Assembly (NCBI GenBank): GCA_022823505.1
Contig: JAJEIA010000091.1
Location: forward strand, 1-41,678
DNA length: 41,678 nt
Origin: Dehalococcoidia bacterium
Lineage (GTDB): Bacteria > Chloroflexota > Dehalococcoidia > Lucifugimonadales > UBA3495
Reading direction: 5' to 3'
Shown here piece after piece: positions 1-41,678 of the stretch. The position numbers and the translations under genes were made by a program. A model generated the notes under the pieces. That model searched no databases, was not told the origin of the DNA, and saw nothing but the letters and a program-made list of their open reading frames with translations. Within the stretch, counting starts at the first letter, position 1, and each line of letters begins with the position of its first letter.

Positions 1-288
1 GCCGACACGCGGAGTGGTCTGGTCGTAGATGTCGTAACCGAACTTGGTGGCGATGATCATCTCGTGCCGTCGGTGGCTCATGAACTTGGCGAGGACCTCT
101 TCGCCGTAGCCGTCGCCATAGGTGTCGGCGGTGTCGAAGAAGTTGATACCCAGTTCCAGCGCTTCCTCCAGCAACTGGCGTCGCGTCTCCTCGGGAATGC
201 GGCCCCACCAGTTGGTGGCCACGGTCCAGACGCCGAAGCCCACTTCAGAGATCGTCAGGTCGGTGCGGGGGAGTTGGCGGTATTTCAT
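1..288 (-). CDS. Aldo/keto reductase, N-terminal part (cut by window edge)
   Basis: The first 96 codons read as the start of an aldo/keto reductase, an NAD(P)H-dependent cytoplasmic oxidoreductase with a TIM barrel. Visible family marks are the opening strand with EVGFGVW (about residues 14-20), the EALELGINFFDTADTYG segment with the catalytic Asp and Tyr, and the ATKFGYD strand near the cut end. The ATG at 288 is supported by AAGGGTGA about 10 bases upstream, which lies inside the end of the upstream gene. Only 7 bases separate it from that gene's stop, so it can be read as the last member of the upstream cassette. The substrate cannot be told from this fragment. Confidence 0.88.
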   Translation of the reverse strand, partial: MKYRQLPRTDLTISEVGFGVWTVATNWWGRIPEETRRQLLEEALELGINFFDTADTYGDGYGEEVLAKFMSHRRHEMIIATKFGYDIYDQTTPRVG

Positions 289-295
289 GGTCTCA

Positions 296-904
296 TCACC
301 CTTCAGTGGCTTCGCTAAGCCAGCGGCTCATACCTTCGATGAATTCATCCCGTATTGTACTAGAGGAACCGCAGAACTCGGCGATCAATTCCTCCTTAAA
401 TGCCTGCGGATCGTCCTGCGTCGGGACGACAAATGAGTCGATCGGGTCGCAGGCTATTGTCATGTCGTGCCCTTCGACGAAAATCCGATTCACCGGCATC
501 CCAACTGCACCAGCCGTGGACGGCCAGGTGCAGTCTACGTTCATCCATCCTTGGCTAGACCTCAGGCGGATGTAGGTATGAACGTCCGGTACAGGTTCCT
601 CATTCACTAAGGCTCTGAGTTGTGCTGGGAAATGCGAGGTGTTGCGCCGAGTGAACTTATGCGTGACCATGACAATCCGCGAGTCCATGCCGAGTTCACG
701 AAAGATCGCGTCCAACAGATAGTGCTTACCCGAGCAGGTGCCGCGCCATTCCGCAACGATGGCTTCCGGGGACCGGGAACTGGCGCGCCGGTAAGGCATA
801 TCGCGGACCAGAGCAAAGGCCGATGGGGCAGTCAGCGGGTCGCCGGTTGCCCCGAGGCCACGGGCGCGGGCTTCCTGCTCCAAGAGTGTCCTAAAAGTGG
901 TCAT
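296..904 (-). CDS. Transglutaminase-like (Cys/His/Asp) domain protein
   Basis: This 202-residue protein has a transglutaminase-like core: RGTCSGKH with the presumed nucleophile Cys57 at a helix start, then the helix LLDAIFRELGMDSRIV, a DVHTY strand with His109, and GWMNVDCTWP with Asp124. The order and spacing fit the Cys-His-Asp triad of the papain/transglutaminase fold. No signal peptide or membrane segment is seen, so it should be cytoplasmic. Its ATG overlaps the stop of the restriction endonuclease gene as ATGA, so the two are probably translationally coupled. Base composition is lower in GC than the core genes, as in the two upstream genes. The fold is a good call; activity, substrate and any role in restriction are unknown. 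Confidence 0.7.
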   Translation of the reverse strand: MTTFRTLLEQEARARGLGATGDPLTAPSAFALVRDMPYRRASSRSPEAIVAEWRGTCSGKHYLLDAIFRELGMDSRIVMVTHKFTRRNTSHFPAQLRALVNEEPVPDVHTYIRLRSSQGWMNVDCTWPSTAGAVGMPVNRIFVEGHDMTIACDPIDSFVVPTQDDPQAFKEELIAEFCGSSSTIRDEFIEGMSRWLSEATEG

Positions 905-1494
905 GTTTCTGGCCGAATTGCCCGCGGATTACGATGACTAGCGATCACGGTGATCAAATCATCCACTGATTCTTGCCGGTCCCGCAGCTGGAAGGCCGAC
1001 TCTCTGCCCGGGTGCATTGTGTCCCACCGCGAGCGCTGTTGATCCTGACGACCCTGACCGGGAGGATTGTTCCCAAACCCAGTCAAAACCACATTCCATA
1101 TCGGCCGGTACTGCGAGATCAGCACTTGCTCAGTGAGGCCGATCCATACTGGATCGAGCACCAGCCAACGACAACGGAAGTCCGCAAGGTCCAGGTTGGT
1201 AGCCGATCGAATCGACTCGGCATGGTGTGACAGCCGGCGATACAACGCAGCCGTGCCCGAAGTTGCTGAAGTTCGTCCTTGTCTCCTCCCGGGTGGGTCT
1301 GCCTTTCCAACGTAGATTGGCGCGTCCTCATCGAGGCCAGTGTACGCGGGGAACGCCCCAATGTAGTGCAGCGTATATACTCCCACCCCAACAAAACTCT
1401 CGTGCGGTGGCAATACGTCTGCTGGATATTCCATCAAGGTACGTGCCGCATTGCGACCCAACTCGTCCACGCTCAAGGGGTCATAGCTTCGCAC
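901..1494 (-). CDS. Eco29kI-family restriction endonuclease (GIY-YIG nuclease)
   Basis: A 197-residue match to the Eco29kI family, type II enzymes that in characterised members cut CCGCGG with a GIY-YIG nuclease domain. The order is GVGVYTLHYIG, PIYVGKA, YRRLSHHAESI, LDLADFRCRWLV, LTEQVLI, PIWNVVLTGFGNNPPG and WDTMHPGR. All expected catalytic residues are present: Tyr40, Tyr61, Lys64, Arg87, His91, Glu122 and Asn134; the Arg-His and Glu-Asn spacings (4 and 12) equal those in Eco29kI. The start is a GTG, 3 bases after the methyltransferase stop. The stop overlaps the next gene's ATG. Cut specificity is inferred from the family only. A CCGCGG site lies inside this gene at 922-927, so the host would need protection. 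Confidence 0.88.
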   Translation of the reverse strand: MRSYDPLSVDELGRNAARTLMEYPADVLPPHESFVGVGVYTLHYIGAFPAYTGLDEDAPIYVGKADPPGRRQGRTSATSGTAALYRRLSHHAESIRSATNLDLADFRCRWLVLDPVWIGLTEQVLISQYRPIWNVVLTGFGNNPPGQGRQDQQRSRWDTMHPGRESAFQLRDRQESVDDLITVIASHRNPRAIRPET

Positions 1495-1497
1495 AGA

Positions 1498-2172
1498 TCA
1501 CCGCTCACATCTGGAACTGTTTCTGCATATTATCCAAAAGCAATGCCGTTTTCGGGCATGGTGAGCTGTGGACCACTTCGTTGACGTCATCGGACCCGAA
1601 CGGATTTTGATGATCAAGTCGCAAACTGTGAAACCGGCTTCGTCGGCCATTCGCATAAAATCGCAGTGGCTCCACTTTGAACGGTGGCTATTGACCATGT
1701 CCGTGATTTTGGCAAGCAGCAAGCCATCGGGTTTCAACACTCGCTTCGCCTGCTCCAGAAACGGGGGGTATAGGTAGCTAAGGCTCCAGTCCTGTTCCTT
1801 ACCGCACGCGACGGTCGCCCCGAAATCCTCGTCGAACTTCTTACTGCTCTTGTCCCGTCCCTGCGGGCCCACGTGCGGCGGATCATATACAACCGTTCCG
1901 AATGCGCCATCCGGCACTCCCGCCATCACGCGGTTATCGCCGACGATCATAGGGTTGAATTTTGGATTAATGTCCATCGAAACGACGTTCCGCGGAGAAC
2001 CCTTCCAAAAGCGTCCCTTGTTATACGTGGCGTCCAATATGGGCTCCGGAGCTATTGATGCATAGAACTGCAACATATTCTCTATCAAGTCACCATCATT
2101 GCCTTCCCACACGCTGCTGATGGGACGGTACCCTTCTGCCACTATCAGTTCTTTCTGTACCAAAACGGCCAA
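1498..2172 (-). CDS. DNA methyltransferase-like protein (DPPH motif), partner of the nuclease
   Basis: A 224-residue class I SAM-dependent methyltransferase. Motif I is ILDATYNKG (45-53), an acidic motif II residue lies in VSMDINP (Asp67), and motif IV is YDPPH (96-100), of the type used by exocyclic-amino (m4C or m6A) DNA methyltransferases. The end HARKRHCFWIICRN resembles the last strand of such enzymes. It precedes the Eco29kI-type nuclease by 3 bases, which suggests it protects the same site. In classical Eco29kI systems the partner is a 5-methylcytosine enzyme, so this is a different pairing. The longest reading starts at a TTG; an in-frame TGA lies at 2191-2193, and no ATG lies before the core domain, so the N-terminus is uncertain. 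GC is lower than in the flanks. Confidence 0.75.
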   Translation of the reverse strand: MAVLVQKELIVAEGYRPISSVWEGNDGDLIENMLQFYASIAPEPILDATYNKGRFWKGSPRNVVSMDINPKFNPMIVGDNRVMAGVPDGAFGTVVYDPPHVGPQGRDKSSKKFDEDFGATVACGKEQDWSLSYLYPPFLEQAKRVLKPDGLLLAKITDMVNSHRSKWSHCDFMRMADEAGFTVCDLIIKIRSGPMTSTKWSTAHHARKRHCFWIICRNSSRCER

Positions 2173-2311
2173 CTCCGTCGGAACGGCGCCTCATCCTGCA
2201 CGCAATTTGATTCGCGTTTGGCAAGGGAAAGTCACCAAGATTAGTGGGCCATGGTTTAGCGAACCCGGTGGTCGCTGGTCGACGGCTGCGTGTCAGCAAT
2301 CCGTCCAGGCG

Positions 2312-2902
2312 TTACGCCGGCACCAACCCCAGGCTCCCGCGCACCGCCTCGACCATCTCGTAGAACCGCGCGTCGTCCAGCACCGGCATGGCGTCGCCGA
2401 GGCGCACGGTGGGAATGATGTCGACCCACGACTTGCAGCCGCCGTACTCCGGGATGTAGGAAACGGTGGTCGGCGATTCCATCGCGTACACGCGCAGCAG
2501 CATGATGGTCAGCGGTACCATGGGCTTCCAGTGCAGGCGCGACTGGGCGTAGGTGTCCGTCCAGATGTGGTGCGGCGCCAGGTCTTCCACCTTGCCCTGC
2601 TGGTCAATTTCGATCAGCTCATGGACCCGTGCCCAATGAGTGAAGGTGACGGCGTCCTTGTCGTCGGGATCGTCGGCGAGCAGTTGACGCAGCGCGGGTT
2701 GGTGGCTGTCCTTGAGCAGGTCTTCTTTCTGGTGCAGGTAGGTGGGGTAGAGCAAGAACTCGGGATGCACCACGCGAAAGTCCTTGCTCTCCTCGTGGAT
2801 GCCGCCCTTGCGCAGCATCATGATCTGATCGCCGTCGGCCAAAGCCTTGACGGTAATCGCCCACTCTTTCAGGGCCAGTTGGCAGGTCGCGGGGGTGGTC
2901 AT
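2312..2902 (-). CDS. DUF1802 family protein
   Basis: A 196-residue cytoplasmic protein recognised by the DUF1802 signature: LALKEWAITVKALADGDQ, then LRKGGIHEE, then the FLLYPTYLHQ block, followed by a DIIPTVRLG and VLDDARF tail. The family is widespread in bacteria, and its function is not known. I chose the ATG at 2902 because a GGAGG lies 8 bases upstream and the DUF1802 fold starts right after it; a longer reading to 2998 would add 32 residues of low quality. It lies 65 bases downstream of the Tag-like gene on the same strand and probably belongs to the tatD-tag-DUF1802 transcription unit. Confidence 0.85.
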   Translation of the reverse strand: MTTPATCQLALKEWAITVKALADGDQIMMLRKGGIHEESKDFRVVHPEFLLYPTYLHQKEDLLKDSHQPALRQLLADDPDDKDAVTFTHWARVHELIEIDQQGKVEDLAPHHIWTDTYAQSRLHWKPMVPLTIMLLRVYAMESPTTVSYIPEYGGCKSWVDIIPTVRLGDAMPVLDDARFYEMVEAVRGSLGLVPA

Positions 2903-2967
2903 GGCCTCAACCTCCGGGGAAATGGCATGGATGGACAGAATGATCTGGATTTCGATTGGACGGTTGC

Positions 2968-3441
2968 CTAGTGGCCGCGGCTGCAGAATTCGTCCCAACT
3001 GGGCACGTCCTCGCCGGTGACGTAAAGCCAGTAGTAGGTGCCGATGTCGCCCATGTACTTGAACTGCTTGCGCACGTCCTTGATGGTCGACTCGAGATCG
3101 CCGTGGGAGCGCAGGTAGTTGCGGATATCTCCGCCGTATTCTTCCTCGAGGTCGATCAGCCGCTGCGCATTGTGCACGGTGGCCACAATCTTGCGGCGGT
3201 TGCGGATGATCGCGGGGTCGGCGGCGAGAGTATCAATGGACGACTCGTCCATCGCCGCCACTTTCACCACGTCGAAACCCCAGAAGCCGGCCTGGAACCC
3301 CGGCCACTTGGTGTTCACCACCTTCCATGACATACCACTCTGGAAAACGGCTTTGGTCATGACCTCCAGGTAGTCGTTGAGACCGGTCGGGACGATCTGG
3401 TCCGGCGCTTCCGGATGCTGTCGCTCCTGTTGGGTGGCCAT
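2968..3441 (-). CDS. DNA-3-methyladenine glycosylase I (Tag)-like protein
   Basis: A 157-residue protein related to Tag, the base-excision-repair enzyme that removes 3-methyladenine. The core aligns well with E. coli Tag: FQSGMSWKVVNTKWPGF against FQAGLSW..., DVVKVAAMDE, and DPAIIRNRRKIVATVHNAQ. Two things differ: the position of the lesion-recognition glutamate (Glu38 in E. coli) reads Ala in TKAVFQSG, and the N-terminal Cys and His zinc ligands are absent. Length is about 30 residues below E. coli Tag. It may be a variant glycosylase or a Tag-fold protein with another role. The ATG at 3441 follows a GAGGAG and is preferred to the ORF extension to 3618, which overlaps tatD. Confidence 0.72.
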   Translation of the reverse strand: MATQQERQHPEAPDQIVPTGLNDYLEVMTKAVFQSGMSWKVVNTKWPGFQAGFWGFDVVKVAAMDESSIDTLAADPAIIRNRRKIVATVHNAQRLIDLEEEYGGDIRNYLRSHGDLESTIKDVRKQFKYMGDIGTYYWLYVTGEDVPSWDEFCSRGH

Positions 3442-3494
3442 TGCTTGCTCCTCGGTCCAGATCGTATCGGGCAGTCGCCGACAATTCCGCCAGA

Positions 3495-4310
3495 CTAAGC
3501 CGACGGACTGGCTAATCCGGGAGCGTCCGGGATGTCGATGCGCAGCAGCCGGCTCAGGTTGGTCGTCGTGACTTCCGCCACCTCCTCCACTGAGATGCCC
3601 TTCACCGTGGCGAGACACTGCGCTACGTCGGCGAGGTGGCGCGGCTCGGTCCAGTTGTGGCGGTACTTCTTGAAGGGCTGCGGGTAAGCGTCAGTCTCCA
3701 GGACGATGTTTTCCAGCGGGATGTCGCGCGCCACCTCGCGCAACTCGGGCAGTCGGGTCAACGGACGCGCCAGCGATATGAAGAAGCCGCAATCAATGGC
3801 CTCCCGTGCCGTTTCGGCATCGCCCTGGAAATAGTGCATCGCGCCGCCCACGAGACCGGCGTTCTCCTCACGCAGGACCTTGAAGACCGCCGGATGCGAT
3901 TCCCGCGAGTGGAATATGATGGGGAGGCCCAGGCTTTTGGCCAAGTGGATGTGCGCCCGGAACACCTGGTCCTGTACCTCGTGGTCCGGCGAGGTGGGCA
4001 GATAGTCGAGGCCAACCTCGGAGATGCAAATCACGCGCGGGTTGTCCCGCGCCAGGGTCTCCAGCCGCCCGTAGGCATCGTCGTCCACTGGATCATCGGC
4101 CTGCATGGGGTGGATGCCCACCCCGGCGTAGAACATCGGGTGCTGGTCCGCCAACGCGATGCAACGCTCCGTTGATTCGATGGTCGTGCCGGCCAGCACG
4201 ATGTAGCCAACGCCGGCATCGCTTGCCCGTTCCAATATGCCGGGGATCTCCTCCGGCACGTACTGGTCCAGGTGAGTATGGGCGTCGCAGTAGATTGGCG
4301 TCGCGGGCAT
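3495..4310 (-). CDS. TatD family metal-dependent hydrolase
   Basis: A 271-residue TatD-type amidohydrolase-fold nuclease. Metal-binding motifs are in order: DAHTHLD (9-15), EVGLDY (about residue 97) with the bridging Glu, IIFHSRE, MHYFQG and the catalytic VLETDAYP. The RHNWTEPRHL segment takes the place of the usual RG..N.P loop. Known members are Mg-dependent 3'-5' DNA or RNA exonucleases linked to repair and quality control; the TatD name does not imply a role in Tat export. It is the first gene of the tatD-tag-DUF1802 run, with an extended -10 promoter about 50 bases upstream. Pairing with a Tag-like gene is consistent with a DNA repair unit, though this is inference. Confidence 0.9.
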   Translation of the reverse strand: MPATPIYCDAHTHLDQYVPEEIPGILERASDAGVGYIVLAGTTIESTERCIALADQHPMFYAGVGIHPMQADDPVDDDAYGRLETLARDNPRVICISEVGLDYLPTSPDHEVQDQVFRAHIHLAKSLGLPIIFHSRESHPAVFKVLREENAGLVGGAMHYFQGDAETAREAIDCGFFISLARPLTRLPELREVARDIPLENIVLETDAYPQPFKKYRHNWTEPRHLADVAQCLATVKGISVEEVAEVTTTNLSRLLRIDIPDAPGLASPSA

Positions 4311-4359
4311 CGGGATGCTACTCGCATCCAGCGCCGTCCAGTGCGCTGGAATTTTTGCA

Positions 4360-4368
4360 AGTATAGCA
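4360..4368 (-). promoter_or_regulatory. Extended -10 promoter of tatD
   Basis: Read on the minus strand the site is TGCTATACT, an extended -10 with the TGN element. No good -35 is seen. It would start a transcript about 45 bases upstream of the TatD ATG. Confidence 0.5.
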
Positions 4369-4504
4369 CTCCGACGCCCGACTTACCTCGGGGCGTACCG
4401 TTTCCGGGCCAAGCCCGAAAAAGACGGGCCCAGGCCGCCATGTCGCGGCTTTGGCCGAGCCCATCGGCGCTTGCAGTCAGGGCGAACGCCTCGGAAACGC
4501 CGAA

Positions 4505-4951
4505 TCAGGCGTGACTTACGGCCGCCTCGCCAGCGTGGACATCATCGTATCCCGCGGCTTCCATCATCACTCCTGCCAGCAGGCCGTAGGCGTTGGCCCA
4601 TGCGGTTGCCACCTCGGGGGTGAACTGGTCGCCCAGCCCCTGTTCCAGCGTCCACAGCAGCGCCTGGCCGACGGTGTCGTAGTGGGACGGTTCAACTCCG
4701 TACACCCGGTGCCTGCTCCCCAGTCTCTCCACGATCGGAACCAGGGTGTCGAGGTCAGTAAGGTGGTCCACTGCGGTGCCTAACATTTGCATCAGCAGCC
4801 GGCCCTGTGCCTCCAGGTCGCTGTGGAAGAGGGGTTTCAGGTCGCCGTCCAACTCGAAAAGCCGATCGTAGAAAAGCTCGGCGGCGGTGTCCGCAATGGG
4901 CTCGACCTTTGTGAATGACTCTCGGACCAGTCGTATATCTGCGTCGTTCAT
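4505..4951 (-). CDS. Single-domain globin
   Basis: A 148-residue globin of the flavohaemoglobin/single-domain type, without a reductase domain. The proximal haem ligand should be His81 in RLGSRHRVYGVEPSHY, which matches the KH...G..P..Y..V F-helix of bacterial globins; LKPLFHSD marks the C/CD region, and the G-H helices run from VGQALLWTLEQ to the end. Such proteins bind O2 or NO and often act in NO detoxification or oxygen sensing; without a partner the precise role is open. The ATG at 4951 has a GGAGG 12 bases upstream. The gene is monocistronic and divergent from the suf operon, with which it shares a 430-base control region. The 194 bases after it (4311-4504) hold only the tatD promoter. 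Confidence 0.85.
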   Translation of the reverse strand: MNDADIRLVRESFTKVEPIADTAAELFYDRLFELDGDLKPLFHSDLEAQGRLLMQMLGTAVDHLTDLDTLVPIVERLGSRHRVYGVEPSHYDTVGQALLWTLEQGLGDQFTPEVATAWANAYGLLAGVMMEAAGYDDVHAGEAAVSHA

Positions 4952-4999
4952 CAGAGTTATGGACCTCCATTCGATTTATGTACGTTGATAAACGCTAGC

Positions 5000-5019
5000 A
5001 AACAATATGAAACAATGAT
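5000..5019. repeat. Tandem 10-bp direct repeat in the globin upstream region
   Basis: Two adjacent copies of a 10-bp unit, AAACAATATG and AAACAATGAT, match in 8 of 10 positions and repeat with one helical turn. They lie about 50 bases upstream of the globin start, in an AT-rich pocket, so they could bind a regulator. The region 4952-5384 has no gene; it also holds the palindromic repeat, the suf promoter and the suf leader listed below. Confidence 0.4.
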
Positions 5020-5084
5020 AGCGAAGGAACCCACCATCGCGCAACCTCGCCTGATGCTCACCCGTACCCGGTTTCACACGAACT

Positions 5085-5149
5085 GTCATAGCGCAACGAA
5101 GACCGCCACAGGAACGAGATCGCCACGTCGCTGCGCTCCCCGCGATGAC
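5085..5149. repeat. 65-bp dispersed palindromic repeat element
   Basis: The element begins GTCATAGCG and ends CGCGATGAC, so its ends are near-perfect inverted repeats. Its right half, read on the minus strand, is GTCATCGCGGGGAGCGCAGC followed by GACGTGGCGATCTC. That is the familiar form of an interspersed repeat found in many copies in diverse bacterial genomes. Only one copy is in this window, so dispersal is inferred from recognition of the motif. Confidence 0.6.
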
Positions 5150-5271
5150 AAACTCGGTTCACGTGATCGCCTGATGGCAACCTGCGCGCATGAGCCGCAT
5201 GACCACCCGGCGCCGAGCGGACCAGCATGGTGTACCCAAAATGGCTACGCCTGGGAAACGGGCATTTCCCG

Positions 5272-5300
5272 TTGACAGAACCACTGCCCTGGTCTACGAT
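5272..5300 (+). promoter_or_regulatory. Sigma-70 promoter of the suf operon
   Basis: A full TTGACA at 5272-5277, a 17-base spacer and TACGAT at 5295-5300 (running on into AAT). The start point would be near 5307, giving a leader of about 78 bases before sufB. It is the best two-box promoter in the window. Confidence 0.75.
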
Positions 5301-5314
5301 AATTGTTGACCTTA

Positions 5315-5337
5315 ACGGTCGGGAATTATCGAACCGT
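5315..5337. promoter_or_regulatory. Candidate operator dyad at the suf transcription start
   Basis: ACGGT at 5315-5319 and ACCGT at 5333-5337 form an inverted repeat around a 13-base centre, GGGAATTATCG inside. It lies just after the predicted start point, where a repressor could act. The match is 5 perfect base pairs plus partial inner symmetry, so it may be chance. A second short hairpin (GCCGGC at 5340-5345 and 5360-5365) stands right before the ribosome site. Confidence 0.35.
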
Positions 5338-5384
5338 CCGCCGGCAAGCCGCTTAACAGGCCGGCAGGGGAGGATGTGGGCCCT

Positions 5385-6857
<1,473 letters not shown>

Positions 6858-6916
6858 TACCGCGCGAATCCCAGGCTTCCGATCTGCCTCCAAGTCAAAG
6901 GACCTTCAGCACGAAG

Positions 6917-7708
6917 ATGACCACCGCCAACGAAGCAGTTTCCCCCATCCTCGAGGTGAAGAACCTCCGGGTTTCCATCGACGACCAGGAAATCCTGCGA
7001 GGCGTGAACCTTTCGGTAAATCCGGGAGAGGTTCATGCCATCATGGGTCCCAACGGGTCCGGCAAGAGCACCCTGGCCAACACCCTGGCCGGTCGCCCGG
7101 AATACACCGTCACCGGCGGTTCCGCTACGTACAGGGGCATGGATCTGCTGGACATGGAGCCGGAAGACCGGGCCCGCGAGGGCGTATTCCTGGCCTTCCA
7201 GTATCCGGTCGAACTGCCGGGAGTTCGCGCGTGGCAATTTCTCAAGGCCGCAGTGGACGCCAAGCGGGTCCACCTGGGCGAAGAGGAAATGGGCGCCCGT
7301 GAGTTCGATCGCCTGCTCCGTAGCAAGGTCGCCGAGGTGGAAATCGATCCTGAGCTGGTGCGGCGAACCGTCAACGAAGGTTTCTCCGGCGGCGAGAAGA
7401 AGCGCAACGAAGTGCTGCAAATGGCGTTGCTGGAGCCCACCCTGTCCCTGCTGGATGAAACCGACTCCGGGCTGGATATTGACGCCCTGCGCATCGTGGC
7501 AGACGGCGTGAACCGACTCCGACGGCCGGACAATGCGGCGGTGGTGGTTACGCATTATCAGCGGATCCTGAATTACATAACCCCGGACCAAGTGCATGTG
7601 CTGGTCGATGGCCGCATCGCGCTGAGCGGCGGCCCCGAGTTGGCGGAACAGCTTGAAGCGCGCGGATACGACTGGGTGCGTGAAGAAGTCGAGGCGGCCG
7701 CCGGCTAG
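6917..7708 (+). CDS. sufC: Fe-S cluster assembly ATPase SufC
   Basis: A 263-residue ABC-type ATPase that drives conformational change in SufB-SufD. Walker A is GPNGSGKS (44-51), the Q-loop is AFQYPVE, the signature FSGGEKKR (156-163), Walker B LSLLDETD (177-184) and the switch His213 is in VVTHYQR. The DETDSGLD D-loop is the hallmark of SufC. It follows sufB by 59 bases with no clear ribosome-binding site next to the ATG. Confidence 0.97.
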   Translation: MTTANEAVSPILEVKNLRVSIDDQEILRGVNLSVNPGEVHAIMGPNGSGKSTLANTLAGRPEYTVTGGSATYRGMDLLDMEPEDRAREGVFLAFQYPVELPGVRAWQFLKAAVDAKRVHLGEEEMGAREFDRLLRSKVAEVEIDPELVRRTVNEGFSGGEKKRNEVLQMALLEPTLSLLDETDSGLDIDALRIVADGVNRLRRPDNAAVVVTHYQRILNYITPDQVHVLVDGRIALSGGPELAEQLEARGYDWVREEVEAAAG

Positions 7709-7842
7709 ACTCGCGCCAGGATTGGGCCGAGGTTACGAGCACTGGGGCGGGCTTCCCCTTCGCTCGGAAATCATCTGCCCGCCAATCTGACGCTGTATCG
7801 CCAACGGCAAACATTCTATTGATCGAAACTGAAGCAGGCAGG

Positions 7843-9204
7843 ATGACAACCACCGCACCAAAATCAGCCGCCGAGGATTACCCGCACTACGCCGCCGCGT
7901 ACGCCGCGCAGGCTGCCAGCGATGTTCCAGTAATCCAGGAGATCCGGGAGCGCGGGTGGGAATCGTTCAACCGAATCGGGCTGCCCACCGCCAGGCGCGG
8001 CAACGAACCCTGGAAGTACACCAACGCGGGGCCGATTGCCCGGGAAAACTTCTCCCACTCAGATAAAGCGCTGAGCGATGATGCCACGTTGGGCCTGTCC
8101 GATGTCCAGGCGGTTGCGCCCTGGCAAGCCGACTGGCGCACCCTGGTAATCGTGGACGGGGCCTTCGCTCCTGAATTGTCCACCGAAAGTGGCGCAGGCC
8201 CCGGGATCGCCACGAGCCTGACCAATGCGGTTCGATCCCAGCCCAGGCTGGCCGAACAGATGCTGGGATCTCTGGCGTCACCCGAGGACGACGGGTTCGC
8301 CGCCCTGAACACGGCATTTGTCGGTGACGGCGTTGGCATATCGGTGCCGGCGGGAGCGGACGCCGGCGTGATCAACGTGGTGTACCTCACCACCGGCGGC
8401 GCACAGCCTCGGGCCACGCACCCGCGCGCCATAATCGCCGCCGAGCCCAATTCGCGGGTAACGGTGATAGAAACCTTCGTCGGACCCGATGCGCGCTATC
8501 TGACCAATGCGGTGATGGAAGCCTCGGTCGGCGAGGGCGCCAGCGTCGAGCACTACCGACTCCTCCTTGAAGGTTCCGAGGCCTACCATGTGGGTGTCAG
8601 CCGGGTGCTGCAGCAGAAGGACTCGTCGTTCTCATCGGTCGCCATCGCTCAGGGCGCGCTGCTGGGACGCAACGATTTTGGCGTGACCCTCGCGGGAACC
8701 GGCGCCGAGTGTACCCTCAACGGCCTGTATCTCACCACCGGGAACCAGCACATCGACAACTACATTAACATCGACCACGCGGAACCCTATGGCACCAGCC
8801 GGCTCTTCTACAAAGGCATCCTGGATGGACGGTCCCGGGCGGTTTTCGGCGGCAACGTCACCGTGCGCAAGGACGCGCAGAAGACCGACGCCCAGCAAAC
8901 CGACAAGAACCTGCTCCTGTCCGAGGAAGCCGAGGTGGACAGCAAGCCCAGCCTGCTCATCTACGCCGATGACGTGAAGTGCGGGCACGGCGCAACGGCC
9001 GGCCACATTGACGAAGACACGGTGTTCTACATGCGGAGCCGGGGGCTGGACCTCGCCGCCGCCAGCCGCATCCTGATCCATGCGTTCGCCAGCGAAATTA
9101 TCGACACGGTGGCCCTGGAGCCGCTGCGTGAATATCTGGATCAGCGGTTCCAGGACGCCATCCCCACCACGAACATCGCCCTGCCCCTGGGAGGCCGCTC
9201 GTGA
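7843..9204 (+). CDS. sufD: Fe-S cluster assembly protein SufD
   Basis: A 453-residue SufD, the SufB paralogue that forms the SufB-SufD heterodimer and helps iron acquisition. The N-terminal helical part contains GLPTARRGNEPWKYTN, typical of the family, and the C-terminal beta-helix ends with VKCGHGATAGHIDED, which carries the conserved His used at the SufB/SufD interface, then FYMRSRGLD. The ATG at 7843 is taken because an upstream TTG at 7819 adds only eight weak residues. A 134-base gap separates it from sufC. Its stop overlaps the sufS GTG. Confidence 0.93.
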   Translation: MTTTAPKSAAEDYPHYAAAYAAQAASDVPVIQEIRERGWESFNRIGLPTARRGNEPWKYTNAGPIARENFSHSDKALSDDATLGLSDVQAVAPWQADWRTLVIVDGAFAPELSTESGAGPGIATSLTNAVRSQPRLAEQMLGSLASPEDDGFAALNTAFVGDGVGISVPAGADAGVINVVYLTTGGAQPRATHPRAIIAAEPNSRVTVIETFVGPDARYLTNAVMEASVGEGASVEHYRLLLEGSEAYHVGVSRVLQQKDSSFSSVAIAQGALLGRNDFGVTLAGTGAECTLNGLYLTTGNQHIDNYINIDHAEPYGTSRLFYKGILDGRSRAVFGGNVTVRKDAQKTDAQQTDKNLLLSEEAEVDSKPSLLIYADDVKCGHGATAGHIDEDTVFYMRSRGLDLAAASRILIHAFASEIIDTVALEPLREYLDQRFQDAIPTTNIALPLGGRS

Positions 9205-10439
9205 CCGCCGCCGCGCTGACCCACCACGACGTCGCCCTGATCCGCAAGGACTTTCCGATACTTGACCAACAGGTCAACGGCAAGCCTTTGGTGTACCTGG
9301 ACAACGCGGCCACCACGCAAAAACCCCGGGCAGTAATCGACGCAATCAGCAACTACTACCTGCACAACAATTCCAACGTGCACCGCGGCGTGCACACTCT
9401 GAGCCAACGAGCCACCGACGACTATGAAGCCGGCCGGGAAGCCATCCGCCGCTTCATCAACGCGCCGGACGCTGACGAGATCATCTATGTGCGCGGCGCC
9501 ACCGAGGGTCTGAACCTGGTCGCCAGCAGCTTCGGGCGCAAATTCTTCAAAGCCGGCGACGAGGTCATCATCACGGGCATGGAGCACCACTCCAACATTG
9601 TGCCGTGGCAGATCCTGGGGAAAGAAATCGGCATCCGCCTGCGGGTCATACCCTTCACCGACCAGGGCGAATTGTTGATGGACGAGTACGAGAGCATGCT
9701 GAATGAACGCACTCGTCTCGTGTCAGTGGTCCATCAATCCAACGCTCTGGGAACCATCAATCCGGTTTCATCGATCATCGAACTGGCCCACGCCCGGGGC
9801 ATTCCGGTCATGCTGGACGCGGCCCAGTCGATCCCGCACATGCCCGTCGACGTGCAGGCCCTTGGCGCCGATTTTCTGACGTTCTCGGGCCACAAGATGT
9901 ACGGTCCCACCGGCATCGGCGTCCTTTGGGGCCGCGCCGACCTGCTCAACGAGATGCCCCCGTACCAGTCGGGCGGAGAGATGATCCGCTCGGTGACCTT
10001 TGAGGAAACCATCTACAATGTGATCCCTCACAAGTTCGAGGCTGGCACTCCGGACATCGCCGGAGCCATCGGGCTCGGCGCTGCCGTAGAGTACCTCGAA
10101 ACTATCGGGATGGACCGCATCGCCGCGTACGAGCAGGCGCTGATGCGTTACGGAGCGGAGCGTCTCTCCGAAATCGAGGGCGTAAGACTCATTGGTACCG
10201 CCGAAAATCGCGGCGGGGTCCTCTCCTTCTACATGGAATCGGCCCATGCCCACGACATCGGCACCATCCTGGACGCAGAAGGCATCGCAGTACGCACCGG
10301 TCATCACTGCGCGCAGCCCGTGATGGCCCGGTACGAGATACCGGCCACGGTGCGCGCCTCGCTGTCCTTTTACAACACCACCGAGGAAATTGACGCGCTG
10401 ATCAAAGGCATTGATCGGGTCATCGAGGTTTTCGGCTGA
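9201..10439 (+). CDS. sufS: Cysteine desulfurase SufS
   Basis: A 412-residue PLP enzyme that turns cysteine into alanine and a persulfide for Fe-S assembly. The PLP lysine is Lys232 in FSGHKMYGPTG, the cofactor contacts are His130 (MEHHSN) and Asp206 (LDAAQS), and the persulfide cysteine is Cys370 in RTGHHCAQP. His350/351 (SAHAHD) lies where the SufU-partnered Bacillus enzyme has the zinc-exchanging His. The GTG start overlaps the sufD stop as GTGA with GGGAGG 7 bases upstream. SufU follows as TGATG overlap, so SufS and SufU are likely made in equal amounts. Confidence 0.97.
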   Translation: MTAAALTHHDVALIRKDFPILDQQVNGKPLVYLDNAATTQKPRAVIDAISNYYLHNNSNVHRGVHTLSQRATDDYEAGREAIRRFINAPDADEIIYVRGATEGLNLVASSFGRKFFKAGDEVIITGMEHHSNIVPWQILGKEIGIRLRVIPFTDQGELLMDEYESMLNERTRLVSVVHQSNALGTINPVSSIIELAHARGIPVMLDAAQSIPHMPVDVQALGADFLTFSGHKMYGPTGIGVLWGRADLLNEMPPYQSGGEMIRSVTFEETIYNVIPHKFEAGTPDIAGAIGLGAAVEYLETIGMDRIAAYEQALMRYGAERLSEIEGVRLIGTAENRGGVLSFYMESAHAHDIGTILDAEGIAVRTGHHCAQPVMARYEIPATVRASLSFYNTTEEIDALIKGIDRVIEVFG

Positions 10440-10888
10440 TGGCATCCGACCTTAGCGATCTCTACCAGGAAATCCTTCTGGAACACAACCGGCGTCCCCG
10501 GAATTTCCGTGCCCTAGAGGATGCCACCCACCACGCGGACGGCTTCAATCCGCTATGCGGCGACCAGATATCGCTGCAACTCCGCCTGGATGAGGACACC
10601 GTCGGCGACGTGGGCTTCCAGGGGCATGGCTGCGCCATCAGCCGGGCTTCGGCATCGTTGCTGACGCAGTCGGTCAAGGGCACGTCGACGGAAAATGCCA
10701 TGGCTATGTTCAACGAGTTCCACCGGATGCTCACCGAGCCGGACGCGGACCTGAACTACGATCTGCTCGGCGACCTGGAAATGCTCGCAGGTGTGATCGC
10801 GTACCCGACGCGGATCAAGTGCGCCATCCTGGCCTGGCATACCCTGAAAGCGGCTATGGAAGGCGAGGGCGTCGCCACTACCGAATAG
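10439..10888 (+). CDS. sufU: SufU sulfur-transfer protein, copy 1
   Basis: A 149-residue SufU-type protein, the zinc-dependent sulfur acceptor for SufS. The zinc ligands are complete: Cys40 and Asp42 in NPLCGDQ, Cys65 in GHGCAISRAS and Cys128 in RIKCAIL, at almost the same positions as in Bacillus subtilis SufU (41, 43, 66, 128). Its ATG overlaps the sufS stop (TGATG). Taken with the Bacillus-type SufS, it explains the absence of a sufE gene here. Confidence 0.95.
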   Translation: MASDLSDLYQEILLEHNRRPRNFRALEDATHHADGFNPLCGDQISLQLRLDEDTVGDVGFQGHGCAISRASASLLTQSVKGTSTENAMAMFNEFHRMLTEPDADLNYDLLGDLEMLAGVIAYPTRIKCAILAWHTLKAAMEGEGVATTE

Positions 10889-10908
10889 GCGATCCTCCGC
10901 GGGCTCCG

Positions 10909-11391
10909 ATGTCCTCACTGCCCGACAACCCCGACGCGCTATACGGCGACGTCATCATGGACCACTACCGCAACCCGCGCCGCCGCGCGCGCCTGCCCTC
11001 CGCCGACGTGGAAGCCGAGGAGTTCAATCCTTTCTGCGGCGACCGGGCCACACTCCAGTTGCGGTTGGGCCGGTCCGGCGATGCGGTGTGCGCCATCGAA
11101 GACGTGAGCGCTCTTGCCGAGGGCTGCAGCATCATCCAGGCCTCCGCATCACTATTGGCCGACAACCTGCGGGGGCGCACCGTGGATCAGGCGGCTGACC
11201 TGTCTCAGCTGTTCCGAGACCTGATGCAGGGCAAGCCTCTGCCGCCGGTGGCCATCGCCGAGCTGGGGGAACTGGAGGCTCTGGAAGTGGTGCGACAGTA
11301 TCCGGTGCGGATCAAGTGCGCGTTGCTGCCGTGGGTGGCGCTGGAGGAAGGCCTGCGTCGGCTGAGCCAGCGAGAGGCGTCCCAGGGCTAG
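10909..11391 (+). CDS. SufU-like protein, copy 2 (tandem paralogue)
   Basis: A 160-residue second SufU homologue 20 bases after the first. The same ligand set is kept: Cys43 and Asp45 in NPFCGDRA, Cys73 in AEGCSIIQAS and Cys137 in RIKCALLPW. The two copies share the frame of motifs but differ widely elsewhere, so this is an old duplication, not a recent one. The ATG at 10909 is chosen because the reading to 10819 would overlap copy 1. Its TAG shares CTAG with the stop of the convergent lipoprotein gene. It may deliver sulfur to another target, or act as a second SufS partner. Confidence 0.9.
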   Translation: MSSLPDNPDALYGDVIMDHYRNPRRRARLPSADVEAEEFNPFCGDRATLQLRLGRSGDAVCAIEDVSALAEGCSIIQASASLLADNLRGRTVDQAADLSQLFRDLMQGKPLPPVAIAELGELEALEVVRQYPVRIKCALLPWVALEEGLRRLSQREASQG

Positions 11392-12428
11392 TTGCCCGGA
11401 GGAGGGCCGGAGGCCGGCATCTCCGACAGAACCTCCACCAGCCGATACCCGTATTTCGGCAGTTCGGGCGGCGCGACTGGGCTATCCGGGAACAAGTCGT
11501 ACCGCTCCACACGCAGCCGGTACTCATAGCCGTGCCGGCGCGCGAACTCTTCGATCGTGCCGTAATACGGTTCCCCGTTCACCACGATACACGCGGCCGT
11601 GATCGGCGCATCTTCGTAGCAACCTACGCGCCACGGTCCCACCGTGATTTCCAGCCTTGTGCCGCTCACCGGGGTCCGGCTGAGGATCTCGACCAGGCGA
11701 CGGGCTCCGGTTTCGAATCTCTCAAATCGAATCAAGTATTCGAAACCCGGCTCGTACTGAAAACCGTCGATGGAATTTCGGATTGCCTGGCCGTCCACCA
11801 ACAGGCATCGCTCGTCCAATTTCGGGCATTGGACCCGTGCCGGCGCGACCGTCGCTTCCTTGACAGAGCCGGTCACGCGGGTTTTCGACAGCACTTCGAC
11901 CAGGCGATAACCATACCTGCCGGCGTCTTGCGGGGGCTCCTTTTGACCGGGGAAGGCATCGTATCGTTCGACGCGAAGGCGGTACCTGTACCCCGGTTCG
12001 TGGGTGAACCCATCTATCTCGTCGTAGAAGAACTGTCCGTCCACCATCAGGCACATGCGACGAAATGGCCCGTAGCACTCCCGGCGGGCCGGCCCTACGG
12101 TAACCTCGCGGACCAGGGTCGTGCTGGCGGGGCCGTCATCGGATTTGGATTCGATCGCCTTCGGGTCCAAAGCTCTGGGGGCATCGGCGGTAGGATCGAC
12201 CGCGCCGGGGTCGACGGCCGTAAGAGCACCTGGTCTCTCCCCCGGCGCAGTTGCGTCGATGGCTATGGCCGGGGTGGCGGTCGGCTCGATTGCCCCGGGG
12301 ACGCTAGACGTCGCCTCAACACCGATTGCCGGCGACTGTGCCGAGCAGCCGGCCAGGAACAACCCATGCGTTAACAGTAACGAGACGGCGGCGGCCACGA
12401 CAACGTGCCGACGGCCGGCCGGCATCAT
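11388..12428 (-). CDS. Lipoprotein with three DUF4377 repeats
   Basis: A 346-residue exported lipoprotein. The signal peptide ends in the lipobox FLAGC with Cys28. A low-complexity Ala/Pro/Thr tether (29-105) is followed by three DUF4377-like repeats at about 106-182, 189-253 and 258-338. Each holds a Cys pair (118/126, 201/208, 270/280), a (M/L)VDG or VVNG turn, a IDGF or IEEF motif, GY.YRLRVERYD and a closing RLVEVLS strand. DUF4377 occurs in surface lipoproteins of unknown role. The ATG overlaps the DinB gene's stop (ATGA), so it belongs to the ferritin-DinB-lipoprotein operon. The paired Cys may form a disulfide in each repeat (inference). Confidence 0.85.
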   Translation of the reverse strand: MMPAGRRHVVVAAAVSLLLTHGLFLAGCSAQSPAIGVEATSSVPGAIEPTATPAIAIDATAPGERPGALTAVDPGAVDPTADAPRALDPKAIESKSDDGPASTTLVREVTVGPARRECYGPFRRMCLMVDGQFFYDEIDGFTHEPGYRYRLRVERYDAFPGQKEPPQDAGRYGYRLVEVLSKTRVTGSVKEATVAPARVQCPKLDERCLLVDGQAIRNSIDGFQYEPGFEYLIRFERFETGARRLVEILSRTPVSGTRLEITVGPWRVGCYEDAPITAACIVVNGEPYYGTIEEFARRHGYEYRLRVERYDLFPDSPVAPPELPKYGYRLVEVLSEMPASGPPPGN

Positions 12429-12925
12429 TTACCCTGCAACCCTCGCAGGTACGCGATGTGGCCCACGTGCTGGTACATCTCGCCGATGATCTGGCGGAAC
12501 ATAGCGCCCAGCGACATCTCGGGCCTACGCTCACGTGGGACGCGTTCCATGTCTTCGGCCGTCAGGGTGTCCAGGTAGGCGAGCGTGGCCTGGCGCACCG
12601 CCGCACGATATCGCAGAAATTCGGCCAGATCGACGCCAGGGAAGTTGTTCACCTGATCTGCGGTGTGGCCGAAGCCATTGTCCCGGGTGGGGAGGCCAAA
12701 CTTCTCATGCCACCCCTCGGTTTCCCATAATTCGGTCTGAAACTGGGCAAAGAACTGGATCCACATGTCCTCGACCCGCACCATGTGCCAGAGGATCCAC
12801 CCGATGGAGTTGGCGTCGGCCGCCGGCTGCCAGGCCAGCTCGTCCGGGCCGAGCCCATCCAGCGCGTCCAACAGGAAGCCGTTTTCCTTGTCGAGGGCAT
12901 CGGCGATGAATTCGTTCAGAGTCAT
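12425..12925 (-). CDS. DinB-fold metalloprotein
   Basis: A 166-residue four-helix-bundle protein of the DinB/YfiT superfamily. The likely metal triad is His47 (ILWHMVRVED), His153 and His156 (YQHVGHIAYLRG). The helix signature GWILWHMVRVEDMW is typical. Family members include thiol transferases that use mycothiol or bacillithiol, but many are uncharacterised. The ATG at 12925 has AGGGAG 8 bases upstream; the longer reading to 12985 overlaps the ferritin gene. It lies 19 bases after the ferritin stop. Confidence 0.88.
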   Translation of the reverse strand: MTLNEFIADALDKENGFLLDALDGLGPDELAWQPAADANSIGWILWHMVRVEDMWIQFFAQFQTELWETEGWHEKFGLPTRDNGFGHTADQVNNFPGVDLAEFLRYRAAVRQATLAYLDTLTAEDMERVPRERRPEMSLGAMFRQIIGEMYQHVGHIAYLRGLQGK

Positions 12926-12944
12926 GGCATGATCTCCCTGGCAA

Positions 12945-13454
12945 TCAGGCGGCCGCGGGCGCCGGGGTGCGCGCTCCCATTTCACGGTCCAGCAGCAGCA
13001 GGGCGTCGCTGCGGCCGGCCACTTTGTCCAGGGAGGCGATCACGTCCCGAGCGGTTTTTTCTTCCTCGACCTGCTCGTTTACGAACCACTGGAGCATCAC
13101 CTGGCTGGCGAAGTCAGAGGATTCGGCGGCCACGGCATAGAGTTCATTGATCAACTGCGATACGTGCTGCTCATGTTCGAGGGTTTGGCGCATCACGTCT
13201 TCGACGGAATTGAACTCGATGGGCGGTTGCCCAATGGGTAGCAGCGTGACCCGTCCATCGCGGTCCTCCAGATAGGTCAGCAGTCGTATGGCGTGGTCGT
13301 ACTCTTCCTGGCTCTGGATACGCATCCAGTGAGCGAACCCGGGCAGGTCGATGGAGTCGCAGTAGGTGGACATCGACAGATAAAGATACGACGAGTAGAA
13401 CTCGGCGTTGATGTGGCGATTGAACGCTTCTTGCAAGGCGGCGCTGACGGCCAT
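12945..13454 (-). CDS. Ferritin (FtnA type)
   Basis: A 169-residue haem-free ferritin that stores iron as a mineral inside a 24-subunit shell. The ferroxidase centre is complete: Glu18 (NAEFYSSYLYL), Glu51 and His54 (EEYDHA), Glu95 (LEHEQHV), Gln128 and Glu131 (NEQVEEEK), matching E. coli FtnA residues one position apart. The Ala-rich tail (TPAPAAA) is short and extra. The ATG is preceded by GGAGA at 7 bases. It begins the ferritin-DinB-DUF4377 run and faces the suf operon, so iron storage and Fe-S assembly are side by side. Confidence 0.94.
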   Translation of the reverse strand: MAVSAALQEAFNRHINAEFYSSYLYLSMSTYCDSIDLPGFAHWMRIQSQEEYDHAIRLLTYLEDRDGRVTLLPIGQPPIEFNSVEDVMRQTLEHEQHVSQLINELYAVAAESSDFASQVMLQWFVNEQVEEEKTARDVIASLDKVAGRSDALLLLDREMGARTPAPAAA

Positions 13455-13512
13455 TTTGGTTCTCCGCGTGTTTAGCGCTTGAAAAACGAAGCCCTGATTG
13501 TCGGGCGACCGA

Positions 13513-14307
13513 TCAGTCGTGGAGGAAACCCAGGACGGTGTCGAAAAAAGCGTCGGGCTTTTCCAATTGCGGAATGTGGCCGCATTCCGGGATCACGGTC
13601 AGCGTGGCGTTGGGCAGGAGGTCGCGGAAGGCTTCTCCATATTCCGGGGGAATCACCTGATCGGAGTCCCCCCAGACGACCAGGGTCGGCATCACGATGC
13701 GATGGGCCCGCTTGGTGAGCCCCCGTTCCGGTATCGGCCAGGTGAACTTGGCTACCGACTGGAGGGTCTGGATACGGTCCAGCGTGTATTCCAGCCGGGC
13801 CTCCGGGTCGGTGGGCTGGGCGACGTAGGCGTGGGCCAGTTCGCCTTCGGGATCGTGCCACAGCATCTCACGCCGCTCGTCCGGGGTCAGGATGAAAAAG
13901 TCTGCGACCGGTTTGTCCTCCAGCCACAACCCCAGCGAGTTCACCAGCACCAACCGGGAGATGCGGTCCGGGCGGTGAGCAGCCAGTTCGGCGGCGCAAA
14001 AGCCTCCGTACGAATGCCCGATCAAGTGACAACGATCAATGCCAAGGGCGTCAAGAAACTCCTCGAAGAACTGCACCAGGTCCCAGAGATCGTCAAGATG
14101 GTTGAGACCGGTGGACCCGGCGACGCCGGGGTGCGCCGGCGCATAAACGTGGTAATCCTCGGCCAGGCGGTCCAGAAAATCCGGCCATCCAACGTACCCA
14201 CCGGCACCGTGCAGGTAGATCAGCGGATCGCCGGAACCGCCTTCCGCGACCTGGACGTTGAACATCCCGCCGCGAACGGGCACCATACGCTCAGTGTGAG
14301 CAACCAT
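13513..14307 (-). CDS. Alpha/beta hydrolase
   Basis: A 264-residue cytoplasmic alpha/beta-hydrolase fold enzyme. The oxyanion loop is HGAGG (33-37), the nucleophile elbow GHSYGG with Ser99, the acid Asp216 in WGDSDQVIP and His244 in ECGHIPQ. A cap domain between strands 6 and 7 (about 125-195) is present, as in epoxide hydrolases and meta-cleavage hydrolases. The substrate cannot be told. It is 58 bases upstream of the ferritin gene on the same strand and could be co-transcribed. The first 200 bases upstream (14308-14503) show no other feature. Confidence 0.85.
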   Translation of the reverse strand: MVAHTERMVPVRGGMFNVQVAEGGSGDPLIYLHGAGGYVGWPDFLDRLAEDYHVYAPAHPGVAGSTGLNHLDDLWDLVQFFEEFLDALGIDRCHLIGHSYGGFCAAELAAHRPDRISRLVLVNSLGLWLEDKPVADFFILTPDERREMLWHDPEGELAHAYVAQPTDPEARLEYTLDRIQTLQSVAKFTWPIPERGLTKRAHRIVMPTLVVWGDSDQVIPPEYGEAFRDLLPNATLTVIPECGHIPQLEKPDAFFDTVLGFLHD

Positions 14308-14503
14308 CGGTGAAGCACCTCAAACACGTTCTATTCTTCGCAGCTCTGGCGCATTCGAGGTCTGCCCCCACCACCGCCATCAATGCAGCACCAGGACAAA
14401 CCCCGAAAACCCGGCCGGTAATACCATACCATACCCGTCCGGGTCGCCTGACCGCAGCGAGGTATCGGGCAGGACATTGGTCCGGTCACCGGTTGGGCGT
14501 GCG

Positions 14504-14532
14504 TTGACGCCCACCAATACTTGCGGCACAAT
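14504..14532 (+). promoter_or_regulatory. Promoter of sucCD, probably giving a near-leaderless mRNA
   Basis: TTGACG at 14504-14509, a 17-base spacer and CACAAT at 14527-14532. The predicted start (about 14539) is only a few bases before the sucC ATG at 14543, and no ribosome-binding site is seen there. Confidence 0.5.
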
Positions 14533-14542
14533 GATTCGCGCC

Positions 14543-15706
14543 ATGAAACTCCATGAGTATCAAGCCAAGGCAATATTCGCCCGCTACGGTATTGCCATAC
14601 CCGATGGCAGTGTGGCCCGAACCCCGGACGAGGCAGCCGCGACAACCGCCTCTTTCGGCGGTCGGGCCGCCGTCAAAGCCCAGGTACACGCCGGGGGCCG
14701 CGGTCTCGCGGGCGGCGTCAAAGTGGTGAGCAGTCCGGACGAAGCGCGCAGTTTTGCCGCCGGTTTGCTGGGTTCCCGGCTCGTCACTAACCAGACTGAC
14801 GCGGCCGGCGTTCCGGTGGATGCTATCCTGGTTGAAGAGTTGGCGGACATCGGCAGCGAAATGTACGTGGCGGTCACCATGGACCGCGATCACCGGGGCA
14901 CGGTGCTGATCGGCAGCGCCGGCGGAGGAACGTCCATCGAACAATTGGCCGCCGAAGACCCCGACGCCATCATCACCGAACCCGTCGACCCGGTCCTGGG
15001 CCTGATGCCCTACCAGTGCCGCCGCGTGGCAACGCGCCTGGAATTGAGCGGCGCTGCGTTGCGCGAAGCGGCGGGTGTCCTCTCTGCGCTGTACCGCATC
15101 TTCGTAGAAAACGACTGTTCGTTGGTTGAGGTAAACCCGTTGATCGTAACCGGAGACGGCTCGATCATGGCCCTGGACGCCAAGATGGAAGTGGAGGACG
15201 ACGCTCTCTTCCGGCACGCGGACCTGCAACGATTGCGTGACCGCGATCAGGAAGACCCGCTTGAAGCGGAAGCGGCTGACGACGACATTGCCTACGTCAG
15301 CCTCGACGGGTCGGTGGGGTGCCTGGTCAACGGTGCCGGGTTGGCCATGGCGACGCTGGACGTAGCCAACGCCGCCGGCGCCGCGCCCGCAAACTTCCTG
15401 GATGTGGGCGGGGGCGCTACCGAGGAGAAGGTGGCCAAAGCCGTAAGCATTATATTGTCCGATCCGAAGGTCGATCGGGTGTTGGTTAACGTCTTCGGCG
15501 GCATCCTCCGCTGCGACGTCGCAGCCCGGGGCATTACTATGGCATACGAACAGCTGCAGGCAACACAACCCTTGGTGGTGCGCATGCTGGGCACCAACCT
15601 GGAGGAAGGGAAATCGATTCTCGCCGGGTCAGGCTTGAACGTGACGTTCGCGGATACGCTGACAGAAGTGACGGCGGCTCTTTCCAGTTCTCCGGAAGAC
15701 GCGTAG
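14543..15706 (+). CDS. sucC: Succinyl-CoA ligase beta subunit
   Basis: A 387-residue ATP-grasp subunit that, with SucD, interconverts succinyl-CoA and succinate with formation of ATP or GTP in the TCA cycle. It opens with [12 protein letters not shown], and [18 protein letters not shown] is the nucleotide-binding loop. EVNPLIV holds the Mg-binding Glu-Asn pair, and [17 protein letters not shown] plus [11 protein letters not shown] form the C-terminal CoA-ligase domain. An alternative ATG at 14531 would overlap the -10 box, so 14543 is chosen. Four bases separate it from sucD. Confidence 0.96.
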
Positions 15707-15710
15707 TTTT

Positions 15711-16607
15711 ATGGGTATCCTTCTCGACGAGCGATCACGGGTCCTGGTGCAGGGCATCACCGGTCGCGAGGGCAGTTTCCACGCTCGCGCCTGCAAGGAG
15801 TACGGCACCCAGTTGGTGGCCGGCGTTACGCCGGGCCGGGGTGGCCAGCTGTTCGACGACGCGGTTCCAGTGTTCGACTCCGTGGCGGAAGCGGTGGATG
15901 CGACCCAGGCCAACGTGTCGCTCATCTTTGTGCCTCCGCCTTTCGCCCCGGATGCTATCGCAGAGTCGGTGGACGCCGGTATCCCACTAATCGCCTGCAT
16001 CACTGAGGGAATACCGGTGCACGACATGGTCGGCCTGTACCGGTACGTCCAGGCAAACCCGGTCCGTCTGATCGGGCCCAATTGCCCGGGGATGATAAAT
16101 CCGGGAGCGAGGTGCAAGGTCGGCATAATGCCCGGCAACATCCACTTGCCCGGCCGGGTGGGTGTCGTGTCGCGGAGCGGGACGCTGACCTATGAGGCCG
16201 TCGGCCAGTTGACCGGTCAGCAGATCGGCCAATCGTCTTGCGTCGGCATTGGCGGCGACCCGATAATCGGCAGCAGTTTCGTAGATATCCTGCGCCTCTA
16301 CAACGCGGATCCCGACACCGATCTGGTGGTGTTCATCGGCGAAATCGGCGGGAATATGGAGCAGGAAGCGGCCGAATACATCGGTTCGTCGGAATTCACG
16401 AAACCGGTTTGCTCGTTGATAGTGGGAGCTACCGCCCCGTCCGGCAAGCGCATGGGCCACGCCGGCGCCATCATCACCGGAGAGTCAGCCACCGCCGAGT
16501 CAAAGATTCGCGCGCTGGAACGGGCCGGCGCCCGCATCATCCCCACTCCGGCGGATATCGGCGACACGGTCGCCACGGCCCTCTCCGAAATCGGCCTTCG
16601 TACATAG
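15711..16607 (+). CDS. sucD: Succinyl-CoA ligase alpha subunit
   Basis: A 298-residue alpha subunit with the CoA-binding Rossmann domain at the N-terminus ([12 protein letters not shown]) and the phosphohistidine His250 in [23 protein letters not shown] and SRSGTLTYE are typical blocks. It follows sucC after TTTT and has no good ribosome-binding site of its own, which suggests translation by coupling. Confidence 0.97.
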
Positions 16608-16738
16608 CGCCGGCGAACGTACAGATCGACCCTTCCCCCAGATTGCCTGACGACGACACCGGACAGTTCTCTGGCGCGGATGGCGCGCAAACGGGCCATC
16701 GATGCCCCAAACCAGCGAATTCGGGCCGCCATCCTCGC

Positions 16739-16767
16739 TTGACGCTCACCAACTCGCCGTGTAGGAT
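16739..16767 (+). promoter_or_regulatory. Promoter with G-run start site, long leader of pyrG
   Basis: TTGACG at 16739-16744, a 17-base spacer and TAGGAT at 16762-16767. The start would fall in the run GGGGG at 16770-16774 followed by CC. The leader to pyrG is about 200 bases and contains a run of six C at 16892-16897. The gap 16608-16975 has no gene; a 60-codon reading at 16804-16986 looks spurious. Confidence 0.5.
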
Positions 16768-16975
16768 ACGGGGGCCAAAGGTATCATTTCCTATCCATTA
16801 CTGATGTCCCGATGCGGACTGGCCTTGGCGAGCCGGCAGCCGATTTGCGATAAACGCCGGCGTTGTTCCCGATCAAGCAAAACGATTGAAGCCCCCCGGA
16901 AGGGACTGCGATTGTTCCACAGGACCCGCACCGTGACCCTGAGTAACGTGTGGCATCGGCACGGCTGTAATCCGT

Positions 16976-18631
16976 ATGCCGACTAAGTACATCTTCGTGA
17001 CCGGCGGAGTGGTCAGCTCCATCGGCAAAGGGATCTGCGTCGCATCAATTGGGCGCATCTTGAAGAGTCAGGGTCTCTCGGTAACCGTCATCAAGCTGGA
17101 TCCGTACCTGAACGTCGACCCGGGGACCATGTCTCCCTACCAACACGGTGAGGTATTCGTCACCAAGGACGGTGGCGAAACAGATCTTGACCTCGGACAC
17201 TACGAAAGGTTCATCGACGTCGAATTGACCCGGGACAGCAACGTGACTGCCGGGCAGACCTACCTCGAACTTATCACCAGGGAACGGCGCGGCGATTTCC
17301 TGGGCGGCACAATCCAGACGGTGCCGCACCTGACCAACGAAATCAAGGACCGGCTAATCGGCCTGGCCGAAAAATCGAACGCCGACGTGGTCGTCGTAGA
17401 GGTGGGCGGCACCGTCGGAGACATCGAGGGACTTCCATTCCTCGAGGCGATCCGCCAGATGCGGAACACCGTGGGGCGTAACCACGTTTTTTACATGCAC
17501 CTGACCCTGCTCCCCTACATCTCGGCTTCCGAAGAGTTGAAAACCAAACCGACCCAGCACAGCGTAAAGGAATTGCGGAGCATCGGAATACAGCCTGACG
17601 CCCTGGTTTGCCGAAGCGATGCCGATGTTACGCCCGGCATCCGGGAGAAACTGTCCCTGTTCTGCGACGTGGCCACCGAGGCCGTCTTCCCCATGCCCAC
17701 CGTGAACAACGTCTACGAAGTGCCTCTGGTGATGGACCATTTTGGCGTAGGCCGCTGCCTGTCGGAATCCCTTGGGCTCAACGGCGAATCCCAGCTGGAC
17801 GATTGGAGCACTCTGGTCGACCAGATGAACGGGGCCACCGGCGCCGTGCCGATCGCGGTGGTGGGGAAATACGTGGAATATCCCGACTCCTACATGTCGG
17901 TGCGCGAAGCTCTGCGGCACGCCGCAGCCTCCTGCGGGTTGCGGGCGGACGTGCGTTGGGTCCATTCGGAAGCCATCGAGCGCGACGGCCCGGATGCCCA
18001 CCTGGGCGACGTCTCCGGGATCGTGGTGCCGGGCGGGTTTGGCCCCCGGGGAGTCGAGGGGATGATCGACACCAGCCGCTACGCCAGGAACAAGCACGTG
18101 CCCTACCTGGGACTGTGCCTGGGAATGCAGGTGATGGTTATTGACTGGGCTCGCGACGTTACCGGTCTCAAGCACGCCAATTCGTCTGAGCTGGACCCGG
18201 ATTGCGAACATCCGGTGATCGACATAATGCATGGGCAGCGCGGCATCACCGATTTTGGCGGAACCATGCGCCTGGGTCACTACCCCTGCCGGCCCCAGAG
18301 CAACACGCGCACCGCTGACGCCTACGACCGGGCCGAAATCAAGGAACGTCACCGGCACCGCTACGAGGTAAACAACACCTACCGCGAACATCTTGAGGCA
18401 TCGGGGATGGTCATGAGCGGATTATCGCCCGACGGCGAACTGGTCGAAGCAACCGAAGTGCCGGATCATCCCTTCATGGTCGGCGTGCAGTTTCACCCCG
18501 AATTCCAGTCGCGACCCAATCGCCCCCATCCCTTGTTCAGCGCGCTGATCGCGCAGGCTCAACAGACGGTACGAGAAGGAAGACAGTTGCCTTTCCGGCG
18601 AGCCGGTGGGTGGTCATTTTCTGCGGACTGA
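16976..18631 (+). CDS. pyrG: CTP synthase
   Basis: A 551-residue CTP synthase, which aminates UTP to CTP using glutamine. The synthetase domain begins YIFVTGGVVSSIGKG (P-loop 10-19) and holds KLDPYLNVDPGTMSP and GGTVGDIEG. The class I glutaminase domain has the nucleophile Cys381 in YLGLCLGMQ and the His-Glu pair in VQFHPEF near residue 513. Length is normal. The ATG at 16976 starts the conserved protein directly. It is probably expressed from the promoter at 16739. Confidence 0.97.
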   Translation: MPTKYIFVTGGVVSSIGKGICVASIGRILKSQGLSVTVIKLDPYLNVDPGTMSPYQHGEVFVTKDGGETDLDLGHYERFIDVELTRDSNVTAGQTYLELITRERRGDFLGGTIQTVPHLTNEIKDRLIGLAEKSNADVVVVEVGGTVGDIEGLPFLEAIRQMRNTVGRNHVFYMHLTLLPYISASEELKTKPTQHSVKELRSIGIQPDALVCRSDADVTPGIREKLSLFCDVATEAVFPMPTVNNVYEVPLVMDHFGVGRCLSESLGLNGESQLDDWSTLVDQMNGATGAVPIAVVGKYVEYPDSYMSVREALRHAAASCGLRADVRWVHSEAIERDGPDAHLGDVSGIVVPGGFGPRGVEGMIDTSRYARNKHVPYLGLCLGMQVMVIDWARDVTGLKHANSSELDPDCEHPVIDIMHGQRGITDFGGTMRLGHYPCRPQSNTRTADAYDRAEIKERHRHRYEVNNTYREHLEASGMVMSGLSPDGELVEATEVPDHPFMVGVQFHPEFQSRPNRPHPLFSALIAQAQQTVREGRQLPFRRAGGWSFSAD

Positions 18632-18670
18632 TCGTCGTCGCAACCCGGTCGTCCGCCAATTTAAATCCCT

Positions 18671-18701
18671 AACCAATTCCCGGCGCAAGCCGGAGTGACG
18701 G
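18671..18701. repeat. Short dispersed-repeat-like hairpin
   Basis: Read on the minus strand, CCGTCACTCCGGCTTGCGCC runs on into GGGAATTGG. This has the look of the interspersed CGTCATTCCGGCTTGCGCCGG repeats found between genes in many bacteria. The CCGG...CCGG core can fold. Only this copy is in the window. Confidence 0.4.
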
Positions 18702-18822
18702 TCCCACATCCGCGAACCCGGCGATGCAGCGGGCCTGTCGACGGGCACTCATCACGAGCGGGGTTCGCCCGCCGTCGCAACATCGCAAACAGGACTTTCT
18801 CCCGGTCGAGGAGGATGCAGCA

Positions 18823-19482
18823 ATGAAGCTGTTTTTGGATACTGCCAACATCGACGAGATCCGCATGGGCGCCGAATTGGGCGTCATTTCCGGGGTCACC
18901 ACCAATCCGTCCCTGGCGGCTAAAGAAGGCATCGGCGGCGCAGCCGGTTATCGGGCTGCCGTGCAGGAGATTGCGGATATCGTCGATGGGCCGATCTCCG
19001 TTGAGGTAGTGAGCACTGACGCCCCGGGCATGATCGCCGAGGGGCGGGACATAGCGGAGTGGATACCCAATCCCTGGGTCAAGATCCCCAGCACCGAAGA
19101 AGGGTTCAAAGCCATCAGCGTGCTGGCTCGGGATGGCATCCAGATCAATCAGACCCTGGTGTTCACCGTGAACCAGGCGCTCCTGGGAGCCAACGCCGGT
19201 AGCACGGTGGTCAGCCCCTTTGTGGGACGGCTCGACGATATCGGACAGGACGGCATGGCGCTGATCCAGGACATCGTGGCCGTTTACCGCCAGCAATCCG
19301 TGGAAACCAAGGTGATGGCCGCCAGCATCCGGGGCGCGCGACATTGCGTGACCGCAGCAGCGGCCGGAGCGGACATCGCCACCATACCCTACAACGTACT
19401 GACGCAGATGATAAAACACCCCCTCACCGACGCCGGCCTGTCGCGATTCCTGCAGGACTGGCAGCAAGCTTCCGGAGGCTGA
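18823..19482 (+). CDS. Transaldolase / fructose-6-phosphate aldolase family protein
   Basis: A 219-residue short transaldolase of the TalC/FSA group, acting in the cytoplasm on the non-oxidative pentose phosphate pathway or as fructose-6-phosphate aldolase. MKLFLDTAN gives Asp6, the Schiff-base lysine is Lys87 in NPWVKIPST, GVTTNPSLAAKEG is the signature 1 block, and SPFVGRLDDIG follows. The Phe in SPFVGR, where aldolase/transaldolase specificity is decided, is the usual transaldolase form. The ATG at 18823 follows GAGGAGG. Rho follows 4 bases later. Confidence 0.92.
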   Translation: MKLFLDTANIDEIRMGAELGVISGVTTNPSLAAKEGIGGAAGYRAAVQEIADIVDGPISVEVVSTDAPGMIAEGRDIAEWIPNPWVKIPSTEEGFKAISVLARDGIQINQTLVFTVNQALLGANAGSTVVSPFVGRLDDIGQDGMALIQDIVAVYRQQSVETKVMAASIRGARHCVTAAAAGADIATIPYNVLTQMIKHPLTDAGLSRFLQDWQQASGG

Positions 19483-19486
19483 CAAG

Positions 19487-20923
19487 ATGGTCCGCGCCCG
19501 CACTGGCACCCCGACCGCTCCCCGACGACGCCGGCGTCCCCCGGCCACCGATGATGCCGGCGTTGCCCTGGCCGACTCCGCACCGGCAGACGACGCACCG
19601 GAGGGAGGGCCCTCTTACCCCAACGGATCTCAGCCGGGACGCTATGTCGACGTCGCCGAACTCACTGCGATGTCCCGCGAAGACCTCCTTGAGCTGGCCC
19701 CCGACGTGGGCCTCAGGGACGACGCGGCATTGGCTGATCTGAGCCGGGATGCTTTGCTGAACCGCGTGAGACACTCGGCGGCGAACCGCAACCTGTTGAC
19801 CGCCTCCGGCATCCTCGAGGTGATGGACGCCGGCCACGGACTGCTGCGTTCGCTGCAATACCCCCCGGTATCAGGCGATGTGTTCGTAGGGCAGTCGCAG
19901 ATCCGCAGGTTCAACCTCAAAACCGGCGACACGGTCACCGGACTGGTCCGGCCGCCAAAGGAAGGCGAACGCCGTTACGGGCTGACCCGGGCCACCAGCA
20001 TCAACCTGCTGGACCCCGAGGATCAGAAACCCGCCTCGCGTCGCATCTTCGAATCGTTGACGCCCATCTTTCCCGACGATCACATCGTCCTGGAGCACAC
20101 GCAGGGCGGGTTGTCCTCGCGGATGATCGACCTGTTCGCTCCGATCGGGTTGGGTCAGCGCGGCCTGGTGGTATCTCCCCCCAAGGCCGGCAAGACCACG
20201 GTTTTGCGGCAGATAGCTGCGGCAATCACCGAAAACCGCCCCGAAGTCATCCTGATGGTGGTCCTGATCGGCGAACGCCCGGAAGAAGTCACCGAGATGC
20301 GCCGGGCGGTCAAGGGCGACGTGTTCGCATCGACCTTCGACGAGTCGGTGGAAGAGCAGTGCCGGGTCGCCGAACTGGCCGTCGAACGCGCCAAGCGCAT
20401 GACCGAATCGGGGCGCGACGTGGTCATCCTGCTCGACAGCATCACCCGGCTCACCCGCGCCTACAACCTGGCTCTGCCCACCTCCGGGCGGACCCTGTCC
20501 GGCGGTATTGATCCGGCCGCCCTGTACCCGGCCAAACGGTTCATCGGCGCGGCCCGAAACCTGGAGGAAGGCGGTTCGCTCACCATAATCGCCACGTGCC
20601 TCCTGGACACTGGCAGCCGTATGGACGAGGTGATCTACGAGGAATTCAAGGGCACCGGCAACATGGAATTGCACCTGGACCGCCGCCTTGCGGACCAACG
20701 GTACTTCCCGGCGATCGACGTGGTACGCAGTGGAACCCGACGGGAGGAATTGCTGTACGACCAGGATGTCATGCCGCAGATCTGGCTCCTGCGCCGCATG
20801 GTGACGCTTGCGTCCGGCGGCGATCAGGCCAACATGGGCGACGCGACCAAGCGCGTTCTCGAACGCCTGGCCCGCACTCGCTCCAACGCCGAATTCCTCA
20901 CCAACCTGACCAAAGACTCGTAG
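19487..20923 (+). CDS. rho: Transcription termination factor Rho
   Basis: A 478-residue Rho, the hexameric RNA helicase that ends transcription. An Arg/Pro/Ala-rich basic and then acidic N-terminus (1-50) precedes the helix domain, an RNA-binding cold-shock-like domain (about 105-180), the P-loop PPKAGKTT (231-238), the [10 protein letters not shown] block, the LLDSITRL Walker B and the [10 protein letters not shown]-loop region. At the RNP1 motif the E. coli DGFGFLR reads AGHGLLR, so both stacking Phe residues (62 and 64 in E. coli) are replaced, by His117 and Leu119. It is co-transcribed with the transaldolase gene. Confidence 0.97.
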
Positions 20924-20950
20924 CGACGACCGCACGAGCGCTAAAATTCA

Positions 20951-20984
20951 GGAGGCGGGTATGAAACCCGCCTCCATTTTTGTT
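20951..20984. terminator. Bidirectional intrinsic terminator (rho / surface protein)
   Basis: A perfect 10-base-pair stem, GGAGGCGGGT at 20951-20960 with its complement at 20966-20975, and a 5-base loop. On the plus strand it is followed by ATTTTTGTT. On the minus strand it is followed by TGAATTTTAG, so it can end both rho and the convergent surface protein gene. Confidence 0.9.
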
Positions 20985-20985
20985 G

Positions 20986-23511
20986 CTAGGCGCCAGGATC
21001 GGGGTCGCCACCGCCGTTCCCGCCGCCTCCGGTTCCGCGCCGCCGCATCACCAGGGCAACCACGGCTCCGGCCACGGCCAGGACGACCACAACCGCTACC
21101 GCGATGAGTGCAATCGCCAGCCCGCTGAGGCCCCCGCCTCCCGAAGGCTCCTCGGCCACCGGACGGTCCCGCGTTTCGGTTTCTCCGGTCGCCACCGCCG
21201 CGACAATCGTGGAGGTGAGCGCCGCCTGGTCGATGGTCGGCGGAGGCGGTACCGGAGTAGCAGTGGGCTCCGGCGTTGCTGTCGGCTCCGGCGTAGGCGT
21301 CGGGGGCACCGGGGTGTCCGTGGGAACCGGCGTCGGCGTGGGTTCTGGTGTCGGCGTCGGTTCCGGCGTCGGCGTGGGGAGCGGCGTGTTCGTCGGCAGC
21401 GGTGTGTTGGTGGGGATCGGTGTCGGAGTTGCGTACCGCTGGGGCAGCAGGGTCACCGTGGCCACGACGCCGGGCAGCCGATCGCCCGACTTGTACACGT
21501 GGAACGTAGCCGGATAGGTTCGCTCTTCGGCCCAGTCACGATGGTAGTCTTCTGGCACCACTGTGGTTCCCACAAACGTACCTGATCCGTCAGAAGCAAA
21601 CCGGGTCTCACCGTCAAACCGCAAGGTGGGACCGTTGCTGATCCGCACCGCATACCCCTGCACGAACCGGTCGAGGCCGCTTACCGTCACCCGGATGGGC
21701 TGGCCGATCCGGACGTCCTCGGGATTGACCTCCAGCTTGCCGGCCGCGACCTCGATGTCGAGGTCCAGAGTAAGTTCATGGATCGGGTAACCGTCTATTT
21801 TGATCACCGGGCGGATGCGCTCTCCTCCCTCGGTGCGGGACGTGACGCGGTATTCGTGGGTCCACTGACCGTCAGGGGTGTAAATGCTGGCCTCGATCCG
21901 GTCATTGATCTCGAGGGTAATGTGCGGTGGATTGTAATACTGGCGGTCCGGCGGGAAATTTTCACCGCGGAAGAGAAGGTAATCGCCGGGCGCCACCTCG
22001 CCTTCGTCCGGGGTCACCCGCAATGTCGGGGCCGCCACCTCGATCTCTGCCGACGCCTTGACACCGGCGTCACTGGTGATCTCAAGTTCTTCATCGCCGT
22101 CGGAATCCAGTAGCTTGTTGATCAGATCGCTGCGGATCTTGCCGTCGTCGTTCAGGACAGCTACGGTACCCAGGAACCGCCCGCCCCTCTGGATTTCGGG
22201 ACAATCACCGGACGACCGGACGCGATCATTGCCTTCGTCCAGGAAAGCCAGCGGGATCCCGCCCAGAGTCACGTGGCAAACTTCATCGCCCGGCAGGTTG
22301 TTGGAGCGAACCAAAAACTGGTAACCAAGTCCGACCCCCCGGGAGGAGACGCCGCTAACGGTCAGGTCCGCATCCCCGATGGTCACCTTGGCGGACACCG
22401 GGTTGGTTCCGATGTATACCGTGATTACCACCGTACCACTGACGTTGGTCGGGAGGGTGACAATGATGTTGTCACCAGCGAGACGATGACTCGCTTGTCG
22501 CCCAGCAACCTGAACGGCGCCCACATTGCCCCGGCTGCCGCCCACGAATTTGAGCGTCACTTCACCGCCTGGGGAGACTTCAGTGCTGCCCACCACCTCC
22601 AATCCCGGCATGATCAGGATGGAGATCGACGTGCCGTTGGTGTTGCCTCCGCCGTCCACCGCACAAATCTGGTGCCTGACGGCGGATCGGAAAGCACCCT
22701 GAGAAATTTCGAATTCAGATGTGAATCGATAATCGGAGCCCACTTGGGCAGAGCCTACGCGCGTCCAACCGTTCCAGCCAGAGGCGTTGGCGTCGTTGCA
22801 GTTTCGCGACCCGCCGTCCGCGGTCGCGTGGATTTCGACGGTAGTTCCTTCCTCGAAACCGGCACCTTCCAGCTTTATCGTTTCCCCATAACCCGCCTCG
22901 TTGTCGCCATCGATTTCGATCGTGGCATCAACCCGCAAGCGCTTTGTCAGGGATGACTCTCCATCCCACTGGATCGTTGCTTCGTATGGATCGTTATCGT
23001 TATCCGGCTGGTCAGGCAGTTGCAAGTTGTTCAACTCTACGACCACAGGATAAGAGGCATCGTCGCAAACTCCAGGATCTCCGCTCCCCCGACGCCACGA
23101 CTGGCATCCGGGCAACTCGATTTCGTGGGGCTCTCCACTGCCCTCATCAACGGTCATCCAGTCCGGGGAATAACGCCCGCCAGCGATGATAATAACGTCC
23201 TCTTTATCGAATCCAGACGGTATCGTGATTTCTTCATGTAGCAATATGGTGAACTCGCTGGTGAGCTCCCCGGGACTGCATCCATCCGGAGTGAACCTGA
23301 ACGTCAGATCAAACGTCGACCCCGGAGTGTAATCGTCATCCTGATCCAGAAACAAATCGGTGCATGCGCTGGTCTGCGCCTGAACCGAGCCAGGGCTCTG
23401 CGCCACCACCGCCAGCGTCAACGCAGCCGCCGCCAGAAGCAAGCCGGCCGCCGTCCAGACAAGTGCGCGGCGGGGTCCGCCATACATGAAAAAACGCTTG
23501 TATCTGCGCAC
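20986..23511 (-). CDS. Large surface-anchored protein with Ig-like repeats and Thr-Pro stalk
   Basis: An 841-residue exported protein. An N-terminal hydrophobic segment (about 15-45, ending VQAQTS) acts as signal peptide. The ectodomain (about 46-690) is made of beta-rich, IPT/TIG-like modules: recurring forms such as VSPGGEVTLKFVG, VAPGDYLLFRG and VRIGQPIRVTVSG each begin a module. It is acidic, with Cys pairs at about 50/78 and 134/148. A Thr-Pro stalk (about 694-758) leads to a C-terminal membrane helix (LAIALIAVAVVVVLAVAG) and RRR stop. The GTG start at 23511 has GGGAGG 6 bases upstream; an ATG at 23487 is a weaker choice. No enzyme motif is seen; an S-layer-like or adhesive role is inference. 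Confidence 0.8.
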   Translation of the reverse strand: MRRYKRFFMYGGPRRALVWTAAGLLLAAAALTLAVVAQSPGSVQAQTSACTDLFLDQDDDYTPGSTFDLTFRFTPDGCSPGELTSEFTILLHEEITIPSGFDKEDVIIIAGGRYSPDWMTVDEGSGEPHEIELPGCQSWRRGSGDPGVCDDASYPVVVELNNLQLPDQPDNDNDPYEATIQWDGESSLTKRLRVDATIEIDGDNEAGYGETIKLEGAGFEEGTTVEIHATADGGSRNCNDANASGWNGWTRVGSAQVGSDYRFTSEFEISQGAFRSAVRHQICAVDGGGNTNGTSISILIMPGLEVVGSTEVSPGGEVTLKFVGGSRGNVGAVQVAGRQASHRLAGDNIIVTLPTNVSGTVVITVYIGTNPVSAKVTIGDADLTVSGVSSRGVGLGYQFLVRSNNLPGDEVCHVTLGGIPLAFLDEGNDRVRSSGDCPEIQRGGRFLGTVAVLNDDGKIRSDLINKLLDSDGDEELEITSDAGVKASAEIEVAAPTLRVTPDEGEVAPGDYLLFRGENFPPDRQYYNPPHITLEINDRIEASIYTPDGQWTHEYRVTSRTEGGERIRPVIKIDGYPIHELTLDLDIEVAAGKLEVNPEDVRIGQPIRVTVSGLDRFVQGYAVRISNGPTLRFDGETRFASDGSGTFVGTTVVPEDYHRDWAEERTYPATFHVYKSGDRLPGVVATVTLLPQRYATPTPIPTNTPLPTNTPLPTPTPEPTPTPEPTPTPVPTDTPVPPTPTPEPTATPEPTATPVPPPPTIDQAALTSTIVAAVATGETETRDRPVAEEPSGGGGLSGLAIALIAVAVVVVLAVAGAVVALVMRRRGTGGGGNGGGDPDPGA
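21236..21430 (-). repeat. Coding tandem repeat for the Thr-Pro stalk
   Basis: Degenerate 12- to 18-base units built of GTC GGC GTC / GGT TCC GGC type triplets (plus strand) encode repeats such as PTPEPTPTPEPT and PTNTPLPT. Such arrays change length readily by slippage in frame, so the stalk length may vary between strains. Confidence 0.75.
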
Positions 23512-23687
23512 GGGTATCCTCCCAGGGTCAGCGACCCAAGTTTCACGCCGCCCTACCAGTCCCGTAGCGGCAGTCTGTTCCAGTATATGATACGTCGGTC
23601 GACGGCTGGCCGTGGCGCCCCTGCCGGTTCATACCATTTTCGGTTCGCGGGGGGCACTATATGCCACGCGATGGTCCTCCTCTACCT

Positions 23688-23717
23688 ACGACATAGAAGC
23701 GGGAACGGCTTTATAAT
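23688..23717 (+). promoter_or_regulatory. Upstream promoter of the two-component operon
   Basis: A perfect TATAAT at 23712-23717 with ACGACA (4 of 6) at 23688-23693 and an 18-base spacer. It would give a leader of about 75 bases before the response regulator. The region 23512-23711 shows nothing else that I can name. Confidence 0.45.
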
Positions 23718-23782
23718 CGACAATGGAAATGGTTCAGAGGCCCGTGAAGGTTGGCGACAAATCGCCTTCCGCGTGCGGCCCG

Positions 23783-23788
23783 TATAAT
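23783..23788 (+). promoter_or_regulatory. Proximal TATAAT box, leaderless start of the response regulator
   Basis: A second perfect TATAAT lies 8 bases before the ATG at 23797, so transcription would start at or next to the start codon. No -35 box is clear and no ribosome-binding site precedes the ATG. Confidence 0.45.
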
Positions 23789-23796
23789 GTTCAGGT

Positions 23797-24627
23797 ATGG
23801 CCGGCCGATTTTCGCGCCGGAGAGTCATCGGTCGGAGTTCGAGCTTGTCCCCGCGCTCAGGCAACATACTCATCGTCGACGACGAAGCAGCGTCCGCCAT
23901 CGTTCGGGCGGTTTGTCGCCGCCTCGAAGACGAGGGTTGGCGCACGACGGTGGTCGGCAAGGACGAGCACGGCTCGGCCGACGAGATGATGTGGGCGGCG
24001 CTGGACGCGATCGACCAGCATCTGCCCGACGGCGTGATCCTCGACGTCCGCCTGGGCGAATACCGCGACGACCAGTTCAAGGGACTGGACATCCTCAAGC
24101 GCATCGTAGGCCAGCACCCACGCCTGCCCGTGCTGATGTTCACCCAGTACAGCCAGGGGGTGGAACGCGACACCGTGGCGCGTAGCGCGCTCCAGGTCGA
24201 GGCTCCAGTCGAGTTCATCGACAAGCTGGCCTCGCCCGAAGAGGTCGCGCTACGCATTCGACGCCTGGTCGGGGCCGAGCCGCGTTCAATCGCCATCGGA
24301 GACCGCATCGTCGTTGACACCGACGCGCGCACCGTTCTGGTCCGTGATGAGAATGGACAGGCGTCGGCAGTCGCAGACGTTTCCGGCCGGCGGTTCGACA
24401 TCCTGCGCGAATTGGCGGAAGCGTGGTATCGCAGTCCCGGGAACATGGTCCCTTTCGACCGGTTGGAGCGCTACCTGGAGGGTGACGACACCCGTGCATC
24501 GTTGCGGGTTCGCGTCCGCGAGATCAAGGTGTCGCTGGGCCGGGCCCTGGGCATGTCATTGGGAGCCAACGATTTCATCGTCAGCGTGCGGGACCGTGGG
24601 TACCGGCTGCTGCCCCCGCGTGAGTAG
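23797..24627 (+). CDS. Response regulator with winged-helix output domain
   Basis: A 276-residue two-component regulator. A basic N-terminal extension (1-22) precedes the receiver domain: acidic pair Asp28-Asp29 (LIVDDE), phosphoacceptor Asp83 in VILDVRLG, Thr116 in LMFTQY and Lys143 in FIDKLAS. The output (about 175-276) looks like an OmpR/PhoB-type winged helix: FDILRELAEAWYRSPGNMV, a recognition stretch RVRVREIKVSLGRALG and the wing FIVSVRDRGYRLLPP. The receiver has an insert (EYRDDQFKG) after the phospho-site. The kinase follows 9 bases later, so they form one pair. Confidence 0.9.
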   Translation: MAGRFSRRRVIGRSSSLSPRSGNILIVDDEAASAIVRAVCRRLEDEGWRTTVVGKDEHGSADEMMWAALDAIDQHLPDGVILDVRLGEYRDDQFKGLDILKRIVGQHPRLPVLMFTQYSQGVERDTVARSALQVEAPVEFIDKLASPEEVALRIRRLVGAEPRSIAIGDRIVVDTDARTVLVRDENGQASAVADVSGRRFDILRELAEAWYRSPGNMVPFDRLERYLEGDDTRASLRVRVREIKVSLGRALGMSLGANDFIVSVRDRGYRLLPPRE

Positions 24628-24636
24628 ACCGGGATC

Positions 24637-25620
24637 ATGGCGGTCTTGACCCGGCGACGATTCACGTCCCATCCGTGGCCCGCCATGGTTGGCATCGCCA
24701 CGGCCGTCCTCGGCCTGGCGTTGATGGTTTCATCCGTGTTCCTGCCGCCGGCCCAGATGTTTCCGGAACCGTGGGCAATAGAGCCGCTGTCCTACATCGG
24801 CATCGCCGGCGTGGTGCTGGGCCTGGCCATCGCCGTGAGCGTCTACGTGGTCTCCGGTATGCGGAACCGCCACGCCAACGGTCTCAACGGCGCGGACGAC
24901 TGGAGCAAGCTGACCGAGCAGCACTTCGAGACTTTCCAACATGACCTGGGGCGGCCCATGCGCCGCATCCTGGGCAAGTGCCGTGAGGTCCGGGGGGTGC
25001 TGGCCGCCACCGGAGAGGACGTGTCGGCGGTTATCCACGAACTGCTGGACGAGATTGAGGAACAGGCGCCGTCGTTCCGGCTCATGATGGGTAACATCCA
25101 GGTCATGATCAACCTTGAAACCCCGGACGCTCCCATCGAGCGGTATCCCGTGGAACCCTCCGCAGTGGTGAGCCGAATTGTCGAGCGTTACACCGGGCAG
25201 GCGGCGGAGCAGGGCAAGGACATCGCGTGGTGGTCCGAACCCGAGGATTTCGGGCTGGTCTATTCCGACGCCGCCGCACTGGAGCACATCATCGCCAACC
25301 TGGTGGATAATGCGCTGCGCTATGGCGGGGAGTACATCGAGATTACGGTTACCCGCGACTCCTACAACTTCCAGGTGCGGGTGGCAGACGACGGTCCCGG
25401 TATACCGGTTCACTACCGGACTCACCTCTTCGACCGCGGATGGACGCCACAGCTGGGCCGCAGCGAAGAAAAGACCTCGTCCGGTCTCGGGCTCTACATC
25501 AGCCGTACCCTCGCCCGTCGGTATGGAGGCGACCTCTCAGTTGAGTCGACGCTTGCCACTGCGGAGGGTACCCACACGGTGTTCACGCTGACCCTGCCCG
25601 TCGGCGCTGCCGTCTCCTAG
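24637..25620 (+). CDS. Membrane histidine kinase
   Basis: A 327-residue sensor kinase. Two membrane helices (about 15-36 and 50-73) flank a very short outside loop (FLPPAQMFPEPWAIEP), so no large external sensor domain is present. The dimerisation helix holds the phospho-acceptor His102 in FQHDLGRPMRR. The HATPase domain has the N-box NLVDNALRYG (221-230), G1 DDGPGIP (251-257) and G2 GLGLYIS (283-289). Such small-loop kinases may sense membrane state or work with a partner, and the next gene encodes an exposed tethered protein. The ATG at 24637 lies 9 bases after the regulator's stop. Confidence 0.92.
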   Translation: MAVLTRRRFTSHPWPAMVGIATAVLGLALMVSSVFLPPAQMFPEPWAIEPLSYIGIAGVVLGLAIAVSVYVVSGMRNRHANGLNGADDWSKLTEQHFETFQHDLGRPMRRILGKCREVRGVLAATGEDVSAVIHELLDEIEEQAPSFRLMMGNIQVMINLETPDAPIERYPVEPSAVVSRIVERYTGQAAEQGKDIAWWSEPEDFGLVYSDAAALEHIIANLVDNALRYGGEYIEITVTRDSYNFQVRVADDGPGIPVHYRTHLFDRGWTPQLGRSEEKTSSGLGLYISRTLARRYGGDLSVESTLATAEGTHTVFTLTLPVGAAVS

Positions 25621-25651
25621 CCCCCGCTCGCCTGCTTCGGACCGTCGTACG

Positions 25652-26485
25652 TTGCGGCAGCAGATCCTGGCCGTCACCGCCGCTATCCTGTTGATGGCAT
25701 TGTTCCTGGCCCTTTGGCTATCCAATTTGCCCGGTCTGCCCAACGTTCCGTACCAGGCGGCGCGACCGCAGCCCACGGCCACTGCCACACCGCTCGCCCC
25801 CACCGCCGTTGTGGTTACCGCCACACCTACGCCCACTCCCACTCCCACTCCCACCGCGCTACCCACGCCCACCGTGCCGCCCACCCCGGTGCCGACGCCG
25901 ACGCTCCGCCCGACGCCAACGACCCCAAGGCCGACGCCCACCTCGCGACCACACTTCCTGGAGGTGCACGACCCGCCGGACATGGCGACAATCTATGGGC
26001 CTCCGGTGATTGCAGTTTCGGGTGCCACCCTGCCCTGGTCCATAGTCGAGTTCATCTATTCCAGCAGCGATTTCCCGGAGCGAGACGTGAGGGTACAGGC
26101 CGATGCTTCGGGGAACTATGAGGGCGCGGTACCGCTATCGGCCGGGATCAACGTGATCGAAGTGATTGGATACCACGGCTCATCGTCACAACAGCAGCGC
26201 CAATTCCTCCAGGTAAACTACGCCGGGTCCCAGGAAGAGCTGACCTTGACGGTTACTGAACCTCAAGATGCGACTACGGTGGGCAACCGCGTGCTGACCA
26301 TCGCCGGATTTACCGCGCCCGATGCTGAGGTGGTTGTAAGCGGCCTGATCCCCGCACTGCCTGATCCCTCAGGCCAATGGTCCGCCGATGTGCTGCTCCA
26401 ACCCGGGCGGAACGCGATCGAAATAGTGGCGTCCCGGGGAGAGGAATCGATCGAAACGGTTGTGACGGTTACGTACCAGCCCTGA
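25652..26485 (+). CDS. Membrane-tethered protein with two Ig-like domains
   Basis: A 277-residue exported protein: an uncleaved N-terminal anchor (ILAVTAAILLMALFLALWL, about 5-23), a Thr-Pro tether (about 38-98, with a run of PTPTPTPT) and two Ig-like beta domains (about 100-187 and 190-277) each ending with GINVIEVIGYHG or GRNAIEIVASRG, a form seen in glucodextranase-B-like and bacterial Ig domains. The only candidate start is a TTG at 25652, since no ATG or GTG lies in frame between it and the kinase stop. It is third in the operon, 31 bases after the kinase, so it may feed a signal to the kinase (inference). Confidence 0.78.
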   Translation: MRQQILAVTAAILLMALFLALWLSNLPGLPNVPYQAARPQPTATATPLAPTAVVVTATPTPTPTPTPTALPTPTVPPTPVPTPTLRPTPTTPRPTPTSRPHFLEVHDPPDMATIYGPPVIAVSGATLPWSIVEFIYSSSDFPERDVRVQADASGNYEGAVPLSAGINVIEVIGYHGSSSQQQRQFLQVNYAGSQEELTLTVTEPQDATTVGNRVLTIAGFTAPDAEVVVSGLIPALPDPSGQWSADVLLQPGRNAIEIVASRGEESIETVVTVTYQP

Positions 26486-26555
26486 GCATGGCTTCGCGCC
26501 TGGGTCAAACGGGTCGACCTGCTCGGCTACACGAGCGTTCTGCTGACCGCGACGG

Positions 26556-26579
26556 GCCGGTTGGCGCAACCCAACCGGC
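26556..26579 (+). other. Strong hairpin without T-run after the two-component operon
   Basis: GCCGGTTGG at 26556-26564 pairs fully with CCAACCGGC at 26571-26579 around a 6-base loop. No U-run follows, so it is not a standard intrinsic terminator. It may stabilise the 3' end or work with Rho. Confidence 0.55.
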
Positions 26580-26647
26580 GCACTCTATTGAACGCTCGAC
26601 ATCGCCCGTCTGAGCGCCGCCACGGCATACATCAATCGTTGGTTTTG

Positions 26648-26656
26648 TGGTAAAAT
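26648..26656 (+). promoter_or_regulatory. Extended -10 promoter of dnaG-rpoD
   Basis: TGGTAAAAT, an extended -10 with TGN at 26648-26650 and TAAAAT at 26651-26656. The leader to the dnaG ATG at 26695 would be about 32 bases. No strong -35 is seen. Confidence 0.5.
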
Positions 26657-26694
26657 AGGTTTGGCGAATTGTCTCTGTGGTAATTTGCTTTCCT

Positions 26695-28536
26695 ATGACG
26701 CAACTTGATGACGTAAAAAGCCGGCTGGACATCGTCGAAGTGGTCGGCGGGTACGTTCAGTTGCAGAGGTCTGGCAGTTCCTTCAAGGCGAACTGTCCTT
26801 TTCACCAGGAAAGGACACCGTCGTTCTTCGTGTTCCCGGATCGCCAGTCCTGGCGTTGCTTCGGCGCCTGTGCCGAGGGCGGCGACGCTTTTTCCTTCGT
26901 CATGAAGCACGACCGGCTGGATTTCCGGGAAGCCCTGGTCCAATTGGGCGCCCGGGTCGGCGTCACCATCACCGACCAAGCGGAGACCGGCGGCCGTTCT
27001 CGGGTGCTGTTCGAGATCAACGACGCCGCGCGTCAGTTTTTCCAGCGCGTGCTGGGCGAACCGGAAGCCACCTTCGTGCGGGAATATCTCAGTGGCCGAG
27101 GTATCAACGATAGATCCTTGCAAACCTTTGAGTTCGGCTACAGCCCGGCGCGGGACAATCGCCTGCTGGCGTTCCTGACCACCGCCGGCTACTCGGCGGA
27201 AGACATCGCCGAGGCCGGATTGGCCCGGCAAACCGACGACGGACGCTTTTACGACCTGTTCCGCGGTCGGTTGATGATTCCCATCCGGGATTGGTCGGCG
27301 CGCGTTGCCGGGTTCGGCAGCCGGGCCCTTGACGACAACGCCACGCCGAAATACTTGAACACACCCCGGACACCGGTGTTCGACAAATCGCGCATCCTGT
27401 ACGCGATGCACCTGGCCAAGGAACCGGTCCGCCAGCACGGCGCAGTAATCGTTGAAGGCTACATGGACGCCGTCATGGCCCACCAGCACGGGTTCGACAA
27501 CGTGGTCGCGTCCATGGGAACCGCACTGACGGAACATCAGGTTGCCCTGGTGCGGAGGCTGACCCATCGCGTCACCATGGCGCTCGATGGCGATCCGGCT
27601 GGCCGCAACGCCACCCTGCGCAGCCTGGAATCCTCGTGGGGAGTGTTCCAGCAGCGAGATCAAAGGTCTGCAAATCAGGGCGCTACCTCGGTACTGCAGC
27701 AGCCGGAGGCGCTGGATCTGCGAGTCGCGGAGTTGCCGTCCGGCAAGGACCCGGACGACTATATCCGGCAGTCACCTGGCGCATGGATCGAGTTTGTCGA
27801 AGCCGCGGCTCCGCTTTTCGACTATCTCCTGGCCGCGCTGTCTGAGCGTGTCGATGTCACAAACGCCGACGGACGGTCCTGGGCCGCGCAAACCATGTTG
27901 CGGTTCGTTGCTCACGTGCCGGACCCGATCAAACGAGATTTCTACCTGGACGCGCTCTCGGCGCATTTCGGCGTGGACGTGGCCACTCTGCGCGCGGCAA
28001 TGCCGACGGCTGCCCGGGCGGAGGCTCCGGCCAGGCGCAGCAATCGCGCGGCCGCCACCGCCGATGAAGCAACGCCGCTGCCCGGTCGCGAAGGAAACGC
28101 TACCGAGGAATTGGTGCTGAAAATTCTGCTGCAGCACTCCGAGCAGATCGGTCAAGACGCCATAGAGTCAGTGCGTCCGGAATGGTTTAGCCGAACCGAG
28201 AACCAAGAAATTCTGCGGCACGTATTTTCTCTTATGGAACCGGACGCCAATGACGAGCGCTCGGTCGCGGCGGGATTGGAGCAACATTTGGACCAACTGC
28301 TAAACAGCGACCCAGTGCTCGCTACGCAGGCCAAGGTCGAAAGCGCTTGGAAACAAGCATGTCTTCGTCTCCAACGAGAGCACTCGATCAATCAGATTTC
28401 ACAATTAGCCAGTGCGATGGCAGATGAGGATCTAATGGATCCTGACTCGGCAGTCGCAAACCTTTGGCTGGACAGCAAGAACAGCCTGCGCGAGATTGAC
28501 CTGCTACGGCAGACTACCTCGCCACACCACAAATGA
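26695..28536 (+). CDS. dnaG: DNA primase DnaG
   Basis: A 613-residue primase that makes RNA primers at the replication fork. The N-terminal zinc ribbon has Cys34 and His37 (NCPFHQE), then Cys55 and Cys59 in [12 protein letters not shown], with a C-x3-C spacing instead of the usual C-x2-C. The catalytic core has the GRLMIPI block, the Toprim Glu in [12 protein letters not shown] and the acidic ALDGDPAG. The C-terminal part (about 440-613) is helical and should bind DnaB helicase. The ATG at 26695 begins the conserved [17 protein letters not shown]. The stop is 11 bases before the rpoD start. Confidence 0.96.
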
Positions 28537-28547
28537 AGGAGAGGTTT

Positions 28548-30407
28548 ATGACCATTATCAACAACCGCCGTAACGTAATCGTTCCCGACGAAGACGGGGA
28601 CTACGACGCAGGCGAAGCGGTCGCCATCTCCGACGACTCAGAGAACTACGGTCGGGCCCGCACCAATGCGGCCGTCGCTGACGAGACGGACTACGAAGAT
28701 GATCGCGCCGAAGAGGACGACGTGAGCGTCGCCGTCGTGATTGTCGACGACCCGGACTCGACCGAAGACGAGTGGCAGATACGGCGCGCCGCCGCCGTCC
28801 GCACCGTCCTTCCCGAGCTGGACGGTCCGTCCGCCCGGGACATGGAACGCGAGGAACGCGATTGGGCCGACGTCGATACATCCGAAGGCACCGATGCGCT
28901 GGACGATCCGGTACGGATGTACCTGCGCGAAATCGGTCGGGTCGACCTGTTGACCTCCGCCGACGAACGCCGTCTGGCCCGTGAGCTTGAAGGCCTGAAC
29001 CACCTGCGCAAGTTCGATGGCATGACCTATCTGTCCAAGCTGGACAATCCGGAAGAGCTTGAAAAAGCCCTCGACGGCCAGCCGCTGCTTGAGTCCAAGG
29101 ACACCTGCCGGAAGGTGGCCGCGCGGCTCGCCAACGGCTTCAGCGTCGACTACCTGCCGGTCATCGGCGATGTGGAGCTGGACAACGCGGTCTGGGAAAC
29201 CACCATGCTGCTGCTGGCCCGTATCGCCAACGCGGCGCCGCTGGTACGCTCGCTGGCCCGTTACCTAGAACTCGACGAGTCCATTCCGCTGGACGAGGTC
29301 AAGGATTCTCCGGTGCTGCGTAAAGCCATCGACGCCGAGGTATCCCAGGAGTTGATTGACCAGGTGGCCAGCGACCTGGGGATCAGCCCCGAGGTCGCCT
29401 ACCAGCGCATTGTGCAACTGTCGTTGGACACCTGGGTTCTGCCCCAGAACATCGTCGACGTGGTCACCGGCTATGTGCCGATTTGGGCCGAGCTGCATCC
29501 CGACGGCGTGGAAGGCTGCTACAGCCCGGAACAGGGACTGGACGTACCGTCAGTGTACGCTCACGATGACCGATGTTCCCTCCTGTTGCTGTCCCAGTTG
29601 CTGCGCGAGCCCGGCTTGATCGACCGCGTGGAGGCGCAGAAGTTCGAGGCCGCCGGCTACTACTTCATCACCATGAAGAATGGCGAACGGGCCCAGACCC
29701 ATCTGACCGAAGCCAACCTGCGACTCGTGGTGAGCGTGGCCAAGAAATATATCGGCCGCGGCATGGCGCTGCTTGACATGATCCAGGAAGGTAACATCGG
29801 TCTGATCCGCGCGGTCGAAAAGTTCGATTACCGCAAGGGTTACAAGTTCAGCACGTACGCGACCTGGTGGATCCGCCAGGCCATCACCCGCGCCATCGCG
29901 GACCAGGCTCGCACGATCCGCATCCCTGTGCACATGGTCGAGACCATCAACAAGCTGATGCGACACCATCGCCGGCTGCTGCAGGAAAAAGGTCGCGAGC
30001 CCTCCACCGAAGAGCTGGCCGAAGCCATGGAAATGACTCCGGAGAAGGTCGAAGAGATCCAGAAGATCTCCCAGGAGCCGGTTTCGCTGGAAACACCTAT
30101 CGGGGAGGAGGAGGACTCTTTCCTTGGGGACTTCATCGAGGATCGCACCACACTTGCTCCGGCGGACGCCGCGTCGGCGCAGTTGCTGCGTGAACAGGTG
30201 CAGGAGGTGCTTGACACCCTGACTGATCGGGAGAGTCGCGTGCTCAAGTTGCGGTTCGGACTGGAAGACGGGCGCACGCGCACGCTGGAAGAGGTCGGCC
30301 GCGAATTCGGCGTTACCCGCGAACGAATCCGGCAAATCGAGGCCAAGGCCATCCGGAAACTGCGCCATCCGACGCGGTCCAAGAAGCTGCGCGACTATCT
30401 GGAATGA
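28548..30407 (+). CDS. rpoD: Primary sigma factor RpoD
   Basis: A 619-residue housekeeping sigma-70. An acidic N-terminus (1-115) is followed by region 1.2 ([18 protein letters not shown], 119-136), a non-conserved insert of about 230 residues (153-383), regions 2.1-2.4 (386-462, with [21 protein letters not shown]), region 3 (465-545) and region 4 (553-617, helix-turn-helix [19 protein letters not shown]). The ATG at 28548 is chosen because AAGGAG ends 6 bases before it; an ATG at 28533 overlaps the dnaG stop but lacks a site. It forms a dnaG-rpoD unit as in many bacteria, here without rpsU. Confidence 0.97.
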
Positions 30408-30435
30408 TGCCGTTTCCAAAAGCCGGCGCGAATTA

Positions 30436-30477
30436 CGGGGCAGTGTTGGACACTGCCCCGCACAATTTTCGGTTGTG
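30436..30477 (+). terminator. Terminator after rpoD, tandem hairpins
   Basis: A perfect 11-base-pair stem, 30436-30446 (CGGGGCAGTGT) with 30450-30460, and a TGG loop. Then comes CACAATTTTCGGTTGTG, a short second hairpin with TTTT in its loop. The U-run is short, so ending may be partial. The following 130 bases hold a weak TATACT box at 30559-30564 that may start the next gene. Confidence 0.7.
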
Positions 30478-30603
30478 CTGTGATGGATCCCTCGTAGACT
30501 TTTGTAAAACCGCCAAACAATGTTGCTGGACGTGCAGGCAATCCACCGGCGACATGCCTATACTCCGGGGCGCATACCCAGTCTGGAATGGGTAAGGGAG
30601 GTA

Positions 30604-30804
30604 ATGTTGGTGGAAGCGATGGAGTTGCCAATTTGTCAGCAGTGCAACATTGGGTCGTTGGTGCCACTTTCGGACTACGGCGCCCAGGGTGCTCCGGTTC
30701 ACTATAAAGCCTGGACCTGCACCAATCCGGGTTGCGGATACAACATCAAAATCCGCAACGGAGACATCTTTGTCAATGAACCCATCCGGGCCGGAAGGCA
30801 CTGA
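30604..30804 (+). CDS. Small zinc-ribbon protein
   Basis: A 66-residue protein with Cys11 and Cys14 (CQQC), then Cys39 and Cys44 (CTNPGC), an obvious zinc ribbon. The stretch between, SLVPLSDYGAQGAPVHYKAW, and the C-terminal NGDIFVNEPI are of a form I recognise as conserved in Chloroflexota, although no function is known to me. GGGAGG at 30596-30601 lies only 2 bases before the ATG, so a TTG at 30607 or GTG at 30610, both in frame, is a better fit to that site. It may bind nucleic acid; this is inference. Confidence 0.75.
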   Translation: MLVEAMELPICQQCNIGSLVPLSDYGAQGAPVHYKAWTCTNPGCGYNIKIRNGDIFVNEPIRAGRH

Positions 30805-30914
30805 CCACGTCGCCCCGGCTTAACGGGATAGGACAGGCCGGCCGCCAATTTTCGGGCGGCGCCGGGTTGCGCGCGTGAGCGGAACATGGCGCGACGAATA
30901 CTCAGGGAACGAAT

Positions 30915-31679
30915 ATGCAAATTGGACTTGATTACATGCAGATGCGCACCCGCGCGCAATATTACGGGTTGCGCTGGGCAGGCATTTCTCTACTGGCAGC
31001 GGGCGGGATACTGGCCGCTGCCGGCATCGCATATTATGGGTATCTCTACTTCCTGAGAGCCAGCCTTGACGGTTATGAAACCTTGCGCCAGGACACCACG
31101 CTGATCGAAGCCGCGGCAGCCCCAGGCACAGAGGGTGGAACCGGGGCGTCAATCGTGGCGCTGCCCGAAGACGTCCACGCCCAACGGGTCGCGGAACTGG
31201 GCTACACCGAGATGCCCAGTTCGGCGGCGTGGCCGGTTGGCACCCAACCGCCGGCGTCCCGCCTGATCGTCCCGGCACTGGGGATCGACGCCAGACTGGA
31301 TGAAGTCAGCGTCTCAGGCAGTTCGATCGCCAACTACGCGGCCGCAGACAATCCGGCCGCCGGCTACGCCTCGGTGACGGCCAACCCCGGCGAACGTGGA
31401 GCCATGTGGCTGTTCGGCCCTGCCGGCTCGGGTGTACGCGGCTTCGGCAACCTCACGCGCGCGCCGCATCTGATCACGGAAGGCGATGAGCTGCTGATGT
31501 TCGTCAACACGTCGGATCGGGATTACCTGTACGCAGCGACCCATAGCGAAGTGGTGCGGGCAGCGGACCTGCGTCTGAACAGCAGCGACCGCGCCACCAT
31601 CCACCTGGTCGTGCCCGTTCCAAATGGCTGGTACGACCATTTCCTGATCCTGAGCGGCGAACTCGTCGGCTTCCGCTAG
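30915..31679 (+). CDS. Sortase-fold membrane protein lacking the catalytic Cys and His
   Basis: A 254-residue membrane-anchored protein. One membrane helix (about 21-48) is followed by a 65-residue linker and a sortase-like beta barrel (about 112-254): SRLIVPALGID, MWLFGPAGSGVRGFGNL, LITEGDELLMF, DYLYAATHSEVV and TIHLVVPVPNGWYDHFLIL. In active sortases of this type the first of these strands ends with a His (form LFGH) and the last with TLVTC. Here the first reads LFGP (Pro169), the second HLVVP, and the whole protein has no Cys. It cannot be a transpeptidase of the known kind. It may be a structural or binding relative of a sortase. The ATG at 30915 has a weak AGGGAA upstream. Confidence 0.72.
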   Translation: MQIGLDYMQMRTRAQYYGLRWAGISLLAAGGILAAAGIAYYGYLYFLRASLDGYETLRQDTTLIEAAAAPGTEGGTGASIVALPEDVHAQRVAELGYTEMPSSAAWPVGTQPPASRLIVPALGIDARLDEVSVSGSSIANYAAADNPAAGYASVTANPGERGAMWLFGPAGSGVRGFGNLTRAPHLITEGDELLMFVNTSDRDYLYAATHSEVVRAADLRLNSSDRATIHLVVPVPNGWYDHFLILSGELVGFR

Positions 31680-31703
31680 GATTCAGCGCCGGCGGCCGGC
31701 ACT

Positions 31704-32963
31704 CTATCCGGTCTTGCTACTTTTCGCTGCGGCTGGGGGCGCCAGCCGCAGTTCGTATATGCGGCGGCCCCGCACCTGCGTGACCTCTATGGTGGTCTCG
31801 TTGGAAACCACCACGTCCCCCACGGAAGGCATGCGCCCCAGCAGCGTGTAAACGTAACCCCCGATGGTATTTACGTCGCCGGGGTCCAGCTCCAAGCCCA
31901 ATGCGCGCGACACGTCTTCCAGCGGAGCCGTCGCCTTGACCAGCCAGGACCCGTCGGCCGCCGGTTCCAGCTCGTCGGCCCCGGCGTCGTCAAACTCATC
32001 GTCGATCTCCCCGACGATTTCTTCGAGCACGTCTTCCAGGGTGACGATCCCTTCCACCCCACCGTATTCGTCGACCACGATGGCCATCTGCAGGGACTTG
32101 GAACGCATCAGGTGCAGGAGATCATCGACTGCCATATTTTCCGCTACAAATTCGGGCTCTCGCATGATGCCATCCACGCCGAAGTCGCTCGAACCATCCG
32201 CCACCGCCTGCAGGACGTCGCTGATGTGAACGATCCCGACCACGTTGTCCATGGTGTCACGATAAACCGGCACCCGGGTGTGCCTTGTGCTGACCAGCAT
32301 CCGGACCAATTCGCCCATAGGGGTGGCTATGTCAACTGCCTGTACGTCCAGGCGCGGGACCATGATGTCCTTGACGTCGAGATCGTCCATGTGGCTGATG
32401 GACCGCACCATGTCAATATCGTTGCGGTCCAGGTTCATCAGCTCAGCGGGCGTTAGCGTCGGTCCATCCCCGTGACCGTTCTCAGGATCCCCGGCTGGAT
32501 TTCCATCCATGGTTATCGGGAGGCTGGGACCGTCTCCCGAGGTGGACCAGTCGCCATCCCTGGCCCAGCGCCTGGGATCAGCAACGCGGCGCACCACGCG
32601 AGGGAACCGACGGGCCCACAAGCGAGCGCCGAGGTAAACCAACGCCAGGCCCGCAGAAGTCACGAGCACCGCGATGGCCAGGGCGATGATGGCCGGCGAT
32701 CCGTTGGCCAGTTGATAGGCGATCGCCAATGCAGAGCCGCCGGCGGTGGCAGCGGCGGCGGCTAACACGATTCCGATTGCCGGGGATGCCGGTCGCGTCA
32801 AAAAGACGGCTGTAGCCTGGCTTTGTCGTCTGGACGCTGCCGCGACACTGGCCCAAGCAAAGATCAGCAGCGAGGCTGCCAGGAACAATAACGGAGGTAA
32901 GCTACTATCAGTATCCAAGCCAGTGGCCCTCAACCGGCGCTCGTGGCGCCGAGAGCGGGTCAA
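31704..32963 (-). CDS. CorC/HlyC-family CBS-domain membrane protein
   Basis: A 419-residue protein with a membrane part (helices at about 24-44, 60-84 and 88-113), a linker, a CBS pair (about 190-320, with DIMVPRLDVQAVD and GVEGIVTLEDVLEEIVGEI) and a C-terminal CorC_HlyC domain (about 330-410, VSRALGLELDPGDVNTIGG). This is the architecture of CorC/CNNM-related proteins, linked to Mg2+ and Co2+ export. The membrane part is shorter than the usual DUF21 domain (about 180 residues). The start is a TTG that overlaps the glmU stop as TTGA, with GGGAG upstream, so it is translated by coupling to glmU. Confidence 0.87.
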   Translation of the reverse strand: MTRSRRHERRLRATGLDTDSSLPPLLFLAASLLIFAWASVAAASRRQSQATAVFLTRPASPAIGIVLAAAAATAGGSALAIAYQLANGSPAIIALAIAVLVTSAGLALVYLGARLWARRFPRVVRRVADPRRWARDGDWSTSGDGPSLPITMDGNPAGDPENGHGDGPTLTPAELMNLDRNDIDMVRSISHMDDLDVKDIMVPRLDVQAVDIATPMGELVRMLVSTRHTRVPVYRDTMDNVVGIVHISDVLQAVADGSSDFGVDGIMREPEFVAENMAVDDLLHLMRSKSLQMAIVVDEYGGVEGIVTLEDVLEEIVGEIDDEFDDAGADELEPAADGSWLVKATAPLEDVSRALGLELDPGDVNTIGGYVYTLLGRMPSVGDVVVSNETTIEVTQVRGRRIYELRLAPPAAAKSSKTG

Positions 32964-34360
32964 TCGCTCCCGCTTTGTTGTTGCGGGAGGAGTCTAGCAG
33001 GAACGCCGACGGCCCGTCTACCCTCCGGTACGTCGCGCGTGACCACCGCACCCGCTCCGGTCGCCGCCCCGTCTCCCACGCTCACCGGGGCGACGAGCAT
33101 CGTGTCGCTGCCGATGAACGCCCTTCGCCCGATAACAGTCTGGTGCTTGTCCACTCCGTCGTAGTTGCAGGTGATGGTGCCGGCGCCGATATTTACGCCG
33201 TCCCCTATGTCTGAGTCACCCAGGTAGCAAAAATGCCCGGCCGCGGTACCCGGACCCACCCGGCTGTTTTTGACCTCGACATAGTTCCCCAGATGCGCGC
33301 TTGCCTGGATCCAGGCCCCCGGGCGCAGGTGGCTGTAAGGGCCAATTTCCACGTCATCCTCGACCCGGGACTCCTCCAGTGTCGACGCCACGATGCGGCA
33401 ACGATCGCCAATCGCGGAATCACTGACGCAGGCGTTGGGGCCGATTTCGCACTCCTCGCCGACGGTGGTCGCCCCAGTCAGCATCGTATTCGGCTGGATC
33501 ACGGTGTCCTGGCCGATCTGCACATCGAGGTCGATGTACGTGGCACCGGGATCCACCAGCGTCACGCCGGCCGCCATCCAGAATCGGTTGACCCGGTCAC
33601 GTAGGACCGCGCCGGCCGCAGCCAGTTGCTCCCGGTCATTCACTCCCATCGCTTCATCGGCCATTGCGATCGACGCGGCTTCAACCGCGTCTCCGGCGTC
33701 CACCGCCATGGCCGCCAACGCGGTCAGGTAGAGCTCCCCGCCCGCGGATTTCGGCACCGTCCGGATCCGGTCCGCCAGCCAGGAACCGTCAAAGCAATAG
33801 ACCCCCGTGTTGACCTCCGCCAGGCCGTAGTCCGGTTCAGCACGATCCGCCGCTTCTTCGATTCCCGCGAGATCACCGGGCCCATCTTTCCCGTCGCGGG
33901 CCGCCCGTTTGATGTGCCCCAGGTCCGGGCCGTACGCATCCGGCGCGGTGAGGATCGTCATCCGACGCGCGGGATCGGTTTGATGGTTCGCCATTAAACC
34001 GAGGATAGACTCTGGTCTCACCAAGGGCGTGTCCCCGGCCAAAATCACGACGAGGTGTGGAATCTCAGGCAGGACTCGCAAACCACAAGCCACGGCGTCA
34101 GCCGTGCCTTCCGGGGTCGCCTGAACGGCGTAGACAGCCTGGTTCCCGAGAACCCCGGAAATCGCGTCCTTGTTTTCCGGTGAGACGACCACCACCAGTC
34201 GCGAGATGCCGCACGCTTGCAGCACGGCAATCGGGTACCGAATCAGTTCGCGCCCTGCCAGGGTGTGCAGCGGTTTCGGGATCCGTGAACGCATCCTGGA
34301 CCCGCGCCCCGCGGCTATCACAATTCCCACGGCGTCCACACCGGAGTTGATCGCATTCAT
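32960..34360 (-). CDS. glmU: Bifunctional GlmU (GlcNAc-1-P uridylyltransferase / GlcN-1-P acetyltransferase)
   Basis: A 466-residue enzyme that makes UDP-N-acetylglucosamine for cell-wall or glycan synthesis. The N-terminal nucleotidyltransferase domain has IVIAAGRGSRMRSRIPKPLH, GTADAV and VNTGVY. The C-terminal left-handed beta helix has the catalytic His in GHFCYLGDS and NIGAGTITCNYDGVDKHQT. The length is normal. The ATG is preceded by GAGGCGGG and an extended -10 promoter 47 bases upstream. CorC-like gene follows in the same unit. Confidence 0.95.
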   Translation of the reverse strand: MNAINSGVDAVGIVIAAGRGSRMRSRIPKPLHTLAGRELIRYPIAVLQACGISRLVVVVSPENKDAISGVLGNQAVYAVQATPEGTADAVACGLRVLPEIPHLVVILAGDTPLVRPESILGLMANHQTDPARRMTILTAPDAYGPDLGHIKRAARDGKDGPGDLAGIEEAADRAEPDYGLAEVNTGVYCFDGSWLADRIRTVPKSAGGELYLTALAAMAVDAGDAVEAASIAMADEAMGVNDREQLAAAGAVLRDRVNRFWMAAGVTLVDPGATYIDLDVQIGQDTVIQPNTMLTGATTVGEECEIGPNACVSDSAIGDRCRIVASTLEESRVEDDVEIGPYSHLRPGAWIQASAHLGNYVEVKNSRVGPGTAAGHFCYLGDSDIGDGVNIGAGTITCNYDGVDKHQTVIGRRAFIGSDTMLVAPVSVGDGAATGAGAVVTRDVPEGRRAVGVPARLLPQQQSGSD

Positions 34361-34406
34361 GCGCCCGCCTCGCGTTGGTCAATCGTCTTCGCTGACCGTT
34401 GGCAGG

Positions 34407-34415
34407 ATTATAGCA
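34407..34415 (-). promoter_or_regulatory. Extended -10 promoter of glmU
   Basis: On the minus strand this reads TGCTATAAT, a perfect extended -10. The start would be near 34400, giving about 40 bases of leader. Confidence 0.6.
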
Positions 34416-34488
34416 GCGCTCCAACGCTTTCCCGGATCGAGCGTTTCAAGCGGACTCCGGAAGTCCCACCAGGCCGCAGGCGCCGGAT

Positions 34489-34836
34489 TCACAACACGAA
34501 AAGCCAAACCGCCGCGCCGATCAGCAAACCCAGCAACAAACCTCCGGCATGATTGACGCGGACAACCGTCGACCCGTAGCCCAATCGTTGCTCCAAGCCT
34601 CGCCCGAATATCCCCACGCTGATGACACAGATGACGCCAACGAACGCCAGAGGCCCATAAACCAGTGCCGGCGATTCCGCGTCTTTGAACAGCCACGCCA
34701 GGCCGGTCAGGAGCCCCAGCGCAGCAAGCGAGAGCGCCATGCGCAGCAGGCCGATCCGAAATCCCCAACCCATCAGGAAACACCAACCGGCGAGTCCCAG
34801 CAAATGCCATGGCGAGTCGAACAGTCCGAAAATCAC
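34489..34836 (-). CDS. CvpA-like small membrane protein
   Basis: A 115-residue protein with about four membrane helices. The arrangement, and the end VNHAGGLLLGLLIGAAVWLFVL, resemble CvpA-type proteins, in which the last helices carry a glycine-rich stretch. I cannot assign a function. The GTG at 34836 has no ribosome site, but a promoter places transcription start at that codon. It is divergent from rph. Confidence 0.55.
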   Translation of the reverse strand: MIFGLFDSPWHLLGLAGWCFLMGWGFRIGLLRMALSLAALGLLTGLAWLFKDAESPALVYGPLAFVGVICVISVGIFGRGLEQRLGYGSTVVRVNHAGGLLLGLLIGAAVWLFVL

Positions 34837-34842
34837 GCGCCG

Positions 34843-34871
34843 ATTGTGCGCCTTCGTACTTGACGATGCAA
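34843..34871 (-). promoter_or_regulatory. Leaderless promoter of the CvpA-like gene
   Basis: On the minus strand TTGCAT (34866-34871), a 17-base spacer and CACAAT (34843-34848). The expected start coincides with the GTG at 34836. Confidence 0.5.
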
Positions 34872-34913
34872 CTGATCCTCGGCTCCAAAACCCCTTCGAA
34901 CCTTTGGCTCTTG

Positions 34914-34922
34914 TGGCAAAAT
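34914..34922 (+). promoter_or_regulatory. Extended -10 promoter of rph
   Basis: TGGCAAAAT, close to the dnaG box TGGTAAAAT. The leader to the rph ATG at 34953 is about 24 bases. Confidence 0.45.
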
Positions 34923-34952
34923 GACCGACATGCCAATCAGGACACTTGCACC

Positions 34953-35681
34953 ATGAACACCAAACTCATCCGCGCCGACGGTCGGCGATGGGACGAAGCG
35001 CGCAGCGTGCACATCACTCCGGGATTTCAACCCTACGCCGAAGGCTCCGCCATGATCCAGATGGGCGACACGGCGGTTCTATGTGCGGCGTCGGTGGAGG
35101 AACAGGTGCCCCGGTGGATGCAGGGTCGAGGCACCGGGTGGGTGACGGCCGAATACGACATGCTGCCCCGCGCCACGTCCACCAGGCGGTCCCGCGACCG
35201 CGACTCCGGCCGTACCGCCAGTCGATCCCAGGAAATCCAGCGCCTGATCGGCCGTTCGCTGCGGGCGGCGACCGATTTGGAAGCCCTGGGGGAACGCGCC
35301 GTCTATCTCGACTGCGATGTGCTGCAGGCCGATGGCGGCACACGCACCGCCGCAATTACCGGTGCATTCGTCGCGCTGAGCCTGGCCTTGGAGTCACTGG
35401 TAGCAGCGCAGAGGTTGGACCGGGTACCGTTGGTCTGTTCCGTCGCCGCAATCAGCGTCGGACTGGCCGGGGACAGCCTGCTGCTCGACCTGGACTACTC
35501 GGAAGACTCAACCGCCGACGCGGATTTCAACATCGTAATGACCGACACGGGTTCAGTGGTCGAAATCCAGGGCACTGCGGAAGGAGCAGCCTACCCCCGC
35601 GAAAGGGTCGGGGAAGCTCTGGCACTGGCCGCGCGAGGCATGGAGCCGCTGTTCACGGCGCAGCGCGCGGCGTTGCAGTGA
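34953..35681 (+). CDS. rph: Ribonuclease PH
   Basis: A 242-residue phosphorolytic 3'-5' exoribonuclease that trims tRNA 3' ends. Family blocks include IRADGRRWDEAR, GDTAVLCAASVEEQVPRW, WVTAEYDMLPRAT, SGRTASRSQEIQRLIGRSLR with the phosphate-binding Arg, LDCDVLQADGGTRTAAITGA, and DFNIVMT with the acidic metal ligand. The ATG at 34953 begins the conserved region; the reading to 34809 would overlap the divergent gene. The 107 bases to the convergent M16 gene show only a weak imperfect hairpin. Confidence 0.96.
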   Translation: MNTKLIRADGRRWDEARSVHITPGFQPYAEGSAMIQMGDTAVLCAASVEEQVPRWMQGRGTGWVTAEYDMLPRATSTRRSRDRDSGRTASRSQEIQRLIGRSLRAATDLEALGERAVYLDCDVLQADGGTRTAAITGAFVALSLALESLVAAQRLDRVPLVCSVAAISVGLAGDSLLLDLDYSEDSTADADFNIVMTDTGSVVEIQGTAEGAAYPRERVGEALALAARGMEPLFTAQRAALQ

Positions 35682-35788
35682 CACGCGGATGAACCGCAGT
35701 TGGTCGGCGCCTATCGCCCGCGCCAACACCGGTTCGAAGCAATACAGCAGGAATTCTCTCCCGCGCGCTATGAATCGACTACGCTGAT

Positions 35789-38446
35789 TCAGCCCACCAC
35801 CGCTCCCTCGGCGTCCAGCACCGTGACCTCATAGCCCAGATCCCGCAGCGGCGCTTCGACGCGCTCCCGGTCGCCCACCACCAACACCCGCAAGCGATCT
35901 GCCGCCAGATACTTTGCGCCCACCCGATGCGTGTCCTCCAGGCTGACCCCTTCCAGCCGTTGCTCAAACGACCGGAAGTAGTCCATGGGCAGGCCGAATT
36001 GAACCAATGGTATCAGCTGTCCCAGCAACTGGGACGGTCGCTCGAATCCCGACGGATAGCCGAGGCGCAGCCCATTCCGAGCGTTTTCCAATTCTTCGGC
36101 AGTGAGCGGCCTCCTGCCGCTGATGTCCTCAAATTCCCGCAACGTTTCGAGCACGGCCTCCCGAGTCACCTCCGTCTGGACGCTGCCGCCGGCCGACAGG
36201 AGCGACGGGGCGTTGTACCACGATATGCCCGAGTTGTAGCCGTAGGAGTACCCTTTGTCCTGCCGCAGATTCTGGTTGAGGCGAGCGGAAAACTGTCCGC
36301 CGAACGCGTAGTTCAGCACGGACAGCGCCATGTGGTCCGGGTCGCTGCGCTCCACCAGCGGCATACCCGCCCGGATCACCGATTGGGCGGCACCGGGCTT
36401 GTCGATGAGGAACACCCGCGGGCCGGTCGTCGTGTCGTCGGCAGCAATCGCGACACCGGTGGCGTCGCTGATCCCCGCAGACCATTCCCCGAAACACTCC
36501 TCGGCCGCTGTGATCGCCTCGTCCAGGCGGACGTCACCGGCCACCAGCAGGCACAGCCGATCCGGACTCAGTGCCTCGCTGAACCGCGCAACCAGGTCCT
36601 CCCGCCGCGACGCCGACACGGTTGCTTCGTTGCCCAGGTTCGAGTGTGCGTAGGGCGATTCCGGTCCGAATACCAGCGCGCCGAAGTTAGACTCGGCCAC
36701 AAAGCCAGCGTCGTCCCGGGCCCGGCGAAGGTCGGTCAACCGCTCGCGCCGTACCCGTTCCAGCTCGTGCTCCGGGAAACTGGCGTTGCGCGCCACGTCG
36801 GCTGCCAACCCCAGGGCGTGAGCCCAATGCCGGTCTAGGGTCTCTGCGGTGAGCAGTGTTATCTCCTTGCGCGCCTCGACCGCAAGCCTCGACCCGATGT
36901 GCTCGAACGCCGCCGAAATTTGCTGGCTGCTCCGGTTGGTGGTGCCCTCGTCCATCAGGGCCGCCATGAACGAGGTCAATCCGGGCAAACCCGCCGGATC
37001 TCCGACCGCACCGGTCTTGGCCAGCAGGGCGAAGGTCACCAGAGGCGTGCCAGGCCTGGTGACGACGGTCACTTCCATACCATTGGTGAGCCGGGCCTGT
37101 TCGGGGACCGGCGGCACAAACGCCGGCGTTGGACCACCGGCAGGTTGCTGCGACCGGTCGAGAGCCACCGTCGCGGTACTCAACGAGCGCTCCGGGTAAA
37201 CGCGCATTCGGACCTGCCCCGCCTCCATGATCTGGTGATGCGCGTTCATCACGTCGTCCAGGGTCACGCGGCGATATTGGTCCATCACCCGGTTCAACCC
37301 GTCCGGGTCCCCGGTAAACACGTTGAAGTAGTTCAGGGCGTCAGCCCGGCCGCCGAACCCCCCGATCCGGGAGAGCATCCGCTGGTGCTGCATCTCGATG
37401 CGGTTGATGGCCCGCTCGAATTCCTCTTCAGTCGGTGGGTCGTCGGCGATGCCGGCCAGCACCGCTTCCGCCGCCGCCTCCACTTCGTCCAGCGTATGTC
37501 CCTCGGCTGGCGTCAGTTCCATGCGAAACTGTCCCGCGATTTCCGCGGCGTGGTAACCCACCGACGCGGACTGGGCAATCTGCTTTTCATAAACCAACGT
37601 GCGGTACATCCTACTGCTCTGCCCGTCGGACAGGATGGCCCGCAGTATGTCGCCCGCATCGTCCTCGCCGGAGAAATTCGCCGGAGCCAACCACGCCGCG
37701 TAGATCCGGGGCAGAGTGACCCGGTCGGTCATCTCCAGGTCCACCCGGCCCGACAAAAGCGAATCGGCTCTTTCGATCCGGCGCACGCTGGGTCCCGGGT
37801 CCAGATCCGAGAAGTAACGATGCGCCAGGTCCAGCGCCTCCTTGGTGTCGATGTCGCCGGCAATGGCGAGGCTGGCGTTGGACGGCGAGTAGTACCGACG
37901 GAAGAAATCCATCACGTCGTCCAGGCTGGCGGCATCCAGGTCCTCCTGGGATCCGATGGTCATCCAGTGGTAGGGATGCGGCAGCGGGAACAGCGATTGC
38001 TGAATGTGCCACTGGACCATGCCGTAGGGACGGTTTTCATAACTCTGACGCCGCTCGTTCTTGACCACGTCGCGTTCGGTATCGAACCCCTCCTGGTCCA
38101 GCGCGTCCAGCAGGAACCCCATCCGGTCCGCTTCCAGCCACAGCGCCAGCTCCAGATAGTTGGAGGGCACGTCCTCCCAGTAGTTCGTCCGGTCACCGGT
38201 GGTCGAGCCGTTCAGCGTCGCCCCGATCTTCTGCAGGGGCTCGAAATGGCTGGCCTTGTGGTGTCGGGTCCCTCGGAACATGATATGCTCGAAGAGATGC
38301 GCGAAACCGGTGCGTCCGATCTCCTCATCCTTGGAACCCACGTGGTACCACACGTTGACCGCCGCCACGGGGATCGACCGGTCCTGGTGGAGGATCACAT
38401 CCAAACCGTTGGGCAGGGTGTGTTTTTCAAAAGCGATGCCAGCCAT
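35789..38446 (-). CDS. M16 family zinc metallopeptidase, two-domain
   Basis: An 885-residue insulinase-type (M16) protease. The inverted zinc motif HLFEH (50-54) with Glu131 in VVKNERRQ gives HxxEH-x76-E, the full active site, in the first half. The second half (about 430-885) repeats the fold without the zinc residues, with TGAVGDPAGLPGLTSFMAALMDEGT and KGYSYGYNSG (Arg/Tyr-type substrate loop). Such one-chain M16 pairs are seen in bacteria and break down peptides. No signal peptide is present, so it should act in the cytoplasm. The ATG at 38446 follows AAGGAAG and an extended -10 promoter. Confidence 0.93.
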   Translation of the reverse strand: MAGIAFEKHTLPNGLDVILHQDRSIPVAAVNVWYHVGSKDEEIGRTGFAHLFEHIMFRGTRHHKASHFEPLQKIGATLNGSTTGDRTNYWEDVPSNYLELALWLEADRMGFLLDALDQEGFDTERDVVKNERRQSYENRPYGMVQWHIQQSLFPLPHPYHWMTIGSQEDLDAASLDDVMDFFRRYYSPSNASLAIAGDIDTKEALDLAHRYFSDLDPGPSVRRIERADSLLSGRVDLEMTDRVTLPRIYAAWLAPANFSGEDDAGDILRAILSDGQSSRMYRTLVYEKQIAQSASVGYHAAEIAGQFRMELTPAEGHTLDEVEAAAEAVLAGIADDPPTEEEFERAINRIEMQHQRMLSRIGGFGGRADALNYFNVFTGDPDGLNRVMDQYRRVTLDDVMNAHHQIMEAGQVRMRVYPERSLSTATVALDRSQQPAGGPTPAFVPPVPEQARLTNGMEVTVVTRPGTPLVTFALLAKTGAVGDPAGLPGLTSFMAALMDEGTTNRSSQQISAAFEHIGSRLAVEARKEITLLTAETLDRHWAHALGLAADVARNASFPEHELERVRRERLTDLRRARDDAGFVAESNFGALVFGPESPYAHSNLGNEATVSASRREDLVARFSEALSPDRLCLLVAGDVRLDEAITAAEECFGEWSAGISDATGVAIAADDTTTGPRVFLIDKPGAAQSVIRAGMPLVERSDPDHMALSVLNYAFGGQFSARLNQNLRQDKGYSYGYNSGISWYNAPSLLSAGGSVQTEVTREAVLETLREFEDISGRRPLTAEELENARNGLRLGYPSGFERPSQLLGQLIPLVQFGLPMDYFRSFEQRLEGVSLEDTHRVGAKYLAADRLRVLVVGDRERVEAPLRDLGYEVTVLDAEGAVVG

Positions 38447-38493
38447 AGTCACTTCCTTCCGCCACGTTTAGTCGAGATGCAACGGGCGCGGAC

Positions 38494-38502
38494 ATTGTAG
38501 CA
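38494..38502 (-). promoter_or_regulatory. Extended -10 promoter of the M16 peptidase
   Basis: On the minus strand TGCTACAAT, another TGC extended -10, about 48 bases before the ATG. Confidence 0.5.
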
Positions 38503-38570
38503 CCGGGCATAACTCCGAGACGCGGGACCCAGGTTGCCGCACACCACCGCAACTAACCCCAACTATTCAA

Positions 38571-38954
38571 ATGCTGTACGAAGTAGAAGTAGTCGCCGAC
38601 GGCAACAGTCCGATGGACCTCAACCGGGTCTTCGACCTGCTCACTGACCCGCAGCCCATCGCCCGTGTGCTGGCGCCCGACCCCCTAGGCAATGATGTCT
38701 GGTGCGACGTGGTCGGGTGGGAAAACGGAGAGCCTTGCCCCGCCATGGCCGCGCTGTCGGAGGACTCGGGCGAGGGCGTGATCATGCTGATCTACGGCGG
38801 TGAGGATGGCATTCGCCTCCGACCGGCCGACACAGACGACCCGTGGGACATCGGGGCTGCGGGCCAGTGGGGTGAGGCCTGCCTGATGCTCGGCAACGAC
38901 GTCCGGATCGAGTACGTGCGGTCCGAGTGGGACTACTCCCAGCACCCCCACTAA
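38571..38954 (+). CDS. Protein of unknown function (127 aa)
   Basis: A 127-residue, acidic, soluble protein (many Asp, Glu, Trp) with no motif I recognise. It begins MLYEVEVVADGNS, has two Cys near positions 45 and 56, and ends WDYSQHPH. Codon use matches the neighbours, and it lies between two minus-strand genes in an otherwise empty stretch, which favours a real gene. It ends 13 bases before the stop of the convergent TIR gene. Confidence 0.6.
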   Translation: MLYEVEVVADGNSPMDLNRVFDLLTDPQPIARVLAPDPLGNDVWCDVVGWENGEPCPAMAALSEDSGEGVIMLIYGGEDGIRLRPADTDDPWDIGAAGQWGEACLMLGNDVRIEYVRSEWDYSQHPH

Positions 38955-38967
38955 CGCCGATTGGCAC

Positions 38968-40254
38968 TTATCCGATCGCTTCCGCCTCGGCGTCGCCGGT
39001 TTGCGGTTCGTCGTCCCATTGGTCCGGCTGCGCCTTGAATTCGGCGGTCAGCGTCGCCAACACGCCCGGCAGGTCGCGTCTGTATCCGCCCGAGCGATCC
39101 TTACGCGGCCTCAGACGCGCCGTCGGCCCGCCATTCAGCTGCCGATACAGGTCGTCGCTGCCATTCTCTAGGCAGTCGTCCATGGCCAGCGCCGCCACGT
39201 AGGAGCGCCGGGCTGCCGAGGTCTCCTGTCGTTGCATGATTTCCTGGTACAGTCGCCAGCAGGCGGGGCTTTCCAACGCGCCCCGCGAACAGAGCAGCGC
39301 GACGCGATCGAAGTCCCGGAACCGGCTCATGGGTGGGATCACCGAGGTGTTGTACGCCGCTTCCTCATCGTCCGCCAGCAGGTTCCAGCACTGCAATCCC
39401 AGGCCTCGCAACTCGGTCTCCAGCCACTTGACGATGGTGTCGTCCGCCACCGAGCCGATCAGCAGCACCCGCCGGTGAGGCGTCGCCTGGTTGCCCAACC
39501 TGGCCTGGTCCTCGATGAACTCCGGGGGAACGCCGGCCGGGCGCAGGAAGGACTCCGGGATGCCACCATTGGAACGCGCCAACGTGTCCGCGCCGACAAT
39601 GCTCGGTCCGTCGTGGCGTAACGTATCCAGTCCCAGCGCGCCGCTCAGGTCGCAATCGGCGAACAGGGTCATATCCAGGACGACGTCCTGTAGCAACGTC
39701 CGATCCAGCCGCGTACGCACCAGGGTGGCCCGGCGCAAGTCGCAACGGGTGAGATTGGCCACGTCCAAGCACGCTGCGCTCAGCTTGGCGCCGCTCAGGT
39801 TGGCGTCGGTCAGATCCGCCATCGTCAGATCCGCTTCGGTCAGATCTGCACCGGCGAGGTTCGCGCCCACCAGCGTCGCGAAGGCGATGTCACAGTTGGA
39901 TAGGTCGGCGCCTCTCAGGTCGGCGTTCTCGAGATTGCTGCCCCGAAGGTCCGAGCGCAGAAACGAAGCTTCGGCCGCCTGGCAGTCTGCGAAGTTCGCC
40001 CGATTGAGGTTGCATCGAGTCAGGAAGGCGCCGCGCAGACGGGCACCGCCGAAGTTGGCATGCCGCAGGTCGGCCGACGTGAGGTCGATTTGCGTCAGAT
40101 CATCGAACCCCAAGTCCACGCCGGGCATCTTGATCCCGCTGAGGTAGGCGCCGGACAGATCGAGACGCGGACGGCTTTGAAACTCGCGCGCCCGCCAGCG
40201 CGCTATGGCAAAGGTTCGCCTTTTGGCAACAGCAACGTGCTCAGGGTTCGCCAA
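38968..40254 (-). CDS. Pentapeptide-repeat protein with a C-terminal TIR-like domain
   Basis: A 428-residue protein. Residues 30-208 are pentapeptide repeats of the A(D/N)L.. form, which fold as a quadrilateral beta helix. A linker, LDTLRHDGPSIVGADTL and IPESFLRPAGVPPEFI (208-247), matches the joining segment of known pentapeptide-TIR proteins. The C-terminal domain (about 262-405) is TIR-like: VLLIGSVADD replaces FISYS..D, then WLETELRGLGLQCW, DFDRVALLCSRGALES, CWRLYQEI and VAALAMDDCLE. Glu338 is the candidate NADase glutamate. Related proteins occur in defence loci. TTG is the only start in frame (GGAG 7 bases upstream). LLM gene upstream is 32 bases away. Confidence 0.83.
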   Translation of the reverse strand: MANPEHVAVAKRRTFAIARWRAREFQSRPRLDLSGAYLSGIKMPGVDLGFDDLTQIDLTSADLRHANFGGARLRGAFLTRCNLNRANFADCQAAEASFLRSDLRGSNLENADLRGADLSNCDIAFATLVGANLAGADLTEADLTMADLTDANLSGAKLSAACLDVANLTRCDLRRATLVRTRLDRTLLQDVVLDMTLFADCDLSGALGLDTLRHDGPSIVGADTLARSNGGIPESFLRPAGVPPEFIEDQARLGNQATPHRRVLLIGSVADDTIVKWLETELRGLGLQCWNLLADDEEAAYNTSVIPPMSRFRDFDRVALLCSRGALESPACWRLYQEIMQRQETSAARRSYVAALAMDDCLENGSDDLYRQLNGGPTARLRPRKDRSGGYRRDLPGVLATLTAEFKAQPDQWDDEPQTGDAEAEAIG

Positions 40255-40286
40255 GCAATCGCTCCGGCGGCTGGGTGTTTACGCGG

Positions 40287-41456
40287 TCAGTTGTCGCCGA
40301 CGGTAAGGGCGGCCCCCCTCCCCGTGAAGGCCGGCATCACTTCGTCAGCGAAAATGGACAGTTGGTTCTGGAATTCGCTCCACGGCATTCCTTCCGGCCA
40401 CTGGAGCACGATGTCCTCCAAACCGGGGTATTTGTCTTCGATTTCGCGCAGGAACCCGATGAAGTCGTCCGGATTGCCGCAGAACCAGGCTTTCTGGTCG
40501 ACGCCGTCCTCGATGCGCGGCGTCCGCGCCGGCGCCCCGGGGGTTCCCCAGGGACGGCCCTGCTCGTCCGTGTACCGGACGAACCCGAAAGGCGCGAACC
40601 ACTTGTACCGTTCGTCGTGGAAGGGCCGTACCTTTTCGATGGCCTCTTCCCGGCTGCCGGCGATGTAGAAGCCGAACCCCAGCGCCATGTCTCCGCCCAG
40701 AGGAATATCGCGCCCCGCTTCGGTTGCGGCGTCGTGGTACTGGGTGATCATCTGCTCCGCGTACCGCTCGCCGGTCAGCGCCACCATCGCCTTGATGCCG
40801 CGCTCGGCGATGTAGTTCAGCGTCCGCCCGCTGGCGATGGGTTGCCAGATTTCCATGGGCCGGCTCACCGGCCGGGGCACCATGGTGATCTCTTTCAGGT
40901 CGTATCCGCGGTAGGGGACTTCCGGCGGTATGGTGTAGTACTTCCCGTTGTGGCTCCACGAGTCTTCGTTGAAGGCCTTCAGAATGACCTCCATTTGCTC
41001 CAGGAACAACTCGCGGTTAGCGTCGTTGTCGATCACCGGCGCGCCGAAGGTCTCGACCTCCCGCGCATGGTAGCCGCGCCCGACCCCGAATATCATCCGG
41101 CCTCCGGTCAGGATGTCGGCCATGGCGAAATCCTCCGCCACGCGCAACGGATGCCACATGGGGATGATGTTGAATGCCTGGCCAAACTTGAGGTTTTTGG
41201 TCTGTCCTGCCAGGTGGACGCCCATCAGGATGAGATTCGGAATGCACTCGTATCCCTCGTGTTGGAAATGGTGCTCCGCCATCCACATGCAGTAGAACCC
41301 GCGCTCGTCCATGTGTTTGGCCAGCGCTTCGGCGTGATCGTAGGCCTGGATCAATTGGTCGTTGCTGTATCGGCGCTGGTCGGCCGGCGTACCGTCCGCG
41401 CCCACGTTGTCCAGGTCGATCTGCCCCACGTACAGAACCGAAAACCGCTTAATCAT
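40287..41456 (-). CDS. LLM-class flavin-dependent oxidoreductase (luciferase-like)
   Basis: A 389-residue luciferase-like TIM-barrel monooxygenase that uses FMN or F420. Marks are WMAEHHFQHEGYECIPNL, FGQAFNIIPMWHPLRVAEDFAMADILTGGRM and FGVGRGYHAREVETFG, with the barrel-closing KAMVALTGERYAEQMI. The group is greatly expanded in SAR202-type Chloroflexota, where roles in breaking down recalcitrant organics have been proposed. The substrate here is unknown. The ATG at 41456 has an extended -10 promoter about 37 bases upstream. The TIR gene follows in the same direction. Confidence 0.92.
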   Translation of the reverse strand: MIKRFSVLYVGQIDLDNVGADGTPADQRRYSNDQLIQAYDHAEALAKHMDERGFYCMWMAEHHFQHEGYECIPNLILMGVHLAGQTKNLKFGQAFNIIPMWHPLRVAEDFAMADILTGGRMIFGVGRGYHAREVETFGAPVIDNDANRELFLEQMEVILKAFNEDSWSHNGKYYTIPPEVPYRGYDLKEITMVPRPVSRPMEIWQPIASGRTLNYIAERGIKAMVALTGERYAEQMITQYHDAATEAGRDIPLGGDMALGFGFYIAGSREEAIEKVRPFHDERYKWFAPFGFVRYTDEQGRPWGTPGAPARTPRIEDGVDQKAWFCGNPDDFIGFLREIEDKYPGLEDIVLQWPEGMPWSEFQNQLSIFADEVMPAFTGRGAALTVGDN

Positions 41457-41492
41457 CCAGCCAGTGCTCCGCTCGAATAAGAATCGCGCCGC

Positions 41493-41501
41493 ATTATAGC
41501 A
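41493..41501 (-). promoter_or_regulatory. Extended -10 promoter of the LLM oxidoreductase
   Basis: On the minus strand TGCTATAAT, the same box as at glmU. Confidence 0.6.
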
Positions 41502-41540
41502 TGATGGGTCGTTTGATCCCTTGCCACTGGCGATGGCGCC

Positions 41541-41678
41541 CAGGGCAATCGCGTCTTAATGGGATTTTTAGAAATGTGCTAACGTGCCATGAACCGCTGA
41601 ACGACGTGGGGGCAGATGGGCATGGCACAACGACCCAAGGCAACTATTCTCGATCATTTCGCTGAGTTGGACGATCCC
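41541..41678 (+). mobile_element. Left end of an ISAs1-type insertion sequence (cut by window edge)
   Basis: CAGGGCAATCGCG at 41541-41553 has the form of the terminal CAGGG repeat of ISAs1/H-repeat elements, and the following AT-rich leader (GGGATTTTTAGAAATG) leads into the transposase start. The end is inferred from the motif; the right end is outside the window. Confidence 0.6.
41616..41678 (+). CDS. ISAs1-family transposase, N-terminal fragment (cut by window edge)
   Basis: Only 21 codons are seen: MGMAQRPKATILDHFAELDD and a final P. LDHFAELDDP matches the opening of ISAs1-type transposases (DDE_Tnp_1-associated N-terminus), where the form is F..L.DPR. An ATG at 41622 is an equally good start. 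Confidence 0.6.
   Translation, partial: MGMAQRPKATILDHFAELDDP

Follow-up and report, generated by a model that had tools for sequence, protein, structure and literature searches.

An Eco29kI-type restriction nuclease beside a compact DPPH-motif methyltransferase in a Dehalococcoidia bacterium

A two-gene cassette in a variable interval

The stretch of DNA analysed here (the window, 41,678 nucleotides of contig JAJEIA010000091.1) comes from a Dehalococcoidia bacterium and carries, near its left end, a pair of genes for a putative methyltransferase (M) and a putative restriction nuclease (R), together with a third open reading frame (T). M comes first and R follows head to tail on the minus strand. 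The features, from left to right, are as follows.

1..300: left border of the variable interval, defined by DNA matches at 80-92% in genomes of the same genus
296..904, minus strand: T, a transglutaminase-like protein of 202 aa, whose reading frame shares 4 bases with R
901..1494, minus strand: R, a 197-aa Eco29kI-family GIY-YIG restriction endonuclease (predicted), GTG start
1495..1497: gap of 3 bases between the stop of M and the start of R
1498..2172, minus strand: M, a 224-aa DNA amino-methyltransferase (predicted) with a DPPH motif IV, TTG start
2312..2998, minus strand: a DUF1802 protein, the right border of the variable interval

Positions 1..300 look like the end of what we take to be an aldo/keto reductase gene. 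The TTG start of M recurs in three related loci (L030-L032). A first-pass annotation had described a nuclease-methyltransferase pair with 3 bases between the genes, spanning 296-2172; both minus-strand reading frames and the gap are there as described, but the span also encloses the third frame (904-296), which went unmentioned.

The same annotation held the cassette to be lower in GC than its flanks and probably acquired, and the data bear out both statements. The GC content of 296-2172 is 0.560, lower than in any of 399 sliding windows of equal size, moved in steps of 100 and including those that overlap the cassette (minimum 0.561, mean 0.626). Third-position GC is likewise lower, at 0.60-0.66 in M, R and T against 0.76-0.84 in five neighbouring genes. 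The DUF1802 gene was found in 12 of 13 genomes of the genus, and the variable interval from this gene to the left border was examined in 11 of the 13 in addition to the window. M and R lie in this interval in the window and in three relatives (L030 in G1522, L031 in G1532 and L032 in G1534); the other eight lack the pair. These eight carry T (L216 and L217), an N4/N6 methyltransferase together with an EcoO109I-type nuclease (L220), an EcoO109I-type nuclease (L218), an Eco47II-type pair (L223), an AIPR protein (L221, with a similar long but unscanned reading frame in L216 and L222) or just 0.88 kb of DNA (L219). Because different restriction systems occupy the same place in related genomes, we regard the interval as a genus-level restriction hotspot, and this position, together with the low GC and third-position GC, makes acquisition of the cassette probable and well supported.

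T matches Transglut_core at 2e-5, and 35 of 245 genomes of the class, counting that of the window, contain a match to it. We considered it as a third component of the cassette and rejected it: none of 14 T loci of the class, taken with flanks of about 1.5 kb, matched M or R; T stands beside the left border without the pair in G1530 and G1525; and of the loci with the pair, the window and L032 have T, whereas L030 and L031 do not. T is a neighbour and not part of the system and, given its third-position GC of 0.66, may be an earlier arrival.

Family membership of the nuclease and the methyltransferase

R matched the Pfam family RE_Eco29kI with 189.6 bits (4.6e-56; curated cut-off 30.8), R.Eco29kI in the PDB at 2.2e-34 and two PADLOC models of Type II nucleases. 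The active site of Eco29kI is described as Y49, Y76, R104, H108, E142 and N154 (PMC1952068), and in an alignment of 64 rows R has YYRHEN at these six positions, in line with the earlier statement that every catalytic residue is kept. With conservation set at 90% of the rows or more, 26 columns qualify, and R, itself one of the 64 rows, retains all of them. Identity is 38% to Eco29kI and 33% to DraR1. Judged by these comparisons, R is an Eco29kI-type GIY-YIG restriction endonuclease with a complete active site, and homology to tested CCGCGG cutters predicts that it would cleave CCGC/GG.

M carries DPPH at residues 97-100. In an alignment of 35 M sequences, with a conserved core of about 210 aa, P98, P99 and H100 are invariant and D97 nearly so; this alignment left out three sequences with stop codons in M (L042, L048 and L052), two partial ones (L065 and L066) and two with the same M as L067 (L068 and L069). 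The match of M to Pfam N6_N4_Mtase was weak (7.6e-4, under the cut-off), and that to the PHROG DNA methyltransferase phrog_24333 stood at 2.1e-24. An m5C profile gave no match to the window's M at E 1e-4, whereas the M profile did, which places M outside the m5C class. The first-pass assignment of M as an amino-methyltransferase, not an m5C enzyme, is thus sustained. PDB sequence searches with M and with its alignment returned no meaningful match.

A structure search, which had been suggested as a check, reached the fold and stopped there. The AlphaFold model of M (mean pLDDT 73.8, pTM 0.76) retrieved general class I methyltransferases, with an rRNA methyltransferase listed first and TaqI and one putative DNA methylase among the 50 matches listed. 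The predicted model only shows a class I methyltransferase fold and nothing narrower.

Sequence searches were more specific. With tblastn in phages and plasmids we found only distant relatives of M, in seven phage and three plasmid records (23.8-26.4% identity), among them the Shigella boydii plasmid pSB13. This plasmid encodes a methyltransferase, a convergent nuclease and a helix-turn-helix gene, and from its host, size and layout we take it to be the Sbo13I plasmid of PMC2890505. Profile comparison of the 35 M sequences with a set made up of M.Sbo13I and four sequences resembling it (M.NruI not included) aligned 190 columns (98.2%, E 6e-14), so that homology to the M.NruI/M.Sbo13I gamma subgroup extends over the whole domain. 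The two sides share a gamma-like motif order and a C-terminal HARKxH block. However, the NruI and Sbo13I methyltransferases have DPPY as motif IV, whereas PPH occurs in 35 of 35 M rows, and we therefore file M as a sister branch and not as a member of the subgroup. The NruI and Sbo13I systems (TCGCGA) differ further in that their nucleases are predicted to be PD-(D/E)XK enzymes, and the window's M is about 24% identical to M.Sbo13I. M is thus a remote, compact sister of the gamma subgroup. A second methyltransferase in the window's genome (L002, contig C5) is of the NruI type, with DPPY and 50% identity to the pSB13 enzyme; it adjoins a 184-aa reading frame, perhaps its nuclease, which has no Pfam match but contains a D...EVK stretch.

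Linkage and exchange of partners

To define the distribution of M, we scanned genome contigs of 84,980 species with short peptides of the window's M. This yielded 37 loci in eight phyla, as judged by the record titles (Chloroflexota, Pseudomonadota, Planctomycetota, Verrucomicrobiota, Cyanobacteriota, Acidobacteriota, Binatota and Rhodothermota) with M 72-92% identical to that of the window, a similarity that partly reflects selection by the window's own peptides, as the divergence of the nucleases does not. An Eco29kI-family nuclease, whole or broken, adjoins M in 34 of the 37, head to tail in 22 and convergent in 12. The first-pass annotation had named homologues of M lying mostly away from nucleases as the finding that would speak against it; the linkage found is the opposite and indicates a genuine Type II restriction-modification pair. 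Among the 23 co-directional relatives, 15 were examined for spacing and 13 of these have the 3-base gap again; in the other two the start of R was taken from the border of the match and the gap length is uncertain. A search of 294 genomes of the class with the M alignment gave four matches: the window's genome, G388, a remote match in G595 (55 bits) and a 26-column fragment in G424. Relatives of M in this sample were thus close or remote, with no intermediates.

We then compared the histories of the two proteins. The nuclease tree held 63 sequences, and its bootstrap had not settled; short or split nucleases (L095, L096 and L098) were dropped, and L041, L042, L048, L061, L097, L099, L101, L184-L186 and weak matches were never included. 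Twenty co-directional nucleases linked to DPPH enzymes form one group (support 100/99), and the 12 convergent ones require at least three changes on supported branches. Seven of the convergent nucleases (L040, L043, L044, L049, L054, L059 and L064) make up a very divergent group that keeps the six active-site residues. Those of L057 and L060, 46-48% identical to Eco29kI, group with Eco29kI, a gonococcal homologue and a DraR1-linked nuclease (97/90), and this supported five-member group contains all three classes of methyltransferase partner. The nuclease of L046 joins the DraR1-linked ones (99/97), and L045 and L051 are unplaced. A single origin of all DPPH-linked nucleases was rejected (AU p 3e-16), and again, in a test set chosen after the tree had been seen, without the seven long-branch ones of the divergent group (AU p 1e-5).

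The methyltransferases tell a different story. M is 70-97% identical overall, whereas the nucleases fall to 27%; between co-directional and convergent loci, M is 70-84% identical (mean 77) and R 27-47% (mean 36). A quick tree of M, with few supported branches, mixes the two arrangements (5 and 8 changes). Because M is conserved, R divergent and a single origin rejected, the two have no common history throughout, and partners have been exchanged. Beside the nucleases of L057 and L060, close relatives of a tested CCGCGG cutter, the M family thus takes the place of an m5C enzyme.

The first-pass annotation had proposed a survey of Eco29kI neighbours and had named an m5C enzyme as the known partner. 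Our census, a PF09517 search in four groups of 400, 294, 289 and 292 genomes (Chloroflexota, Planctomycetota, Alphaproteobacteria and Cyanobacteriota, going by the record titles of their centre loci), matched 24, 7, 6 and 3 genomes, respectively; four centre genomes, chosen for carrying M, were excluded, leaving 36. Five of the nuclease matches lie under the Pfam cut-off (G129, G246, G782, G1006 and G1167), and our own nuclease profile found no match in two of the 36 loci (L100 and L178). The partner was a DraR1-like methyltransferase in 16 genomes (in three of these present only as pieces of 37-44 bits), an m5C enzyme in 15 and a DPPH enzyme in one (G388), and none was found in four. The DPPH partner is thus the rarest of the three methyltransferase classes in this census, and m5C is not the sole partner of Eco29kI-type nucleases. 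On plasmids, 47 records had a nuclease match, and all eight examined have an m5C neighbour. DraR1-like enzymes adjoin the nuclease in L082, L087, L090, L091, L094, L098, L173-L176 and other loci. In two cases one reading frame combines matches to a methyltransferase and to an Eco29kI-type nuclease, the methyltransferase part being DraR1-like in L094 (5133-6686) and m5C in L099 (5150-6574).

These observations suggest that a single family of restriction nucleases works with methyltransferases of three unrelated classes, and that systems of m4C type with Eco29kI-type nucleases are commoner than the printed literature has it. A broader reading, to which we would give slightly less than an even chance, is that a compact, near-frozen m4C methyltransferase has served as an exchangeable antidote: in at least eight phyla, and in either gene orientation, it would have been teamed with Eco29kI-family nucleases of several separate origins, replacing enzymes of the m5C or the alpha-class m4C kind. 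Three unrelated methyltransferase classes with two chemistries would then protect one site against one nuclease family, and exchange of partners would be common. How restriction systems exchange antidotes becomes testable in this way, because both cytosine chemistries would have to protect against related nucleases.

Predicted site and chemistry, and competing readings

Two systems with Eco29kI-type nucleases frame the prediction. Eco29kI and DraR1 cut CCGC/GG (for DraR1, as reported in PMC10855626). The Eco29kI system of the E. coli plasmid pECO29 resembles the window in nuclease family, complete active site and probably the site CCGCGG, but has a 382-aa methyltransferase of m5C type, which modifies the second C of CCGCGG, and the order R then M. 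DraR1 of Deinococcus radiodurans pairs its nuclease with m4C, placed by M.DraR1 on the second C of CCGCGG (PMC6712171), so that m5C had not been the only partner already on record (PMC6712171, PMC10855626). In contrast to M, M.DraR1 is an alpha-class enzyme, encoded in D. radiodurans some 10 kb away from the nuclease. For the relatives of M on the other side, PMC2890505 reports an m4C signal in dot blots for M.Sbo13I and, for M.NruI, an m6A signal described as probable m6A; with these two pointing in different directions, kinship alone leaves the chemistry of M undecided.

We consider it likely that the cassette is a Type II system in which CCGCGG is protected by m4C. The sequences themselves show linkage, intact active sites, family membership, partner exchange and position in a variable locus, whereas the site (from the homology of R to tested CCGCGG cutters), the chemistry, joint transcription and activity are inferred. 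M and R would probably be expressed from one message, with M encoded first. M would protect the host by methylating one cytosine of CCGCGG, most probably the second, at its exocyclic amino group, and R, which like Eco29kI and DraR1 probably acts on DNA as a homodimer, would cut the unmodified site. If R keeps CCGCGG, an amino-methyltransferase acting on this adenine-free site can methylate cytosine alone, and the mark would be m4C. In M there would then be a candidate m4C enzyme of very small size for this site. Assignments of chemistry at CCGCGG call for caution, as PacBio gave a 4mC call for the gonococcal CCGCGG system NgoAIII, which is listed as m5C (PMC6789123). Counting against the m4C/CCGCGG reading are the 33-38% identity of R to the tested cutters, the probable m6A of M.NruI, the single DPPH partner among 36 census genomes, a model of M that shows no more than the class I fold and a lack of support from site depletion. 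We dropped site avoidance as evidence for CCGCGG because depletion is equal with and without the system: observed/expected was 0.74 in the host (G000, 280 kb) and 0.76 in G388 (150 kb), which has the system, and 0.72 in G218 (200 kb), a genome of G388's genus without a match to M or R.

The strongest alternative, which we nevertheless regard as unlikely, is a working pair with another site, for example the adenine-containing TCGCGA, and m6A as the mark, the specificity of R having drifted. The identity of R to the tested enzymes would leave room for such drift, and the characterised kin of M recognise TCGCGA, one of them probably by m6A (PMC2890505). Against it, the six active-site residues and all of the highly conserved columns are kept in R, and the same M family serves several nuclease lineages, including one near Eco29kI. 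Decay of the cassette to an inactive state is less probable again: at least seven of the 34 linked loci (L041, L042, L048, L050, L052, L053 and L061) carry a split or shortened M or R, but both reading frames of the window are full length with complete active-site motifs.

We think it a little less probable still that M modifies RNA or is an orphan DNA methyltransferase, with R served by a methyltransferase elsewhere. The rRNA methyltransferase at the head of the structure matches would fit, as would the three loci (L047, L055 and L063) with no nuclease match beside M or elsewhere in the available genome sequence. Seven contigs of a viral database also encode M, with a nuclease match in three (L227-L229); none was found in L230 (M at 9977-10645) or in L224-L226, which share an identical M, but these last three contigs end 391-663 bases past M. 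Against an orphan or RNA-modifying role stand the linkage in nearly all genome loci, the recurring 3-base gap in the co-directional set and the matches of M to DNA methyltransferases of restriction-modification systems. It is very improbable that the cassette is simply DraR1 from Deinococcus, carried by a different host: the nuclease family is the same, and mark and site probably so, but profile comparison of M with M.DraR1 gave a probability of 6.8% over 51 columns, with no kinship detected beyond the fold, and the enzymes differ in length (224 and 434 aa) and motif IV (DPPH and SPPY).

As a system the cassette is of a familiar kind, and what is unusual is the methyltransferase that accompanies the nuclease. 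In PMC10855626, a 2024 survey of CCGCGG systems in REBASE counts 310 of m5C type and three m4C systems of the DraR1 type, and calls the latter kind a rarity. While m4C beside an Eco29kI-type nuclease is thus already known from DraR1, the M family, which is unrelated, was not found in print in that role: the openly licensed papers searched describe neither an M-type methyltransferase paired with an Eco29kI-type nuclease nor a DPPH-motif DNA methyltransferase, and REBASE, which lay outside the search, may hold predicted members. CCGCGG is likewise absent from the main text of a metaepigenome paper with Chloroflexi genomes. Among the viral contigs, those with M and no nuclease match (L230 and L224-L226) perhaps reflect self-protection by phages. 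In another (L227, 8275-9511), M is convergent with the nuclease match and the pair lies directly beside a portal protein gene, which points to a phage or prophage that carries a restriction system.
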